From a bacterium (lineage in GTDB: Bacteria > Electryoneota > Electryoneia > Electryoneales > Electryoneaceae), in the NCBI GenBank assembly GCA_020444265.1, contig JAHLLH010000004.1:248001-312000 (forward strand): a stretch of DNA of 64,000 bases. Reading direction: 5' to 3'. This document shows positions 1-64,000 of this stretch, piece by piece. The position numbers were made by a program, and so were the translations under genes. The stretch's first letter is position 1. Every line of letters starts with the position of its first letter. The notes beneath the pieces are model-generated. The model was not told where the DNA came from. It worked only from the letters and a program-made list of their open reading frames with translations, and ran no database searches.

Positions 1-1
1 G

Positions 2-367
2 CTGCATCTGCCGGAGGATTGCGGCAACCGGAAATGCCGGGACGAGCTGCATCACATGGCTGTGCACGCGGTGAATTCCGCACAGCAAGTCGCGAAGATG
101 ACCCGCAAGATCGAGGAGCTGCGTCAGCATGGCTTCAAGGGCGATGTCGCAACCAAGATGCGCGATACGGCGAAGGAAGTTGGCCACCTCGAGTGGAAAG
201 CAGACAAACACCAGTACCGTCTCCTGAAAACCCTCCTTCAGCAGGACGAAAGGGAATGGGCGTTTGTCGATTCCTACGTGCTGATGCAGGTGATTACTGC
301 ACTTGGCAAATTGGCGAATCATGCGGAAAGCATGTCGGACTACCTGCGACTGATGATCGCAGAGTAA
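2..367 (+). CDS. DUF47 / PhoU-like protein, 3' part only
   Basis: The frame is open from base 2 at the left edge, so only about 121 C-terminal residues are visible and the start lies outside. The sequence is helical, with a pattern (HLEWKADKHQYRLLKTLL) like the second helical bundle of DUF47 proteins, the PhoU relatives that accompany low-affinity phosphate carriers and are thought to modulate them. The stop is 15 bases before a PiT transporter, the classic DUF47-pit arrangement. No catalytic motif is expected. The identification rests on the helical pattern plus the neighbour, so the family is likely but not certain. Confidence 0.75.
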   Translation: MHLPEDCGNRKCRDELHHMAVHAVNSAQQVAKMTRKIEELRQHGFKGDVATKMRDTAKEVGHLEWKADKHQYRLLKTLLQQDEREWAFVDSYVLMQVITALGKLANHAESMSDYLRLMIAE

Positions 368-382
368 CTCTCGAGTGAGGAC

Positions 383-1654
383 ATGGATTTTCTCTCCTCT
401 TTTCTGAACACGACAGATCCGAACATGATCGCCCTGGCCATGATGGCGGTTGGCTTCGGGATCTACATGGCGTGGACCATCGGTGCCAACGATGTGGCCA
501 ACGCTATGGCGACCAGTGTGGGGTCGGGCACCATCTCCCACAAACAGGCGGTTGTTATCGCCGGTGTGTTTAACTTTTCCGGCTGTGTCTTTGCCGGGGG
601 ATCGGTGACAGAGACGGTCCGTAAGGGGATTGTCAATACGGATCTGTTCATGAACGATCCGAACCTGCTGATCCTCGGGATGGTGGCCGCGCTGCTTGCA
701 GCGGCGCTCTGGCTGCACGGTGCGACCCTCTTCGGCATGCCGGTTTCCACGACCCACTCAATTGTCGGCGCGATTGTCGGGTTCGCCCTGCTGGTGTACG
801 GGGTCCAGGCGGTCAACTGGGACAAGGTCATCCAGATCGTCCTGAGCTGGGTCGTCTCCCCGCTACTGGGCGGCTTGATCAGTTACCTGATGTTCAGCCT
901 GATTCGCCGTTCCATTTTGAATGCGAAGGACCCCGTCTTATCGGTGAAGATCTGGGCGCCCTTGTTTGGCGCCCTTACTATTGGGATCATTGCGATCTCG
1001 ATGATCTTCAAGGGGTTGAAGAATCTTCACATTCATGTGACGACCCTGCAGCTGTGGATGATCACGCTCGGGGCGGCGCTGATTGGTTTTATCACCATCT
1101 CGATCATCGTCCGGCGATTGAACATGGAAGGGCGTGACGTCCGCAAGGTGGAACGTGTCTTCATGATTCTGCAGCTGCTGACAGCCTGCTATGTTGCCTT
1201 TGCACACGGTGCAAACGATGTTGCGAATGCCATCGGCCCGGTTGCGGCGGTGATCGCTACCATCCAGGCGGGCATTGTCGCGCTGGAAGTACCGGTCCCC
1301 TTCTGGATCCTCTTCCTCGGCGGCGCCGGCATCCTGACCGGCTTGCTGAGTTACGGCTACAAAGTGATGCAGACCGTCGGCAAAAACATCACAGAGATCA
1401 CCCCGACTCGTGGCTTCTCGGCTGAATTTGCTGCCGCGACCGTCGTCCTGATCGCCTCGAAGATGGGTATTCCGGTGTCGACCACCCACACCCTTGTCGG
1501 TGCGGTCCTCGGTGTCGGCTTCGCCCAGGGCTTCGACGCCTTGAACTTCAAGGTGGTCCGTTCGATCGCCTTCTCCTGGCTGATCACCCTGCCCATCGCA
1601 GCTATCCTGACCGCCGGCATCTTCCTCGCCCTACGAGCGATCTTCGGGATGTAA
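383..1654 (+). CDS. PiT-family inorganic phosphate transporter
   Basis: A 423-residue polytopic inner-membrane protein that should import phosphate with a cation. Two copies of the family signature GANDVANA are visible, one near residue 35 and one near residue 280, each starting one of the two inverted halves. Each half also has the conserved MPVSTTHS or IPVSTTHT loop. About ten to twelve hydrophobic segments surround a short central cytoplasmic stretch. The length is usual for compact bacterial PiT carriers. It follows the DUF47 gene by 15 bases and is closed by a strong terminator, so the two form one operon. Substrate (phosphate rather than sulfate) is inferred from the family and the DUF47 partner. 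Confidence 0.93.
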   Translation: MDFLSSFLNTTDPNMIALAMMAVGFGIYMAWTIGANDVANAMATSVGSGTISHKQAVVIAGVFNFSGCVFAGGSVTETVRKGIVNTDLFMNDPNLLILGMVAALLAAALWLHGATLFGMPVSTTHSIVGAIVGFALLVYGVQAVNWDKVIQIVLSWVVSPLLGGLISYLMFSLIRRSILNAKDPVLSVKIWAPLFGALTIGIIAISMIFKGLKNLHIHVTTLQLWMITLGAALIGFITISIIVRRLNMEGRDVRKVERVFMILQLLTACYVAFAHGANDVANAIGPVAAVIATIQAGIVALEVPVPFWILFLGGAGILTGLLSYGYKVMQTVGKNITEITPTRGFSAEFAAATVVLIASKMGIPVSTTHTLVGAVLGVGFAQGFDALNFKVVRSIAFSWLITLPIAAILTAGIFLALRAIFGM

Positions 1655-1680
1655 GCTGGCTTCTGTTTGAGATTATCTGG

Positions 1681-1707
1681 CCCGGGCAATCTTGTTGCCC
1701 GGGTTTC
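1681..1707 (+). terminator. Rho-independent terminator of the phosphate operon
   Basis: A perfect 9-bp stem (CCCGGGCAA at 1681-1689 with TTGCCCGGG at 1695-1703), five-base loop, followed by TTTCTTA. It lies 26 bases after the transporter stop. Confidence 0.85.
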
Positions 1708-1745
1708 TTATGTCCGGCAGAATGGTGAAGCTTGATTAAACGTGC

Positions 1746-1771
1746 CCCGGCTTGGCTTGCAAGCCGGGTTT
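1746..1771. repeat. Second palindrome, CCCGGCTTG type
   Basis: CCCGGCTTG (1746-1754) pairs with CAAGCCGGG (1760-1768) across a five-base loop and is followed by TTT. It could be a back-up terminator. The same stem, with one compensated base pair changed, recurs at 6518-6540, so I list it as a member of a repeated hairpin family. Confidence 0.6.
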
Positions 1772-1874
1772 CTGAAAAGCGTAAGTAAGGTTGTACCCTT
1801 CCACACCGTGCCACACATCAGGTCTCCACTTCACGATAGACCGGACGGAACGCCTACCTTCGTTGGCCAAAGGC

Positions 1875-1903
1875 TTGCCACCAGTTTAAAGCGGGTGTAG
1901 GTT
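1875..1903 (+). promoter_or_regulatory. Possible sigma-70-type promoter
   Basis: TTGCCA (1875-1880), a 17-base spacer and TAGGTT (1898-1903) lie just upstream of the exported protein gene. Transcription from here would begin near 1910, which favours the ATG at 1928 over the upstream GTG. The match is partial and the call is weak. Confidence 0.3.
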
Positions 1904-1927
1904 GTTTGAGTGAATCAGAGGTCCCCA

Positions 1928-3604
1928 ATGAAACGCCCTGTTCTTCACTTCTTGCTTTCCTTCCTTGTCGTACTGCTCTGTTCAGCCATCACCTCCGCCC
2001 AATGGTCCGCTGAGGGTGTTCCCCTTGTGGAAGGTGGGATAAGTGGTGTTGGACGCTGGCAGGTGGTAGCGGATCACGAGGGCGGGTTCTACTCTGTGTA
2101 CGATGCAAGTGGTCTGGGCTGTCGCGTCCAGAAGTTCGATAGTCTGGGCTATCGCTTGTGGGGCGAGTATGGGCTTCGGATGTTCCCCGATTCCCTCGAC
2201 TACGCTGCATCCTTCATGGGGGCCGACTCGACTTCGGATGGCGGTGTGATTGTTTGCTTTACCAACTACACGATTCACCCTGAAACCGGGATTGATGTTT
2301 ACGCACAGAGGTTCAGCCCCGATGGCGAACGCCTCTTTGGCCCAACGGGTGCAGTCCTGAGCGAAGCACCCGGTCATCAGATGATTGATGGTGCAGCCAG
2401 TAAACAGACCATTGGCGACCGAAATGGTGGCATCTGGGCGATCATGCTGACAGATGTCGCCACAAGCACTACGGTGAACGGAGTTAATGGGGACGGCACC
2501 CAGAAACGAACGACAGACTACGTTGTAGCTACAGATGATATCGAAATCGATTCACGGTGTGGATTTGGTACGGACATTTACGGCGGATTTGTCGTTGCTT
2601 GGTGGGATCGTAGCGGGCTCTACCCGATTCAACGATGGAAGCGAATCTGGCTGGATGTGAATGGTGATGAAGTCGATCCCCCAAAGATCATCGGCGAGAG
2701 AGATTTTTTAAGCTTTGGCGATATCGATATCCATGGATTGCAGGATGGTAGTCTCTTTTATTCATCCTGGTCGGATTACCAACGAGAATATGCAGATCAC
2801 TCGTTGCACTGGGATCTGGATCTGGAACACCACTATCTCGGATTGGTTGCGCCAAAACCGAGTAATTCTGTTTTGACTGCAGGTGAAAATGTACAGAGAG
2901 TCTTTTACGCCCAGAGTGGTGCCTACTTGTATTGGCTTCAGCCTGATGGATCACCCGTCTTGGATGAAGCCTTAACACAGGTAGATACCACCCGTTTGCT
3001 CAATACTGTTTTTAGATCGCCACTTTTCGCGGACCGTGACAGTCTGACATCAATGTCGGTTAATTCCAGGCACCAGAACGACCCCGTGATTAGCTACGTT
3101 GTCTCAAGCAAATGGAACAGTGAAGGGATGAATGACTGGGGTAGATCGATAACAGTTATGCAAACTTTGCTCTCCTTTGGCTTCTTGACTGGTGCAGGTC
3201 TTGCGGATAATTCGATCGCAATCGCACTACGACGTCATGGATATGATGATTTTTACCTCCACTTCAAGATCAGGCCTGATGGATCTGTTGCTGGTGTTGA
3301 GAACGAAGTTATGGACCCAAGGCAGGATGTAATTCCCAGCGCGTTCACACTGGTAAATGCCTATCCAAACCCTTTCAACGCCTCGATTCAGTTTAGCCTT
3401 GAAGTATTGGTTCCAGGGTTATACACAGCATCGCTCTACAATCTAATTGGACAGCAAGTCGATTGCGTGGAATTCAACCTGATACCAGGGGCAAATTCGG
3501 TAACCTACATGCCTAAAAAACAACTCGTGTCCGGGGTCTATTTCGTTCGGTGGACTGATGGACAAAAGTTGATAGCGCAACGAAAGATCGTTTTCATGCA
3601 ATAG
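1928..3604 (+). CDS. Secreted protein with C-terminal P-N-P-F-N sorting domain
   Basis: A 558-residue exported protein of unknown function. The ATG at 1928 has AGAGGT six bases upstream and starts a good signal peptide (MKRPVLHFLLSFL to SAITSAQ). The body is beta-rich with no catalytic motif I recognise. The last ~85 residues hold AYPNPFNASIQFS, then YNLIGQQV and SGVYFVRW, the layout of the type A sorting domain (Por/type IX secretion, also described as FlgD-like Ig fold) of FCB bacteria. It is therefore probably delivered to the cell surface or outside. A GTG at 1910 would add six residues before the signal peptide. A second protein with the same tail occurs at 54052-56268. No secretion-machine gene is adjacent. 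Confidence 0.8.
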   Translation: MKRPVLHFLLSFLVVLLCSAITSAQWSAEGVPLVEGGISGVGRWQVVADHEGGFYSVYDASGLGCRVQKFDSLGYRLWGEYGLRMFPDSLDYAASFMGADSTSDGGVIVCFTNYTIHPETGIDVYAQRFSPDGERLFGPTGAVLSEAPGHQMIDGAASKQTIGDRNGGIWAIMLTDVATSTTVNGVNGDGTQKRTTDYVVATDDIEIDSRCGFGTDIYGGFVVAWWDRSGLYPIQRWKRIWLDVNGDEVDPPKIIGERDFLSFGDIDIHGLQDGSLFYSSWSDYQREYADHSLHWDLDLEHHYLGLVAPKPSNSVLTAGENVQRVFYAQSGAYLYWLQPDGSPVLDEALTQVDTTRLLNTVFRSPLFADRDSLTSMSVNSRHQNDPVISYVVSSKWNSEGMNDWGRSITVMQTLLSFGFLTGAGLADNSIAIALRRHGYDDFYLHFKIRPDGSVAGVENEVMDPRQDVIPSAFTLVNAYPNPFNASIQFSLEVLVPGLYTASLYNLIGQQVDCVEFNLIPGANSVTYMPKKQLVSGVYFVRWTDGQKLIAQRKIVFMQ

Positions 3605-3660
3605 CCCCCCACTTGACTCAATCCCCTTCTCGATTTAGCTTGAAGAGCTTCCAGGATAAA

Positions 3661-3719
3661 CTGCCCGAGGGCGGTTGGGGTGCAGGGAGCCCCAACACGC
3701 CTTCGGGCAGCCTGTTTTT
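3661..3719 (+). terminator. Long, very stable terminator
   Basis: CTGCCCGAGGGCGGTTGGGG (3661-3680) pairs with the segment 3690-3710 across a short loop, with small internal bulges, and is followed by CCTGTTTTT. It separates the secreted-protein gene from hslV. Confidence 0.8.
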
Positions 3720-3767
3720 CAGGCCTGTCCATGCCTACCTTGCTCCATCTTTAGAGGAGACCTTTTC

Positions 3768-4325
3768 GTGAAACAGAACAATGGCATGCCTGCGGTGCGC
3801 CGCAGCACCACCGTCCTCGCGGTCCGTCACAAAAACCAGTGCGCGATCGGGGCCGATGGGCAGGTGAGTTTTGACGATACGATCATGAAGGCAACCGCCG
3901 ACAAGCTGCGTACCCTCGCCGATGGCAAGGTTGCGGTTGGGTTTGCGGGCGGGGTCGCGGATGCGCTCACCCTCTTTGACCGCTTCGAGGAAAAGCTACG
4001 GATTCACCCTCGTGACATCCGACGTGCTGCCGTCGAGCTGGCGAAAGAGTGGCGCATGGACCGTGCGCTGCGTCGCCTGGAGGCGCTGCTGGTCGTCGCG
4101 ACACGCAAAGAACTGTTTCTCATCAGCGGACAGGGCGATGTGATCGAGCCGGATGATGGCATCCTCGCCATTGGTAGCGGCGCACCCTATGCGACTGCGG
4201 CAGCTCGCGCGATGGTCCGTCACGGGAAGGCGATGGACGCTCAGTCCATCGTGATCGAAGGCCTCCAGATCGCCGCCGAAATTTGTGTCTACACCAACGA
4301 CAATTTGCAGGTAATCAAGCTGTGA
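3768..4325 (+). CDS. hslV: ATP-dependent protease subunit HslV
   Basis: The proteolytic subunit of the HslUV (ClpYQ) proteasome-like protease: a threonine peptidase that forms a double hexamer in the cytoplasm and degrades proteins unfolded by HslU. The start chosen is GTG at 3768, with GAGGAGA seven bases upstream, giving 185 residues. The mature enzyme should begin at Thr14 or Thr15 in the [11 protein letters not shown] segment after loss of a short propeptide. GADGQVSF and VGFAGGVAD follow the family pattern, and [11 protein letters not shown] is the usual C-terminus. The frame is open further upstream but runs into the terminator, so a longer start is unlikely. hslU begins inside the stop codon. 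Confidence 0.96.
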
Positions 4326-5794
4326 AGAAGAGCATCTTTGACCTGACCCCCCGTCAGATCGTACGCGAACTCGACCAATACATTATCGGCCAGGATGAGG
4401 CGAAACGTGCCGTCGCGATTGCCCTGCGTAACCGTTGGCGTCGCCGTCGTGTCGAAGGCGAAATTGGCGACGAAATCCTGCCGAACAACATCCTGATGAT
4501 CGGTTCGACCGGTGTCGGGAAGACTGAAATCGCACGTCGCCTCGCTCGCTTGGCGGGCGCGCCTTTTGTTAAAGTCGAAGCGTCCAAGTACACCGAAGTG
4601 GGGTATGTGGGACGTGATGTCGAGGGGATGATCCGCGACCTGGTCGAATCAGCGGTCGCGCAGGTTCGATCCGAGTACACCTCGATGGTCGAGGAGGAGG
4701 CCGAGGAACGTGTCGAGGAGCAATTGCTCGACCTGCTGCTGCCCCCGCCACCCAAGCAGAAACCAACCTCCGAGCGAGCCACTGTGCTGAGCGACATCAT
4801 TTCCGCGATGGATGCCCAGGTCGGAGCGGAAGAGGGTGGGGACGAGGATACGCCTGACGAGACCCCGGAACCCCCTGCACCGGAGGTATCCGAAGCGGCG
4901 AAGGAGCGTTACCAGCGGACGCGTGAAAAACTTCGGACCCGCTTACGTGAGGGCAAGCTCGAGGACCGTGAGGTCGAGATCAGGATGTCCGAGCGTGGCG
5001 GCGGGATGCTGCAGGTCTTCGGCCCGATGGGCATGGAAGAAATGGGCATCAATCTGCAGGAGATGCTCGGCCCGATGATGGGTGGCGGGAAGAAGAAGAA
5101 ACGGCGGGTGACGGTCGGCGAAGCGGCCAGCCTGCTCTTTGCCGAAGAAATCGACCGTCTGCTGGATATGGATGCTGTCGTCACTGAGGCGATGCACCGT
5201 ACTGAAGAGATGGGGATGATCTTCATCGATGAGCTCGACAAGATTGCGGGCGGCGATGAGGGTGGTGGTCCGGATGTCAGCCGAGAGGGAGTCCAGCGTG
5301 ATATCCTGCCGATTGTCGAGGGGACACGTGTCACGACCAAGTACGGCCCGATCAACACTGACCACATCCTCTTCATCGCGGCGGGCGCCTTCCATGTCAG
5401 CCGTCCCTCGGACCTGATCCCGGAATTGCAGGGACGTTTCCCGATCCGTGTCGAGATGAAAAACCTCGGCAAGAAGGAGTTTGTCCGCATTTTGACCGAA
5501 CCGCGTAACGCTTTGGTCAAGCAGTATGTCGCCATGGTCGGAACAGAAGGAGCGACCCTCGAGTTTGAGAAGGATTCGATTAAGGCGATTGCGGAATTTG
5601 CCGAGCAGCTCAACGAGACGATGGAGAACATCGGCGCACGCCGTCTCCATACCGTCATGACCTCCCTGCTCGATGATGTCCTCTTCAAGCTGCCTTCGCC
5701 ACGCCTGAAGAAGATCGTCATCACCCGCAAGGATGTCCGTGCCACCCTCGAATCGATGCTCGAGGATGAGGACTTGTCGCGGTATATTTTGTAG
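4322..5794 (+). CDS. hslU: HslUV ATPase subunit HslU
   Basis: The AAA+ unfoldase that feeds substrates to HslV. Translation starts at GTG 4322, overlapping the hslV stop (GTGA), which argues for coupling. Visible parts: N-terminal [17 protein letters not shown], Walker A GSTGVGKT at residues 61-68, pore loop GYVGRD near 94, Walker [10 protein letters not shown] at 299-307, sensor 2 GARRLHT near 438-444, and the conserved C-terminal EDLSRYIL that docks into HslV. At 490 residues it is longer than the ~443 of E. coli. The extra length is in the I-domain (about residues 140-265) and includes an acidic proline-rich stretch near 168-190 and a lysine run near 257. No CIRCE element is seen upstream of the pair. 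Confidence 0.97.
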
Positions 5795-5810
5795 TGTCAA
5801 AAGAGATAAA

Positions 5811-5845
5811 AAAGCGGGTGCATATCGTGTGCACCCGCTTTTTTA
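5811..5845. terminator. Bidirectional terminator between hslU and DUF302 gene
   Basis: AAGCGGGTGCA (5812-5822) pairs with TGCACCCGCTT (5830-5840); the stem is flanked by an A-run on the left and TTTTTT on the right. It can therefore end both hslU (+) and the DUF302 gene (-). Confidence 0.9.
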
Positions 5846-5877
5846 TGAATAAAACATGACTCGCAGGATTGATCTAC

Positions 5878-6276
5878 TTAGCCTAGCTTTGCCAAGACGT
5901 TCTCAAGCTTGCCAGCGACTTGGCTTGAGAGCTCCTTCATCGCTGGATTATCCAAAAGCTTCGGCATCATGTTCGGGTCCATTGCGGCCACGACACGGTG
6001 GTCGCCATCATCCCAGACCACCACATTGCAAGGCAGCAGGACGCCAAGCAGATTCTCCGTCTCCAGCCCCTGGTGGGCGAAGGGCGGGTTGCAGGCGCCC
6101 AGGATGCGGTAGGGTTTGTAGTCCAGGTCAATCTTCTTCTTCAGGGTGGCGGTGACATCGATCTCGGTCAGGATGCCAAAGCCCTCGTCCTTCAACAGCG
6201 CGGTCACCTTCTCAATCGCTTCATCAAACCCCAACTGCGTGGTGGTTTTGATGGCATATCCCCCAACGTGTTCCAC
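5878..6276 (-). CDS. DUF302-family protein
   Basis: A 132-residue protein of the DUF302 family: KTTTQLGFDEAIEKVTALLKDEG at the start, then TEIDVTATLKKK, YRILGACNPPFAHQGL and the LLPCNVVV strand. These are small, probably cytoplasmic alpha/beta proteins of unknown biochemistry, often seen near redox or metal genes. The start is GTG at 6276, with AAGGAGAT four bases upstream. The frame continues upstream for 86 codons but that sequence crosses the hairpin array and lacks family similarity, so it is rejected as coding. Downstream lies a shared terminator. Confidence 0.85.
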   Translation of the reverse strand: MEHVGGYAIKTTTQLGFDEAIEKVTALLKDEGFGILTEIDVTATLKKKIDLDYKPYRILGACNPPFAHQGLETENLLGVLLPCNVVVWDDGDHRVVAAMDPNMMPKLLDNPAMKELSSQVAGKLENVLAKLG

Positions 6277-6363
6277 GGGTATCTCCTTGTTCGTTGTATG
6301 TGAAGCTCGTATACCCTGAGATGCGTGGGTGGGGGAAAGGTTGCGGGCTCTCCTGTTCAAGTG

Positions 6364-6589
6364 GCTTGGGTGCCCCGCCACCCAAGCGTGCATATCAGCA
6401 GAGAAAGGTTTGGAGGGTGGAATCGCTCGTATTTCGCGCCTGGGCGCGAGAAGGAACGTCCGGCGGGTGCCGGACCTCGCCGGATTCGGAGAATCCGGCC
6501 TACACTTGATGACTAAACCCGACTTGACAAGCAAGTCGGGCTACCCCACTATCTCACCAGAAACGACAAACGCCCGGCATGGCCGGGCG
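6364..6589. repeat. Tandem array of six palindromes (in 6277-6617 gene-free stretch)
   Basis: The 341 bases between the DUF302 gene and rpmG hold no convincing gene. They hold six hairpins in a row, each with its own stem: 6364-6372/6379-6387 (9 bp), 6434-6440/6443-6449 (7 bp), 6458-6464/6469-6475 (7 bp), 6479-6487/6491-6499 (9 bp), 6518-6526/6532-6540 (9 bp) and 6571-6578/6582-6589 (8 bp). The fourth to sixth are followed by CTACA, CTACC and CTACA. The last hairpin, read on the minus strand, is followed by TTTGTCGTTT and may terminate rpmG. Confidence 0.75.
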
Positions 6590-6617
6590 CTACAGTCTCT
6601 ATCCAGGGCAAAAAGCC

Positions 6618-6782
6618 TTAGATCTTCGACTCCTTGTACATTACGTGCTTGCGGATGGTCGGATCGTACTTCTTCATCTCGATCTTGCCCGTCGAGTTCC
6701 GCTTGTTCTTGTACGTCGTGTAGAAGTGGCCGGTGCCGGCGGACGATACCAACCGGATTTTTTCACGCGCGGATGCAGCCAT
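6618..6782 (-). CDS. rpmG: 50S ribosomal protein L33 (zinc-independent type)
   Basis: A 54-residue basic protein with the L33 pattern: [20 protein letters not shown], then [20 protein letters not shown] and a KESKI end. It is a component of the large ribosomal subunit. It contains no cysteine, so it is the C-minus form that does not need zinc. The start ATG has AGGAGA about seven bases upstream. It lies downstream of, and in the same direction as, a COG0523 GTPase gene with 183 bases between. That context, plus the Fur-family gene beyond, suggests a zinc-responsive paralogue, but it could equally be the only L33 of this genome. Confidence 0.92.
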
Positions 6783-6965
6783 CGTAATCTCCTATCCACT
6801 ATCCCGACCACCGAGCCGGGGTTTTCTCATGAGGAAACCAATACTAACCAGAGAACCCCCATCAAGGCAAGAGATTCACGCTTTGTCTCTCGGGGTGGGG
6901 AGGCCTCTTCCAAGTTATTGCGAAGATCGAAGTGAGGAAGCACCTCTGACAACGAGGCTGCTTTC

Positions 6966-8069
6966 CTACTCCCACCTCGGAAAGGGATCGTCCATCACCC
7001 CCTCATCTTGCTGCACGAGGCAGATGTCAAGCGCAGCAATCAACGCCTCCCGGTCCATATCCTGCCCAATCACCACCAGCCTCTGCGCAGGCGGTTTGCC
7101 TATCATGCGCCAGCTCTGGCCCGGTTCGAGCACACCGGAATCGGCGGCCTGGCTCCAGACAGCGGCACGTTTCGGACGTGTTGCCAGGTAGAGGAACCCC
7201 TTGCAACGCAGCACGTTCTCCCACAAAGGTGTGTGCAGCAGCTCGAAGAAACGGCCCGGGTGGAGCGGGTCGGATCGTTCCCAACTCAGCGAGCTGATCC
7301 CGTACTCTTCTGTTTCGGGAGGTTCCTCGCCACGCAGCGCCGCCGCCCAGCCGGTATGCTTCATCGCCTCTTTCAAATCAAAGCCATCCGCACCGAGCAA
7401 ACGGTCTGGGTCGACAGCACCAAACGTGGTAACACGCTGCTCGGCGGCGGGGTTGAGCTGGGTCAGCAGGGCTCGGAGTTGTTCCAGATCCTCCCCGCTG
7501 ACCAGGTCGGTTTTGTTGATCAGCAGCAGGTCGGCGGTTTCAATCTGGTCGACAAGTAACCCGGCAATCGACCGGTCATCCTCATCGCTGATCCCAATTG
7601 CGCGAGTGCGCAACTCATCCCCGGACTTGAAGTCTGCCGCGAAACGAGCCGCATCGACTACGGTCGCCATGGTGTCGATCCGTGCAATCTCTCCCAATTG
7701 AGCCTCGCCATGCAGGGGTAACGAAAACGCGGCTGCGACCGGGAGGGGTTCGGAGATGCCGGTTGATTCGATCAGCAGATGGTCGAACTGCCCCTCCGCG
7801 GCGAGCCGTCCCACCTCGGCGACAAAATCATCCCGCAGGGTGCAGCAGATGCAACCGTTCGCCAGCTCTACAAGCTGATCGTCGCCACGCAGCACCGTTG
7901 CATGTCCCTGCTTCAGCAGGTCGGCATCAATGCTGATCTCGCTCATGTCGTTGACCAGTACGGCAACACGTTTCCCATCCAGGCGTGGCAGGATATGGTT
8001 TAGAACACTCGTCTTGCCCGCACCGAGAAAACCTGAGAGGATGGTGACTGGGAGTTTACGCAGCTTCAT
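6966..8069 (-). CDS. COG0523-family GTPase (candidate zinc metallochaperone)
   Basis: A 367-residue G3E GTPase of the CobW/YeiR/ZigA group. Walker A is GFLGAGKT at residues 13-20, the family metal-binding motif GCICC is at 72-76, and NKTDL provides guanine recognition near residue 200. The C-terminal third is the CobW C-terminal domain. Members insert zinc or other metals into target proteins, and many are switched on by zinc starvation. The ATG at 8069 is chosen because it starts the canonical KLPVTILSGF strand; an upstream in-frame extension overlaps the regulatory gap. It is divergent from a Fur-family gene and upstream of rpmG. Metal and client are inferred from context only. Confidence 0.88.
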   Translation of the reverse strand: MKLRKLPVTILSGFLGAGKTSVLNHILPRLDGKRVAVLVNDMSEISIDADLLKQGHATVLRGDDQLVELANGCICCTLRDDFVAEVGRLAAEGQFDHLLIESTGISEPLPVAAAFSLPLHGEAQLGEIARIDTMATVVDAARFAADFKSGDELRTRAIGISDEDDRSIAGLLVDQIETADLLLINKTDLVSGEDLEQLRALLTQLNPAAEQRVTTFGAVDPDRLLGADGFDLKEAMKHTGWAAALRGEEPPETEEYGISSLSWERSDPLHPGRFFELLHTPLWENVLRCKGFLYLATRPKRAAVWSQAADSGVLEPGQSWRMIGKPPAQRLVVIGQDMDREALIAALDICLVQQDEGVMDDPFPRWE

Positions 8070-8162
8070 GGAATGGAGTACCTTGCTAGTGTCTGGCGAC
8101 GGCAGTCGTTGTTCCGATGTAGTACCGTCCGCCGCCTCCACGTAAAGTGAGGGAGGCCGAAC

Positions 8163-8531
8163 ATGGAACGCAATACTCGTCAACGCGGAGCGATCCGGAG
8201 CGCCCTCGAATCCGCCGACCGTCCCCTGAGTCCGCAGGAAGTCCTTACCCGAGCCCGTCAGGACGTTGATTCGCTGGGCATCGCCACCGTCTACCGATCC
8301 TTATCCTCCTTCGAAAAAGAGGGCCTCGTCATCCCGGTCCACCTGCCCGGCGATCCAACCCGCTATGAACTCGCCGGTAAAGGTCACCACCACCATTTCC
8401 GTTGCCGAAAATGCGGTCGAGTCTTCGAGGTCGAAGGCTGCCCCGGCAACCTCCACCAACTCACCCCCGTCGGTTTCAAACTCGAGTCGCATGAGGTGTT
8501 GTTGTTCGGATTGTGTGGAGAGTGTGGGTAG
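8163..8531 (+). CDS. Fur-family transcriptional regulator (Zur-like)
   Basis: A 122-residue DNA-binding metal sensor. The winged helix covers residues 5-60 (SPQEVLTRA, then GIATVYRSLSSFEKEG as recognition region). Metal ligands are plain: HHHH at 75-78, CRKC at 81-84 and CGEC at 118-121, the last two forming the structural zinc site. GGGAGG sits six bases before the ATG. The short length and its divergence from a COG0523 gene favour Zur over Fur or PerR, but ligand sets overlap among these and I see no clear Zur box in the 93-base divergent gap. Specificity is thus an inference. Confidence 0.88.
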   Translation: MERNTRQRGAIRSALESADRPLSPQEVLTRARQDVDSLGIATVYRSLSSFEKEGLVIPVHLPGDPTRYELAGKGHHHHFRCRKCGRVFEVEGCPGNLHQLTPVGFKLESHEVLLFGLCGECG

Positions 8532-8543
8532 GCTGCGGCACAC

Positions 8544-8574
8544 CTGAAACATTCTTGTTAAAAAGTAGTATTAT
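8544..8574 (+). promoter_or_regulatory. Weak promoter candidate before aldo/keto reductase
   Basis: An AT-rich patch in a GC-rich background holds CTGAAA (8544-8549), a 19-base spacer and TATTAT (8569-8574). The spacer is long, so this is only a candidate. Confidence 0.25.
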
Positions 8575-8645
8575 CATCGACTAAAGAAGCCGGATGAAGC
8601 ATGTTGTGTGTTCGGCTGAGACAACCACAACCAGAGAACCCATTC

Positions 8646-9635
8646 ATGATCACTCGTCAACTTGGAAATTCGGATTTACACCTGACAGAAGTTGGATTTG
8701 GCGCCTGGGCGGTGGGGGGCGATTGGAAGTTCGGTTGGGGGCATACCCCGGCGGACGAGGCGGTCGCGGCGATCCGTCGCGGGCTCGAGCTGGGCATCAA
8801 CTGGATCGATACCGCAGCGATTTATGGCCTCGGACGGAGCGAGGAGCTGGTTGCGAAAGCGATTGAGGGGCATCGGGACGAGGTCATTGTCGCCACCAAG
8901 TGCAGCCTTGTCTGGGACGACAAGGGCGAGGTGGGGGACAACCTGACACGCGGTAGTGTTCGTCGTGAATGCGAAAACAGCCTCCGTCGCCTGAACACCG
9001 ACTTCATCGACCTCTACCAGATCCACTGGCCGAATGACGATCCGCACATCGAAGAAGGTTGGGAGGAGATCGGCCGTCTGATCGAGGAGGGGAAAGTGCG
9101 ATACGGTGGTGTGTCGAACTTCCTGACCTCCCACCTCGACCGTGCTGAATCCATTCACCATGTCTCCAGCCTGCAGCCGCCCTACAGCATGTTGCGACGT
9201 TTCATCGAGGATGAGGAATTGCAGTGGTGCGCCGAAAAGGGGACCGGGGTGATCGCGTACAGCCCGATGCAGTCCGGTCTGCTGACCGGCACGTTCTCGA
9301 TGGAGAAGGTGCAGGATACGGATTTCCGTCAGAAGGCGGGCGAATACCAGGAGCCAAACCTCTCGATCAACCTCGACTTTGTCGAGAAGTTGCGTCCGAT
9401 TGCCCAGAAGTACGACAAGACGGTCGCCCAGCTCGCCATTGCCTGGGTGTTGCGTCGCCCGGAGGTGACCAGCGCAATTGTTGGGGCACGGAAACCATCG
9501 CAGATCGAGGAGACGGTCGGTGGTGCAGGCTGGACCATCGAACAGGAAGACCTGGATACGATCGAAACCCTCTTGCAGGATCGTGAAAACCGTCTTCGTG
9601 AGCAGAACGGGTTCCTCATCCAGATCAATCGTTAG
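8646..9635 (+). CDS. Aldo/keto reductase
   Basis: A 329-residue NAD(P)H-dependent oxidoreductase with a TIM-barrel fold, cytoplasmic. MITRQLGNSDLHLTEVGFG is the standard N-terminus and fixes the start at 8646 although no strong ribosome site precedes it; an ATG at 8601 would add 15 unrelated residues. The catalytic tetrad can be read: Asp and Tyr in WIDTAAIYG, Lys in VIVATKC, His in YQIHWPNDD. The C-terminal VGARKPSQIEE is the cofactor-phosphate binding segment. Substrate is not predictable. It stands alone, followed by a terminator. Confidence 0.92.
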   Translation: MITRQLGNSDLHLTEVGFGAWAVGGDWKFGWGHTPADEAVAAIRRGLELGINWIDTAAIYGLGRSEELVAKAIEGHRDEVIVATKCSLVWDDKGEVGDNLTRGSVRRECENSLRRLNTDFIDLYQIHWPNDDPHIEEGWEEIGRLIEEGKVRYGGVSNFLTSHLDRAESIHHVSSLQPPYSMLRRFIEDEELQWCAEKGTGVIAYSPMQSGLLTGTFSMEKVQDTDFRQKAGEYQEPNLSINLDFVEKLRPIAQKYDKTVAQLAIAWVLRRPEVTSAIVGARKPSQIEETVGGAGWTIEQEDLDTIETLLQDRENRLREQNGFLIQINR

Positions 9636-9670
9636 AGCCTGCCAAACCGCCTTCCATGTTGTATCTTGCC

Positions 9671-9702
9671 AACCGGCCCCGGCACAGTGGGGCCGGTTTT
9701 CC
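9671..9702 (+). terminator. Terminator of the aldo/keto reductase gene
   Basis: AACCGGCCCC (9671-9680) pairs with GGGGCCGGTT (9689-9698), eight-base loop, followed by a TTTT tract and TCCTTT. Confidence 0.88.
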
Positions 9703-9731
9703 TTTCGTGAATGGTTCAACGGAGTGATCCC

Positions 9732-9884
9732 GTGCAGAGGACGAAGCCAGCGAAACGGATGGGCAGCTTCCTGCAAAGGCTGCTGATCTACCTCATTCTG
9801 GCCATCCTCTACGAACTGTTATGGATGATGCAGCGCAGATGGACGCATACGATACGCTTGGGTCGTCGGGCGAAGCGAAGCTGA
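9732..9884 (+). CDS. Possible 50-residue single-pass membrane protein
   Basis: A short frame starting at GTG 9732 with GGAG seven bases upstream. It encodes a basic N-terminus, one hydrophobic segment (FLQRLLIYLILAILYELLW) and a very basic tail rich in Arg, positive-inside in style. It overlaps the start of the YigZ gene by 64 bases in another frame. No family is recognised. A real ribosome site and a compact transmembrane segment speak for it; the overlap and the small size speak against. Confidence 0.35.
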   Translation: MQRTKPAKRMGSFLQRLLIYLILAILYELLWMMQRRWTHTIRLGRRAKRS

Positions 9885-10450
9885 AAGAGAAGGGGAGTGT
9901 CTTCCTCGCCTTCGCCGTACCGGTTGCTGATGGTGATGCTGCCGATGAGCAACTCGCAGCTTGGCGCAAGCAGTATTACGATGCGACTCATGTTGGTTCG
10001 GCACGCCGTCTCGCGCCCCCGCCCGACGGGGAGGAGCGCTATGATGACGATGGAGAACCTCATGGTTCGACCGGTCCACCCATCCTGAACGCCATCAAAG
10101 GCGCCGACCTCTGGGGCGTGCTGGTAGGCGTGGTGCGTTACTATGGCGGCACAAAGCTGGGTGTCGGCGGCCTGATCCGTGCTTATGGCGGCGCGGCGGA
10201 AGCGGCGATTGCTGCGGCGCGCAGGAAAACGATTGAGATTACAGGCACCATCGAGGTGGAGGTGCCGCATGATCGAGCTGGGGCGGTCTATGCCCTTGCA
10301 GAAAAACTGGACGCGAAGGTGTCCGCACCACGTTACACGGAAGAGGGATTGATCCTGCCGATGACCATGTTGGCATCACGAGTTGAAAACGCGGTCGCTG
10401 AGGTGACCGAAGCGACTGCTGGACGTGCCGAGGTGAGGGTGGTGCAATGA
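9821..10450 (+). CDS. YigZ/IMPACT-family protein
   Basis: A 209-residue member of the IMPACT/YigZ family (UPF0029 plus a C-terminal ferredoxin-like DUF1949 domain). The signature YDDDGEPHGSTGPPILN is at residues 74-90 and VVRYYGGTKLGVGGLIRAY follows near 115. Function in bacteria is unsettled; a role in RNA or stress biology is proposed. The start may be ATG 9821 or ATG 9839; neither has a strong ribosome site, which fits with translation after the short upstream frame. The stop overlaps the next start as ATGA. Confidence 0.9.
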   Translation: MDDAAQMDAYDTLGSSGEAKLKEKGSVFLAFAVPVADGDAADEQLAAWRKQYYDATHVGSARRLAPPPDGEERYDDDGEPHGSTGPPILNAIKGADLWGVLVGVVRYYGGTKLGVGGLIRAYGGAAEAAIAAARRKTIEITGTIEVEVPHDRAGAVYALAEKLDAKVSAPRYTEEGLILPMTMLASRVENAVAEVTEATAGRAEVRVVQ

Positions 10451-11679
10451 GCACAGAAGAAATTCTGCTGATTGTCTCTCTCGTACTAAGTGCCTTCTTC
10501 TCCGGCAGCGAAACGGCCTACACCGCCGCAGGTCGTCTGGCGATGGAGGTCTATTCCCGTCACCAGCGACGTGGGGCCACGGTAGCGAAAAAGCTTTATA
10601 GCCGACCCACTCTACTCTTTTCAACCACCCTTGTCGGCAACAATCTGGCCGGCGTACTCTATGGTTCACTCGCCGGATTGCTGATGGTCCGGTGGGGGTT
10701 TTCGCTGGAAGCCATCTTAATCCTCAGCCCGATGCTGGTGCTTCTTGTAGGTGAGGTGCTGCCCAAGACTCTCGCTCGAGAACATCCGGAACGGTGGGCG
10801 ATGATGGTTGGCTGGCCGCTCTACATCATCTACTTCCTGCTCTATCCCCTCATCATTGTCGCGCAAGGAGCAAGTAAACTGGTCCTCCGTCTTTTCGGGA
10901 TGAAGAACGATGGTGACGAACCCGCTGCGGTGACCCTGGGTGAGCTGCGCGGTCTCTGGGGGGAACTCTACCGTAGCGGTGAACTGGACGAAGAGGAGAT
11001 TGAGCTGCTCGATCAGGTAGTCTCGTTGCGGGAGCAGAAGGTGCACGATGTGATGACTCCACGTGTCGACATGGTTGCACTGCCCAGCGGGGCGACCATT
11101 GAGGAGGCGGAAAAGCTGGTCCATTCACGCGGCATGAGTCGTATTCCGATCTACGAGGAATCGCTGGACCAGATTGTCGGTATCCTGCTCGCCAAGGACT
11201 TACTTGATAAGCCCAAAGACATTCAGTCGATCATGCGTCCACCGATGTTCATCCCTGAGCAAGCCTTTGTTGCCAAGTTCCTCGGGCCTTTCCGACGAGG
11301 GCAGGCTGGGCTGGCAGTTGTGATTGACGAGCATGGCGGCACGGCTGGAGTGATCTCGCTTGAAGATGTGATCGAACAGCTTGTTGGGAACATTGAGGAC
11401 GAGCACGATCCTCGTGAAGGAATCGGTAAGCAAGTGACGAGCGTCTCATGGTTGGTCCCGGGACGCGCTTATCTTGATAAGGTCAAGCAGGCCTGGGGGA
11501 TTGTTCTCCCCCAGGGCGACTACGATACCGTAGCCGGGTTGATACTGGATCGATTGGAGCGTATTCCCAAGGTTGGGGAAACGCTTGAGGCCGGACCGTG
11601 GATCATCAGAATTGCATCTGCGGACAATCGACGAATCAAACGGGTGCTCATTCGAAAGGCTGGTCCAGGGCGGAGGTAA
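10447..11679 (+). CDS. CNNM/CorC (HlyC)-type membrane protein with CBS domains
   Basis: A 410-residue protein with an N-terminal DUF21/CNNM transmembrane domain (three to four helices, about residues 1-140), a paired CBS domain (HDVMTPRVDMVALP near 199 onward) and a C-terminal CorC/HlyC transporter-associated domain (FVAKFLGPFRRGQ and onward). Relatives act in magnesium or cobalt homeostasis and some were called haemolysins without good evidence. The start overlaps the YigZ stop (ATGA). Its own stop is embedded in the ribosome site of the following gene, so the three genes 9821-12597 look like one transcript. Confidence 0.92.
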   Translation: MSTEEILLIVSLVLSAFFSGSETAYTAAGRLAMEVYSRHQRRGATVAKKLYSRPTLLFSTTLVGNNLAGVLYGSLAGLLMVRWGFSLEAILILSPMLVLLVGEVLPKTLAREHPERWAMMVGWPLYIIYFLLYPLIIVAQGASKLVLRLFGMKNDGDEPAAVTLGELRGLWGELYRSGELDEEEIELLDQVVSLREQKVHDVMTPRVDMVALPSGATIEEAEKLVHSRGMSRIPIYEESLDQIVGILLAKDLLDKPKDIQSIMRPPMFIPEQAFVAKFLGPFRRGQAGLAVVIDEHGGTAGVISLEDVIEQLVGNIEDEHDPREGIGKQVTSVSWLVPGRAYLDKVKQAWGIVLPQGDYDTVAGLILDRLERIPKVGETLEAGPWIIRIASADNRRIKRVLIRKAGPGRR

Positions 11680-11682
11680 AGC

Positions 11683-12597
11683 TTGCGCCGAGAGACCGCC
11701 CGGAGTACCTTAAGGGCTGATATAGCTGAAGTTCGTGCCATAGTGGATCGTTTTACCCGCACAGGTGAAGCATCTACCGGATCCGGGGAGGGGTCGGTGA
11801 AGCAGGATGGCTTGAACGTGGTCGATCTGAACAAACAATCGAAGACAGATCGAGATTTTGCGCGGCTTGAAGAACAAGTTCAGCAGCTGCGTGATCGGCT
11901 TGATCTTCTTTCTGATCAACTGGAATTTTTCCAGATCCTCCTCGATTCCATTCCCACTCCTATCTTTTTTGAAGACCTCGACCACAAGGTCACCCTCTGT
12001 AACATGGCGTTCGAGACCGTCATCCAGTCCATTCGAGAGGATGTGCTCGGCAACTCGCTCAAGGAAATCCTAAAGGACTCAGGCCTCGCAAAAGCGTTGT
12101 GTGGCCCGGAAATTACCCCGGAAAATGCACTTGAACCGATGAGCTGCGAACGGGATGTCTCCTTTGCAGACGGCAGTACCAGGCACGTAGAAATCCGTCA
12201 CGTCGTCTACTTCAACCTGAATGGGGAACCGGCGGGGACAGTGGGAATGATCATCGACCTGACGGACCAGAAACGTGCTGAGCGGGCAGAAATTGAAGCA
12301 GACCGACTTCGTACCGCTCAGAAGCTCGCCATCTCCGTTGCGCACGAATTCAACAATCCTCTGATGATTATTGCCGGCGTACACCAGATCCTGAAACCGG
12401 CGATGAAATCGGCCCTCGACGAGAAGCTTCAGGAACACTCGGATCGTATCCCGAAAGCGGTCGAACGGATGCACAACCTCGTACAGAAATTGATGAAGTT
12501 GACTTCATTGAAAGAAGCTGAGTACGCCGCCGGACAGGTCTTCTACGACCTCAACGCCTCCGCCGAGGAGCAGCCTGACCCGGACGAAGACGAGTAA
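11683..12597 (+). CDS. PAS-HisKA protein without an ATPase domain
   Basis: A 304-residue protein read from TTG 11683, supported by a perfect GGAGGT five bases upstream that overlaps the previous stop. Order: variable N-terminus, coiled coil (about 58-85), PAS domain (about 86-195, ending VGMIIDLTDQKRAE), then a dimerisation helix with the phospho-acceptor box VAHEFNNPL, His at 221. A normal histidine kinase would continue into a ~150-residue HATPase domain with N and G boxes; here the protein stops after about 80 residues with an acidic tail. It may be phosphorylated by another kinase, or act as a phosphotransfer or pseudo-kinase. No frameshifted ATPase remnant is seen in the 195 bases downstream. 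Confidence 0.8.
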   Translation: MRRETARSTLRADIAEVRAIVDRFTRTGEASTGSGEGSVKQDGLNVVDLNKQSKTDRDFARLEEQVQQLRDRLDLLSDQLEFFQILLDSIPTPIFFEDLDHKVTLCNMAFETVIQSIREDVLGNSLKEILKDSGLAKALCGPEITPENALEPMSCERDVSFADGSTRHVEIRHVVYFNLNGEPAGTVGMIIDLTDQKRAERAEIEADRLRTAQKLAISVAHEFNNPLMIIAGVHQILKPAMKSALDEKLQEHSDRIPKAVERMHNLVQKLMKLTSLKEAEYAAGQVFYDLNASAEEQPDPDEDE

Positions 12598-12792
12598 TCT
12601 CTCTGCCCCTTGCCCCTTCACGTCGACACAAGTACTTTTCGCTGTAGGTTCAGTTTTTCAGCGGGATTTCCATGTCCAAGTCAATTCGAAAATTGTTGCT
12701 CCACCCATGGCAGGTCGGACAAACCTGAACATGTTGATTCAGTGTCCATTCGTGTGGCAGATGAGTTTCATCAACCTGTTTATGGAGTAGTT

Positions 12793-14115
12793 ATGAGCAA
12801 CATACCAAAGTTCGACCAGGTTCGACCCACCCTAGGCAGCCACATGCTGACCGATGGCATGCACATGGTGTGGGACATCGATCAGAGTGAAGGCAGCTGG
12901 ATTGCAGATGGTCTCTCTGGAAGGAAACTGCTTGATCTCTTCAGCTTCTTCGCGACCAATCCGGTCGGCCACAACCATCGGAAGATTGTCAGCGGACCAG
13001 CCGCGGAGGAGATAGCCCGTATCGCGGTGCATAACCCCTCAAACTCGGATATCTACACCCGTGAGATGGCCGACTTTGTCCAGATCTTCTGGGAGACCAC
13101 CATTCCAGATGGTTTCAAGTACACCTTCTTTGTCGCTGGCGGCGCCCTGGCAGTCGAGAATGCTCTGAAAGCAGCGTTCGACTGGAAGGTGCAGAAGAAC
13201 GCAGCGAAGGGGATTCGGGGCGAGAAAGGGACCAAAATCCTCCACTTCAGGGAAGCCTTTCATGGCCGCAGCGGCTACACGATGTCCCTGACCAACACGC
13301 TGCCGGACAAAATCCGTCGCTTCCCGAAGTTCAACTGGCCACGTGTCAGCAATCCGAAGGCGATCTTCCCGCTTGAGAGCCACATGGGTGAGATTGTCGC
13401 GGCGGAACGGAAATCGATCGAGGAGATCAAGCAGGCCTTCGTTGACTACCCCGATGAGATCGCGGCGGTCATCATCGAACCGATCCAGGGCGAGGGCGGC
13501 GACAACCATTTCCGTCCCGAGTTCTTGCAGCAACTTCGCACCCTGGCGGACGAGAACGAGGCGCTGTTGATCTTCGATGAGGTGCAGACAGGATTGGGCC
13601 TGACCGGCCAGTGGTGGGCCTTCGAATCTCTCGGGGTGACCCCGGATATCTTCAGCTTTGGCAAGAAGATGCAAGTCTGCGGAATCGTTGCGGGGCCAAA
13701 GCTTGACGAAGTAGAGAAGAACGTTTTCCACACCCCGAGCCGCATCAATTCGACTTGGGGTGGCAACCTGATCGACATGACACGTGCCAAGCATTACATC
13801 CGTGTCATCGAAGAAGAGAACCTGCTGGCCAACACCCGTGAACAGGGTGCCTTCCTGCTGAGCGAATTGCAGAAGATGGTCGCGGACTATCCGCACCTGC
13901 TGAGCAACGCGCGTGGACGTGGCCTGATGTGCGCGGTGACAGTCCGCGATGGCGAGACCCGTGACCTCATCACCCAGAAGCTCTATGAACGGGATGTGAT
14001 GATCCTCGGTGCCGGCTTCACCAGCATCCGTGTCCGTCCCAGCCTCAACATCACCCGCTCAGATATCGAGTTTGGAGTCGAGAAAATGCGTGAGGTGTTG
14101 GCCGACATTCGATAA
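12793..14115 (+). CDS. lat: L-lysine 6-transaminase
   Basis: A 440-residue class III, PLP-dependent aminotransferase. The features specific to lysine epsilon-aminotransferase are present: FSFFATNPVGHNH near 50-62, FDEVQTGLGLTGQWWAFE with Asp262, the Schiff-base lysine in SFGKKMQVCG (Lys291 or 292) and INSTWGGNLIDM. The reaction converts L-lysine and 2-oxoglutarate to aminoadipate semialdehyde and glutamate, a route for lysine breakdown. The ATG at 12793 has GGAG five bases upstream; an upstream frame extension lacks similarity. It is preceded by a 195-base gap and followed by a terminator, so it is probably transcribed alone. Confidence 0.9.
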   Translation: MSNIPKFDQVRPTLGSHMLTDGMHMVWDIDQSEGSWIADGLSGRKLLDLFSFFATNPVGHNHRKIVSGPAAEEIARIAVHNPSNSDIYTREMADFVQIFWETTIPDGFKYTFFVAGGALAVENALKAAFDWKVQKNAAKGIRGEKGTKILHFREAFHGRSGYTMSLTNTLPDKIRRFPKFNWPRVSNPKAIFPLESHMGEIVAAERKSIEEIKQAFVDYPDEIAAVIIEPIQGEGGDNHFRPEFLQQLRTLADENEALLIFDEVQTGLGLTGQWWAFESLGVTPDIFSFGKKMQVCGIVAGPKLDEVEKNVFHTPSRINSTWGGNLIDMTRAKHYIRVIEEENLLANTREQGAFLLSELQKMVADYPHLLSNARGRGLMCAVTVRDGETRDLITQKLYERDVMILGAGFTSIRVRPSLNITRSDIEFGVEKMREVLADIR

Positions 14116-14134
14116 ATACTATTCAAAGATTAGC

Positions 14135-14166
14135 AAAAGCCCTGTTCCAACCCACAGGGCTTTTTT
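14135..14166 (+). terminator. Terminator of lat
   Basis: AAAAGCCCTGT (14135-14145) pairs with ACAGGGCTTTT (14154-14164) across eight bases and runs into a T tract. Confidence 0.9.
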
Positions 14167-14377
14167 GTCTCGCTTTTTCAGACCATCCGGATCGTACCTC
14201 GGCTGCAAATGGGCAGACGATTGCTCGGGTTCAGGATCGTATTCCTTCTACGAACGGTCCCTGCTAAGATATTCGGTTTGAAACAGCAAGCTCATCAAAA
14301 GTACGACGTGGGATGGAGATCCTGATTCTCTTACTCTTCCCCAGCTTCTACGTCACATACGGTATCACTCATCGTGA

Positions 14378-16318
14378 TCAGTTCATCGGTTTCCAATCTT
14401 CATCGTCGATTCGGACCACTTTCGGGGAGTACCCGCCAACCAGCACAATATTGTTCGGGGTGAGGGTGACTGTTTCGACCTTGCCGACATTTCCGATGGA
14501 GCAGATTGACCAGCTCCGCTCCTCGATGTCATAGAGATAGAGGAGGGTTTCGGATTTAATCCGAATGGCGCTTGGATCGTCCCCGACCTGTTGACGGGAC
14601 CTTTTTGTCTCGACAATTAGCGAACGGCTGAGCTGACCCTTGTTGTTCCTGAGGAGTTGGCTTTGCCCGTTGATGTCGGGCTGGTCATATCCACGGCTCT
14701 TGAACCACCTCAGTCCCAGGTCTGGGCTGATATAGAGGTCAGTGGAAGCTAGGTTGTTCGAGACCGGACCGACGGGGACGATGGATGTCCGCATTGTTGG
14801 TGTCGTATGCAGATTCCAGCCTTTGCCGCCGTCCCTGCTGACATTCAGCTTGCGGCCCTTGTAGAGCCGGACCTCTACGGAGTCATGGGCAAGAACGAGA
14901 TCACCCAAGTTGGATTTCCTCCCATCCTGCTTCCAAGTCTGGCCACCGTCACGTGTGATCCAGTCATCCTTGTCGCAATTCATCAACCACGAATCAGCAT
15001 CTGAGAAGGGGAACGAGGGTTCATAACGCTTGTATTCTTCCCCGGAGGATGTCTTTTCGGGCAGGTTGGCTTCTGTCCAGTTCTGACCTGCATTCGACGA
15101 GGTATAGACCGCCTGAGAACCCATGGCGAATACGAGTGACGGGTCAGAGGGGTGGTGGGCGAACGAAGTCGCACGGAAATCCGATACAGTCTTCCAGGTC
15201 TGGCCCTGATCATCGCTACGGATAATACCGGAGAAAATGCCTGCAATCATGGTTCCCGCAGAATCGGGAAGGCCGATGCTTTGTCCAACCGCTGGAGTCC
15301 AACTGACACCTTCGAGGTTGGGGGCATCAGACGTGGTATTCTCCAGCACATCCCAGGGCTTTGGCGCGAAGCTCCACTGATTCTCACCCGGTGCGGTAAT
15401 CAGGGGATAGGTCGGATGCTGTGGCTGAGGACTGATTGCCAGGTAGACATAAAGGTCTGGGTGGACCCGCAGGAAAACGTTTTCAGGATTGTCCGGGTCC
15501 GTTTGTAGTGAACGGGAGTAGATGGTTGTGATCGTATCCTGCGTGCCCGGGATGGGCAATGGCGGAATCGACGCCGGGACTGGGATCAACGTTGGTTTGG
15601 CTGTTTCAGTTGTGTGGTTGCCATCGAGCTTCCATTGATAAATATCATCCCCGCCTCCTTGAGAGTTCGTCCGGCCAACAACCGCTGACAGGGTGATGTG
15701 ATGCTGAAGGGTGGACACATTGATCGCAATCAGGCGTTCGGCACTTGGCATGGTAACCGGTTTCCATGTCACGCCTGGGTCGGTCGATTCGACCAGCACT
15801 CTGTCGTCCGTCCCTTTCCACAAGACCTTTGCCAGCAGATGCTCTGCATTGAATGGGTTGATGATGAGTTGATCCACCATTCGGATTGTTTCGCTCCCGC
15901 GAGCTGTCCAGGTTGTTCCATTGTCCTCAGAACTGAAGAGGCCCTTGGTCGAGGCGGTCATCCACACTTTTTCGGGGACGATTGGATCAGCAATCAACGA
16001 GCCGATGTCATTTTTGTCGACCTGGATCTCGCTGCCGTCTGTCATCTGAAGGACACAGAAGCCGGAATAGTCGTCGCTCTTCTTAAAGAGGAGCGTCCAC
16101 TCGGAATCACTTTCGCTGCGACGATACCATTCCCTGATCGCGTTCTTTCCAAACCGGGTTTGCTCTTCCCCGCTGGTCGCGATCATGTTGCTCAACGGAG
16201 CGTTCTGAACCACCAGGTCGATTGTTTCAAGGGAATAGGTAGCATGGGGAATAAGTGCAAGGGCCGTAAGGATCATCAGAACGAGCGACCGGTAACGATA
16301 GAGAGGGGCGAGCTTCAT
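14378..16318 (-). CDS. Exported BNR/Asp-box repeat protein
   Basis: A 646-residue exported protein. A basic N-terminus and hydrophobic stretch (LVLMILTALALIPHATYS) form a signal peptide. At least five Asp-box motifs of the form S/T-x-D-x-G-x-T/x-W are spread along it (SEDNGTTWTAR, SDDQGQTWKTV, SSNAGQNWTEA, TRDGGQTWKQD, SRDGGKGWNLH), indicating a beta-propeller like sialidases and sortilin/VPS10 proteins. No sialidase arginine triad or FRIP motif is evident, so an enzymatic role is unproven; surface binding is as likely. It is 24 bases downstream of a SPOR-domain gene on the same strand, probably co-transcribed. Confidence 0.8.
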   Translation of the reverse strand: MKLAPLYRYRSLVLMILTALALIPHATYSLETIDLVVQNAPLSNMIATSGEEQTRFGKNAIREWYRRSESDSEWTLLFKKSDDYSGFCVLQMTDGSEIQVDKNDIGSLIADPIVPEKVWMTASTKGLFSSEDNGTTWTARGSETIRMVDQLIINPFNAEHLLAKVLWKGTDDRVLVESTDPGVTWKPVTMPSAERLIAINVSTLQHHITLSAVVGRTNSQGGGDDIYQWKLDGNHTTETAKPTLIPVPASIPPLPIPGTQDTITTIYSRSLQTDPDNPENVFLRVHPDLYVYLAISPQPQHPTYPLITAPGENQWSFAPKPWDVLENTTSDAPNLEGVSWTPAVGQSIGLPDSAGTMIAGIFSGIIRSDDQGQTWKTVSDFRATSFAHHPSDPSLVFAMGSQAVYTSSNAGQNWTEANLPEKTSSGEEYKRYEPSFPFSDADSWLMNCDKDDWITRDGGQTWKQDGRKSNLGDLVLAHDSVEVRLYKGRKLNVSRDGGKGWNLHTTPTMRTSIVPVGPVSNNLASTDLYISPDLGLRWFKSRGYDQPDINGQSQLLRNNKGQLSRSLIVETKRSRQQVGDDPSAIRIKSETLLYLYDIEERSWSICSIGNVGKVETVTLTPNNIVLVGGYSPKVVRIDDEDWKPMN

Positions 16319-16342
16319 GACAGTGTCCCATTCAGTGCGGCG

Positions 16343-17014
16343 TTAACGATTCACTACTCGAAAATCCTTTCCTTCTGTGCCGTAATACTTCGAACCGAAC
16401 GATGCTGCATCGCGAGATGAATCGAAACGGCCTACCCAGACTGCATACAAGGTTTTTCCACCACTTTTGATAGGTACCACATCGACGGTGAAGCCACGTT
16501 TCGTTTGCCGGTCCGCGAGACGTTGCGCATTGACCTTGCTGCCAAACGCGCCAATCTGCACCGTATGGCTGTCGCTGGAGGAAGGTGCGGGAGCTTTTGT
16601 CAGCGCCATCGGCGCGGGGATCGTTCCTCGGAAGAGGGTGTTGGCGAGCTGGGGGTTGGTTCTGACCTGTGCGAGTGCATTGTTGATTTCGCTGCGGTTG
16701 TCGACCAGACGCCAATACCCATAGAGATGGAACCAGGCGACCGTCTTCAGTTCGCTGGAAATGGACTTGTCGGTGGCGAAGCGACGCATCTGGTCCACAG
16801 CGGAAAGGCCATCATCATCAACCAGCGCTCGCGCCAGCAGGCCTTCGTTGCTGTCGTTCCAGGCACCACTGGCAACACCATCGGTGATGGCATCCACTTC
16901 ACCTGCGAGGAGGAGGGGCATGAGGGACGGGGCATCCTCCGGGACCGTCTGTGCCCGAGAGGACAGAGGTAGAAGGAGGGTGACAAGTAGCACTGGGAAA
17001 ATCAATCGGCGCAT
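16343..17014 (-). CDS. Exported SPOR-domain protein
   Basis: A 223-residue protein with a signal peptide (MRRLIFPVLLVTLLLPLSSRAQ), a helical TPR-like middle and a C-terminal SPOR domain (HTVQIGAFGSKVNAQRLADR to YYGTEGKDFRVV). SPOR domains bind denuded septal peptidoglycan, so the protein probably acts in the periplasm at division or in wall remodelling. The ATG at 17014, preceded by AAGGAAG, is chosen because it begins the signal peptide; a 34-codon upstream extension is rejected. Upstream is a 221-base gap shared with divergent pepF. Confidence 0.85.
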   Translation of the reverse strand: MRRLIFPVLLVTLLLPLSSRAQTVPEDAPSLMPLLLAGEVDAITDGVASGAWNDSNEGLLARALVDDDGLSAVDQMRRFATDKSISSELKTVAWFHLYGYWRLVDNRSEINNALAQVRTNPQLANTLFRGTIPAPMALTKAPAPSSSDSHTVQIGAFGSKVNAQRLADRQTKRGFTVDVVPIKSGGKTLYAVWVGRFDSSRDAASFGSKYYGTEGKDFRVVNR

Positions 17015-17235
17015 CAGACTCGCTTCCTTACTCAATACAGAAAGATAGCGACAGAAAGCAGAGGGGATGCAAGCAGTACCGTGGCAATGTGCTGGGTACG
17101 ATGCTGAACCCTCCATCTGTCCCTGTCTCCACTTGTGACAGGGGGTTCAATGTGGCTACTCTCTCAGGATACACCGCAGGAGTCGGCCTGAACGCGGCAA
17201 CACCTAGGGGAGCCGCATAGATGGAGATCGATCCC

Positions 17236-19146
17236 ATGATGCATCTAGTGTCCGCAAGGACCTTGTTTTCCACACTGCTGATCCTCGCTTTTGCGGCGAC
17301 CAGCATGGGCAAGCCTGATACCATGAACCGTGACGAGATCCCTGAGCAGTACAAGTGGGACCTCTCCCAGATTTACTCCGATTGGGAGACCTGGGAAACG
17401 GACATGGGCAAGCTGCAGGAGATGATGGACAAGTACCAGGAATACAAAGGCCATCTCGGTGATGGACCGGACGTCATCCTGGAAACTGAAAAGCTGGGCG
17501 ACGATCTGGGCATGCTCGCCTACAAGCTCTACACCTATCCCTCGCTGATGTACACCCAGGATACCCGTAAATCGGAAATCCAGGGCAAGTTGCAGCAGGT
17601 TGGAATTCTCTTCGCCCAGTTCGGTGCCGCGACCGCATGGTACACTCCCGAACTGTTGAGCATTCCGCAGGAGACGATGGAAGAGTGGATCGCCAGCACG
17701 CCTGAGTTGGCGCCCTACAAGTTCAACATCATGGAGACCTATCGTCTCCAGGCGCACGTCCTCGATGAGATGGGCGAGCAGCTGATGGCGTACTCATCCC
17801 AGTTCTCGGGCACGCCGCAGAGCACCTACAGCATGATGTCGAATGCCGACGTCAAGTTCCCGGAAGTCACCCTGTCGGACGGCAGCACGATGAAGGCGAC
17901 CAACGGCAACTACGAGTACAGCCGTTTCAGCCATCGTAACCAGGAAGACCGTGAGGCGATGTTCAAGGGTCACTTCAGTGTCTTCAACGACTACTCGAAC
18001 ACCTACGCCGCCATCTACAACGGCATCCTCCAGCGTGACTGGTTCCGCACCCAGGCGCGGAAGTACGAAACCACCCTCGATGCCGCCCTGGAAGGCAATG
18101 CGATTCCGACCTCGGTTTACCTGAACCTGGTCGAGACCGCCAAAAAGGGCTCCGGCCCGCTCCAGCGCTACCAGGAAATCCGTCAGAAGGTCCTCGGTGT
18201 CGAGCGTTATCGTTACTTCGATGCCTACATGCCGCTGATCGAAATGGATTGGGAAATCCCCTTTGACGAAGTCAAAGAGCCAATCGTCGAATCGGTTAAG
18301 GTCTTCGGCAAAGACTACCAGAAAACCGTCGAACGTGCGTTTGATGATCGTTGGCTGGATGTCTACGAGAACGAGGGTAAGCGCAGCGGCGCTTTCTCGA
18401 TGGGTGTCTACGGTGTCCATCCCTACATGCTGCTGAACTACACCGACACGGTCAACGATGCGTTCACCGTGGCGCACGAGATGGGCCACACGATGCACAC
18501 CGTGCTTTCGCACGAGAACCAGCCCTTCAACACCGCATCTTATGTCATCTTTGTTGCGGAAGTGGCCAGCACCACCAACGAGGCCTTCTTCCTCGACTAC
18601 CTGCTCGAGCACGAGAAAGATCCGAAAAAGAAGATCGTCCTGCTCCAGCATGAGATCGATGCCATCAGCGGCACCTTCTATCGTCAGGCGATGTTCGCCG
18701 ACTATGAGCTCAAGGCTCACAAAGCGGTCGAGGCTGGCCAGCCGATCACCGCGGAAACGCTTCAGGGTCTCTATCTCGAGACGCTGCACGATTTCTTCGG
18801 CGACAGCATGGATGACCAGGAGTGGTACAAGAACACCTGGGCACGTATCCCGCACTTCTTCAACAGTCCCTACTATGTCTACCAGTACGCCACCTCGAAA
18901 GCGGCTTCCAGCCTGATTTTCGAGAAGATGACGAATGGCAGCAAGAAGGAGCGGAAGGCTGCAGTCGAGAACTATCTCGAATTGCTGAAGAGCGGAGGCA
19001 GCGATCATCCGGTTGCCCTGATGCAGAAGGCCGGTGTTGATTTCACGACGACCGAGCCGATCCAGGCGATGGTGGATCGCATGGACATGCTGGTCACTCA
19101 GCTTGAGCAGGAACTGATCAAAGCTGGTATGCTCGAGAAGATGTAA
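17236..19146 (+). CDS. pepF: Exported oligoendopeptidase F-like M3 metallopeptidase
   Basis: A 636-residue zinc peptidase of family M3B. HEMGH at about 414-418 gives the two zinc histidines and catalytic glutamate; the third ligand lies in the downstream FVAEVASTTNEAFF helix. PepF enzymes cut short peptides. GGAG at 17224-17227 sits eight bases before ATG 17236 and two adjacent Met codons follow, giving a hydrophobic leader (LFSTLLILAFAATSMG). That leader is unusual because classical PepF is cytoplasmic; this copy is probably periplasmic. The rest matches the family length (~600). Confidence 0.92.
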   Translation: MMHLVSARTLFSTLLILAFAATSMGKPDTMNRDEIPEQYKWDLSQIYSDWETWETDMGKLQEMMDKYQEYKGHLGDGPDVILETEKLGDDLGMLAYKLYTYPSLMYTQDTRKSEIQGKLQQVGILFAQFGAATAWYTPELLSIPQETMEEWIASTPELAPYKFNIMETYRLQAHVLDEMGEQLMAYSSQFSGTPQSTYSMMSNADVKFPEVTLSDGSTMKATNGNYEYSRFSHRNQEDREAMFKGHFSVFNDYSNTYAAIYNGILQRDWFRTQARKYETTLDAALEGNAIPTSVYLNLVETAKKGSGPLQRYQEIRQKVLGVERYRYFDAYMPLIEMDWEIPFDEVKEPIVESVKVFGKDYQKTVERAFDDRWLDVYENEGKRSGAFSMGVYGVHPYMLLNYTDTVNDAFTVAHEMGHTMHTVLSHENQPFNTASYVIFVAEVASTTNEAFFLDYLLEHEKDPKKKIVLLQHEIDAISGTFYRQAMFADYELKAHKAVEAGQPITAETLQGLYLETLHDFFGDSMDDQEWYKNTWARIPHFFNSPYYVYQYATSKAASSLIFEKMTNGSKKERKAAVENYLELLKSGGSDHPVALMQKAGVDFTTTEPIQAMVDRMDMLVTQLEQELIKAGMLEKM

Positions 19147-19179
19147 ACAGATCGGGGGAGGACGTCATTGCGCGGCTTG

Positions 19180-19213
19180 CCCGCCTCTGGCGGGAATCCG
19201 GCAGTTGCCGGAT
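19180..19213. repeat. Two adjacent intergenic hairpins
   Basis: CCCGCC/GGCGGG (19180-19185 with 19189-19194) and ATCCGGCA/TGCCGGAT (19196-19203 with 19206-19213). With the terminator hairpin at 19248 they make a three-hairpin array between pepF and the GMC oxidoreductase gene, similar in style to the array at 6364-6589. Confidence 0.6.
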
Positions 19214-19247
19214 CATAAAGCAATCCCCTTACTGATTGTAGTATTTG

Positions 19248-19282
19248 TTGCGGCAGGTCTTCGGACCTGCCGCAACTTTTTT
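19248..19282 (+). terminator. UUCG-tetraloop terminator
   Basis: A perfect 12-bp stem (TTGCGGCAGGTC with GACCTGCCGCAA) capped by TTCG, followed by C and six T. It ends about 14 bases before the start of the GMC gene, so it most likely stops read-through from pepF. Its CAGGTC/GACCTG core recurs at 33223-33278. Confidence 0.85.
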
Positions 19283-19295
19283 GGTATATTCCCCC

Positions 19296-20879
19296 ATGTC
19301 CAGCAAACAACCCACCTACGACTACATCATCATAGGTTCCGGCTTCGGCGGGTCGGTCTCAGCCCTCCGTCTCGCGGAAAAAGGATATCGTGTCGCGGTC
19401 CTCGAACAGGGACAGCGATACCGACCCCAGGACTTTCCGAAATCAAACTGGAATCTGCGCAAGTATTTCTGGCTACCGGCCCTGAAGCTGTATGGCATCC
19501 AGGCAATGACCCTTTTCAAGGATGTTTTCGTGCTGCATGGTGCAGGGGTTGGGGGTGGAAGCCTCGTCTATGCCAACAATCTTCTGGTGCCACCAGATAG
19601 CGTGCTTGATGATCCTCAATGGGGAATCAAAGGGTGGAAGAAAAAGGCGCAGCCCTTCTATGCCCTTGCGAAGCAGATGCTCGGTGCAACCCCCAGCCCG
19701 GTGGTGACTCGTGCCGATGAGCTGCTGAAAGAGTGTGCGGAAGAGAAGGGGCGAGGTGAAACCTTCCATATTAACGATGTCGGGGTCTTCTTTGGCGAGG
19801 AGGATGTTACTGTCCCCGATCCCTACTTCGAGGGAAAGGGCCCTGCGAGGACGGGCTGCCTGAAGTGCGGCTCCTGCATGACCGGCTGCCCACACGGTGC
19901 AAAAAACACCCTCGACATGAACTACCTCCACCTCGCAGAACAGCTGGGCGTGGAGATCATTCCCAATACCAAAGTGACTGATGTGCGACCTGTAGGCGAT
20001 AAAGGCTACACATTGTTGACCAGGACAGTAAAAGGATGGCGGACTCGATTCAGACGCTTTAACGCACATGGGGTGATCTTCGCAGGCGGTGTGATGGGCT
20101 CCGTACCCCTGCTGGCGGGATGCCGTGAACGAGGATCCCTACCCAAGTTATCGCCGCAGGTGGGGAATGTGGTCCGCACCAACAGTGAAGCACTGGTTGG
20201 AATTCGTGCCCGGAAATTCGATGTTGACTATTCGGAAGGGATCGCCATTACCTCGGGCATCTACCCGGACGATGACACCCACATTGAGACAGTTCGTTAC
20301 GGGAAGGGACATGACGCCATGTCCTTGATTGCCACTTCGCTGGTCGGAGGCAGTTCGACTGTCCCACGTCCCCTGCTCTTCCTGGGTGCGATTCTGAAGA
20401 ACCCGCTACGTTTCTTGCGCAGCTTGTGGCCTTTACAGTGGGCGGAACGTGCCACCATCCTGCTGGTCATGCAGAAGACTGACAACTATCTGCGCCTTGA
20501 AATGAAGCCGCAATGGTGGCTGCTGGGCAGAAAGACCCTCTCCTCAAACTGGAACACGGACAAGAAGGTGCCTTCCTACATTCCCGTCGCAAATGAATAT
20601 GCGACAAGGATGTCCGAAAAAATCGGGGGCGACCCGATGAGTGTGCTTCCTGAGGTGTTGCTCGATACTTCATCTACTGCACACATTCTTGGTGGATGTC
20701 GCATGAGTGCGAATCCGGAGGAGGGGGTGGTCGATCTCGAGGGTCGGGTGCACGGCTATGACAACCTCTATGTGATTGACGGTTCCGTTGTCCCGGTCAA
20801 CCTCGGTGTCAACCCATCCCTGACCATCACCACCCTCGCCGAATACTTCATGTCCAAAATCCCGGCGAAAAAGAGATAA
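19296..20879 (+). CDS. GMC-family FAD oxidoreductase (cholesterol-oxidase-like)
   Basis: A 527-residue flavoenzyme. The FAD dinucleotide fold is at the N-terminus (YDYIIIGSGFGGSVSALRLA) and the second conserved block is GAGVGGGSLVYAN. The C-terminal HILGGCRMSANPEEG and GVNPSLTITTLAE are typical of the cholesterol-oxidase/GMC C-domain. A four-cysteine cluster, CLKCGSCMTGC at 188-198, resembles a ferredoxin motif and is known in a subset of these proteins; whether it binds iron-sulfur is uncertain. No ribosome site precedes the ATG, while TATATT lies at 19285-19290, so the message may be leaderless. Substrate unknown, probably a sterol or alcohol. Confidence 0.88.
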   Translation: MSSKQPTYDYIIIGSGFGGSVSALRLAEKGYRVAVLEQGQRYRPQDFPKSNWNLRKYFWLPALKLYGIQAMTLFKDVFVLHGAGVGGGSLVYANNLLVPPDSVLDDPQWGIKGWKKKAQPFYALAKQMLGATPSPVVTRADELLKECAEEKGRGETFHINDVGVFFGEEDVTVPDPYFEGKGPARTGCLKCGSCMTGCPHGAKNTLDMNYLHLAEQLGVEIIPNTKVTDVRPVGDKGYTLLTRTVKGWRTRFRRFNAHGVIFAGGVMGSVPLLAGCRERGSLPKLSPQVGNVVRTNSEALVGIRARKFDVDYSEGIAITSGIYPDDDTHIETVRYGKGHDAMSLIATSLVGGSSTVPRPLLFLGAILKNPLRFLRSLWPLQWAERATILLVMQKTDNYLRLEMKPQWWLLGRKTLSSNWNTDKKVPSYIPVANEYATRMSEKIGGDPMSVLPEVLLDTSSTAHILGGCRMSANPEEGVVDLEGRVHGYDNLYVIDGSVVPVNLGVNPSLTITTLAEYFMSKIPAKKR

Positions 20880-20881
20880 GG

Positions 20882-21538
20882 ATGAGTTGGTATCTGGCAC
20901 GGCTTACCTGGTTCCTTGCTTTTCTGTTTTTAACTGCCGGGTGTGGTTTTGAATCCCGGGAGGAGCAGGAATCGTTTGCAGTAACGGTCGATTCTCTGGA
21001 TTACCCTTTCGGTGATAGCCGTGTCACATTCAAGCTCGATTCGCTCGATCAATCGTTGTATCAGATTCATATTCAATCGGATGCTGGTGACGCGAGTCCT
21101 CCCCGTGTACTGACCTTGCCCTATCCCGTCTATCGGTTGGAGGCAGGTGATCTGGACCGTGATGGATCGCTCGACTTGTTTGTTGGGGTCTTCAAATCCT
21201 GTCGCTTTGATTCGGTCGCTCGAAGGCGGCTGTTCATTTATACTCTCGAGCGGGGGTGGTTACGTTCTAAATGGCTCGGGACGTATCTTGCAAATGATCT
21301 GCTCGATTTTTATGTCGAGGAATATCCAGAGAGCACACGGGTGCATACCCTCGAGATGAAAGAAGATCAGTATTACACAGGTACCTATGCCTGGGGCTCA
21401 TTCGGGCCTGAATTGGTTACGTATGCAAAAGGGGGATGGAATGACGCGGATGTTTGGTCATCGTCACGGGATGCTGATCGTTGTCCTGGCTATAATGTTC
21501 AGCCTGACCGTAGGCTGCGAAAAACAAGAGAAAAGTGA
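20882..21538 (+). CDS. Lipoprotein with one VCBS/FG-GAP-like motif
   Basis: A 218-residue protein starting two bases after the GMC gene. The leader ends in a lipobox (FLTAGCG), so Cys20 should be lipidated. A calcium-type loop, GDLDRDGSLDLFVGVF, resembles a single FG-GAP/VCBS repeat. The remainder is beta-rich and unrecognised. It is the first of three lipoprotein genes that overlap in a row; its 3' end overlaps the next gene by about 98 bases in another frame. A frameshift joining the two was considered but the second has its own lipobox. Confidence 0.7.
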   Translation: MSWYLARLTWFLAFLFLTAGCGFESREEQESFAVTVDSLDYPFGDSRVTFKLDSLDQSLYQIHIQSDAGDASPPRVLTLPYPVYRLEAGDLDRDGSLDLFVGVFKSCRFDSVARRRLFIYTLERGWLRSKWLGTYLANDLLDFYVEEYPESTRVHTLEMKEDQYYTGTYAWGSFGPELVTYAKGGWNDADVWSSSRDADRCPGYNVQPDRRLRKTREK

Positions 21539-24149
21539 ATCAGACGGGCAATTGCCGGATACCTCCACCGCGAATGCGATCGAAAAGAGTAAAAAAGCCT
21601 TTTCGGATCGTGAAAAACGGGTGCCGCGAGATCCGTTTCGCCCGAAAGCACGTCAATCACAATCCGAGCGGGATGCTGAAGAACAGCGACTCAAGAATGA
21701 ACATATTGCCTCGCTGCTCAATAAAGGCGATTCATCCATCTTGCGTCCCAATAAAAAATCACTTCTGCCTGATTTGTCCGGTTTCGAGGGCAAAGGGGTG
21801 CTCGCATCCGTCGACATGAATCCCCTGGGTACAACAGAAACCAGAGCGGAACGCGAAGGTGTCTGGCGCGAGAATTACTACAAACGTCTGACATTTGAAA
21901 AGTACTACGGTCAGAAGATCGACCCGCCACCGCTCGATCTCGAGATGGATATCCATCATTTCGATCTTGAATCCCTAATTCATCTCCGAAACGAAGTCTT
22001 TGCGCGTCATGGTTACCTGTTCACCAACGCGCTTATCCGTGACTATTTCAAACAATACAAATGGTATCAGCCCGTTTTTTGGGAACCGGATCGTGTCATC
22101 GAATTGAGTCCGGAAGAAAAAGCCTTTGTCGCTCGGGTCAAGGAGCGTGAAGAAGAACTGATAGCAAAGAACGAGGCTGAGTGGTCCGAGACAACTCTCG
22201 GGCGTATCGAAAATGTTGTCAACCTCGGCCAGTTCGAATCGATTCCGGATACAATGTACAAACTGCTGAAAAATAGAAATTTCGTTATCAATTGGACGGA
22301 GGGTAGGTACCAAGAATTGCATCATGTTTATGATCGCAACCTCTACCATTGTATTCCCAATTTCATCACGACAGACCTTTACCTGCGGCTGCTGAACGTC
22401 CACTACAAATACCTCCTGATGGACCTCGAGACGTCTGAAATGGCACCCTTGCTGCATCATCTGGTGCTGGGACTCTACCAGGAGATGTTGGCATTTGAAG
22501 CGAACTCACCGCTTGATGAACTATTGCAGGATGCAGTTGACTACAATCTCCTCGTGCTGGGTGTCGCGGGGAATTTGCTCGAAGAAGGAAGTTGCGCTAT
22601 TCCTGACAGGTTGCAACCCGATTTTGACCGAATCTTCAGCAAAGCCTATTCCGCTTCCGGGATCGGAGCAAGGGAACTGGATGCCAACACGCTCGATTTT
22701 ACACAGCTGAAGCCAAGAGGGAATTACACGACACGCCCGGAACTAAGTCGTTATTTCAAAGCGATGCGATGGCTGAACAGCTTGCCGATTCATCTCGACA
22801 GGATCCGTTCACTACAAGCGGCGATGCTGCTCGCTCGAGCCCTGGATACCAATCCGGAGCTGACCGTGGCGTACAACTACATCGAAAACCTCACCAAGCT
22901 GTTCGCAGGGAACGGCGACAACTTATCCCTGAATCAGATGCGTCAGATGTTGGAGAAGCACGCCAAGGACGCAGACCTGTCCTCTTACAGCGACACCAAG
23001 CTGCTGGCGACCATTCGTGCAGAGCTGATCGAGATGGACCCGGAACGGATCAAACCCACCTCTTCCTCGCTCGAAATGCAGCGGGAAATGAACCGTCCGA
23101 AGCTGCTGTTCACGGCTTCACGGTACATGTTTGATGGTGAGATCCTGCAACGACTGATGAGCCATGAACGTCCCTTGCCAATGGCGCTTGATGTTTTTGC
23201 CGTGATGCATGGTGGTGAAGCGGAACGAACCCTGTTGGAAGGGTACCGTGAAGGGCACCAATGGGGTGAATATGCGAGCATTGTGAACCAGTTACGGTCA
23301 GAACTAACGGGAAATATTGACTGGAACGAATCCCTCTACAACAAGCGTATGGATCTGATTCTCAGTATCAATCAACGCGATCCCCGCGCGCCGGAGTTCA
23401 TGCAGACCCGTCGCTGGGAGCGCAAGGATATCCATACCTCTATCGCGGCCTGGACACAGTTGAAGCACGAAATGCTGCTCTATACGAAACAACCCATTTT
23501 CGCCGAAGCTGGCGAGGGTGGTGGTCCGCCTCCTCCAATCATTCCTGGTTACATCGAGCCGAATCTGTCATTCTGGAACAAGTCACTCGAATTGCTGGAG
23601 GCGACGTACCTCACCCTTGATATGCAAGGTCTGATGACAACGCAGCGTGCGGCGAATTTGCAAAGCTGCTTCCGCATAGGTGATTTCTGTCGACGTATCT
23701 CAGAAAAAGAGTTGGCCGGTGAGAAAGTGAATGACCGGGAAATGGAAGTCATCATGTGGCTCGGAGCTCGAGTTGAGCACGCCATGTACAGGATCATCCC
23801 CAGGGATGTAGTGGAGGAAAAGCTGCCAATCGTCGTCGATGTCGCATCACATGTCGGCACAAAAAATGAGTGCCTGGAAGAGGCGATAGGCTACGCGGAC
23901 GAGATTTATGTGATCGCGGAAATCAATGGGCGGCTCTATCTGACCCGTGGTGCGGTGATGAGTACCTATGAATTTACGCAGCCCATCTCGAACCGTCTGA
24001 CCGATGAAACCTGGAGGTCGATTCTGATGCGCGGACGTGCGCCTGAACGGCCTAAATGGACCAAGCAACTGGGAGACCATCTTCAGGCACCCAAGACCAA
24101 ACCCTTTTACGGGGATCACACGGACTTTCTCTACCTGAGGGGTCGATGA
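21441..24149 (+). CDS. DUF3160 lipoprotein with YARHG domain
   Basis: A 902-residue lipoprotein. The leader ends FSLTVGCEKQ, a lipobox. Residues ~50-120 are low-complexity and charged. A YARHG domain follows (LIHLRNEVFARHGYLFTN, then YKWYQPVF), a small extracellular module of unknown ligand. From the NVVNLGQFE region to the end it is the large helical DUF3160 domain (YHCIPNFITTDLYLRL, GEAGEGGGPPPPIIPGYIEPN). No enzyme motif is seen. The ATG at 21441 has GGGGG and GGATGGA upstream; ATG 21471 is an alternative. Both starts overlap the preceding gene, and the stop overlaps the next start as ATGA, so the three should be co-translated. Confidence 0.8.
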   Translation: MTRMFGHRHGMLIVVLAIMFSLTVGCEKQEKSESDGQLPDTSTANAIEKSKKAFSDREKRVPRDPFRPKARQSQSERDAEEQRLKNEHIASLLNKGDSSILRPNKKSLLPDLSGFEGKGVLASVDMNPLGTTETRAEREGVWRENYYKRLTFEKYYGQKIDPPPLDLEMDIHHFDLESLIHLRNEVFARHGYLFTNALIRDYFKQYKWYQPVFWEPDRVIELSPEEKAFVARVKEREEELIAKNEAEWSETTLGRIENVVNLGQFESIPDTMYKLLKNRNFVINWTEGRYQELHHVYDRNLYHCIPNFITTDLYLRLLNVHYKYLLMDLETSEMAPLLHHLVLGLYQEMLAFEANSPLDELLQDAVDYNLLVLGVAGNLLEEGSCAIPDRLQPDFDRIFSKAYSASGIGARELDANTLDFTQLKPRGNYTTRPELSRYFKAMRWLNSLPIHLDRIRSLQAAMLLARALDTNPELTVAYNYIENLTKLFAGNGDNLSLNQMRQMLEKHAKDADLSSYSDTKLLATIRAELIEMDPERIKPTSSSLEMQREMNRPKLLFTASRYMFDGEILQRLMSHERPLPMALDVFAVMHGGEAERTLLEGYREGHQWGEYASIVNQLRSELTGNIDWNESLYNKRMDLILSINQRDPRAPEFMQTRRWERKDIHTSIAAWTQLKHEMLLYTKQPIFAEAGEGGGPPPPIIPGYIEPNLSFWNKSLELLEATYLTLDMQGLMTTQRAANLQSCFRIGDFCRRISEKELAGEKVNDREMEVIMWLGARVEHAMYRIIPRDVVEEKLPIVVDVASHVGTKNECLEEAIGYADEIYVIAEINGRLYLTRGAVMSTYEFTQPISNRLTDETWRSILMRGRAPERPKWTKQLGDHLQAPKTKPFYGDHTDFLYLRGR

Positions 24150-25063
24150 AGTGTCTGCCTCTCCTCCTGCTGCCCCTCTTGCTGGCAGCAGGATGCGGGC
24201 ATAAAGAGAAGTCACTCACCTTGATGATCGGGGGAGATATCCTGCTGGACCGAGGAGTCGAGCGATCACTTGAACTCTATGGTCCGGACCTGCTGCTTGA
24301 GGAGGTTCAGCCTTTATTGGATCGTGCCGATGCAACCCTTCTAAACCTCGAATGCCCTATTGGAAAATCGGATGATCCGGTTAGCAAACCTTATGTGTTC
24401 GCAGGCAATCCAGCTTGGCTGGTTCCGCTTAGAGAGATAGGAGTAACCCACCTCAACCTGGCCAACAATCACGCCTTGGACCAGGGAATCACCGGGTTTA
24501 GCGAGACCCTTGCCAGAACTCGACAAACGGGATTCGGCCTGGTGGGCATTGATTCCTCAGGATGTTTGCCCACGCTGATCGTAAAAGAGGATGTTCGTGT
24601 CGTTTTATTCTCGACCAACCGTGTCGAAGTCGATTCTTCTTACGTTTTACCTGATCAACCTGGTCCTTGCCAAATTGAAATCGACCAGCTGGCGCACCTG
24701 ATCCACCAACAGACAACAGAGCATCCCGAAGACTGGATTGTGGTCTTGCTCCACTGGGGTCAGGAATACCGTTCGGCCCCTCTGGTACGTCAACAGCTTG
24801 ATGCGCGAATACTGGTGGACGCAGGCGCGGACGTGGTGATAGGCCATCACCCCCATGTGGTTCAAGGGTATGATCAATACAACGGCGGCTTGATTGTCTA
24901 CAGCGTAGGCAACTTCCTTTTCGACCAACAAGCGGAAGAGACCCTTGAAGGGTGGGTGGTTGAACTCAGTCTACCCAGTGAGGGTTTGATGAACTGGAAG
25001 ATACACCGTTTCGTCCGTGACCCGATGTCTGGCCTGCATGCGCTGCCTTTCGCCCGGGAATAG
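24146..25063 (+). CDS. CapA/PgsA-family lipoprotein (metallophosphoesterase fold)
   Basis: A 305-residue protein with a lipobox leader (LLLAAGCG), so anchored in a membrane and facing the periplasm or surface. The family motifs are visible: MIGGDILLDRGVE, LLNLECPI, NLANNHALDQG, VLLHWGQEY and IGHHPHVVQG, with the Asp, Asn and His residues of the calcineurin-like metal site. CapA homologues take part in poly-gamma-glutamate capsule export in Bacillus, but many FCB members have unknown roles. The start overlaps the DUF3160 stop (ATGA). No capsule synthase is nearby. Confidence 0.88.
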   Translation: MKCLPLLLLPLLLAAGCGHKEKSLTLMIGGDILLDRGVERSLELYGPDLLLEEVQPLLDRADATLLNLECPIGKSDDPVSKPYVFAGNPAWLVPLREIGVTHLNLANNHALDQGITGFSETLARTRQTGFGLVGIDSSGCLPTLIVKEDVRVVLFSTNRVEVDSSYVLPDQPGPCQIEIDQLAHLIHQQTTEHPEDWIVVLLHWGQEYRSAPLVRQQLDARILVDAGADVVIGHHPHVVQGYDQYNGGLIVYSVGNFLFDQQAEETLEGWVVELSLPSEGLMNWKIHRFVRDPMSGLHALPFARE

Positions 25064-25102
25064 GGCCAGGAGTACCACGAACCAGCAAGCGTAGTCTTCC
25101 GA

Positions 25103-26011
25103 TTAGAAGCTGAAACTCACTCCAACCCCCGGTGTGCCTCGATCCCCAAGAAGAGCGGGTTGAAGACGTAAAGCGGTTGACCGATTCTGCCTGTGTCGCA
25201 CGACGGCATGTGCGATCACTGCACCATGTACTGCACCAACAAAAACATCGCTCGGCCAGTGCTTGTCATAGGCAATGCGTTGCAAGCCGATCGTCCCTGC
25301 ATAGGTCCAAGCGAGGAATTGCATCGGCAGGTAGTCCACATTCATCGAGATGACGGTTGCCATCAGGAAAGCATTGGAGGTGTGACCGGAGAAGAAGGAG
25401 TGGCCTTGTTCGGTGTGGAAGGTATAGGGTCCGGCTCCACGCTGAGGACGGGCCCTTCCAGCGATTTTCCATGTCAGTTGCTGGGTCACCCCACCAATCA
25501 GATAGGCTTCGAGTGTCCCGATTGAAATTTCGTAGATGGTCTCATTTTTCAGAACCGCACCCAGTACCATCCCACCGACATAGTACCCCGTATTGATGGA
25601 CTTCAGAGCACTCTTTTCGATGTTGGAGCCGAGCTTGATTGCAGGTTGGAGGGGATAGTCACCGCGGTTGTCGCGGATTGCATCAAAAATCTTTTGTTCC
25701 TGCGAGTAGAGCCCGCCAGCAATCGCGACCACTCCTGCTGCGGTCAGCCAATCTCGTTTATCCCAACGGAACGGTGAGGTGAAAATCGAGGCAGCATCAT
25801 GCACAATACCAACAGCTTCGATCTCTACGCCGTTCCAGATACGATGGTGAATTGGTTTGTTTTTGGAGCTCGGATCGGGAGTCTGTTGGCCCAGTTCCTG
25901 GGCGAACAGGACTGCTGGCAGTGCAAGCAGCAAGGAAAAGACAGGGATACCTTTGATCAAAGGACGGACAATACGCAGGGAATCGTTCAACGACCTCGCT
26001 CCGCGATCCAT
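25103..26011 (-). CDS. PAP2-superfamily membrane phosphatase
   Basis: A 302-residue protein with an N-terminal hydrophobic signal (PVFSLLLALPAVLFAQ). The three PAP2 motifs can be read: KIAGRARP, SFFSGHTSNAF and RIAYDKHWPSDVFVG, with the catalytic histidines in the second and third. Members remove phosphate from lipid carriers such as undecaprenyl pyrophosphate or from phosphatidate. Several hydrophobic segments lie between. The C-terminus (GVGVSFSF) ends in an aromatic residue, as outer-membrane proteins often do. The ATG at 26011 overlaps the purN stop by 25 bases; no ribosome site is seen, so translation is probably coupled. Confidence 0.85.
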   Translation of the reverse strand: MDRGARSLNDSLRIVRPLIKGIPVFSLLLALPAVLFAQELGQQTPDPSSKNKPIHHRIWNGVEIEAVGIVHDAASIFTSPFRWDKRDWLTAAGVVAIAGGLYSQEQKIFDAIRDNRGDYPLQPAIKLGSNIEKSALKSINTGYYVGGMVLGAVLKNETIYEISIGTLEAYLIGGVTQQLTWKIAGRARPQRGAGPYTFHTEQGHSFFSGHTSNAFLMATVISMNVDYLPMQFLAWTYAGTIGLQRIAYDKHWPSDVFVGAVHGAVIAHAVVRHRQNRSTALRLQPALLGDRGTPGVGVSFSF

Positions 26012-26586
26012 TTGGCGACCGCTTCGGTGTACAGGACATGCTCGAGTTTGAGGACACGAGCGGCGACTTGTTCCGGGGTGTCGTCCTGGTGGACCTCGAC
26101 CCCGCCACGCTGCAGCAGGATCGGGCCACGATCATACTCAGCGTCAACGAAATGGACGGTAACACCCGTTTCACTGTCACCGCAAGCGAGAATGTCCTCA
26201 TGAACATGAATCCCGTACATCCCCTTGCCTCCGTGGGCCGGAAGCAGGGCCGGGTGGATGTTGAGCATCGCTTTCGGGTAGGCTCGAATCAGAGCGGGGG
26301 GGACTTTTTTCATGTAGCCTGCGAGGCAGACCAGGTCTGTGCCCGCATCCTGGAAGGCCTGGATCAACGTCCGGGCGAACTCTTTGCCACTCTCAAACTG
26401 GTCACGTGCGATGGTTTTCGAGGGGACTCCATACTCCTGAGCGACCTCATGCACCCCTGCATTCACCTTGTTGGACACCACCAACGCACCTTCGGCATTG
26501 AGACGTCCCTCTTTACAGGCACGTAGCAGTGCTTCGGCATTGCTGCCCCGTCCGGATGCCATCAGCCCCAACCTGATCCTGCTCAT
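25987..26586 (-). CDS. purN: Phosphoribosylglycinamide formyltransferase
   Basis: A 199-residue GART enzyme of purine synthesis: it transfers a formyl group from 10-formyl-tetrahydrofolate to GAR. Key residues match: substrate loop SGRGSN at 11-16, Asn109 and His111 in LNIHPALLP, and Asp149 in VDAEYDRGPI. The family end is present. Start ATG 26586 overlaps the LD-carboxypeptidase stop (ATGA), with GAGGGGG just upstream. No other purine gene is adjacent; it sits among envelope genes. Confidence 0.93.
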   Translation of the reverse strand: MSRIRLGLMASGRGSNAEALLRACKEGRLNAEGALVVSNKVNAGVHEVAQEYGVPSKTIARDQFESGKEFARTLIQAFQDAGTDLVCLAGYMKKVPPALIRAYPKAMLNIHPALLPAHGGKGMYGIHVHEDILACGDSETGVTVHFVDAEYDRGPILLQRGGVEVHQDDTPEQVAARVLKLEHVLYTEAVAKWIAERGR

Positions 26587-27524
26587 TGCCCCCTCTTCAC
26601 CAGCAGTGTTCCAGCATTCGTATCCAAATCCGCCTCCGCCCCCAGCGGGAGGGTCCAGCAAGGCCCGACATGACCGTAGGGTGCACCGCGGACGATGGGT
26701 ACATCATTCAACTTTTCACTCAACAACTCACCAGCGAGAGTGGCCCAGTCGAGACGATCTCCCTTCACATGCTGCGCAAAGGATCCCAGTACGATTCCCT
26801 TCATTCCTTCGAAAGCACCTGACAAGTGAAGCTGGGTTAGCATTCGATCCACTCGGTAGGGAGGCTCGTCGATTTCTTCAAGCAGGGCGATGGCCCCGCT
26901 GAATCGGGGTGCCCATGGTGTTCCGCACAACCCGGTCAGAACCGCGAGGTTGCCCCCCAGCAAAGGGCCATGCGCTTCACCTTCACAAACGGTTGTCAGT
27001 GACCAACCCTCGGGTAAGGGAAGAGGTTTATCCCAGGCATGTCCTTCCAACATCTCGAACCAGCAGGTATGGCTGAAGGAATCCAGCCCTGAAAGGCTGC
27101 CTTCTTTCGCTTCGTAGCCAAAGCCACGTGCGAGCTGCGGGCCGGTGAAGGTAATCAACCCGGCACGCTGATAGAGAGCCGTCTGCAAGGCTGTAATGTC
27201 GGAGAATCCGATGAACGGTTTTGGATGCCGGGAAAGCGTGTCGTAATCAAGTTTGTCGAGGAGACGCAGGGTGCCATAGCCGCCGCGTGTACAGATGATG
27301 CCATCGTAAGTCGTGTCGCAGAAGGCGTCCATGATGTCCGAGGCGCGTTGCTCATCGGTCCCGGCGAGGTACTGTCCGCGACGTAAAGCGTGCGGCATAC
27401 GAAGGACTTTATAGCCTTCACGGCCGAGAACGGCAGCGCCACGACGAACCTCTTCATCGCCAACCGGCCCGGCAGGGGAGAGGGTAGCGAGGGTGGCACC
27501 TTTGGTCAATGGTTCGGGGGTCAT
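26583..27524 (-). CDS. LD-carboxypeptidase (peptidase S66)
   Basis: A 313-residue muramoyl-tetrapeptide carboxypeptidase of the LdcA/MccF type, which trims the terminal D-Ala from murein tetrapeptides during recycling. The nucleophile elbow GFSDITAL is near residue 110, CTRGGYGTLRLLDKLDY lies before it, and the Glu/His partners are in LLEEIDEPPYRVDR and PYGHVGP. No signal peptide, so cytoplasmic. The ATG at 27524 overlaps the preceding stop as ATGA and is preferred over a GTG two codons upstream. Confidence 0.9.
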   Translation of the reverse strand: MTPEPLTKGATLATLSPAGPVGDEEVRRGAAVLGREGYKVLRMPHALRRGQYLAGTDEQRASDIMDAFCDTTYDGIICTRGGYGTLRLLDKLDYDTLSRHPKPFIGFSDITALQTALYQRAGLITFTGPQLARGFGYEAKEGSLSGLDSFSHTCWFEMLEGHAWDKPLPLPEGWSLTTVCEGEAHGPLLGGNLAVLTGLCGTPWAPRFSGAIALLEEIDEPPYRVDRMLTQLHLSGAFEGMKGIVLGSFAQHVKGDRLDWATLAGELLSEKLNDVPIVRGAPYGHVGPCWTLPLGAEADLDTNAGTLLVKRGQ

Positions 27525-28792
27525 CGCCACAAGTTGGTTACCAGGCGGTATTCACCATAGCCCATTTCATCCACAAAGACAAAACGGCGCTGTTCGTTGT
27601 AGTAGTACCAGATTTCGTACGGCTTCGAATTGACCTCGAAGGGATGACGTTCCACCTCATCGGGGGGACCGAAACGGACATAGACCTCACCGCGATCAGT
27701 CTCCCACCCTTCACGGAACCCGCCGAAGAGCAGGTTGGACCGCTCGATGCGACCATAGTATTCCTGCATCAGCTCATTGGTCTGGGTATCCGGCGATGGA
27801 TCCTTCTCTTTCCAGTAATCGAGGAAAAGCGTTTCACGATCCGCCTCTTCGGCACGCAGCATTCGTTTGACCGCTTTGGTGTTGGCGATGTAGCGAAGCT
27901 GACGAATAGCAGTGTCGAGGTCACGCACTGAGCCAGGGACACCGGAGAGGTGGACACGGAAATTCATCGCCTTCAGAGCTGTTTGTCCATCCCCCTTCAC
28001 CTGCATCTCAATCACATACCGACCGACTGGCAGGTTGCCCACTTCAATTTTCTGGAAATGGCGGGTGATCGGAAGAGTCGCGACCCGTTCCTGGGTCACT
28101 GAGGTGACAATGGCGCCCTTGCTGTTGACCACGCGAGTGAAAATCATCAAGCTATCCGCCTGGGGCGGATATACTTCGTAGTAAACAAAGATCGGCTTGC
28201 GAGAATCGAAGATGGTACGGTCAACATTCGGCACAATTTCGTAGGTGCCATCCTGGGTTACCCGGACTTGTTTGGCGAGAACCAGGTCGCCCAGTTCGAG
28301 CCCGCCACGGCCATAGGCTGGCACTCGAATGGTCTGCTTGACCGTCGTTTTCTCTTTCGTCTCCAGGTCAGTCAGGGTGGCGACGATCATATAGGTCGAT
28401 GGTGGCATCTCGATGTCGGTTTCTGAGATGTCGTGCCGTTCGCGGGAGGAGGTTTCCTCGAAATCGCTGACGACCACCGTCGAACGCCAAACCCTGTTCG
28501 CGTACCGGGGCGAATTCTCATCCTCCCCGGTCAGAACCGAAAGGTCGACCTCGTAATTGGCCTCGTAGCCACGCATGGAACGGACAAATTGAAGGTCGGC
28601 GTAAGAAATCTCCACATAGGTCAGGACACGGGTCATGCCTGGTTTCGGGGAGAGCAGGGATACGCTGTTCAGGCTGAATTCAGGCAGGCCGATCCGGGCG
28701 TACCCCGGCATGTCCGGCTGAGCGGACGAGACTGCGGGGAGCAGAAACGCGCAACTGGTAAGTAGAAGCGCGAGGGTAAACAATCGTTTCAT
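27521..28792 (-). CDS. Exported GWxTD-domain protein
   Basis: A 423-residue exported protein with a signal peptide (LFTLALLLTSCAFLLPAVSSAQ; the Cys inside could also be a lipobox). The N-terminal two thirds are beta-sandwich-like. The C-terminal GWxTD domain shows GWETDRGEVYVRFGPPDEVE, PYEIWYYY and FVFVDEMGYGEYRL. GWxTD proteins are common in FCB bacteria and acidobacteria; function unknown. The start overlaps the rimO stop (TGATG) and the end overlaps the LD-carboxypeptidase start. Confidence 0.9.
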   Translation of the reverse strand: MKRLFTLALLLTSCAFLLPAVSSAQPDMPGYARIGLPEFSLNSVSLLSPKPGMTRVLTYVEISYADLQFVRSMRGYEANYEVDLSVLTGEDENSPRYANRVWRSTVVVSDFEETSSRERHDISETDIEMPPSTYMIVATLTDLETKEKTTVKQTIRVPAYGRGGLELGDLVLAKQVRVTQDGTYEIVPNVDRTIFDSRKPIFVYYEVYPPQADSLMIFTRVVNSKGAIVTSVTQERVATLPITRHFQKIEVGNLPVGRYVIEMQVKGDGQTALKAMNFRVHLSGVPGSVRDLDTAIRQLRYIANTKAVKRMLRAEEADRETLFLDYWKEKDPSPDTQTNELMQEYYGRIERSNLLFGGFREGWETDRGEVYVRFGPPDEVERHPFEVNSKPYEIWYYYNEQRRFVFVDEMGYGEYRLVTNLWR

Positions 28793-30165
28793 CAAGTCTC
28801 CATGGAAGGAGGTGCGGCTCGTACATGCAGGACGAAAGGTTCCGCATCCGTCACAATCCCACGTCGAATCTCGCCGGGGGAACCTTCCCCACTCCAGAGT
28901 ACATCACCATCGACGTCCGGCGCATCCCAAACACTACGTCCCAGCAGAGTTTTTTCTTCGACGGTCTCGAGAAGTACATCGACCTTCTGACCAATACGAG
29001 CGGAGTACCAGTCGGTCGCATGGTCCAGTGCGAGCTCCATCACTTCGTCGGCGCGAGAGATAGCTTTATCCTCGCTGACAGCTTCCTTTTTCGAGGCGCG
29101 AGTGCCCTCTTCGGATGAGTAGCGGAAGACGCCGAGACGGTCAAACCGAGCGGCATCCAATCGTTTCAGCAAGGTAGCAAATTCTGCCACTCCTTCGCCC
29201 GGATGGCCGACAATTACACTTGTTCGTAGAGCGATGCCATCGATGGTTTCACGCAGTAAGTCGATCCATCGTTGCATGAAATCCCACGATGTGCCTCGCC
29301 CCATCGCTTTCAGGACTCGATCATCCGCATGCTCAATCGGGAAATCGAGGTAGGGGACCAGTGCGGGGGTGTCCGCTAGCGCTTGGACGAACGATTCACT
29401 AAAGAGCGGTGGGTGGGTGTAGAGGACACGTAGCCAGCCGTCATGCTTCGCGACTGCTTCTCCAAGTTTGGGAAGCAGGGTCTCGATGGTGGAGCCATCG
29501 CCGAGGTCACGGCCCCACGAATTGACCTCTTCAGCGGTGACAATAATCTCACGGACTCCCTGGACCAGGAGACGATTCGCTTCGGACAGTATTGAACCTG
29601 GCCTTCGGCTCTGGTAGGGGCCGCGAATGGTCGGGATGGCACAGTAGGCGCAGCGACGGTCACACCCTTCCGCGATCTTCAGGTAGGCGGTGGTTTTGCC
29701 CTCGACGCGGCGCAAAGCTGCTAGGACATCCTCGAGGTCGCGGTTGAAACGGCCCGGATGGTCGGAGGGTTTGCTGGTGGTCTCATTCAGCAAAGCGTCC
29801 GCCTGGACGGCATCAATCGAGCGTAGCAACTCAGCTGTTTCACCCGAGCCAAACCAGCCATCCACCTCGGGTACTTCCTTCGCCAGTTCGGATCTGTAAC
29901 GGGCGGGCATGCAGCCGGTGACGTAAACCGTACGGTTTGGGCCCAGTTCCTTCCAGGCAACTGCTTCCAGCATCGCCTCAACTGCTTCCTGCTGTGCATC
30001 GCCGATGAAGGCGCAAGTCGAAACGATTACCGTGTCGGCATCGTCGCTGGAGTCGACCAGACGTGCGCCGAGCTGTCCAACCCCCCCCTCGACCAGGTCA
30101 TTGTCCACATCCAGCTTCGGGCAGCCGAGACGGTGGAGGTAGACTCTGCGCTCTTGCTCGCTCAC
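28792..30165 (-). CDS. rimO: Ribosomal protein S12 methylthiotransferase
   Basis: A 457-residue radical-SAM methylthiotransferase that modifies an aspartate of S12. The UPF0004 domain has cysteines 15, 51 and 85 (LGCPK, STCAF, TGCM) for one cluster. The radical-SAM cluster ligands are Cys168, Cys172 and Cys175 (CDRRCAYC). The C-terminal TRAM region follows. S12-type rather than tRNA-type (MiaB) is judged from LGCPKLDVD and RGPYQSRRPGSI. Start is GTG 30165, overlapping the ftsY stop (GTGA). Confidence 0.9.
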   Translation of the reverse strand: MSEQERRVYLHRLGCPKLDVDNDLVEGGVGQLGARLVDSSDDADTVIVSTCAFIGDAQQEAVEAMLEAVAWKELGPNRTVYVTGCMPARYRSELAKEVPEVDGWFGSGETAELLRSIDAVQADALLNETTSKPSDHPGRFNRDLEDVLAALRRVEGKTTAYLKIAEGCDRRCAYCAIPTIRGPYQSRRPGSILSEANRLLVQGVREIIVTAEEVNSWGRDLGDGSTIETLLPKLGEAVAKHDGWLRVLYTHPPLFSESFVQALADTPALVPYLDFPIEHADDRVLKAMGRGTSWDFMQRWIDLLRETIDGIALRTSVIVGHPGEGVAEFATLLKRLDAARFDRLGVFRYSSEEGTRASKKEAVSEDKAISRADEVMELALDHATDWYSARIGQKVDVLLETVEEKTLLGRSVWDAPDVDGDVLWSGEGSPGEIRRGIVTDAEPFVLHVRAAPPSMET

Positions 30166-31172
30166 GCGTCGTTCTCTTCCTGCTGCTCGTCAGCCTCTTC
30201 AGACGATTCAGTGGATTCCGCCTGTTCTGCCAGGGCGAGGCTCGCCTCATCCCCGAAGACCGCTTCGACCACGAGACGTGGCTCGAAGGGTACAAGGTCG
30301 TCGATCCCTTCCCCGAGGCCGATCCAACGAACCGGGATACCCAGTTCGCGTCCAATTGGCACCAGTACGCCACCCTTGGCGGTACCGTCCAGCTTGGTGA
30401 CCACCAATGCCGTCACCCCCGAGACCTCAGCAAACGCCTTGGCTTGCGACAGGCCATTTTGACCGGTTGTGCCATCGACTACCAGCAATACCTCGTGCGG
30501 CGCTTCCGGGACCAGCTTTTTCGCGACACGGTCCAGCTTGCCAAGTTCGGCCATCAGGTTGGTCTTGGTGTGCAGGCGTCCCGCAGTGTCAACAAGTACT
30601 CGTTGTACGTTTCGGCTTAAAGCAGCGGAAAGACCGTCATAGACAACCGATGCCGGGTCGGCACCCGTCGCACCGCGCACGATGTCGACCCCTGCACGTT
30701 CCGCCCAGATCGCCACCTGTTCGACCGCCGCGGTACGGAAGGTGTCCGCCGCGACAATCAGCACCGACTCGCCTTGCTTGGCGTAACGATTCGCGATCTT
30801 CCCGAGGGTTGTCGTCTTCCCGGTGCCGTTGACCCCGACAACAAAGGTGACATGGGGACGGGGCTGTTCTTCCTCGTCGCCTTCCGTTTCTTTCTCAGCG
30901 ACGGTCTCTTCAATCATCCTGTCGAGCTCCTCGCGCAGAACACGGAGGACATCCTCGGCGGTGACCGATTCGAGCCGAAGCCGTTTCCGCAGACGTTCGA
31001 TCAGCTCCATCGAGGTCTCGACCCCGAGATCGGCAGTGATCAGGATTTCCTCGAGCTTCTCGAGGGTCTCCTCATCGAGTTTAAGTGCCGCGCCGACTGC
31101 CTCACGGATTCCTCCGACAACCGCATCGCGAGTCTTTGAGAGGCCTTTGGCGATTTTCCTGAAGAAGTTCAT
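30162..31172 (-). CDS. ftsY: Signal recognition particle receptor FtsY
   Basis: A 336-residue SRP-type GTPase that docks ribosome-SRP complexes to the inner membrane. The NG domain is complete: N-domain helices from residue 1, G1 GVNGTGKTTT at 113-122, DTFRTAAVEQ, DTAGRLHTK near 195 and TKLDGTAKGG near 260. The N-terminal acidic A-domain of E. coli FtsY is missing, as in many phyla; instead there is an acidic C-terminal tail. Its stop overlaps rimO. Confidence 0.96.
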   Translation of the reverse strand: MNFFRKIAKGLSKTRDAVVGGIREAVGAALKLDEETLEKLEEILITADLGVETSMELIERLRKRLRLESVTAEDVLRVLREELDRMIEETVAEKETEGDEEEQPRPHVTFVVGVNGTGKTTTLGKIANRYAKQGESVLIVAADTFRTAAVEQVAIWAERAGVDIVRGATGADPASVVYDGLSAALSRNVQRVLVDTAGRLHTKTNLMAELGKLDRVAKKLVPEAPHEVLLVVDGTTGQNGLSQAKAFAEVSGVTALVVTKLDGTAKGGVLVPIGRELGIPVRWIGLGEGIDDLVPFEPRLVVEAVFGDEASLALAEQAESTESSEEADEQQEENDA

Positions 31173-31254
31173 GAGTTACTTCGTTGTTTTTTGGATTGGT
31201 TAAACAGGGTGCTGGTCAGGGAGAAAAGTACGGCTTGCAGCGGGCGGTTGCACA

Positions 31255-31941
31255 TCATTTCCGGAGGCTCATCTCCCAGTGCGCGACGGTCTTTACCGGC
31301 TGCCCCCAGGACTGTGGGATGATCCCCTGTTCAACCTTCGCCGCTTCTTCGATGCTCTTCTTATGGAGGGTAAACTGAGGAGTTGACCCCTTGAAGCTGG
31401 CGCAGAACGCGAGCAAATCGCCCTTGTTGGAGTAATGGTGTGGAATTCCCGCCTCGATCCCTTCGGTCGGCACCCAGGTCCGTTCCTCAAGATGGTCTCC
31501 CATCCCGCAACGGCTGTCCTCATCAGAGATGATGACAATCGAAGCTTTACCACCCGGTTTCAGCACACGATGTACTTCCTCGAACGCTAGCTGCATCTCA
31601 GCTTTGGTGCCATGATTCAGCACGTTAACCGACAGCACAGAGTCGAAGTTTTCAGCCGCGAATGGGAGTTCAAGCATGGAGGCAGGGAGGAGGGGGACAT
31701 CAGCATCGGGAAACTCCGCCTTCACCCAATGATGTGCCACCGCCAACCCTTTCAGGGATATATCGGTGCCGACCGGTGAGTGACCCGCTTTCAGTAGCGG
31801 TAGCAGATGACGTCCCCCGCCACAGCCGAGGTCGAGAACAACGCTGCCAGGTTTGAGCGATTCTGTGAAACGTAGTGCCGCCGGGTGGGGGTCCTTGAGG
31901 ACGAGATCATCTTGATTGAACAGTTCATTCCAGTCGGGCAT
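31255..31941 (-). CDS. Class I SAM-dependent methyltransferase
   Basis: A 228-residue soluble methyltransferase of the Methyltransf_11/25 type. Motif I is VVLDLGCGGGRHL near 34-46, followed by the acidic loop GTDIS, the ENFDSVLSVNVLNH strand and LKPGGKASIVI. Such proteins act on small molecules; the substrate is not predictable. It lies 82 bases upstream of ftsY on the same strand and may start that transcript. A small 11-base palindrome (GTGACAGTCAC, 31989-31999) lies in the gap before it. Confidence 0.85.
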   Translation of the reverse strand: MPDWNELFNQDDLVLKDPHPAALRFTESLKPGSVVLDLGCGGGRHLLPLLKAGHSPVGTDISLKGLAVAHHWVKAEFPDADVPLLPASMLELPFAAENFDSVLSVNVLNHGTKAEMQLAFEEVHRVLKPGGKASIVIISDEDSRCGMGDHLEERTWVPTEGIEAGIPHHYSNKGDLLAFCASFKGSTPQFTLHKKSIEEAAKVEQGIIPQSWGQPVKTVAHWEMSLRK

Positions 31942-32017
31942 GTTGACCTACTGTTCTAATTGCTGACAGTTACGAATAAGATTTATTTGTGACAGTCACT
32001 GATAAGTAGCACTGCGA

Positions 32018-32884
32018 TCAGGACCTCAACCGCACGTCGCCCCAGCCGAGTTTCTGGCGAAGGACATCGTAGAAGAAGCGGCCTTTGAAGTTGACAAGGC
32101 AGGCGGAAAAGGGGGCGCGTTTGATCGTTAGCGGTTCGCCGCTGTTCAATTGGCAGACTGTTTCGCCGTCCACCGCGACACTCGTGTGATCGGCGGGGGT
32201 GAAGGTCTCGACCAGGATTTCTTTGTCGTGGCTGATGAGCAGGGGGCGGTTGGTCAGGGAGTGCGGATTCAGCGGGTTGAGCAAGATGCCTTCCATCTTC
32301 GGCTCGAGGATCGGGCCCCCGGCAGAGAGGCTGTAGCCGGTAGAACCTGTGGGTGTGGCGATGACCAAACCATCGGCGCGGAAGGTGTTGAGGAAGACGC
32401 CATCGATGGTTGTTCGCAGCTGGATCAGACGAGCATACCCCGCTTTGTCAATCACCACATCGTTCAGAGCATGCCAGGGCCCATTGTGCGGCCCGTTCTC
32501 CGTGGAGACCTCGAGGATCATCCGTCGCTCGATCTCCCAATGGTCATCGATCAGTTGGTCCGTGCGCATGTAAAGCTCACCGGATCCAACTTCGGTCAGG
32601 TAGCCAAGCCCACCGAGGTTGATCCCGAGGACAGGGGTTTCACGTCCCTCGAGCAGTTTGACACTGTTCAGCAGTGTGCCATCTCCGCCGAAGCTGAGCA
32701 GGACTTCCGCCTTGTCGACCACCTCTTCCGGTGTCAGGAAAGATCGTCCCTTGAGACCCACCACACCGGCGAAATCATCGGAGAGGAGAAAGTCGATGCC
32801 TCGTTCCTCCAGCCATGCTACATAGGCAGGGAGGACGACACCGATCTGTTCCTTTGTCCGGTTTCCGATCAAGCCGAGGATCAT
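32018..32884 (-). CDS. nadK: NAD kinase
   Basis: A 288-residue kinase that makes NADP from NAD and ATP or polyphosphate. GGDGT at 66-70 is the phosphate-binding motif, with LNDVVI, RADGLVIATPTGSTGYSLSAGGP and the C-terminal beta-sandwich. ATG 32884 is preceded by GAGGAAA and gives the family N-terminus; a 24-codon extension upstream would enter xseB. It follows xseB by seven bases. Confidence 0.94.
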   Translation of the reverse strand: MILGLIGNRTKEQIGVVLPAYVAWLEERGIDFLLSDDFAGVVGLKGRSFLTPEEVVDKAEVLLSFGGDGTLLNSVKLLEGRETPVLGINLGGLGYLTEVGSGELYMRTDQLIDDHWEIERRMILEVSTENGPHNGPWHALNDVVIDKAGYARLIQLRTTIDGVFLNTFRADGLVIATPTGSTGYSLSAGGPILEPKMEGILLNPLNPHSLTNRPLLISHDKEILVETFTPADHTSVAVDGETVCQLNSGEPLTIKRAPFSACLVNFKGRFFYDVLRQKLGWGDVRLRS

Positions 32885-32891
32885 GGTTTCC

Positions 32892-33128
32892 TCACCGTCC
32901 CAGGTTGTCCGGGTCGATCGCCTCACGCTCTCCACCGGCGAGGAGCTTCTCGACATGGACCTTGGCCTTTTCCAGCTTTGAGCGGCAGCGGGTCAAGACT
33001 TGCTGCCCCTCCTCGAACATTTTGAGCGAATCATCCAGCGGAAGCCCGCCTTCTTCCAGTTTGGCGACGATCTCCTCTAAACGATCGAGATCCTGCTCGA
33101 AGGTGGGCTGCTTTTCCTCTTTGCTCAT
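32892..33128 (-). CDS. xseB: Exodeoxyribonuclease VII small subunit
   Basis: A 78-residue helical protein: FEQDLDRLEEIVAKLEEG, then LPLDDSLKMFEEG and LEKAKVHVEKLL, the standard XseB pattern. Several copies bind one large subunit (XseA) to form exonuclease VII, which degrades single-stranded DNA. The large-subunit gene is upstream on the same strand, separated by 177 bases that contain two large hairpins. nadK follows closely. Confidence 0.93.
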   Translation of the reverse strand: MSKEEKQPTFEQDLDRLEEIVAKLEEGGLPLDDSLKMFEEGQQVLTRCRSKLEKAKVHVEKLLAGGEREAIDPDNLGR

Positions 33129-33222
33129 CGATCAGGCCTTCGTTTTCATGGTGATGGGAAGAAAGTACGGTGTTTTTAGGGTGGATGCACGCTTCTGCCG
33201 GGTTCCTGCTGGATCGCTCTGT

Positions 33223-33278
33223 TGCGTCAGGTCTCCCGACCTGACGCACTTTCAGGCAGGTCGGGAGACCTGCCTGAA
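33223..33278. repeat. Pair of large hairpins between xseA and xseB
   Basis: First: TGCGTCAGGTC (33223-33233) with GACCTGACGCA (33238-33248), loop TCCC. Second: TTCAGGCAGGTC (33251-33262) with GACCTGCCTGAA (33267-33278), loop GGGA. The stems share a CAGGTC/GACCTG core and the loops are complementary to each other, so a kissing interaction or a single long fold is possible. A further GACCTGCCTGAAC copy is at 33285-33297. Confidence 0.7.
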
Positions 33279-33305
33279 CGGGATCGACCTGCCTGAACAC
33301 GTCCC

Positions 33306-34523
33306 TTACTTCCCCGGTTTTTGCGGACGCACCTCTTCAACCCGGGCGCTCGCCTCTCCTCGTGCCAGCATCAAGTCGAGAACCTGCCCCTCGACCAGGT
33401 CGGAGGCATCTTTGATCACCCAACTGCCGCTTTTGATCACCGCATACCCGCGTGAAAGGACTGCTGTCGGCGAGAGGGCAGCCAGGCGATCGCTGTAACG
33501 TTCAAAGCGGTCTTGCGTTCGCTGCATTCCGGTAAGAAGGGAGCGTTCCGCCCGCGCTTCGAGGTCATCCACTTGCTGGCTGAGCTGCAAAAGATTGTCG
33601 GGCAGGCGACGCAGGCCGTATCCCCCGGCCGCACGTTCGATCCGTTGCCCGAGAGCTTCGACCGTGAGACGTGCTCCTCGTCCAAGGCGGTGTCCCATAT
33701 TGTCGACGTGACGCAAAAGGTCGAGCCGATCTGGAGTGGCCTGTTCGGCCGCACCGGTAGGGGTGGGGGCACGCAGGTCGGAAACAAAATCGATCAGGGT
33801 GGTATCGGTTTCATGGCCGACGCCGGAGATAATCGGGATGGGGCAGTCGGCGACCGCACGAACCGCAGGTTCTTCGTTAAAAGCCCACAGATCTTCCAAC
33901 GAGCCACCACCACGCGCGACGATAATCAGGTCAGGGGTGTCGGGCAAGGTCTCGAGTTCATGGATGGCCCGTGCGACATCTTCGGAGGCTCCTTGTCCCT
34001 GCACTCGTGCCGGGGCGAGGGTCACCTTGATGTCAAAGCCACGCCGTGCGAGGGTCACCAGCACATCACGGACGGCTGCGCCTGACTCGGACGTGACCAC
34101 ACCGATGTGACGCGGGGTTTTCGGAACAGGCTTTTTCCGTCCCTGGTCAAAGAGGCCTTCGGCTGCAAGTCGTGCCTTCAGCTTCTCGAATTCGAGGGCG
34201 AGCGCACCCATCCCGGCGGGTTGCATCACCTCGCAATCGAGCTGATAAACACCGGTTTTTTCGTAAACAACAATACGCCCGAAGACCAGCACCTCAGTGC
34301 CGTTCTCCGGGCGAAAATCAAGTCGCTGAACTCGAGTCCGCCACATGACACCACGCAGCTTCGCGTCGGCATCTTTCAGGCTGAAATAGAGATGACCGCT
34401 GCGGTGATGTACCACATCGGTTAACTCTCCACGCAGCCACAACGAATCGAACGAACCCTCAAGGGTCCGTTTGATCAGGCGGGTGAGTTCGCCAACCCCG
34501 TAGACTTGGTCAGCGACATTCAT
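33306..34523 (-). CDS. xseA: Exodeoxyribonuclease VII large subunit
   Basis: A 405-residue catalytic subunit of exonuclease VII. The N-terminal OB-fold holds GELTRLIKRTLEGSFDSLWLRGE with SGHLYFSLKD; the catalytic core has IGVVTSESGAAVRDVL, IIVARGGGSLEDLWAFNEE and ISGVGHETDTTLIDFVSDLRAPTPT. A coiled-coil region and LSRGYAVI end follow. Start ATG 34523 overlaps the DUF2905 stop (ATGA). Confidence 0.95.
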   Translation of the reverse strand: MNVADQVYGVGELTRLIKRTLEGSFDSLWLRGELTDVVHHRSGHLYFSLKDADAKLRGVMWRTRVQRLDFRPENGTEVLVFGRIVVYEKTGVYQLDCEVMQPAGMGALALEFEKLKARLAAEGLFDQGRKKPVPKTPRHIGVVTSESGAAVRDVLVTLARRGFDIKVTLAPARVQGQGASEDVARAIHELETLPDTPDLIIVARGGGSLEDLWAFNEEPAVRAVADCPIPIISGVGHETDTTLIDFVSDLRAPTPTGAAEQATPDRLDLLRHVDNMGHRLGRGARLTVEALGQRIERAAGGYGLRRLPDNLLQLSQQVDDLEARAERSLLTGMQRTQDRFERYSDRLAALSPTAVLSRGYAVIKSGSWVIKDASDLVEGQVLDLMLARGEASARVEEVRPQKPGK

Positions 34524-34729
34524 TTGCGCACGATCCAAAGGATTGCGGACAATAGAAGGGATAGCAGGATGCTACTGGCGATGGGGATGTAGATCCTAAG
34601 ACTTCCTCGCCGGATGAGGATGTCACCCGGCAGGTGTCCAAGACCCAGTTTCCCAGCCGCCAGCAGAATCGCGCCTGCAAGGACAAGCACGAGGCCGACG
34701 ATTAATACGATGCGACCCATGTCCTGCAT
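34520..34729 (-). CDS. DUF2905 small membrane protein
   Basis: A 69-residue protein with two transmembrane segments (IVLIVGLVLVLAGAILL and IPIASSILLSLLLSAILWI) joined by LGHLPGDILIRRGS, which matches the DUF2905 family. Function unknown. The start may be either of two Met codons three apart. It sits nine bases after the COX24-type gene and overlaps xseA, an arrangement that implies one transcript. Confidence 0.85.
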   Translation of the reverse strand: MQDMGRIVLIVGLVLVLAGAILLAAGKLGLGHLPGDILIRRGSLRIYIPIASSILLSLLLSAILWIVRK

Positions 34730-34738
34730 GGCACGTTC

Positions 34739-34834
34739 CTAGCGCTTCTTCTTCTTGTGCCGATCTCTCTTCCTGCGCTTCTTCCTTTTGTGGGTGCGGA
34801 TCTTTGCAAGTTTCCGCTTTCTACCGCAAGGCAC
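34739..34834 (-). CDS. 31-residue AURKAIP1/COX24-type basic protein
   Basis: A tiny gene starting at GTG 34834 with a perfect AGGAGG seven bases upstream. The product (VPCGRKRKLAKIRTHKRKKR, then RKRDRHKKKKR) is almost entirely basic and matches the small AURKAIP1/COX24-domain proteins annotated in Bacteroidetes, which begin MPCGKKRKR. In mycobacteria and mitochondria members of this domain family are small-subunit ribosomal proteins. A ribosomal role here is therefore likely. The gene stands between HU and DUF2905 on the same strand. Confidence 0.8.
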   Translation of the reverse strand: MPCGRKRKLAKIRTHKRKKRRKRDRHKKKKR

Positions 34835-34861
34835 TTGGACGCCTCCTGGCGTATGTACTTG

Positions 34862-34974
34862 GCCGGATAATTGTCCGGCTGTCGAAAATCCTGCGAAAAA
34901 TAACGAGGCCAGAGGCCTCGATAAAGAACATCACGACATTGGCTCCTCGAGCGGAGCACCCCGAAAGGTGCTCC
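34862..34974 (-). terminator. HU terminator within a three-hairpin cluster
   Basis: Read on the minus strand after HU: GGAGCACC/GGTGCTCC (34953-34960 with 34967-34974), then CGAGGCC/GGCCTCG (34904-34910 with 34914-34920) followed on the minus strand by TTATTTTTC, then GCCGGA/TCCGGC (34862-34867 with 34874-34879). The middle hairpin plus T tract is the likely Rho-independent terminator of HU; the others resemble the intergenic palindromes elsewhere in the window. Confidence 0.7.
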
Positions 34975-34984
34975 TCAAGGGCGC

Positions 34985-35263
34985 TTACTTCCCGTTGACG
35001 CGTGCCTTCAGTTTATCGGAAGGACGGAACACCGGAGCCTTCTTTGCATCGACGCGAATGCGCTGACCCGTTTGGGGGTTGATCGCATCGCGGGCGGCGC
35101 GTTGTTCCACCTTGAAGGTGCCGAATCCACGAATTTCAACGTGGTCATCTTTCACGAGAGCATCGCTGATGCCTTCGAGAACTCCTTCCACTACCGCAGC
35201 GACCTCAACCTGGGTGAGTCCCGTGCCTGCGGCCACAACAGATACCAAATCAGCCTTGTTCAT
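34985..35263 (-). CDS. hup: HU/IHF-family DNA-binding protein
   Basis: A 92-residue nucleoid protein: MNKADLVSVVAAGTGLTQVE for the dimerising helices, GFGTFKVEQRAARDAINPQTG for the beta arm, and APVFRPSDKLKARVNGK at the end. It bends DNA as a dimer. The Met at 35263 starts the family N-terminus and overlaps the sppA stop (ATGA), so HU is apparently co-translated with a membrane peptidase, an unusual partner. A cluster of hairpins closes it. Confidence 0.94.
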   Translation of the reverse strand: MNKADLVSVVAAGTGLTQVEVAAVVEGVLEGISDALVKDDHVEIRGFGTFKVEQRAARDAINPQTGQRIRVDAKKAPVFRPSDKLKARVNGK

Positions 35264-36162
35264 CGTACCGTCTCCGGTTTCCAACGGTATTGAAAGGCCC
35301 CACGGCCTTCCAATCTGTTAAACACTTTATCCGCTGCATTCTCCAGCAGCAGATCCATCCACTCGTATGTACGACTCCGCGGCGGACGAACCACCGTCGG
35401 ATTGCCGTCTATCTGGGCCATCCCCGCAAGTACCTGTGTTGCATGGTACTGATCACCGAGAATGTCTACCAAGCCGTTCTCTTTTGCCTGACGTCCGGTG
35501 TACACTCGCCCATCCGCCAGTGTGCGAACAACTGCTTCGTCCAGCTTCCGTTCTGTTGCTACGATCTCGACGAACTGGTCAAAAGCGTCGTCAATATACT
35601 CTTGAAAATACGCTCTTTCCTCAGGGGTGAGCTCCCGAGCAGGGGTGCCAGAGTCTTTGAATTTTCCGCTTTTTACGACTTCTGACTGGACCCCGATTTT
35701 CTCCATTAGTTCCCGAAACTGTGTAAATTCAATGATTACGCCTATTGAACCGGTTGTAGAAGAGGGGTTGGCGACGATCGAATCAGCACCCAAGGCTGCG
35801 TAGTATGCACCGGAGGTGGCAATATTTCCCATCGATGCGACCACAGGTTTTTCAGCACGGGCTCGTTTCAAAGCCTCGTACAATTCTTGTGATGCGCCGG
35901 TTACCCCGCCGGGACTGTCGAGACGAACCAGGATGCCCTTGATCTGGTCGTTCCGGCGGAAACGGTCAATGTCCTCCACCCACTTCCGCGAGTTCCAGAT
36001 TGGTTCGGAGATTTCAACCAACCCGATTCGTTCGCCGGATCCGCCTGCCACATCCACCCAGTCTCTGCTGTCACCCGATCTGCCGGTCACAAGAAGCACC
36101 AGAATGATCAGGGAGCCCAGAATGAATAGGGCGAGGATAAGGTCGGAACGGCGATTTTTCAT
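35260..36162 (-). CDS. sppA: Signal peptide peptidase SppA
   Basis: A 300-residue membrane-anchored serine peptidase that degrades cleaved signal peptides. An N-terminal anchor (LILALFILGSLIILVLLV) is followed by the ClpP-like fold: LDSPGGVTGASQELYEAL, the nucleophile Ser117 in ATSGAYYAALGAD and the general-base lysine in VKSGKFKDSG (Lys167 or 169). It is the short, single-domain (67K-half) form. Starts inside the MltD stop (ATGA). Confidence 0.93.
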   Translation of the reverse strand: MKNRRSDLILALFILGSLIILVLLVTGRSGDSRDWVDVAGGSGERIGLVEISEPIWNSRKWVEDIDRFRRNDQIKGILVRLDSPGGVTGASQELYEALKRARAEKPVVASMGNIATSGAYYAALGADSIVANPSSTTGSIGVIIEFTQFRELMEKIGVQSEVVKSGKFKDSGTPARELTPEERAYFQEYIDDAFDQFVEIVATERKLDEAVVRTLADGRVYTGRQAKENGLVDILGDQYHATQVLAGMAQIDGNPTVVRPPRSRTYEWMDLLLENAADKVFNRLEGRGAFQYRWKPETVR

Positions 36163-38249
36163 CCCTGGCTGCCTTGCTGAATACGGACAATCAGCTTGTC
36201 GCCGGCACGCAGAGCTCGCGCGTCACGAATGTTATTCCAGGTCTTCAAGTCTGTCACAGAGACATCAAATCGTGTCGCGATTTCCCACAATGTATCGCCC
36301 CGCTGAACTTGATAGACAATGGCACCTTCAGGCGTAGAACGCAACGGTACTTGGAGCATGTCTCCTGGATGGAGAGTGCTTCTGCTGGTCAATTTGTTTG
36401 CCGTCAGCAGATCAGCTGTGCTGACACCGTGCGCTTGCGCAATGGACCAGGCGGAATCTCCACGACGGACCCGGTACTTGCCTTCATAGCTGATCGGCGA
36501 GGGCGCCACTGCAGATTTGCTTGACTTTGTTGATCCAGGTCTGCGCAGATCTGCTGGTTGATAAAGGACCAGCTTCTGGCCTGGGTAAATCACGCTTCTT
36601 TTGTGGAGGTTGTTCCAGCGAAGCAACTTCGAGAGTCCGAGGTGGTACCGCTCGGCAATCTGCGATAACGTTTCGCCGGAACGAACCCGATGAATCCGTC
36701 GCTGCATACCATCGGGCAGCTCGGGGTCGTTCATCGCATACAGCGCGGCGTAATCCCCATACTTCCCGCCCGGAGCGACCGGAATCAGCAGGTAGTCGCC
36801 AACCGTGATACGGTTCGGGTTCTTGATGTCGTTGGCGGGTACATCCATGATCGCTCGCATCGAACTGCCATATTTGCTCGCGATCACTGACAAGGTTTCA
36901 CCACTGCGAACACGATGCCGAACCCAGGAGGTTTTCTTTTCTGCCGGGATGCTGGCAATTGCATCATCAAAACGGGCGCTGAATCCATCTGGTACGAAAA
37001 GCATCGCCTTGGTACGGTTCGGAGGTGTGCACCAGCGAAGAAGAGCAGGATTCAAGTCGCGCAAGACCTTGGCTTCAATCTCGAGCGCTTCAGCAATCGC
37101 ATTCAGCTCAATCGGTTCGTCAACATAAACCGTGTCACGAGGGGTATGCGCTTTAAAATCGATCGGTGCAAAGCCATACGCTTCCGGGTCACTGGCGATT
37201 TTACGAGCCGCGAGGAAGGTTGGGACATAGTTACGAGTCTGGGAGGGCAGGCGGCGCATGTTCCAGAAATCCCTGCCGCCGGAGCGTCGGATCTCACGAC
37301 GGACTCGTCCCTCACCACAGTTATAGGCGGACAGCGCCAAATACCAGTCGCCCAAGTGTTCGTAGAGCTGACGCAGGAACCGACTCGCTGCGTGGGTCGC
37401 CAATTCAGGGTCACGCCGTTCGTCATACCACCAGTCGGCTTCCAGATCGAAGGTTTTTCCGGTCGAATAGATAAACTGCCAGGGGCCGACGGCACGTGCC
37501 CAGGAACGAGCATCGTTGCGGAATCCGGATTCAATCATCGACAGGTAGACGAGGTCTTCGGGGACACCATGCTGACGTAGGATTGGGGTCATGCGCGGGA
37601 TCATTGCTCCGGCACGTTCCAGCCAGATGGTCATCGCCTTTCGTCCGCGCGGATTCTCTGTGAAGTAGGTGAGCATCCGTTCGACTTTAGCGTTCACCGT
37701 GTCCGGGATTCCAGGTAGTGCATCGACTTCCACAATCGTGGTGTCGAGTACGACCTCGAAGCTGTCTACCGACAATTCCTCCAGCAAGCTGTCCGGGGAG
37801 AGGGTATCGCTTTGATCTGCGATCAGGGCGCTGAGGCCTTCGTCGGTCGCAATCAGGTCTTCGATGGTCGTATCAAACCGATCCTCGTAAGACTGGGTCC
37901 ACTGGGTCAGCGTATCCAGCATCGAGGGTTGTGCGTCAGCGGGAACATCCAGAATGACACCTTGCAGGGTCATGATCGCCTGCATCATGGCTGCGTCCGC
38001 CGCGCTGCTGTCACCTTGCGCGAGGGCATCTTCCCCTTCACGCATGTAGCGCGGGGCGGCTTCGAGGGCATCCTCGGCGCGCATGGACTGGTCAACAGGT
38101 GTTGATTCTGTCATCATCGACGAGGAATCGGACACCGGTTGTTCCGTTGTCTGAAGCGCGCTGTTGCCTGCGCATCCGGTCAAGAGGAGAGAAATGGCAG
38201 CCGGCCCAAGTAACACCGGGAGCCATCTCCTTCGTATAAGGTCAAGCAT
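36159..38249 (-). CDS. MltD-like lytic transglycosylase with four LysM domains
   Basis: A 696-residue lipoprotein (leader ending SLLLTGCAG) that should cleave peptidoglycan glycan strands from the outer-membrane inner face or periplasm. After a ~170-residue helical region, the SLT domain shows the catalytic glutamate in YLSMIESGFRND, then AVGPWQFI and LALSAYNCGEGRV. Four LysM modules follow, beginning HRVRSGETLS, HRVRSGETLS, YRVRRGDSAW and YQVQRGDTLW. E. coli MltD is ~450 residues with two LysM. The Met at 38249 is chosen because it gives the lipobox at a normal distance; upstream in-frame sequence overlaps the divergent gap. Confidence 0.93.
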   Translation of the reverse strand: MLDLIRRRWLPVLLGPAAISLLLTGCAGNSALQTTEQPVSDSSSMMTESTPVDQSMRAEDALEAAPRYMREGEDALAQGDSSAADAAMMQAIMTLQGVILDVPADAQPSMLDTLTQWTQSYEDRFDTTIEDLIATDEGLSALIADQSDTLSPDSLLEELSVDSFEVVLDTTIVEVDALPGIPDTVNAKVERMLTYFTENPRGRKAMTIWLERAGAMIPRMTPILRQHGVPEDLVYLSMIESGFRNDARSWARAVGPWQFIYSTGKTFDLEADWWYDERRDPELATHAASRFLRQLYEHLGDWYLALSAYNCGEGRVRREIRRSGGRDFWNMRRLPSQTRNYVPTFLAARKIASDPEAYGFAPIDFKAHTPRDTVYVDEPIELNAIAEALEIEAKVLRDLNPALLRWCTPPNRTKAMLFVPDGFSARFDDAIASIPAEKKTSWVRHRVRSGETLSVIASKYGSSMRAIMDVPANDIKNPNRITVGDYLLIPVAPGGKYGDYAALYAMNDPELPDGMQRRIHRVRSGETLSQIAERYHLGLSKLLRWNNLHKRSVIYPGQKLVLYQPADLRRPGSTKSSKSAVAPSPISYEGKYRVRRGDSAWSIAQAHGVSTADLLTANKLTSRSTLHPGDMLQVPLRSTPEGAIVYQVQRGDTLWEIATRFDVSVTDLKTWNNIRDARALRAGDKLIVRIQQGSQG

Positions 38250-38389
38250 CAGAATCCAAGTTCCCGTTCCGTACAGAAGTTTCGGTAACTTACGAGTATG
38301 GCTTGAGACGCCGCAAGTGTTCCGTTTATCCACCCACCTCCCCTCACTCCTTCGCTTGCCGCACTCGATGAGGGGTCGTACATTCCTGA

Positions 38390-39457
38390 ATGAAACATTC
38401 ACGCGCGATTCCGCTGCTTATCCTGCTGATGACCACCTTCTGGACCGGGTGTGTTACTCATACCCTTTTTGTTGATCTAAGTTCTTGTGGGGTAATACGT
38501 TACATCCTCGAGGGCGACAGCCTGGATGTCTATGATGGCCGTATCCCTCACCCCCGTGGGGATGCCTGGACCCTCGCAGATCGCAGCAGCGGCATGAGCG
38601 CCGACAGCAGCATGACCATCCTGCTCGACTATCGTGCTCCTCTACTTGAGAGGGTGGTCCATCCTCTCGCCCCTCGCTCGAAGGAGGGATGGATCGAGGT
38701 CGATCAGCAAAAAGGCATCTTCGTCCACCGGAAGACTCTTCGTGTAAGTTTCCCCTCTTGGGATGTCCGGGAGCGGTTCGGTGATCCCGAAGATTTCATC
38801 CCTGAAGAGGTGCGTCAGCTCGAAGCAATCGGAGCGGACACCCTGCTGAGTGAGTCGCGTCAAACAGAGCTGAAGCGTCTGAAGGCGAAGGGGATGCAGA
38901 AGGGGGCGGCTCAACGCTACCTCAAGCAGGAACAGGCGTTGGTGCATGCGTGGTATGATGATCGAGGTCTCGCGCTACCCGATAGTGTCATGGGTGATGC
39001 GCTGGGTCGTTTTTCCGCCATCCTTCAGGCTTATCTGATTACCCTCCGGGACGACGATCCCCTCGATGTGTCGCTCGAGTGGTACAGTGATTTGAAAGAG
39101 ACGATGGTGATTGCCGCCGTTGAAGCGACTGGGGGCGAGCGTGAGTGGTTTTCCGCAGCTTCGGATTCACTCGAACTGGCTTACAAGAGTTGGGTGGACC
39201 TGGAAGACGATGCTATCGAGGTTCGTGTTTTAATGCCCAACTGGCGAGTGTCGACCAATGCCGATACCATTTCCGGGGATACCCTGATCTGGGAGTTGGA
39301 TCGTGAGCTCTTCGCCGATTCGACTGTCTACCTGAGTGCGATTGGCTATGACCCAGTACCAGTGACCTGGGTGATCGCGCTCCTACTGGTTGGATTTGGC
39401 CTGGGACGCTTGTTGCTTCGGATAAGACGAAAGCGTAGCCTACCCTCCAACGATTAA
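38390..39457 (+). CDS. Putative membrane/lipoprotein of unknown function
   Basis: A 355-residue protein. The N-terminus is hydrophobic and ends FWTGCVTH, a non-canonical lipobox, so either a lipoprotein or a signal-anchored protein. The middle is mixed with a charged helical stretch (VRQLEAIGADTLLSES, then LKRLKAKGMQKGAAQ). A C-terminal transmembrane helix (VTWVIALLLVGFGLGRLLL) and an Arg/Lys tail (RIRRKRS) follow. No family recognised. It is divergent from the MltD gene and lies 37 bases before the inositol-phosphatase pair. No ribosome site is obvious. Confidence 0.65.
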   Translation: MKHSRAIPLLILLMTTFWTGCVTHTLFVDLSSCGVIRYILEGDSLDVYDGRIPHPRGDAWTLADRSSGMSADSSMTILLDYRAPLLERVVHPLAPRSKEGWIEVDQQKGIFVHRKTLRVSFPSWDVRERFGDPEDFIPEEVRQLEAIGADTLLSESRQTELKRLKAKGMQKGAAQRYLKQEQALVHAWYDDRGLALPDSVMGDALGRFSAILQAYLITLRDDDPLDVSLEWYSDLKETMVIAAVEATGGEREWFSAASDSLELAYKSWVDLEDDAIEVRVLMPNWRVSTNADTISGDTLIWELDRELFADSTVYLSAIGYDPVPVTWVIALLLVGFGLGRLLLRIRRKRSLPSND

Positions 39458-39494
39458 CGCACCTGCCTCCGTGGCAAACCGAGGATATTTCCGG

Positions 39495-40328
39495 ATGAAC
39501 CTTGAAGAGTTGACGCTTGAGGTGATGGGCCTCGCGCGGGAGGTCGGACTCTGGTTGAAGGAGGAACGGTCTCGCATCGGTGATGAACAGATCGAGGTGA
39601 AGGGGCAGGGGGATTTTGTTTCTCATGCGGACCGCCACGCGGAAGAACAACTCACCAAGGGCCTGACCAAGATGCTGCCAGGCAGTATTGTGATGGCTGA
39701 GGAGTTCACCCCAAATGCTCGAGGTGGAGAATTCCGCTGGATCGTCGATCCGCTCGATGGCACCGCCAACTACCTCGCGGGACTTCCTGCCTATGCTGTT
39801 TCGATTGGATTGGAGGACCGTCGCGAGAACCCGGATGGTTTTGGCAAACGGTTGCTTGGTGTAGTGTATGTGGCCGGCTTGGACCAGATGTATGATGCCT
39901 GGCTGGGCGGCGGAGCACGCAAAAACGGGGAGACGATCCGCGTGCATGCGGAGCGTGAACTGAATCGGTCGATGATCGCGACCGCCTTTCCTTTCAGGGA
40001 ACGGCACCGGATTGATGGCTATCTTGACCTGTTTCGAGATCTTTACCCGAAGATTGCTGATTTTCGTCGGATCGGGGCGGCTGCTGCGGATTTATGTTGG
40101 GTAGCCGATGGCACCTTTGATGGCTATTTCGAGATGGACCTGAAACCATGGGACCTTGCGGCGGGTAGCCTGATTATTGAGGAGGCCGGCGGAGTTGTCA
40201 GCGACTGGTGGCGTGAAGATGTCCTCAAGACTGGTTGGGTCGCATGCGGTACTCCGAAGGCCTACAAAGAGATCATGGCGACCATCGAGAGTATAGGTTT
40301 TCAACGACCTGAGCATACCTGGAGATAG
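39495..40328 (+). CDS. Inositol monophosphatase-family protein, copy 1
   Basis: A 277-residue magnesium-dependent phosphatase (IMPase/SuhB/CysQ superfamily). Metal ligands are present: MAEEF, the signature DPLDGTANYLAG and the C-terminal KPWDLAAGSLIIEEAGG. Family substrates include inositol monophosphate, histidinol phosphate and 3'-phosphoadenosine phosphate; which one applies is unclear. ATG 39495 has GAGG ten bases upstream and starts the family N-terminal helix. Its closest relative is probably the next gene, 12 bases downstream. Confidence 0.9.
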   Translation: MNLEELTLEVMGLAREVGLWLKEERSRIGDEQIEVKGQGDFVSHADRHAEEQLTKGLTKMLPGSIVMAEEFTPNARGGEFRWIVDPLDGTANYLAGLPAYAVSIGLEDRRENPDGFGKRLLGVVYVAGLDQMYDAWLGGGARKNGETIRVHAERELNRSMIATAFPFRERHRIDGYLDLFRDLYPKIADFRRIGAAAADLCWVADGTFDGYFEMDLKPWDLAAGSLIIEEAGGVVSDWWREDVLKTGWVACGTPKAYKEIMATIESIGFQRPEHTWR

Positions 40329-40340
40329 GAAGAGTAACAG

Positions 40341-41213
40341 ATGGAACGTCGAACGGATATTCGGGCAAAGGTGGCTCGTCTCGCTGATGCTGCTGCAATG
40401 GTTGTTCGCCGCACGGGACGCTGGTTACGTGATGAGCAGGTACGAATTGCCGAACTCGAAATTGAGGAAAAGCAGCATGGCGACTATGTCAGCCGTGCGG
40501 ACCGTACCAGCGATAAGATGCTGCGTGAGGGATTGACCGGGATTCTTCCCGGCAGCGGAGTGCTCAGTGAAGAAGCCGATGAGCTGACCGGCGATTCCAA
40601 CTGGCGTTGGATTGTAGACCCGCTCGATGGGACAACCAACTACCTTTCCGGGTTGCCCCTCTGGGGGATATCAGTTGCACTGGAAGATCGTACCGGTGTC
40701 GAACCCGGGGAATGGGGTGACCTTCACCTGGGTTTGATCTATTTGCCCTCATTGAACAAATTGTACGTTACTCGAGCTGGTGAAGGGGCGACCTGCAATG
40801 GCAGGCAGATCGAAGTTCGTCCCCGTAGCGAGCACCGAGCCACCCTTTCTCATTGGTGGCCGATGGACCTAAATGATCCCCTCGATGCATTCCAGGAAGT
40901 GGTTTCGGACTTATTGCCGACGGTTGGCGCTGTACGGAACCTCGGTAGTCCTGCCGCCGAATTAGCGATGGTTGCCGAGGGTAGCCTACAGGGCTTTTTT
41001 GCGATGGATATGGAACCATGGGATCTCGCTGCTGGCATCCTCCTCGTCGAGGAAGCGGGTGGGGTGACGAGCGACCCTTGGAACCGTAATCCGCTGACCA
41101 CCGGATTCCCCATTGCAGGGCAGGAGGCGCTGGTGAAACGGCTGAAGGCTATGTTGTCAGAGAGGTTTGATGCGCCTGGGCAAAGGTCGGATAACGTTCT
41201 ACCCCTTCAGTAG
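40341..41213 (+). CDS. Inositol monophosphatase-family protein, copy 2
   Basis: A 290-residue paralogue of the preceding gene. The catalytic motifs are intact (LSEEAD, DPLDGTTNYLSG, EPWDLAAGILLVEEAGG). The two proteins align along their length, with shared surroundings such as GDYVSRADR versus GDFVSHADR and GLIYLPSLNKLYV versus GVVYVAGLDQMYD, which indicates an old tandem duplication. They differ most in the region before the last metal motif, so substrates may differ. A type I phosphodiesterase gene follows nine bases later, suggesting a phosphate-ester operon. Confidence 0.9.
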   Translation: MERRTDIRAKVARLADAAAMVVRRTGRWLRDEQVRIAELEIEEKQHGDYVSRADRTSDKMLREGLTGILPGSGVLSEEADELTGDSNWRWIVDPLDGTTNYLSGLPLWGISVALEDRTGVEPGEWGDLHLGLIYLPSLNKLYVTRAGEGATCNGRQIEVRPRSEHRATLSHWWPMDLNDPLDAFQEVVSDLLPTVGAVRNLGSPAAELAMVAEGSLQGFFAMDMEPWDLAAGILLVEEAGGVTSDPWNRNPLTTGFPIAGQEALVKRLKAMLSERFDAPGQRSDNVLPLQ

Positions 41214-41221
41214 GCCGCACG

Positions 41222-42541
41222 ATGGCAGCCTTGATTCTCCCGGGAAAACGAGCATCCCTGCGCAAAGTGATGGTGCTCTCGATTGATGGCACCCCTCATT
41301 CGTTGATCCGGCAAAGGATGGCGGCAAATCCCGATTCCATCTGGCATACTCTGACAGACCAGGCGCCTTTACACCGGATTCGGTCCAGCCGTCCAGAAGT
41401 CTCTTCGGTTGCCTGGGCTTCCTACCTGACTGGTACTACTCCTTCCCATCACGGCATTTTCGGGTTTGCGGAACGAACCCTGAATCCATTCCGTCTCTAC
41501 TACCCAAATGGCTCCCATTTGCGTGCACCGACTCTTTTCGAACGTGTGCATGAAGCGGGTGGGACTGTGGTTTCGCTCAATGTGCCTGCCACATCCCCTG
41601 CTAAACCTTTGCAAGGAGTTGTTGTCGGCGGATTCCTGCTACCCCGTCTCAAAGGCAATGTCCAACCGCCATACCTTGGTGCCGAGCTGGAGCAAGCTGG
41701 ATATGTGGTTGATACGGACCCGGGTGTGGCTCATCGTGATCGGGCTGTGTTTTATCAGTCTTTGGTTGAGGCACATGATGCTCGGGTCGCTGCGGGGTTA
41801 CGATTTGTCCATGAGGTGGATTGGGACCTGTTTCATCTGCACTTGATGGAAACAGACCGTCTCTATCACTTCTACTGGGGGGAGCCGGACTGGCAGGATC
41901 GTTTTGATCAGTTCCTGGATCGGGTCGAACACACCGTTGCGCAATTTGCCGCCATTGCACGTGATAAAGGGGCGGCGCTGGTGCTGCTTTCGGATCATGG
42001 TTTCACGCGGTCTCGTCGCATCCTATTTGTGAATGCTGTTTTGCGAAAAACAGGGTTACTTCGTTTTCAGCCGGGACAAGTACCATCTCTTGAAACAATC
42101 GATCCATCGAGTAAAGCGTATGCCTTACCACCAGGGCGGATTTTTCTTAACCTCCGTGGCCGTGAGCCGATGGGAAGCGTCGCCCCCGGGCAAGACGCGG
42201 AACAGCTTCTCGCCAGTTTGCAGGCGTTGTTCAGCGACTTGAAGGACAACCTCACCGGAGACACCTTGATCGATGAGGTCGTCCGCCCTGCTCAAGTTGA
42301 TCGCGGACCTTTCCAGCAGGAGGCGTCCGATCTGCTTTTGCACGCTAAGGATGGGATCGATCTGAAGGCTGATTTCTCCGCTGAACAGATCCTCGATACC
42401 CCCAGCATCCTCGTTGGCACCCACACCTATCTCAACGCCTTTTTTCACGTCAGCAATGCCACAGCTCCTACCTGGACAGATGACGAAGGGGATGTTGCGG
42501 CCGCCGGCCGATTTGTCGCATCCTTGCTGAACCTTGCCTGA
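41222..42541 (+). CDS. Type I phosphodiesterase / alkaline-phosphatase superfamily protein
   Basis: A 439-residue metallo-phosphoesterase of the nucleotide pyrophosphatase/phosphodiesterase family. Metal and active-site positions: VMVLSIDGTPHSL near 17, the nucleophile region RPEVSSVAWASYLTGTTPS with HHGIFGF, METDRLYHFYW, LLSDHGF and GTHTYLN near the end. Ser replaces the more common Thr as nucleophile. No signal peptide is seen, so it is probably cytoplasmic. It follows the two IMPase-like genes closely and probably shares their transcript. Substrate unknown. Confidence 0.85.
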   Translation: MAALILPGKRASLRKVMVLSIDGTPHSLIRQRMAANPDSIWHTLTDQAPLHRIRSSRPEVSSVAWASYLTGTTPSHHGIFGFAERTLNPFRLYYPNGSHLRAPTLFERVHEAGGTVVSLNVPATSPAKPLQGVVVGGFLLPRLKGNVQPPYLGAELEQAGYVVDTDPGVAHRDRAVFYQSLVEAHDARVAAGLRFVHEVDWDLFHLHLMETDRLYHFYWGEPDWQDRFDQFLDRVEHTVAQFAAIARDKGAALVLLSDHGFTRSRRILFVNAVLRKTGLLRFQPGQVPSLETIDPSSKAYALPPGRIFLNLRGREPMGSVAPGQDAEQLLASLQALFSDLKDNLTGDTLIDEVVRPAQVDRGPFQQEASDLLLHAKDGIDLKADFSAEQILDTPSILVGTHTYLNAFFHVSNATAPTWTDDEGDVAAAGRFVASLLNLA

Positions 42542-42558
42542 TCACCATTTTTTTCATT

Positions 42559-42607
42559 GTGATCCACATCAATGCATAGATATTTCAAGAATTGTACCAT
42601 ACTCTGT
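42559..42607 (+). promoter_or_regulatory. FNR/CRP-type box with class II promoter spacing
   Basis: GTGAT-CCAC-ATCAA (42559-42572) matches the FNR consensus TTGAT-N4-ATCAA at nine of ten positions. A -10-like TACCAT is at 42595-42600, which puts the start near 42606-42607, 41 bases from the box centre, as in class II activated promoters. The MEMO1-like gene starts at 42637. Confidence 0.45.
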
Positions 42608-42636
42608 TGGAGAATAGTTATAAGACAGAGGCTGGT

Positions 42637-43494
42637 ATGGTTCAGCGAGCACCGGCAGTGGCGGGGAGCTTTTACCCCGCATCACCCGAGCACCTCCGCA
42701 GTGAGGTCAGCCGTCTGATCACTCTAGGCGAGATTGTTTTTGCCGGAGATGTCATCGGTCTGCTCGCTCCACATGCTGGCTACATTTACAGCGGGTCGAT
42801 TGCTGGAAGTGTTTATTCAACCATCGTCGGGAAGCGATACGATACAGTTGTCCTGGTCAGCCCCTCCCATCGGGACGCATTCAACTTTTCTTCGGTTCTT
42901 GGTGAAGGAAGCTATGAAACACCGTTGGGGTCGCTGACGGTTGACCAGTCAATGGCTACGCAACTCGTTCAGTTTGATCACAACGCTCGCCTCGATGATC
43001 GCGGCCATCGTCCTATCGATGGCTTGGGAGAGCACAGCCTTGAGGTACAGCTGCCGTTCCTGCAGGTCGCTCTTGAGGATCGTTTCAAGATTGTTCCGAT
43101 CGTGATGGGTGCCCAGCATGATTCCGCTGCCGACTCCCTCGGCGAGGCAATTGCCAAGGCGGTTCGGCTCAGTGGGAAACGTGTCCTGCTGGTCGCCTCC
43201 AGCGATTTGAGTCACTTTCATGCAGAGGAAGCGGCGAGACGGCTGGATGATCAGATCGTGCAGGCCATTCAGAAGTTCAGTAGCCAGATGCTATGGGAGC
43301 GAATCGAATCCGGACAGGGCGAGGCATGCGGTGCCGGCCCGATTGCAGCCATCATGACTGCCGCAAAACTCCTCGGAGCGGATTCATCTGTGGTAGTTGA
43401 TTATGGCACATCTGGCGATGTTCCCACTGCAGATAAGGAATCGGTCGTCGGCTACCTCTCGGCAGCATTTCTGCGGAAGGATGAGCCAGGATGA
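42637..43494 (+). CDS. MEMO1-family protein (AmmeMemoRadiSam system protein B)
   Basis: A 285-residue MEMO1-like protein, related in fold to class III extradiol dioxygenases. RAPAVAGSFYPASPEHL, LLAPHAGYIYSGSIAG, LVSPSHRD, GEHSLEVQLPFLQ and VASSDLSHFH are the family blocks and include the conserved histidines. MEMO1, AMMECR1 and a radical-SAM protein form a widespread set; human MEMO1 binds copper and is a redox protein, but the bacterial role is unknown. The start ATG 42637 is picked from the VAGSFYPA N-terminus. Its stop overlaps the AMMECR1 gene. No radical-SAM partner is visible here. Confidence 0.92.
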   Translation: MVQRAPAVAGSFYPASPEHLRSEVSRLITLGEIVFAGDVIGLLAPHAGYIYSGSIAGSVYSTIVGKRYDTVVLVSPSHRDAFNFSSVLGEGSYETPLGSLTVDQSMATQLVQFDHNARLDDRGHRPIDGLGEHSLEVQLPFLQVALEDRFKIVPIVMGAQHDSAADSLGEAIAKAVRLSGKRVLLVASSDLSHFHAEEAARRLDDQIVQAIQKFSSQMLWERIESGQGEACGAGPIAAIMTAAKLLGADSSVVVDYGTSGDVPTADKESVVGYLSAAFLRKDEPG

Positions 43495-44108
43495 GCCCGC
43501 TGATGGAAATGGATCAACCGTCGGTCGGTTTCGATTCAGATGTACCGTTGACGGAAACTCAGCAAGTATTCTTACTCCAGCTTGCATGGCAGGCGGTTCA
43601 GGCGGCAACTCGATGGGATGACCGCCCCGAGGTGCCGTCGAATCTCGAACCACGTTTACGACAGAAACAGGGGGCGTTTGTCACCCTGCATGGACGTGAG
43701 CAGAAGCTGCGTGGCTGCATCGGGTACATGGAATCCCATTTGCCACTGGCGGAAACCGTCACGATGGCGGCACATGCTGCGGCGAGTCGTGACCCACGTT
43801 TCCAACCCGTTCGCAGCGAAGAACTGGATGAGCTCGAAATTGAGATCAGCGTCCTCTCCACGCTTCGAGAGGTTGCTTCGTCGGATGAGCTCGTGATCGG
43901 CAGGGATGGCCTGGTGGTGTCGGATGGACGGCAGCGTGGGCTGCTGCTGCCGCAGGTCGCGGTTAAACAGGGCTGGAGTATTGAACAGTTCCTGGGGGAA
44001 ACGTGCCGCAAGGCAGGTTTGCCGTTCGATTGCTGGAAGGAGTCACGAGTTCTAGTGCAGCGATTCAGTGCAGAGATATTCTCCGCACCCGCTCCTGAAA
44101 CTCATTGA
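43491..44108 (+). CDS. AMMECR1-domain protein (AmmeMemoRadiSam system protein A)
   Basis: A 205-residue AMMECR1 protein. The diagnostic LRGCIGYME motif is near residue 74, followed by AAHAAASRDPRFQPV and ELEIEISVLS. The biochemical role is not established. The ATG overlaps the MEMO1 stop (ATGA), so the two are made together. A 120-base gap separates it from the sensor-kinase gene. Confidence 0.93.
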   Translation: MSPLMEMDQPSVGFDSDVPLTETQQVFLLQLAWQAVQAATRWDDRPEVPSNLEPRLRQKQGAFVTLHGREQKLRGCIGYMESHLPLAETVTMAAHAAASRDPRFQPVRSEELDELEIEISVLSTLREVASSDELVIGRDGLVVSDGRQRGLLLPQVAVKQGWSIEQFLGETCRKAGLPFDCWKESRVLVQRFSAEIFSAPAPETH

Positions 44109-44228
44109 TTCTGCTGGGGTGGAAACAGAGAGATATGGCTTTTTGGTTGTTGTGAACCGACACCTCCAGCTATATTGATCCACACTCAGGGAAATGGGCT
44201 TCGCTGGGATAGTTAACTACGAGATACG

Positions 44229-45470
44229 ATGAGCAATACGACGGACAGCCAAAAGGAGTCTGCCCCGATTGATGAACGGCAGCTTCTTGAGCTCGTCAAG
44301 TTGTTCGAGGGGTTCACTCAGGCATCGTCAACCTTTGCCCAGAGTTACCGTGCCCTCGAACAGCGGATTGCCAAGCTCTCCAGTCAGCTTGAGGAGCAGT
44401 CTCGTCTGCTCGAGCGGACCGAGGGGTTTCTTTCTTCGGTTCTGGCACATGTCCCTGTCGGCATTGTTGTCCTTGATATGGACGGCTGTATCAGCCTCTT
44501 CAACGAGGAGGCGGAGCGACTGTCCGGTCATCGTTCCGAGGACGCAGTCGGTAAACCCTATGGTGATGTCTTCCCTTGCGAAGTGACTGAACCCGATTCC
44601 GCATTGTACACGTTGACGAACGGGACGGTGATAGATCCGCGTGAAAGACAACTCGATGTCAATGGGGGCACGCTGCCGGTTCGGTTCTCCACCTCCTGGA
44701 TTTTCGGGGATGACGGCCAGACCATCGGCGTGCTGGAAGTCTTTGAAGACTTGACTCCGTTGCGTGACCTTCAGTCACGGATGCAGCAGAGCGCCAGCCT
44801 GGCAGCCCTCGGTGAGATGGCCGCGCAGGTTGCACACGAATTGCGGAATCCCCTTGCCGGTGTGCAGGGCTTTGCTCAATTCCTGCAAGAGGACCTCGGC
44901 GAAGACCATCCTGCGAAAAACATTGCGGACAAAATTATTTCCGGCGTCCGTGATATCGATCATATCGCCAGCCGTCTGTTGGAGTTCACCCGCCCGATGA
45001 GCCCGCAGATTGCCCCGGTAGATCTGGTGGCGCTGCTTGGTTCCGAAGTAGACCTGGCACGGTCCGAAGCTCAGAGAAGTGGCAAGGATATTGATGTCTC
45101 TTTGGTGCTTCCGGAGGAACATATCAAAGTTGCCTGCGATGGTAGCTTGATTAAGCAGGCGGTGCTCAACCTGTTGAAAAACAGCATTCATGCGGTTGAC
45201 TCGACCGGTCGAATCCGTATCTTGCTCCGCTGGGATCTGCTGCGTAACCGCGTCCGCATTGCGGTTGACGATGATGGTAGCGGTATCTCCGAAGAACATC
45301 TCCCGAAGATTTTCAACCCCTTCTTTACCACACGGACGAAGGGGACGGGTCTTGGGTTGGCCATGGTTAAGAAAATTGTTGATGGGCACCATGGCTCCAT
45401 CACGGTCAAATCCACCTTGGGTGGGGGTACAACCTTCACCCTTGAACTTCCGATCACGAGGAGTCAATGA
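44229..45470 (+). CDS. PAS-containing sensor histidine kinase (NtrB type)
   Basis: A 413-residue soluble kinase. Order: helical/coiled-coil N-terminus (1-65), PAS domain (about 66-180), dimerisation helix with VAHELRNPL and phospho-His203, and HATPase with N box [10 protein letters not shown] (Asn317), G1 DDDGSG (347-352) and G2 GTGLGLA (372-378). No transmembrane helix, so it senses a cytoplasmic signal. The stop overlaps the response-regulator gene (ATGA), which makes that its cognate partner. Confidence 0.94.
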
Positions 45471-46840
45471 GTTCAAGCCGTATTCTAGTTGTCGATGACG
45501 AAGGGTTGGTACGGGAATTTCTCGCCGAAGCCCTGGAACGTATGGGGCACGATGTCATCACCGTTGAGGATGGCGAGACCGCCGTCAACACAATCGGCAA
45601 CCGCGAGTATGATCTCATTATCTCTGACCTGAAGATGCCTGGCATCGGCGGGCTGGAAGTGCTCGCCCATGCGATGCGGAAAACCCCCGAGACGCCGTTC
45701 ATCATCCTCACCGCGCACGGTACCATCGAAAATGCTGTCGAAGCGATGCGTCGCGGTGCCTACGATTACCTCTCCAAGCCGATTGACAACGAGCTGCTGA
45801 AGCTCACCGTTGGTCGCGCGCTGCAAAATCGTTCACTGGTGCGTGAAAACAAGGTCCTGCGGAACCAGGTTGAAGTGGAGCAGGGGATTACTGCGCTGGT
45901 GGGTGAGAGCGAAAGCTTAAAAAAGATTGTCTCGATGCTCGAGGTGGTCGCTCCTCAGCCGGTCGATGTACTGGTCAGCGGCCCGTCAGGGACAGGTAAA
46001 GAACTGGTCGCCCGTGCGTTGCATTGGTCAAGCCCTCGTGCAAAATCTCCGTTTATCAAAATGAATTGCGCCGCCCTTCCAGAGGGGTTGATCGAGTCCG
46101 AATTGTTCGGGCACGAGAAAGGTGCGTTTACTGGCGCAATCCGGACACGGAAAGGCAAATTCGAAGCGGCAAGCGGCGGAACGATCCTGCTTGATGAAAT
46201 CAGCGAAATGCCGCTCGCGCTTCAGGCCAAGCTGCTGCGTGTGCTGCAGGAACGTGAGTTTGAACGAGTGGGATCCAATGAAACGGTCTCGGTCGATGTT
46301 CGCGTGGTCGCAACAACAAATCGAAACCTGGCTGAAGAGGTGCGTGAGGGACGGTTCCGTGAGGACTTGTTCTTCCGTTTGAATGTGGTTCCAATCGCAT
46401 TGCCGTCCCTGTCCTCGCGCCCCGATGATGTTCCCTCTTTGGCCGCTCATTTTATCGAGAAGTATGGGGATCGCTATGGCCGTCAGTTTGAAGCCATCGA
46501 TGATGAGGCGATTGACTACCTGAAAGCGCAGCCCTGGCCCGGTAATGTCCGTGAGCTGGAAAACCGTATCGAGCGGGCTGTTGTGCTTGCACGTGACATG
46601 GTCATTCATCGCAGCGACATCACCCTCGACTCCGAAGAGCTAAGCAGCACGGTGAAGGGACCGGCGACATTTGGCCCCGTGACATTAGGCGAACTCGAGA
46701 AGAAGCACATCCTGCAGACCCTCAAGGAGCTGAACTTCAATCGTACCAAAGCTGCCGACCGTCTGGGCATCTCCATCCGCACCCTCCGAAACAAGCTCAA
46801 CGAGTACCGTGAGCAAGGCGAGGACATCCCGAAGGGATAA
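45467..46840 (+). CDS. Sigma-54-dependent response regulator (NtrC type)
   Basis: A 457-residue activator. Receiver domain with phospho-acceptor Asp54 (IISDLKMPG) and Lys104; AAA+ domain with Walker A GPSGTGKE at 172-179, the sigma-54 contact loop GAFTGA at 219-224 and Walker B near ILLDEIS; C-terminal Fis-type helix-turn-helix ([21 protein letters not shown]). It should activate RpoN promoters once phosphorylated by the overlapping kinase. Targets are unknown: I saw no convincing -24/-12 promoter near it. Confidence 0.96.
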
Positions 46841-46847
46841 GCAGGGA

Positions 46848-47411
46848 TTACTTTCTTTCCAGCCCTGCCACCAACAGATTCAGTGCCCAGTCAAAACTTT
46901 TTGTAACCTGTTCCGGTCGACCAAACCCGGCATCCAGTTCGAGCACGGCAAAACCATGTGCCAGGCTGCGCAGTGTGCGGAGAGCGTGAATCGCCTCTTG
47001 CCCCTCCAGCCCAAACCCTTTTAGTACAGCCATCCCGATCTCCAGGATACGGTCGTCGGTCATGCGTTGCAGCTCATCACTCCTGTCCGGGGCGGTCGCC
47101 ATCGCATGCAGCAGCCCGGGGTTGCCGAGCGCGAAAGCACGGTATGCAATCCCAATGGCTCGAAAGGCATCTGCACCTGCTTTCCCGATGGCAGCCCGTT
47201 CCAGTTCTCGTGTGAGCAGGGTTTGAGCGTGCACCGCGAGAGCCTTCCGTAACCCTTCAACCCCCTGCACATGGTTGTAGAGCGAGGGTGGTTTGATGTC
47301 AAGTTCGTCCGCGAGGCGATTTAGGGTCAGATGATCCCACCCCTCGCGGTTGGCGATTTCACGTGCCGTCTCGAGCAATTCGAGACGGGTGAACTTTGCT
47401 GGACGACTCAT
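46848..47411 (-). CDS. TetR-family regulator
   Basis: A 187-residue repressor. The N-terminal helix-turn-helix is LLETAREIANREGWDHLTLNRLADELDIKPPSLYNHV; the ligand domain is of the WHG (TetR_C_33) type, with GIAYRAFALGNPGLLHAM. Its ATG overlaps the stop of the hydrolase gene upstream, so both are expressed from the promoter at 48352-48380. A 16-bp palindrome in that promoter is a good candidate for its operator, which implies autoregulation. It is convergent with the response-regulator gene, eight bases apart, with no terminator visible between. Confidence 0.9.
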   Translation of the reverse strand: MSRPAKFTRLELLETAREIANREGWDHLTLNRLADELDIKPPSLYNHVQGVEGLRKALAVHAQTLLTRELERAAIGKAGADAFRAIGIAYRAFALGNPGLLHAMATAPDRSDELQRMTDDRILEIGMAVLKGFGLEGQEAIHALRTLRSLAHGFAVLELDAGFGRPEQVTKSFDWALNLLVAGLERK

Positions 47412-48319
47412 TGGTTCGCCTCCAGGAAACTGGTAATCGCATTGCTGGTGATCTCCGGGAATTCTGCCTGCGGGTAATGGCCTGAGCCCTCTACCAGCAG
47501 GGTGTCCGCCTGGAAAATCTCAGCGACTTGTCGCATTTCGTCCGCCGGATCTGGGAAGTCCTTGTCCTTCTCACCGAAGATGACCAGAACCGGGGCTTTG
47601 ACCTCCGGGGTACGTGCGATCGCAGGCGAGTGGCTGGAGAAGAAGGTTTTACGTACCGCTGAAAAATGGCCGGAGGCACTTAGCATCGAATCCAGATCGC
47701 TCATGTACTGATTAAAGTCAGCAGGTTTCTGGCTGACATAGGCACCTTTCATCACACTCAGCCAGGCGCTCTTGCCCCAAGGAGGCATCAGGGCGAGTTT
47801 GAACATCGCCATCTTCAACCAGCTGACCTTCATCTCGCGAACAAAGGGGCCAAGCATGACGATGCCTTTGACTTTGTCGGGACGTTCCGCAGCAGCCCAG
47901 ACAGAGACGGGTCCACCCATCGAATTACCAATCAACGCGACCTCGTTGGCCTTGAGCGTATCAATCAAGGCAACAACATCCTGCCCGACCGCCTTCGAAG
48001 AGTAATCGCTGTATGTGGTGCTGGATTCATCATGTCCACGCAGACTGATGGCGGCAGTCCGCCAACCGGCTTCGTGAAGTTGGGGGACGAGGAAGCGGTA
48101 GACATGACGGCTGTCGCCCATACCGGGGATAAGGATGGCAATCGGCCCTTCTTCCGGGCCAGTGAGTTCATAGGCGGTACGGCCATCTGGATTATCGATG
48201 TAGTGGACCATGGGGATTTCCTTCGTGATGTCTTGGTGAGTGGTTTCCTTACTCAAGCCAGTATGTGTGCTTCCCACGAGGGTGAGCGTGGCGAGGAGGA
48301 GGTTGACTAGGTGTTTCAT
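47408..48319 (-). CDS. Alpha/beta hydrolase with signal peptide
   Basis: A 303-residue hydrolase. The leader LVNLLLATLTLVGSTHTG suggests export, although an internal Met (MVHYIDNPDGRTA) begins the usual cytoplasmic form and could be a second start. The fold markers are ILIPGMGDSRHVY (oxyanion region), the nucleophile elbow GNSMGG, the acid in VIFGEKDKDFPDP and the histidine in VEGSGHYPQAEFP. Substrate unknown. It leads a two-gene operon with a TetR regulator, so it may break down the ligand that the regulator senses. Confidence 0.9.
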   Translation of the reverse strand: MKHLVNLLLATLTLVGSTHTGLSKETTHQDITKEIPMVHYIDNPDGRTAYELTGPEEGPIAILIPGMGDSRHVYRFLVPQLHEAGWRTAAISLRGHDESSTTYSDYSSKAVGQDVVALIDTLKANEVALIGNSMGGPVSVWAAAERPDKVKGIVMLGPFVREMKVSWLKMAMFKLALMPPWGKSAWLSVMKGAYVSQKPADFNQYMSDLDSMLSASGHFSAVRKTFFSSHSPAIARTPEVKAPVLVIFGEKDKDFPDPADEMRQVAEIFQADTLLVEGSGHYPQAEFPEITSNAITSFLEANQ

Positions 48320-48351
48320 CTTTCATCCCTGTTTAAGCAAACCTAATTCGT

Positions 48352-48380
48352 ATATAAACTAATTAGTTTAGTAAAGTCAA
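48352..48380 (-). promoter_or_regulatory. Promoter with embedded 16-bp palindromic operator
   Basis: On the minus strand: TTGACT (48380-48375), a 17-base spacer and TTATAT (48357-48352), a near-ideal sigma-70 promoter. The perfect palindrome TAAACTAATTAGTTTA occupies 48355-48370, covering the spacer and the edge of the -10. It lies 33 bases before the hydrolase start and is the likely TetR operator. Confidence 0.75.
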
Positions 48381-48491
48381 TAGGGGGATGTGATCGTGAC
48401 TCGCGAGATACTCCAGAGGCGAACCTGCCAACAGCTTCATGTCATCGTCTCCCCCGGACATGATGATCTGCAGAGAGGCAATGGCATCCTG

Positions 48492-48522
48492 AAAAAGGCC
48501 CCCGCATTTGCGAGGGCCCTTT
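48492..48522 (-). terminator. Terminator of the 48548-50212 lipoprotein gene
   Basis: A GC-rich stem with one bulge (about 48497-48504 with 48509-48519), loop ATTT. On the minus strand it is followed by CCTTTTTC. Confidence 0.75.
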
Positions 48523-48547
48523 GTCTAACCTGTATGTCAACTTGCAA

Positions 48548-50212
48548 TCATCTCCAGACTGCGTAGATCGGCTCGGAAAGTTCACCACTGCCGATCAGTA
48601 CACGGCTTCCGGCAGTCGGAGTGACGGCCAAGAGGAGGTAGACCTCCCCGTTCTGTACGCAGACCGTAAACTCGCTGCTGTCCGGGTTCCATGAGGGCCG
48701 GGTATCCTGACGGTTCTCTGTCGGGAGAACGATTGGATTCGGCAGCAGCAACTCGCTAATTGTCTCCGTGTTCAAATCGTAGACCAGGAGCGACGGGGTG
48801 CCGGAGAAGATTCTCGAAAACATGGCAATCTTGCTGCCATCAGGTGACCAGGAGAAGCTTGTCGCATTGGAGCCGTACTCCTCAATGCTGATGCTGTCCT
48901 GGGCAATAAAGGTGCCGCTGCCGATGAAGAGATGGCTGGCGTTCGGTCCATCATCATTGGCCTCCAACCAGGCCGAGTGGGCGCCGGTGGGATCAAATTG
49001 AGGAGACCAAACCAGCTTTTCGCGGGTACGCAGGATGTCATCGCCGCCATTGGCAAAGACCATCAAGCGACCCGTATTCGGAATTGCGGTGTTGGTGACC
49101 GCGATGGCAATGCTGTTGTTGGTCACAGAGAGGGCTGGGCGACTGCTGAAGGTCCATGGTGCATCGATTCGGCCATAAAAGGAGCTACCCGTAATGGGCG
49201 GCACCGCGTGGGTGTACAGCTCAACCAGTGCGCCATCGCCCGGGGTTGCATAGGCGATTCTCGATCCAGCGTTTGAGAAGGAGAAAAGGCTGGGCAGGAC
49301 ATAAGTCAGTTCAAGACGGCTCTGGCCGTCCTCGCCCACCAGGTGCAGGCTGCCAGTATCTTTGTCGTAGAGTGCCAGGGCTGGATCGCTGGAATTGTCG
49401 TACCCGGGGTTCCAAGCGATCACACGGGACGGATTCCGAACAAAGCTTTCTGACCCAACTCGTCTCAAATAGGTGATGCCATCACTTGCCCAGGTACCGA
49501 TGTAGTTATGGAGATTCTTGAATGCAATTTCTCCTAATGGAGGCCCATACTCGATACCACGTACGGCAAAGCTGTAAATCTGGCTTAGAATTTCCTCGCC
49601 GCTTGAGGGACGTGCTGCGATTCTCCACCGGTATTCGACACCGGGTTGCAACGCGCCATCCACCTGCCATTCCGTTTCGCTAATCCCTTCTGCGACACGG
49701 ACCAGGTTCTGACCGGATGTCAAGTAGACATCATAGGTCAGCGGTTCGGTGACCCCTTCCGCCACTTCCCAGGCGAGCGTGACATAGGGTTCGATGTCGC
49801 TCGCACCATCCAGGGGGTAGGGATTACGCGGAATGCGATCATCCAGACCAGTCACCGTGATGTCGATCGAGTCACGTACGGTGGTTGTCCCATCTCCCAC
49901 AATCAGGTGGATGCGTGCAACCACAGCGGAGTAGGGAGGGGTCCAGATCGCGAGCGTGTCCGTTTGTCGTCCAAGAAATCCGCCTGTCTGGGTCAACCAA
50001 CTGAACGTGAGTGAATCACCATCCTCATCACTCGCATGGGCGATCAGGGTGACCGGGTGACCGGATTGGACGCTGGTTTCGCTCGCTGTGATGGAGTCGA
50101 TCACAGGTGCTTGATTGGATGGACCGGTTGGTGTGGGAGGTGAATCCTCTTCGCAGCCGGCCAACACGATGAGAAGGAGCAGTGCAAGGATAGCAGACAA
50201 GTTGCGCTTCAT
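48548..50212 (-). CDS. Lipoprotein with Ig-like, fibronectin-like and TolB-type propeller regions
   Basis: A 554-residue lipoprotein (leader ending LLIVLAGCEED). Residues ~33-120 look like a PKD/cadherin-type Ig domain (PVIDSITASETSVQSG, then AHASDEDGDSLTFSW). A fibronectin III-like domain follows (PLTYDVYLTSGQNLVRVAE, then VEYRWRIAA). The C-terminal half has WD/PD40-like blades (FSWSPDGSKIAMFSR, PSWNPDSSEFTVCV) as in TolB. It is probably on the outer membrane and binds something rather than catalysing. It stands alone between a terminator and a 71-base gap to the antiporter gene. Confidence 0.8.
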   Translation of the reverse strand: MKRNLSAILALLLLIVLAGCEEDSPPTPTGPSNQAPVIDSITASETSVQSGHPVTLIAHASDEDGDSLTFSWLTQTGGFLGRQTDTLAIWTPPYSAVVARIHLIVGDGTTTVRDSIDITVTGLDDRIPRNPYPLDGASDIEPYVTLAWEVAEGVTEPLTYDVYLTSGQNLVRVAEGISETEWQVDGALQPGVEYRWRIAARPSSGEEILSQIYSFAVRGIEYGPPLGEIAFKNLHNYIGTWASDGITYLRRVGSESFVRNPSRVIAWNPGYDNSSDPALALYDKDTGSLHLVGEDGQSRLELTYVLPSLFSFSNAGSRIAYATPGDGALVELYTHAVPPITGSSFYGRIDAPWTFSSRPALSVTNNSIAIAVTNTAIPNTGRLMVFANGGDDILRTREKLVWSPQFDPTGAHSAWLEANDDGPNASHLFIGSGTFIAQDSISIEEYGSNATSFSWSPDGSKIAMFSRIFSGTPSLLVYDLNTETISELLLPNPIVLPTENRQDTRPSWNPDSSEFTVCVQNGEVYLLLAVTPTAGSRVLIGSGELSEPIYAVWR

Positions 50213-50283
50213 CGATGGTTCCTCATACGATAATCTATGCGGGGTTTATAAAATGTAGCACGGTGAACACCCCTGTCCAACCA

Positions 50284-52287
50284 TTATTGGGGGCTTGCAG
50301 ATTCGTCGTGCTGGGCTGCATTCTCGACTGCTTTTCCGTGGCGTAACAGATTTGATGCCGAAATCAGCGCATCTTCGGTTCCTGTCAAAACGAGTCGATC
50401 TCCAACCTCCAGAACCGCATGAGCGGGGTCAAGCAGTGAGCTACGTTCGCGAATAACAGTCACAACCGTTGCGCCAGTCTCTTGGCGGAGGTTCATATCA
50501 ACAAGGGTCTTCCCGATGGCAGGATCCTGCTCTTCCAGGATCACCGAGCGGAGTTCAATCGCATCCAACTCTTGCACAGAATGAGCCCAGGGAATGGTGG
50601 AGGGGGCGAGGCGGTAGCCCTCCTGCCTCAATTCATCGAGATGGCGTCGAATGGTTTCACCCGGGAAACCCAATCTCCTCAGTAGGGTACCCACGACCTG
50701 CAACGAGGTTTCCAGTTCTTCGGGTATTGCCACATCGGCACCGAGGCGGTGCAGTTCCTCCAGGTCGGAAGCGAAGCGTGTCCGGACCAGAACCGTGATA
50801 CCCGGTGCCTCTCGCTTCAGCACCTGGATGATAGGACGCAGGGTGTGCGGATCATTGATCGCGACTACCGCCGCTTTCGCGTGGTGGATGCCGAGCGCCT
50901 CAAGTACCTCTGGACGGGAAGCATCACCCAGTAGGATCGGTTCTCCGTTCGCCTTTTCCTGCTGAACGGTAACCGGGTTCATCTCGCTGATTCGGTAGGG
51001 GACTCCCAGTGCGCGCAGCACCTTCGCGATGGATCTCCCCCCAAGCCCATACCCGATGATCAGGACATGTCCAGCCTCTTCTTTGTGCTCGGCACCAAGC
51101 TGTTCGACCGGTTCCGGGTGACGTGCCGCGAGACGTGCGGCCAGCTTTTCCGCTCCTTTGCTGGCGAAGGGGGTGGCCAACAGGGTTAGGGCGGCGGTGG
51201 CGACAAGCGGCTGCATCAGCGCTTCCCCGATCAACCCGGTGGAGCTGGCTATCAACAGGATGACAAAAGAGAATTCGCCGACTTGGCCGAGGTAGGCACC
51301 TGCACGCAACGCTTGCGCGGGAGTTCGTCCGAAAAGACGGGCCAAACCACCTACAATGGCCCCCTTCCCCAGGTAAACGACGACCGTCATCAGCAGCGGC
51401 AGCCAGGGAGCTGCGATCAAGGCGCCGAGGTCGAGCAGCATACCAATCGAAAGGAAGAAGACGGCGAGGAAGAGCTCACGGAATGGTGCGGCTTCGGCGA
51501 GGGCGAGGTGACGGTGTTCTGTTTCGCTGATGACCAACCCAGCTAGAAAGGCCCCAAGTGCGGGCGAAAGGCCAGCGAAGGTGGTCAACCAGGCAGTGGC
51601 GAGCACGATGGCGGCAACAGACAGAAGAAAGAGTTCACGGCTGCGTCGTGCCGCGACACGATCCAGCAACCAGGGTACGATCCGTCGTGCAAGAATCAGG
51701 ACGAGGGCGATCAAGCCGACCGTCTTCAGCAGCAACAACCCAATTGCACCCGCTCCACTCTCCTGTCCAGCGAGTAAGGGTATGGCGAGAGTGATGGGGA
51801 CAACCGCAAGGTCCTGAAGCAGCAGGACAGCAAGAGCAAACCGTCCATGCGGGCTGTCGAGCTGGCCATCATCGCCCAGAAGACGGAGGGCAACGGCGGT
51901 AGATGAAAGCGAGATGAAGAAACCTATCGCTGCTGCGACAGGCAAAGGCAAACCAAACGCTACCGCCAATCCCCCTGCAAGCGCAGCAGTACCAACTACC
52001 TGGATGGTGCCACCTATTAACGCTTCACGCCGAAGCTCCCACAAGCGGGAAGGGGATATTTCAAGACCGATGGAGAAGAGCAGAAGTACGACCCCCAACT
52101 CGCTGAGGTCACGAATCTGCGAGGTGTCGTGCAACAGGCCGAAGGCGAAGGGCCCGGCGATGATCCCGGCAAGCAGGTAGCCGACGATGGTCGGGAGACG
52201 CAAACTGCGAATGATCAAAGCTGCTGCAAGGGCTATCATAAACAAGAGCGCCAGTTCGCTCAAAATCGCCGGTCCATGCCCTTCCAC
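50284..52287 (-). CDS. CPA2-family cation:proton antiporter with RCK domain (KefB-like)
   Basis: A 667-residue membrane protein. About twelve transmembrane helices (residues ~8-380, e.g. IVGYLLAGIIAGPFAFG and GVVLLLFSIGLE) form the Na/H exchanger domain. An RCK/TrkA-N nucleotide-binding domain follows (VLIIGYGLGGRSIAKVL), then a TrkA-C domain at the end. Such proteins exchange K+ or Na+ for H+ under ligand control. The start is GTG 52287 with GAGGAGG four bases upstream; a further 28 in-frame codons upstream are rejected. Divergent from nhaA across 216 bases. Confidence 0.9.
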   Translation of the reverse strand: MEGHGPAILSELALLFMIALAAALIIRSLRLPTIVGYLLAGIIAGPFAFGLLHDTSQIRDLSELGVVLLLFSIGLEISPSRLWELRREALIGGTIQVVGTAALAGGLAVAFGLPLPVAAAIGFFISLSSTAVALRLLGDDGQLDSPHGRFALAVLLLQDLAVVPITLAIPLLAGQESGAGAIGLLLLKTVGLIALVLILARRIVPWLLDRVAARRSRELFLLSVAAIVLATAWLTTFAGLSPALGAFLAGLVISETEHRHLALAEAAPFRELFLAVFFLSIGMLLDLGALIAAPWLPLLMTVVVYLGKGAIVGGLARLFGRTPAQALRAGAYLGQVGEFSFVILLIASSTGLIGEALMQPLVATAALTLLATPFASKGAEKLAARLAARHPEPVEQLGAEHKEEAGHVLIIGYGLGGRSIAKVLRALGVPYRISEMNPVTVQQEKANGEPILLGDASRPEVLEALGIHHAKAAVVAINDPHTLRPIIQVLKREAPGITVLVRTRFASDLEELHRLGADVAIPEELETSLQVVGTLLRRLGFPGETIRRHLDELRQEGYRLAPSTIPWAHSVQELDAIELRSVILEEQDPAIGKTLVDMNLRQETGATVVTVIRERSSLLDPAHAVLEVGDRLVLTGTEDALISASNLLRHGKAVENAAQHDESASPQ

Positions 52288-52431
52288 AACTCCTCCTCTA
52301 TCGTTTACGTCGACAAGCTTTGCCGAAAGATGGCTCGCCTGACACGCCAGGGAAATGGTTTTGGTGTCCAAATCGACGGTTCATCGGCTCTCCGGGAGTC
52401 GTACGTTAGGGAACGACCCGCTAAGATCTGC

Positions 52432-52457
52432 GTATTGTTTGGACAAGCTAACAATAC
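52432..52457. promoter_or_regulatory. Inverted repeat upstream of nhaA
   Basis: GTATTGTT (52432-52439) and AACAATAC (52450-52457) are perfect inverted copies 10 bases apart, 46 bases before the nhaA start, in the divergent gap between two antiporter genes. The AT-rich arms suggest a protein operator rather than an RNA hairpin. The regulator is unknown. Confidence 0.5.
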
Positions 52458-52503
52458 ATCGGAACCCATGCTGGGTGCTGGTGTGGAAGAAGGGAGATCG
52501 AGG

Positions 52504-53850
52504 ATGGCAGGGCAAAAAGGGAACTTGGGTATTCAGCGTGAACGGTCACCGGTGCAGGCGATGGTTAGACCGATCCGTGACTTCCTCCAGCTCGAAGCTG
52601 CAGGAGGCCTGCTGCTCTTGGCAGCGACTGCTGTCGCCTTGATCTGGGCCAACTCACCCGGCGGCGATCTCTACCTGAAGCTCTTCAAGAAGACTTACAT
52701 CTCCATCGGGATCGGTGATGCCAAAATCGCCATGTCGTTCCTGCACTGGATCAATGATGCACTGATGGCGGTCTTTTTCCTGCTGGTTGGCCTCGAGATC
52801 AAACGTGAACTGCTGACCGGCGAACTATCCTCGGCACGAAAAGCAGCGCTGCCCGTCGCGGCTGCGCTTGGCGGGATGGTTTTACCTGCTGTCTTCTACA
52901 TTCTTCTTAATCCCTCCGGCGATGCCCAGGCGGGCTGGGGCATCCCGATGGCGACCGATATCGCCTTCGCGCTGGGGATCCTGACCCTGGTTGGACGTGG
53001 GGTGCCGATCGCCCTGAAGGTTTTCCTCGTCGCTTTCGCAATTGTCGATGACCTCGGTGCGGTGCTGGTGATCGCTCTCTTCTACACCGAACAGCTCAGC
53101 TTTGTCGCCCTCGGCATCGGGCTCGGAGTGCTGGCATTCCTCTTCCTGCTGAACAAAATGGGTGTCCGTTCGCTCGTGCCATACCTGTTGGTGGGGGTTG
53201 TAGCCTGGGTAGCCTTCCTCGAGAGCGGTGTGCACGCGACCATCGCCGGTGTTCTGTTGGCCTTCACCATTCCGCACCGTCCGACGTTCAAAGTCGGCGA
53301 AATCGGTCAAGCGGGCTTGAACCTGGTGAAACAGCATTCCGAATCGCTCGAAGCGGGGGATGAGGGGGGACGTCACGGTGTTCTCACCCACCTGCACCAG
53401 CTCGCACGCGGCGGCCAGTCAACCCTGGTCTATCTCGAGAACACGCTGCATCCCTTTGTCATGTACGTCATCATGCCCATCTTCGCGCTTGGCAATGCTG
53501 GGGTCCGGTTTGAGGGCATGGGTGCCTCCGCTCTCGCCGATCCGATTGCCCTGGGGATTGTTCTCGGTTTGGTGGTTGGCAAGCAGGTCGGTATCGTTGG
53601 CTTCTCCTGGATCGCGGTGAAAGCGGGCTGGGCGGACCTGCCGAAGGGAGTCGGTTGGTCAATGCTCTATGGTGCTGCCACATTGGGCGGGGTTGGCTTT
53701 ACGATGAGCCTCTTCCTTGCGGGGCTCGCCTTCGAGGGCTCCGAGTCTTGGCTCGACATCTCGAAAATGGGTATCTTGCTGGCGTCAGCCATCAGCGGCC
53801 TGTGGGGCTGGGCATGGTTGAGGCGCGGACAGCGATCCGTGACCGAGTAG
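52504..53850 (+). CDS. nhaA: Na+/H+ antiporter NhaA
   Basis: A 448-residue antiporter. The family blocks are clear: FLQLEAAGGLLLLAATAVAL, HWINDALMAVFFLLVGLEIKRE, GWGIPMATDIAFALGIL with the ion-binding region, AIVDDLGAVLVIALFYT containing the paired aspartates, and GVGFTMSLFLAGLAF. It exports sodium in exchange for two protons at alkaline pH. It starts at ATG 52504, with GGGAGA nearby; more than a hundred upstream in-frame codons overlap the divergent gene and are rejected. An inverted repeat upstream may control it. Confidence 0.95.
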   Translation: MAGQKGNLGIQRERSPVQAMVRPIRDFLQLEAAGGLLLLAATAVALIWANSPGGDLYLKLFKKTYISIGIGDAKIAMSFLHWINDALMAVFFLLVGLEIKRELLTGELSSARKAALPVAAALGGMVLPAVFYILLNPSGDAQAGWGIPMATDIAFALGILTLVGRGVPIALKVFLVAFAIVDDLGAVLVIALFYTEQLSFVALGIGLGVLAFLFLLNKMGVRSLVPYLLVGVVAWVAFLESGVHATIAGVLLAFTIPHRPTFKVGEIGQAGLNLVKQHSESLEAGDEGGRHGVLTHLHQLARGGQSTLVYLENTLHPFVMYVIMPIFALGNAGVRFEGMGASALADPIALGIVLGLVVGKQVGIVGFSWIAVKAGWADLPKGVGWSMLYGAATLGGVGFTMSLFLAGLAFEGSESWLDISKMGILLASAISGLWGWAWLRRGQRSVTE

Positions 53851-53952
53851 CAGGGGACAGCATCAGGGCCCGAGGGGGCAACCGGAGCCTGCCCTATCGA
53901 CCCTGGCCACCGTTGTCGCAGGTAGCCCAACCCGGCACGATGGCAACTGTGA

Positions 53953-53987
53953 ACGCCCGGCGAAATCTTTCGTCGGGCGTTTTTGTT
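53953..53987 (+). terminator. Terminator of nhaA
   Basis: AACGCCCG-GCGAAA pairs with TTCG-TCGGGCGTT around a short loop and runs into TTTTTGTTTG. Confidence 0.8.
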
Positions 53988-54051
53988 TGTGCGGGAACAA
54001 CACGACTATATTCACTCTACCCGCTTCCAGTCGCGAATAGGGATACACAGT

Positions 54052-56268
54052 ATGGATATAAATAGGTCGAATAGAACTTATCGTACGAAATGTATCTTAT
54101 GGGCCATACCTCTTGCATTGTTGATGACCTCGATTGGTTCTGCACAAGTTGAACTGGTTGACAAGATTTCCCTTGTGGGTGGATTTCGGGAAGCTGAATC
54201 GTTTGAGGGGAATTGGTATATTCTTGATACCCCAGACCTGCTAAAATCCTCCAGGAACGGGGTGTTGGATTCGACCACACTCGACCTACCCTTTGGGTCC
54301 ATACAACTTCTGGTTCAAGACAATCTGGCAATCATCCGCTTCTGGGAGCACGATGTTCATTTCTATGACCTGTCAGATTCCTGGCCGCCACCTCTACTGA
54401 GTCAACTCCACTTCGTAGATGAGGTTCGCTACATCTCGACCTACGATACCCTGCTTGCAGTCACTCTCGAAAATGATGGGTATCAATTCTACAGTCTTAC
54501 TGATCCGCATGACATCGCCCTTACTGGTTCCATATCCTGGCTTGAACCAGATGAAGAGGAAACGTTTGCGTACCGATCATTGGAGTGGAATGGCGAGTAT
54601 ATGGTTGCGGGGAGAACGTCCAGATACTTCAACCACTCGGAGGGTTGGATGGATCTGCAAGATCAAATTATCTGTTACCAGATAGGAGAGAACGGATCAC
54701 TGACCTTTGTGGATAGCCTTCACACCGCCAACGATAAGCTGGATTTGGTTGATGATCGACTGCTGGTCTGGAATCAATCAATCTACCAGATTGAATCAGA
54801 GGGAGGCTTCACTGAGTTGTTGATGATTCCCAGTCACACCGGCCAAATGGCTGTATTCGATTCGTCGCTTTACGTATCGGCGACAGACTCAACCAGGGTT
54901 GCTCGGTTTTTGCGCCAGTATCGTTTCCAATCCGGCGAACCCATTGTCCTGCAAAACGAGATTGATCTTGATCCCGGATTGTACCTCTCGCTGGCAATCG
55001 ATGATAGCTCAATATTTTGTGGTGGCTCGCAATCAGCAACAATTTTTTCACGTGATCAGACCTCAGGCGTGGTCGGGGATTCCATTGGAGCACTTCAGGG
55101 CGGTCAACGTTCTGTGAATGTTTCACTGTCTGGAAATCGCTTCATCTACATGTCGGATGATGCCAGCCTCACAACAGGGTTATTTGATGAAACGGGCATC
55201 GGCGAATTAGTTCGTCTCCAGAATGACTCTCTTCGTGGATTCGTCGAGCTTAGGGAGTCCCTGCTGATTACCGATCTATCAGGCCCGGGCCTGGGATGGT
55301 GGAATGTCACAGAAAATGCCGTGCAGCTTGTGCGAAGGTTTGGCACCACTGCACTCGATGTAATTATTGCGGACCAAGTAGTTTGGACACTGAATTACCA
55401 GCATGTTATTCAAGCCTACTCAAGAACGAATGGTTCACTCCTCGCCAGTCTTGAGGCGCAAAATGTCACCTTACAGTATATCGATCTGATTGATATGACT
55501 CTTTTCTGTATGTATACTGGGTTTAACGGCAATGGATTTCTTCGATGGAATGTCGCGAATCCAGCTGAACCTGTTGAACTTCCGGGATTGTCCTTTTCCG
55601 GTCCAACTGGTGAGTTTAATGTATTGCAGGGAGGCGAGCATTTCGTCCTCCGAACCGAGCAAGCTGTCAGTCTGAATCAGATTGGTACCGATGGTTCAAC
55701 CTGGGAAATATGGGCGCTTGCATTCCAGGGTTCATATGTCAGAGACATGGAGAAAATAGAGGATCGCTTGCTGGCATTTATCGTTAATGGAGGATCTGAA
55801 ACCCCTGGCGGTCGCCTCTATGTGTATGATATTCAAGCTCAGGGTAACCCAACCCAGGTAACCAACTTTCCGTTGGCCAGCCCTGTTTCCTCTATCTCGA
55901 GTTCCGGACAGTATCTGATGACGGCTGAAGGGAGACGGCTCAGGTTGTTCGATTTAGCAGGCGCTCTTGATACTCCTGAAACAGAAAATAATTTACCCCG
56001 AGGGTTTACTGTTTTTACACCCTGGCCCAACCCCTTCAACGCTAGCGTCACCATCCCCTTTTTCCTGCCGCAATCCGGGGATGTGGGGGTGAAGGTGTAC
56101 AATCTTCTGGGGCAGGAGGTGTGGGGACGGCAGATGGGGGCGATGCCCTCGGGCTGGCACCGGACGGTGTGGGATGCGGATGGGAGTGGGGCTTCGTCGG
56201 GCGTGTACATCCTGCGTCTCGAAGCGGAAGGGAAGCAGGAAATGCGACGAGTGACACTGGTGCACTAA
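54052..56268 (+). CDS. Secreted protein with sorting domain, second copy
   Basis: A 738-residue exported protein. Start ATG 54052 (AGGGA eight bases upstream) gives a signal peptide (CILWAIPLALLMTSIGSAQ). The body has repeated beta strands with LVDKISLVGGF and similar segments, reminiscent of LVIVD or beta-propeller repeat proteins, but no enzyme motif. The tail holds PWPNPFNASVTIPFFLP, VYNLLGQEVW and SGVYILRLEAEGK, the type IX-like sorting domain. Base composition changes abruptly at about 56030: 26 of 60 bases are G or C in 55441-55500, against 41 of 60 in 56101-56160. The sorting domain thus looks separately acquired. A palindromic element starts 13 bases after the stop. Confidence 0.8.
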   Translation: MDINRSNRTYRTKCILWAIPLALLMTSIGSAQVELVDKISLVGGFREAESFEGNWYILDTPDLLKSSRNGVLDSTTLDLPFGSIQLLVQDNLAIIRFWEHDVHFYDLSDSWPPPLLSQLHFVDEVRYISTYDTLLAVTLENDGYQFYSLTDPHDIALTGSISWLEPDEEETFAYRSLEWNGEYMVAGRTSRYFNHSEGWMDLQDQIICYQIGENGSLTFVDSLHTANDKLDLVDDRLLVWNQSIYQIESEGGFTELLMIPSHTGQMAVFDSSLYVSATDSTRVARFLRQYRFQSGEPIVLQNEIDLDPGLYLSLAIDDSSIFCGGSQSATIFSRDQTSGVVGDSIGALQGGQRSVNVSLSGNRFIYMSDDASLTTGLFDETGIGELVRLQNDSLRGFVELRESLLITDLSGPGLGWWNVTENAVQLVRRFGTTALDVIIADQVVWTLNYQHVIQAYSRTNGSLLASLEAQNVTLQYIDLIDMTLFCMYTGFNGNGFLRWNVANPAEPVELPGLSFSGPTGEFNVLQGGEHFVLRTEQAVSLNQIGTDGSTWEIWALAFQGSYVRDMEKIEDRLLAFIVNGGSETPGGRLYVYDIQAQGNPTQVTNFPLASPVSSISSSGQYLMTAEGRRLRLFDLAGALDTPETENNLPRGFTVFTPWPNPFNASVTIPFFLPQSGDVGVKVYNLLGQEVWGRQMGAMPSGWHRTVWDADGSGASSGVYILRLEAEGKQEMRRVTLVH

Positions 56269-56280
56269 CGGAACAATCAC

Positions 56281-56457
56281 TGTCATGCCCAGGCCCCATG
56301 CTGGCCGCAGCCAGCACAGCCAATTGTGTTGGGGCCGTCGGGCATCCCCCGTGGTCGAAGACGATCCCAGGTGCCTCATGTCCAGGGGATCCCCGACGCT
56401 CGCAGGTTCCCTTCGGTCACGATCCGGTTGGCACCGGATTGCGAGCTGGGGATGACA
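56281..56457. repeat. 177-bp cloverleaf element with terminal inverted repeats
   Basis: The ends TGTCATGCCCAG (56281-56292) and CTGGGGATGACA (56446-56457) are inverted copies with one mismatch. Between them are three arms in series: GCCCCA/TGGGGC (56293-56298 with 56330-56335) enclosing GCTGGC/GCCAGC; a 14-base arm 56336-56349 with 56385-56398, one mismatch; and GCTCGCA/TGCGAGC (56398-56404 with 56440-56446) enclosing ATCCGGT/ACCGGAT. No coding potential. It has the form of a non-autonomous MITE-like or REP-like element. Confidence 0.75.
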
Positions 56458-56485
56458 GGACTGTCTCGAATAACACCAAACGGGA

Positions 56486-56510
56486 CGAGCCGTGCGCGAT
56501 GCACGGCTCG
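56486..56510 (-). terminator. Hairpin after the MBL-fold gene
   Basis: A perfect 10-bp stem, CGAGCCGTGC (56486-56495) with GCACGGCTCG (56501-56510), five-base loop, 28 bases past the minus-strand stop. The T tract is poor (TCCCGTTTGG on the minus strand), so termination is plausible but not textbook. Confidence 0.55.
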
Positions 56511-56538
56511 TTCCGTTCCCTGAGGCTGTTCCCTCGTA

Positions 56539-57492
56539 CTACAGTTGTAAATCGATCCCTTCGATCGCGACGAAGATGTCGAGTTCGGCATCGGGGTAGT
56601 TGAGCTGTAGATAGCGACGTGCTTTCAGCAGCAGCTCACGGATGAAGGAATCGGGATAGTTTGGTTCGTGGTGGAAAAGGGCAAGCCGTTTCACATTGGC
56701 CCGTACAGCAATATCGACCCCGATCACCGCCGTCGAGTGGCCCCAATCTTCCTTGACCAGGCTTTCCTCGAGCGTGTACTGGCTGTCAAAGACAAAGAGG
56801 TCTGTTTCGCGGACAAATTCGATCATCTCACGGATCGCTTCGTCGTCGTCCCGTTTGTACTCGCTGTCGCTGGCAAAGACCATCGACTTGCCGCCATGCT
56901 CGACACGATACCCGAAGGATTTGCCAGGGTGCTGCAACTCTTTCGGGATGAAGGAGCCGCCACCTGGCAGGGGATAACGTTGCCCCGGCTCAACCTTGTT
57001 GAAGCGGATATCAGCGGGGAAAACATCGAGTCCGATAGGGAAGTAGTCGGGCATTTGCTGGCCACGGTACCGTCCCTCGAGATTTTCATGGCCGCCATGG
57101 ATGGTGATCTTGTTGCGCTGGAAGAGGGGACCGAAGAAGGGGAAGCCCTGGATATGATCCCAATGGGTATGGCTCATCGCAATATTGAGCTCTGCTTCGC
57201 CTTTGCTGGCGGGGCCATCCATCAGGTGACGTCCCAAATTGCGAATGCCACTGCCCGCGTCGAAGATGATGGAACCACCATCCCAATCAGCGCTGATGCA
57301 GGTTGTGTTGCCACCGACCGTGCCACGTACCAGCATACTGTGGTGTTCACGGAGGTAGCCGGAGACCTGTTCCGGGTCACGGATCCCTGCACGGACCACA
57401 TCCTCGGCCATCGCAATCACTTTGGATTCCACATCGGCCGGGCTGATCGGTGTCGGGATACTACCGCGCACTCCCCAGAACTGCACTCGCAT
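56539..57492 (-). CDS. MBL-fold metallo-hydrolase
   Basis: A 317-residue metallo-beta-lactamase-fold hydrolase. MRVQFWGVRGSIPTP is a hallmark start of one subgroup; the zinc motif HTHWDH is at 108-113, FASDSEY carries the bridging aspartate, and FHHEPNYPD gives a further histidine. The GGNTTCISADWDGGSIIFDAGSG block precedes the metal motif. Relatives act on cyclic nucleotides, phosphodiesters or RNA ends; the substrate here is not predictable. It stands alone and is convergent with the sorting-domain gene. Confidence 0.88.
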   Translation of the reverse strand: MRVQFWGVRGSIPTPISPADVESKVIAMAEDVVRAGIRDPEQVSGYLREHHSMLVRGTVGGNTTCISADWDGGSIIFDAGSGIRNLGRHLMDGPASKGEAELNIAMSHTHWDHIQGFPFFGPLFQRNKITIHGGHENLEGRYRGQQMPDYFPIGLDVFPADIRFNKVEPGQRYPLPGGGSFIPKELQHPGKSFGYRVEHGGKSMVFASDSEYKRDDDEAIREMIEFVRETDLFVFDSQYTLEESLVKEDWGHSTAVIGVDIAVRANVKRLALFHHEPNYPDSFIRELLLKARRYLQLNYPDAELDIFVAIEGIDLQL

Positions 57493-57708
57493 TCGGATCT
57501 CCCTGTTCGTAAGGCTGAACCTACGATGACGTTTTCGGAAACGGTGTGAGTTTCGTCACGCCTGCCTGCGATCCAAAACAAAAAAGGAGGAATGGGGAGG
57601 CAGGGGTTCGCCCGAGGGCGACGTATTGTACTGCCTGAGCCATAGTAAATCCAAGAGTAGTAGGCGTTCCAAACACCAAAAGTACGTAATTCTGTCTCCG
57701 CGAGAGAA

Positions 57709-57741
57709 ACCCCCCTCGCCGCACAGGGCGACGAGGGGGGT
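57709..57741 (-). terminator. Terminator of the POT transporter gene
   Basis: ACCCCCCTCG (57709-57718) pairs with CGAGGGGGGT (57732-57741); on the minus strand the stem ends in GGGGGGTTTCTC. It lies 24 bases past the stop. Confidence 0.75.
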
Positions 57742-57765
57742 GGCAATGTTCAGCCTTTTTATCGT

Positions 57766-59514
57766 CTAGGCACCTTCTGCGGCACGCTGGGCCGCATGGT
57801 TTTTCTCGAGTGTCGGTACGACAAACTTGTTGAAGGCCAACAACGCGAGAGCCGTTGCGACGCCGATAGCACCGAAGAGCATCCACATCAAGCCCGGCTT
57901 GAGTTGCTCTTTTGCAAGCACTTCATAACCCCAACCCGAGAGGATACCACCGAAGAGGTTGCCGAGGGCGATGGAAACGAAGTAGTAGCCCATGAAGAGG
58001 GCTGTCTTGTTCTTCGGGGCGATCTTCGCGACATATTCCTGGCTCTTCGGCGAAGCAATCATCTCACCAAAAGCAAAGACCAGAATGGCGAAGAAGGTCA
58101 AGGCGCCGGTCACAGCGATGCTGTTCAACGCGATACCTGTACCCGCGACAATCGTACCCACGACAAGTACCGGGAAGGGCTTCCAGCGCTGGATCACATA
58201 GCTGACCAGGATCTGGAAGATGACAATCGACCCGGCATCAATGTTGACGATGTATTCCGGGTTGACCTGACGGTACTTCAGGGCCCATTCCTCCGCGATT
58301 GCTGTGACGGAATTCGTGTCAATCGTTCCGCCCATCGCCGCGAGCTGGGTAAAGGTCGCGCTGATCTCCTCAACCGGGACACGCACTTTGTAGTGCACCA
58401 ACTCGAAGAAGATCTGCTGCGCCTGTGCCGCGTTCACCGCACCATGCTCATGCGCGAGACGCACAATTTCGGTCGAAAGCTGATCGATGTTGACGCTTGC
58501 GAGGAAGTTGACAAAACCGGGGCCAAAGATGCCGGCGGCACGGACCATGTCAGAGGTGTCGACGAAGTCACGGATGTATTCCGGCAGGGTAATGAAGATC
58601 TGGTTGAAGCTGGCCCAGAACCCGGACAGAATCAGCAGGTAGAGAACGAATGGCCAGTTGCCGACTCTTGCTTTCCGTGCGTACCACGGTGCATCGTCCG
58701 AACCCTTCGCACCCAGGTTCCAGAGCAGGTTCAGCACGACCCAGCCAGCAGAAATGCCGAGGCTTAAGCCCCAGCCCATCCAGCCACCACCGGAAACCAT
58801 CATCAGGAAAATGATTGGCACCACGGTCAACGCGAAACGACCGTTACCAAGCACCTCTTGCGCGTCCAGCAGCACTCGTTTCAGGCTGCGCTTCTCCTCC
58901 GATCCGGACTCTGTTGTCGGCTCTTTGTAGAAGAAGAGAGTCGGGATGAAGTTGATCGCAATCGTGATCGACAACAGAATGAAGACGTACTTCCAGTCCA
59001 GCACACGCAGCATACCGGCGAAGATCGGACCGACAAAACCGCCGACGTTGACAATGGTGTAGAAAACACCGAAGCCCATACCGCGATTGGTGTCATCGGT
59101 CGTCTTACCAACCGTACCTACCACAACTGGTTTAAAGGTTGCCGCACCAACCGCCACCAAAAGGAAGGCTCCGAAGAAGCCCCAGAAACTGGTGAACTGG
59201 CCCAGCAGGAAGTAGGCCGGGGTGAGGATCGCGAAGGCAACAAGGAAGGTATTCTTGTAGCCATAGCGATCTGCCAGGGCGCCGGTAATCACGGGAAGCA
59301 GGTAGAGCAGGAAGGGAATAATTCCCTGCAGGATACCGCGCTGAATACTGTCAAATCCCAACCCGCCCTGTGCAATCGGGCTGGTCATGTAGAGAGATGA
59401 GAGCGCAAAGAAGCCGTACCAGGCCATACGCTCGAAAATTTCCATCACGTTCGCGACGTAGAACGTCCGTGGGAACGGAGTCATCTTCTGCTTGGTGCCG
59501 CTCGCCTCCGCCAT
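57766..59514 (-). CDS. POT/PTR-family proton-dependent peptide transporter (MFS)
   Basis: A 582-residue major-facilitator protein. The start ATG 59514 has GAGGAAG four bases upstream. The first helix region FYVANVMEIFERMAWYGFFAL carries the E-R-x-x-x-Y-G motif of POT carriers, and ALADRYGYKNTFLVAF is the cytoplasmic loop between helices 2 and 3. Later helices include GGWMGWGLSLGISAGW and FAFGEMIASPKSQEY, which matches the second POT signature. A large soluble-looking insert (about 350-420) is longer than in most members. It probably imports di- and tripeptides with protons, which would fit with the exported PepF peptidase elsewhere in the window. Confidence 0.88.
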   Translation of the reverse strand: MAEASGTKQKMTPFPRTFYVANVMEIFERMAWYGFFALSSLYMTSPIAQGGLGFDSIQRGILQGIIPFLLYLLPVITGALADRYGYKNTFLVAFAILTPAYFLLGQFTSFWGFFGAFLLVAVGAATFKPVVVGTVGKTTDDTNRGMGFGVFYTIVNVGGFVGPIFAGMLRVLDWKYVFILLSITIAINFIPTLFFYKEPTTESGSEEKRSLKRVLLDAQEVLGNGRFALTVVPIIFLMMVSGGGWMGWGLSLGISAGWVVLNLLWNLGAKGSDDAPWYARKARVGNWPFVLYLLILSGFWASFNQIFITLPEYIRDFVDTSDMVRAAGIFGPGFVNFLASVNIDQLSTEIVRLAHEHGAVNAAQAQQIFFELVHYKVRVPVEEISATFTQLAAMGGTIDTNSVTAIAEEWALKYRQVNPEYIVNIDAGSIVIFQILVSYVIQRWKPFPVLVVGTIVAGTGIALNSIAVTGALTFFAILVFAFGEMIASPKSQEYVAKIAPKNKTALFMGYYFVSIALGNLFGGILSGWGYEVLAKEQLKPGLMWMLFGAIGVATALALLAFNKFVVPTLEKNHAAQRAAEGA

Positions 59515-59725
59515 CGCTTCCTCGTGGTTGATGAATGTGAACTCGATGATACCGACTGGGACAAATCTTCCCAATAAGGTTGTGGAAGATACAACAGAGC
59601 TCTTCCTCGTTCCAACCCGGCGCCCTCGAGAATCTACAGGTTTTTTGGCGGCTCACAGAATCGGTCTCAAGCGCCAATTCGTGATTCTCGTTCCTTATAT
59701 TCCACGGTTCACAAAGAGGGAGAGA

Positions 59726-60544
59726 ATGCGTTTTCTGAAAACCAAAGGTTCATTCATCGTCATCCTCGCGGTGCTTGCCATTGCCTGGGGGGTGGGAACA
59801 ACCGTTCTGACGGAACGTTTTGGGTTGCAGGGGCTTGTTATCGGGATGAGTGTGGCGTTGTTCATGCTTCTCTTCCTGGTGCTGGAAACCCATGAGCGGT
59901 TGCGGAATGTTCGCCTCGAGCAGCGTAATCATGATCGTCAACTCCAGTCGGTGTTAAACCTGCATGCAATGCTCAAGCTGGAATCTCCCCTGCCAACCAT
60001 GCGACTCGCAGCCCTCTCACCGGACACGGCAGTCGAGTATCTCACCCTGATTCGTGACCGGAAACCAGAGACGATCGTCGAACTTGGCAGTGGGGTTTCG
60101 ACCCTGATTGCCTCCATGCTGCTACAGGAGCAGGGGGGTGGACGAGTCATCGCGCTGGATCATGATGCCGACTGGCTTGAGCTGACCCGACAAATGCTGG
60201 TCCGGCACAAGGCGGACAGCGCTGCCGAGCTGCGTTATGCCCCCCTCATTCCTGTTGAAGGTGCTCTTCGACCCTGGTACGATCCGAAACAGCTCGAGGA
60301 CATTGAAAAAATTGACCTCTTGCTTGTGGACGGACCGCCGGACTATGGCGATGTGGGAGCACGTCAGCCCGGCCTCAGCCTCCTCCTGCCAAAGCTGGCT
60401 GATAATGCAGTCATTGTTGTGGATGACTGCTGTCGTCCCAAGTGGTACAAATGGGTCAAACAGTGGGCGGCACAGAACAAGTTTGATATCGTGGAACCGT
60501 TCGCTAACGAGAAAAATTCCCTTCTCCTTTACCGGAAGGGGTGA
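59726..60544 (+). CDS. Membrane-anchored class I methyltransferase
   Basis: A 272-residue protein with two N-terminal hydrophobic segments (FIVILAVLAIAWGVGTTVL and GLVIGMSVALFMLLFLVLE), a short coiled coil and a Methyltransf_24-like domain: IVELGSGVSTLIASMLL for SAM, VIALDHDADW, KIDLLLVDGPPDYG and NAVIVVDDCCRPKW. ATG 59726 is preceded by GAGGGAGA. Similar proteins are found in glycan and O-methyltransferase contexts; the substrate is unknown. It is divergent from the POT gene and 99 bases before the glutaredoxin gene. Confidence 0.85.
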   Translation: MRFLKTKGSFIVILAVLAIAWGVGTTVLTERFGLQGLVIGMSVALFMLLFLVLETHERLRNVRLEQRNHDRQLQSVLNLHAMLKLESPLPTMRLAALSPDTAVEYLTLIRDRKPETIVELGSGVSTLIASMLLQEQGGGRVIALDHDADWLELTRQMLVRHKADSAAELRYAPLIPVEGALRPWYDPKQLEDIEKIDLLLVDGPPDYGDVGARQPGLSLLLPKLADNAVIVVDDCCRPKWYKWVKQWAAQNKFDIVEPFANEKNSLLLYRKG

Positions 60545-60643
60545 TCTCCACCTTCCTCGACTCTGGCGAGCAACACGCCGCACTTTGCTGCATCCAACGG
60601 ATGTGATCGCGCCTTGAAGGGGAATGGCGCATCGGATCGAAGC

Positions 60644-60910
60644 ATGGAGTGGAAGGTGTCCCAGATCGAGATTAAGCAGAAAAAAGTTGTCCTTTTCACC
60701 ACGCCGACATGCAGCTGGTGCCGCAGGACGAAGCAATATTTTCGCGAGCAGAAGGTCCGTTTCAAGGAAGTGGATGTCTCACGCGACCGGGCAGCCGCGA
60801 ATGATATCCGCCGGATGACCGGCCAGATGGGCGTCCCGGTGATTTTAATCGGCAACAAGCCGATTGTCGGTTTCGATAAGCCGCAGATAGATCGTCTCCT
60901 GGGCTTGTGA
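60644..60910 (+). CDS. Glutaredoxin-family protein
   Basis: An 88-residue thioredoxin-fold protein with the redox motif CSWC (Cys23, Cys26), the cis-proline loop GVPVILIG and the GFDKPQIDRLL end, closest to the NrdH/UXX-star glutaredoxins. It should reduce disulfides in the cytoplasm. ATG 60644 is chosen, although a TTG at 60614 is in frame and no strong ribosome site is seen for either. Confidence 0.88.
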   Translation: MEWKVSQIEIKQKKVVLFTTPTCSWCRRTKQYFREQKVRFKEVDVSRDRAAANDIRRMTGQMGVPVILIGNKPIVGFDKPQIDRLLGL

Positions 60911-60975
60911 AGTTGGTAGAGTCAGACAAAATCCGTTTGTTTGTGTTAAAAACGATAGATGAGGAGTGAGAGACA

Positions 60976-61245
60976 ATGAAGCTCGAACCGCTCGGCGATC
61001 GTGTCGTCGTCAAAGTCAGCGAACCGGAAGAGAAGATGGTTGGTGGTATCATCATCCCGGATACCGTCAAGGAAAAGCCGGTTATGGGTGAAGTGGTGGC
61101 CATTGGTACCGATGATGAAGTCAAGGAGAACCTCAAGGAAGGTGACAATGTCATCTACGCCAAGTATGGCGGCACCGAGGTGACCATCGATGGTCAGGAC
61201 TTGATCATCCTCTCCTATGGCGATGTGCTGGCGAAGCTCGGCTAA
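60976..61245 (+). CDS. groS: Co-chaperonin GroES
   Basis: An 89-residue co-chaperonin: LEPLGDRVVVKVSEPEEKMVGGIIIPDTV, then the mobile-loop region, GEVVAIGTDDEVKENLKEGDNVIYAKYGG and YGDVLAKLG. It caps the GroEL ring. GAGGAG lies upstream of the ATG. The gene is followed by a terminator and an outer-membrane protein, not by groEL, which is unusual. No CIRCE element is visible in the 65-base gap upstream. Confidence 0.95.
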   Translation: MKLEPLGDRVVVKVSEPEEKMVGGIIIPDTVKEKPVMGEVVAIGTDDEVKENLKEGDNVIYAKYGGTEVTIDGQDLIILSYGDVLAKLG

Positions 61246-61267
61246 GCCGGTCTCCCTGAAAAGTTTG

Positions 61268-61299
61268 AACACCCGGCGGGAAACTGCCGGGTGTTTTTT
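61268..61299 (+). terminator. Terminator of groS
   Basis: AACACCCGGC (61268-61277) pairs with GCCGGGTGTT (61286-61295), eight-base loop, T-run to 61299. It confirms groS is not co-transcribed with a downstream groEL. Confidence 0.9.
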
Positions 61300-61413
61300 G
61301 TTGCAACCTTTTGAGGAAAGGTAAATTAGGTATACCAAAGTGCTTGGGTCTGCGAAGATGTCTTCCTATACTATCAAAATTGTGCTGTCTACCCTATACG
61401 ATGAGCCGTTCCT

Positions 61414-62661
61414 ATGAAAACGATCCATCTGGTCATCAGCCTGCTCTACATCGCTCTCCTCTTGTTCCCCCAGTCTGCTTGCGCCCAATCCTACAACAGC
61501 GTCCATCCACGGCTCTGGGAACCAGTGCTGGAAGGGTTGCGTGCCGAAGCGATGGGTGGGACCAGGATCGCTACCGGAGAGGATGTTCAGTCCGCGAATG
61601 GAAACCCTGCGACGTTGCTTCACTTGTCAAGTACAACGCTTGAACTAGCCGGACGAGAGAGCTCATTTGAAGCCAGCAGAGGATTAAATCACGAAGAACA
61701 ATTGTCCGGCTGGCAACCACGATCTCTCGCCATTGCACATCACACTCCCCTGTTGGGTATTCCGTTGACCTTTGCCTTTGGCTATCAACGACCCGAAAGC
61801 CGAGCAACCGTGATTGATGAGGAAAATCAGGACAACAGTCGCCAGGACGGCTTCTTCGGTGGGGTTGGATTCGAACCCGTTTCGGGTGTCTGGCTCGGTT
61901 TCTCTGCATCCCATCTTCTTGCCGATTTCAGACGTGAAATCAGTCTATTCCAATCTGGGTCATGGAGTGAGATTGTCTACGAAGAACGGATGCGTGCGAC
62001 CTTCTTCCGAATTGGCATTCTCTTTGATCTGTCGGAAGGTATCACACCCCTGCCTCTTCAGATCGGCGTAAGTGTTCGTCCCCCTGCTGACATGAAGCTG
62101 GAATCGAATCTGAGCATGTCCCGTGAGGTTGCGGAGATGCCCCCCGTTCTCAGTACCGGACTCGCGTGGGCACCATTTCAACGATTTCGAGCAGCAATCG
62201 ATCTCGATTACTTCCAGATTTCCGGGAGAAGAATTCACGGAGATGTCGCCCATCACCTGATCAGCATGGGGAACCGCGACATGGCTTGCCTGCGGTTCGG
62301 GGTCGAAAAAGTCTTCCCGATTCCCAAGGGCCACCTGGCACTCCGGGCAGGAGTGCGCACCTTCCCGACTCTCGAGGCGGATTATTCGGACGATGTGTCG
62401 TCCGGAAGTCCGCTCTATGGTTTTGGCTACACCACCGGTGCGGGCCTGCGGATCGGGCGAGCTGAACTGAACTTGGCCATCGTGCATCTCGATCGGTACA
62501 AGGGGGTGCAGCAGTCTCCTTTTGGTGATCCGTTTGGGGCAGATTTTCAAGGGGATTACCACGCCTTCTCTCTTGGGTTCAGCTACCATTTCCAGGTGGT
62601 TGACCCAGACAAGGTGGTGTGGAAACCGAAACAGCCACGGAAAGAGGCAGCCATGCGATAG
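61414..62661 (+). CDS. Outer-membrane beta-barrel protein (PorV/FadL-like)
   Basis: A 415-residue exported protein. Signal peptide IHLVISLLYIALLLFPQSACAQ, then LRAEAMGGTRIATGEDVQSANGNPA, the short N-terminal pattern (A-x-G-G-x-x-x-A, then N-P-A) typical of PorV/PorQ and FadL/TodX-like barrels. Alternating strands continue to the end (FSLGFSYHFQ), followed by a basic tail. PorV-type proteins shuttle sorting-domain cargo in type IX secretion, but this family is broad and that role is only a possibility. A second protein of the same style follows. Confidence 0.75.
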   Translation: MKTIHLVISLLYIALLLFPQSACAQSYNSVHPRLWEPVLEGLRAEAMGGTRIATGEDVQSANGNPATLLHLSSTTLELAGRESSFEASRGLNHEEQLSGWQPRSLAIAHHTPLLGIPLTFAFGYQRPESRATVIDEENQDNSRQDGFFGGVGFEPVSGVWLGFSASHLLADFRREISLFQSGSWSEIVYEERMRATFFRIGILFDLSEGITPLPLQIGVSVRPPADMKLESNLSMSREVAEMPPVLSTGLAWAPFQRFRAAIDLDYFQISGRRIHGDVAHHLISMGNRDMACLRFGVEKVFPIPKGHLALRAGVRTFPTLEADYSDDVSSGSPLYGFGYTTGAGLRIGRAELNLAIVHLDRYKGVQQSPFGDPFGADFQGDYHAFSLGFSYHFQVVDPDKVVWKPKQPRKEAAMR

Positions 62662-62816
62662 GGTATCAGGGTAGACTCGAAAATTGTCTGGTGGATGGAA
62701 CCGAAATGTAACTGCGCTTCTGTTTTGCCTTCGGCTCCACAGAGCGTCGCATCATGTCACCAAGCCGCCTATCTTAAACCAAAATCATCCTCGCACAATG
62801 ATTCTGGGGGAATACT

Positions 62817-64000
62817 ATGCCTTCGAGAATATTCCGCAATCTGCTTGCAATATCCGCTGTCTTTCTCTTCCTGGTACCATCTGCCCTGCATGCCCAGTCA
62901 GGACTTGGCTATCGTCCGGTTGGCCAGCAACCCTTTGACAGTGGCATCCGTGCCACCGGCATGGGCGGCGCATGGCTTGCAGCGGGGAATGAGCCGATGG
63001 TTGTCCACGGAAACCCCGCTCTTGCCGCAGCCTTCCGGCATCCCGGGTTTGGGATCAGCATGGACCTGACACGGCTGGATAGTCGTACATCGCATCAGGG
63101 CAACCAGTCCAGTATGTACACGCCCGGAGAGGCGCGTCCACGGACCGGTTCCTTCCTCTACCCCTTCGGTTCACCAACTCAACGAATGACTGCTGTGCTT
63201 ACATGGGAACGGGTCACTCACTCGAACAGCACCTTCATCGAGAACGAGTTCTATGACTCAGGTTTCCCCTACTGGGTGAGCGGATCGTTCGCGTTCGAAT
63301 TGACGCGAGGGAGTTCCGTGGGGGCCACCATCGGCTATCTTGGGGGTGGGTATGAGATGAGCATCGAGGAACACACTCCTGAACAGCTGTTTGGGACAGG
63401 TCGGGTGATCACCCTGGGTCAGACATTCAGCGGCCTGAGTGTCCGTTTCGGGTACCATGTTGATCTGCCGAAAGCGGGCATCAACCTGCCTCTTTCACTC
63501 GGGATGATCCTCCGGCCCGGGTATACCATGCAAACCACCTACCACAACCCTGGCCATGAAGATCAAGACATCGAGATCGATTCTCCATGGCTTGCTGGGG
63601 TAGGTCTCGCGTGGCGCCCGATGCAAAACCTGGAAGTGGGATTCGACCTGGAACGCTTCATGTTCCAGGGCACGGAACGGCGAAATGAGCCATCCTTCTA
63701 TTACCCGAGAAGATATCCCGTCGTCGAGCATGACACGGATATGAATGGCTATCGGTTGGGTGTCGAATACACGATGGGCTCAGGTGCGTTGCTCTTCCAA
63801 CCGCGAATCGGGGTCAATTACCTGCCAACCCCCTACACCGGGTATGACAGGGAGTACGATGAAACGGATTGGCAGGATTTTGAACCCGTCCACTCGTTCG
63901 GGAAGACGATTGGTTTCGGATTGAGACTCGGAGCCGTCCAGCTTGATGTGGCGTACGAGCACGCTACGTCAAACTACTCGCAGACCATTGCCTATTACTA
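62817..64000 (+). CDS. Outer-membrane beta-barrel protein, cut by the right edge
   Basis: Open from ATG 62817 (GGGGG upstream) to the window end, 394 residues visible, no stop. The signal peptide is LLAISAVFLFLVPSALHAQ. The mature start IRATGMGGAWLAAGNEPMVVHGNPA repeats the pattern of the preceding barrel, so the two are probably paralogues. The rest alternates in beta-barrel style with aromatic strand ends (VGLAWRPMQNLEVGFDL, AVQLDVAYEHA). Function unknown; fatty-acid-type transport or protein export are both possible. Confidence 0.75.
   Translation, partial: MPSRIFRNLLAISAVFLFLVPSALHAQSGLGYRPVGQQPFDSGIRATGMGGAWLAAGNEPMVVHGNPALAAAFRHPGFGISMDLTRLDSRTSHQGNQSSMYTPGEARPRTGSFLYPFGSPTQRMTAVLTWERVTHSNSTFIENEFYDSGFPYWVSGSFAFELTRGSSVGATIGYLGGGYEMSIEEHTPEQLFGTGRVITLGQTFSGLSVRFGYHVDLPKAGINLPLSLGMILRPGYTMQTTYHNPGHEDQDIEIDSPWLAGVGLAWRPMQNLEVGFDLERFMFQGTERRNEPSFYYPRRYPVVEHDTDMNGYRLGVEYTMGSGALLFQPRIGVNYLPTPYTGYDREYDETDWQDFEPVHSFGKTIGFGLRLGAVQLDVAYEHATSNYSQTIAYY

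Follow-up and report, generated by a model that had tools for sequence, protein, structure and literature searches.

TGTC-tagged head-to-head repeat dimers with branched arms in an Electryoneota genome, and a small GIY-YIG nuclease as their candidate partner

The palindromic element at positions 56281-56457 of the window (the whole 64,000-nt stretch of DNA analyzed here, from what is probably a metagenomic assembly) raises the question of what kind of sequence it is and what could have moved or copied it. It lies between a 761-amino acid secreted-type open reading frame, the stop codon of which ends at 56268, and a convergent gene on the minus strand (56539-57492). An earlier note made from the sequence alone had placed a cloverleaf element with 12-base inverted ends and one mismatch just after the stop codon of a secreted protein. 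Its coordinates and its neighbour proved exact, and so did the ends, 56281-56292 (TGTCATGCCCAG) and 56446-56457 (CTGGGGATGACA), whose sole mismatch is at base 7. No tRNA gene and no Rfam RNA were found in the window. The gap that separates the element from the convergent gene contains, at about 56481-56515, a terminator-like hairpin (CGGGACGAGCCGTGC GCGA TGCACGGCTCGTTCCG).

The element consists of two REP-like units separated by a variable linker. Unit 1 (56281-56349, + strand, 69 nt) starts with the tag TGTC (56281-56284), followed by a stem of ATGCCC (56285-56290) and GGGCAT (56340-56345), which encloses an arm with its own stem (GGCCCC, 56292-56297; GGGGCC, 56331-56336) and a single inner hairpin (56299-56305 with 56310-56316); the unit ends with the tail CCCC (56346-56349). 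After the linker of 35 nt (56350-56384) comes unit 2 in the inverted orientation (56385-56457, - strand, 73 nt), with the tag TGTC at 56457-56454, the stem ATCCCC/GGGGAT, an arm of the two-hairpin type and the tail CCCC. The whole is a complete head-to-head dimer with its tags outside, and the outer consensus extends weakly beyond the tags (C before TGTC, G after GACA).

The element is one of many. A blastn search across the whole genome gave 46 places similar to it; a covariance model built for the half unit (R1) detected at least 150 units, and a pattern search added 2, bringing the number to at least 152. The units form at least 57 dispersed dimers (close pairs), all 57 of which are inverted with the tags outside, and the linker lengths are bimodal, 50 of the 57 being of 18-23 or 34-38 nt. 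There are 38 solo units among those listed, several of which still carry a partner's final bases, the rest of it being lost. The common layout is TGTC-AT(N)CCC-AG-[arm]-CGTC-GGG(N)AT-CCCC, with a length of 67-74 nt in nearly all units, and the arms are branched, either of the one-hairpin type (as 56281-56349) or of two-hairpin types (as 56385-56457). In a set of 50 units, each base of the TGTC tag is conserved in 90% or more. A second copy and conserved pairing were what the earlier note had looked to for its reading of a mobilised non-autonomous repeat, and the many dispersed copies with conserved pairing found here support that reading.

Searches with the covariance model in 60 other genomes, 6 of them from the same taxonomic family, gave no match, and neither did searches of plasmid and viral sequences for the element. 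A pattern scan of 84,980 GTDB species returned 3 matches, located inside apparent coding genes of unrelated bacteria and judged to be due to chance; the genomes that hold them contain no match to the covariance model. As far as can be seen among the searched genomes, which include no second member of the genus, the TGTC-unit family of the element is lineage-restricted. A relative from the same taxonomic family (G003) carries about 50 copies of GTCATCCCGGTGATGAGTTGGGCCGGGATCC, a further YGTC-type repeat that is expanded and has an unusual loop.

As the earlier note had proposed, a single strand of the element can fold, internal arms included, and it does so beyond chance under both sets of parameters: the DNA-parameter fold has -54.5 kcal/mol (z -5.1), the RNA-parameter fold a z of -3.6, and in either case 0 of 200 shuffles folded as well. 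The four-way junction suggested in that note is the predicted minimum-energy fold of this single copy, but it is not the fold that the family conserves. At the mismatch, each base has its partner within its own unit, a C for G7 on the left and a G for C7 on the right, so that the family-wide fold consists of two separate units rather than a four-way junction. Stem pairing reaches 96.5% within units; between units it is 87% for the outer and 86% for the inner pairing. Of the 40 stem positions that differ between the two units of a dimer, 31 keep a Watson-Crick pair in both units, and the left-right pair is therefore broken there; as both units share one consensus, left-right pairing arises for free. 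Among 140 distinct units, 92.6% of cells are paired, covariation is 0.523 (0.140 in shuffled and at most 0.087 in slid alignments) and two-sided changes within units number 681 against 196 expected by shuffling, pairing counts that lean towards the covariance model because the alignment was fitted to it; a MAFFT alignment (A1) gave the same within-unit picture. The first stem position is A-T in 137 of the 140 units and the second T-A in 130, with C-G as a paired replacement in 8. The single mismatch in the inverted ends is thus one of the switched pairs of the family, and what evolution conserves is the separate unit folds, not the four-way junction.

The pairing also bears on whether the folding strand is DNA or RNA. 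In helices 1-3 there are 51 G.T against 35 A.C combinations among 2656 cells, and G.T makes up 2% of the standard pairs. Loop calling, done with DNA folding parameters, gave 43 GNA among 67 triloops and 93 GNNA among 171 tetraloops, only 19 of these GNNA loops being GNRA. GNA and GNNA form stable DNA loops, GNRA being the favourite of RNA. Taken together, the covariation, the scarcity of G.T pairs and the DNA-type loops indicate units that fold one by one as single-stranded DNA. The earlier note also offered a structured RNA. An RNA of this kind that had spread through the genome as a repeat (a terminator, an mRNA stabiliser or a riboregulator) would suit the position of the element just 3' of a stop codon between convergent genes and its strong RNA-parameter fold. 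It is nevertheless disfavoured by the lack of any Rfam match in the window, by G.U being barely commoner than A.C and by tetraloops that avoid GNRA, while the separate hairpin at about 56481-56515 already looks like a terminator; we regard it as improbable.

Among known repeats the closest resemblance is to the CGTC REPs, families CGTC-1 to CGTC-4 (Di Nocera 2013, PMC3733652), which are described as units of 20-40 bp with a terminal unpaired CGTC tag (or TGTC/CCTC), complementary A-T at the first two stem positions, a loop of 4-5 nt and a tail CCA, occurring mostly as head-to-head dimers; they seem to have no dedicated transposase, and CGTC units flank no RAYT (PMC3733652). The family described here shares with them the TGTC/CGTC tag, the two A-T pairs that open the stem, a short C-rich unpaired tail, the head-to-head arrangement (57 of 57 close pairs) and the absence of flanking RAYT genes. 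It differs in its units of 67-74 nt, in the tail CCCC, in an arm branched into 1 or 2 inner hairpins in place of the short loop, in its sharply bimodal linkers and in its presence in one genome only among those searched. Unit size, branched arm and tail make it a relative of the CGTC REPs and not a member of families 1-4. By its sequence layout, the element appears to be a CGTC-class REP dimer enlarged by branched arms. The host genome also contains 69 exact plain repeats GTCATCCCGG..CCGGGATCC.

The REP relationship seen in the earlier note thus stands, for the CGTC class and not for the GTAG/RAYT class. GTAG REPs and REPINs are likewise non-autonomous palindromic dimers, and the RAYT (TnpA-REP) is a dedicated single-copy partner gene bounded by those repeats; they have another tag, and their nuclease is of the HuH Y1 superfamily instead of GIY-YIG. 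The Y1/TnpA-REP type mover that the note had suggested looking for would make the element a GTAG-type REP/BIME. The genome does contain 3 Y1/RAYT-like genes, and the layout is that of a REP dimer, but the element has no GTAG tag and none of the 3 genes is flanked by its family: one is bounded by GTAG-type REPs (C1:212, L032) and the other two by their own long terminal inverted repeats unrelated to the element (C10:120964, L031; C2:142696, L033). Y1 genes are also common in genomes devoid of the family, and a Y1 mover was rejected as quite unlikely. One copy of the family (C2:140795) near a Y1 gene was judged a chance neighbour.

Inverted ends (TGTCATNCCCAG) and dispersed copies could equally describe a MITE, moved by a DDE transposase acting on the 12-base terminal repeats. 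The target-site duplications that the earlier note had proposed to look for were not found above chance in the 57 dimers, match lengths being the same as in shuffled pairs; moreover, the ends are conserved as part of the pairing stem inside each unit, and solo units are frequent. This origin is very improbable. Among the genomes searched, no empty site was found for the element's own family, and movement of that family was not seen.

A different candidate partner came from the gene neighbourhoods of the repeats. The host genome has 4 GIY-YIG genes, one uvrC-like by its length and 3 small, and all 3 small genes are placed among inverted TGTC repeats, each of a different family: the plain repeat ATTCCGGG/ATCCCGGG (L106), the complex family of the element (L107, G000:C11:735140) and the repeat TGTCGTTGCGA... 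(L108). At L107 a solo unit lies 20 bp upstream of the ATG and a dimer 5 bp downstream of the stop codon, so the gene is not inside a simple pair. The surrounding region (C11:735034-737272; L044, L094, L107) holds the GIY-YIG gene within a local array of complex dimers, between which a near-identical spacer, GGATTTGTACGGAATATGT.TATTGAC, recurs. The product of L107 has 92 amino acids and a PF01541 match that spans the complete domain (E 3.5e-16). This match it shares with small single-domain GIY-YIG proteins of known structure (1zg2, 1ywl, UPF0213), which differ in having no assigned repeat target.

The association extends to other bacteria. Inverted repeats were scored across 50 small GIY-YIG genes, taken from the host phylum and from records of Sinorhizobium, Azospirillum, Novosphingobium, Rhizobium, Neisseria, Spirosoma and Planktothrix. 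The score is at least 14 for 35 of these genes, a value reached by 6.4% of cross-genome pairings, by 0 of 250 shuffles and by 0 of the 16 UvrC control loci that have both flanks, where the best score was 13. The sequence of the repeat stem varies with that of the nuclease (Mantel Spearman r 0.45, 0 of 2000 permutations, kinship not modelled; the 8-nt repeat tags were picked by eye before the test), and the nearest neighbour falls in the same class in 36 of 45 cases versus 13; common descent of genes and flanks could be the source of part of the Mantel signal. As predicted beforehand, the ATTCC repeat is present in at least 7 copies in all 12 genomes with an ATTCC-class nuclease, compared with 8 of 27 others (Fisher 3e-5, uncorrected for relatedness); the link is not strict, since those 8 genomes have many ATTCC repeats but no detected ATTCC-class nuclease. 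The gonococcal small GIY-YIG gene is located between CGTC repeats. The literature searched contained nothing on a GIY-YIG/REP link. According to a 2025 report, the Neisseria GIY-YIG nuclease Ssn cuts ssDNA at a repeat and modulates transformation; this Ssn/NTS system reportedly pairs a small GIY-YIG nuclease with a dRS3/CGTC-1-like repeat, and so resembles the pairing described here, differing in that its units are plain short hairpins.

A second small GIY-YIG type (about 82-109 amino acids, motif R..HN..., ..STK..PW) is found next to genes for tRNA-Asn, tRNA-Ser or tRNA-Asp, and duplicated pieces of tRNA surround it (L110, L116, L136, L139, L151 and L153, where tRNA genes were found; L124, by eye only). 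From its surroundings it looks like a tRNA-targeting mobile unit.

Signs of mobility were found in other genomes. In Azospirillum lipoferum 4B a nuclease gene with two CGTC dimers lies between sufB and sufC, and A. ramasamyi, A. oryzae and A. sp. B510 have empty sites without this insertion. Sinorhizobium meliloti Ak57 carries a complete REP-nuclease-REP beside an internally deleted copy, in which just the last codons of the nuclease gene are left between the REPs. Judged from these arrangements, internal deletion of an autonomous REP-gene-REP could be a route to a head-to-head dimer.

We consider it likely that the element is a non-autonomous head-to-head dimer, moved or copied through a small GIY-YIG ssDNA nuclease, for which the 92-amino acid product of L107, encoded beside units of the family, is the best candidate; its activity we infer. 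The units would be CGTC/TGTC-tagged REP-like sequences, the loops of which have grown into branched arms. On an exposed single strand, e.g. the lagging strand of a replication fork, each unit would fold alone into a hairpin flanked by the TGTC tag and the CCCC tail. The candidate endonuclease would recognise tag and stem on this single strand and catalyse its nicking, whereupon the dimer would be copied or inserted elsewhere with no target duplication. Host replication or recombination could do the moving, the nuclease merely cutting. A less probable reading, although one to be taken seriously, makes the repeats a passive target, which the GIY-YIG enzyme cuts to guide recombination or transformation while the repeats spread otherwise. 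The linkage between gene and repeat would hold in that case without proof of transposition, and the reported cutting by Ssn in Neisseria would be a precedent; the REP-gene-REP insertion and the internally deleted copy, on the other hand, look like a single mobile unit in its autonomous and its non-autonomous form.

CGTC REPs are abundant in many phyla, reportedly without a dedicated transposase, and the GIY-YIG link names a candidate, though the report on Ssn lowers the novelty of the general connection between GIY-YIG nucleases and repeats. The chances seem about even that small GIY-YIG nucleases are dedicated mobilisers of CGTC REPs across bacteria, forming with them a class of single-strand mobile elements parallel to RAYT/REP; the host genome would then have evolved a larger variant with cloverleaf arms and a nuclease of its own. 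A GIY-YIG link that tracks sequence suggests a reason for the head-to-head dimers, and it makes the question assayable by cutting and mobility.
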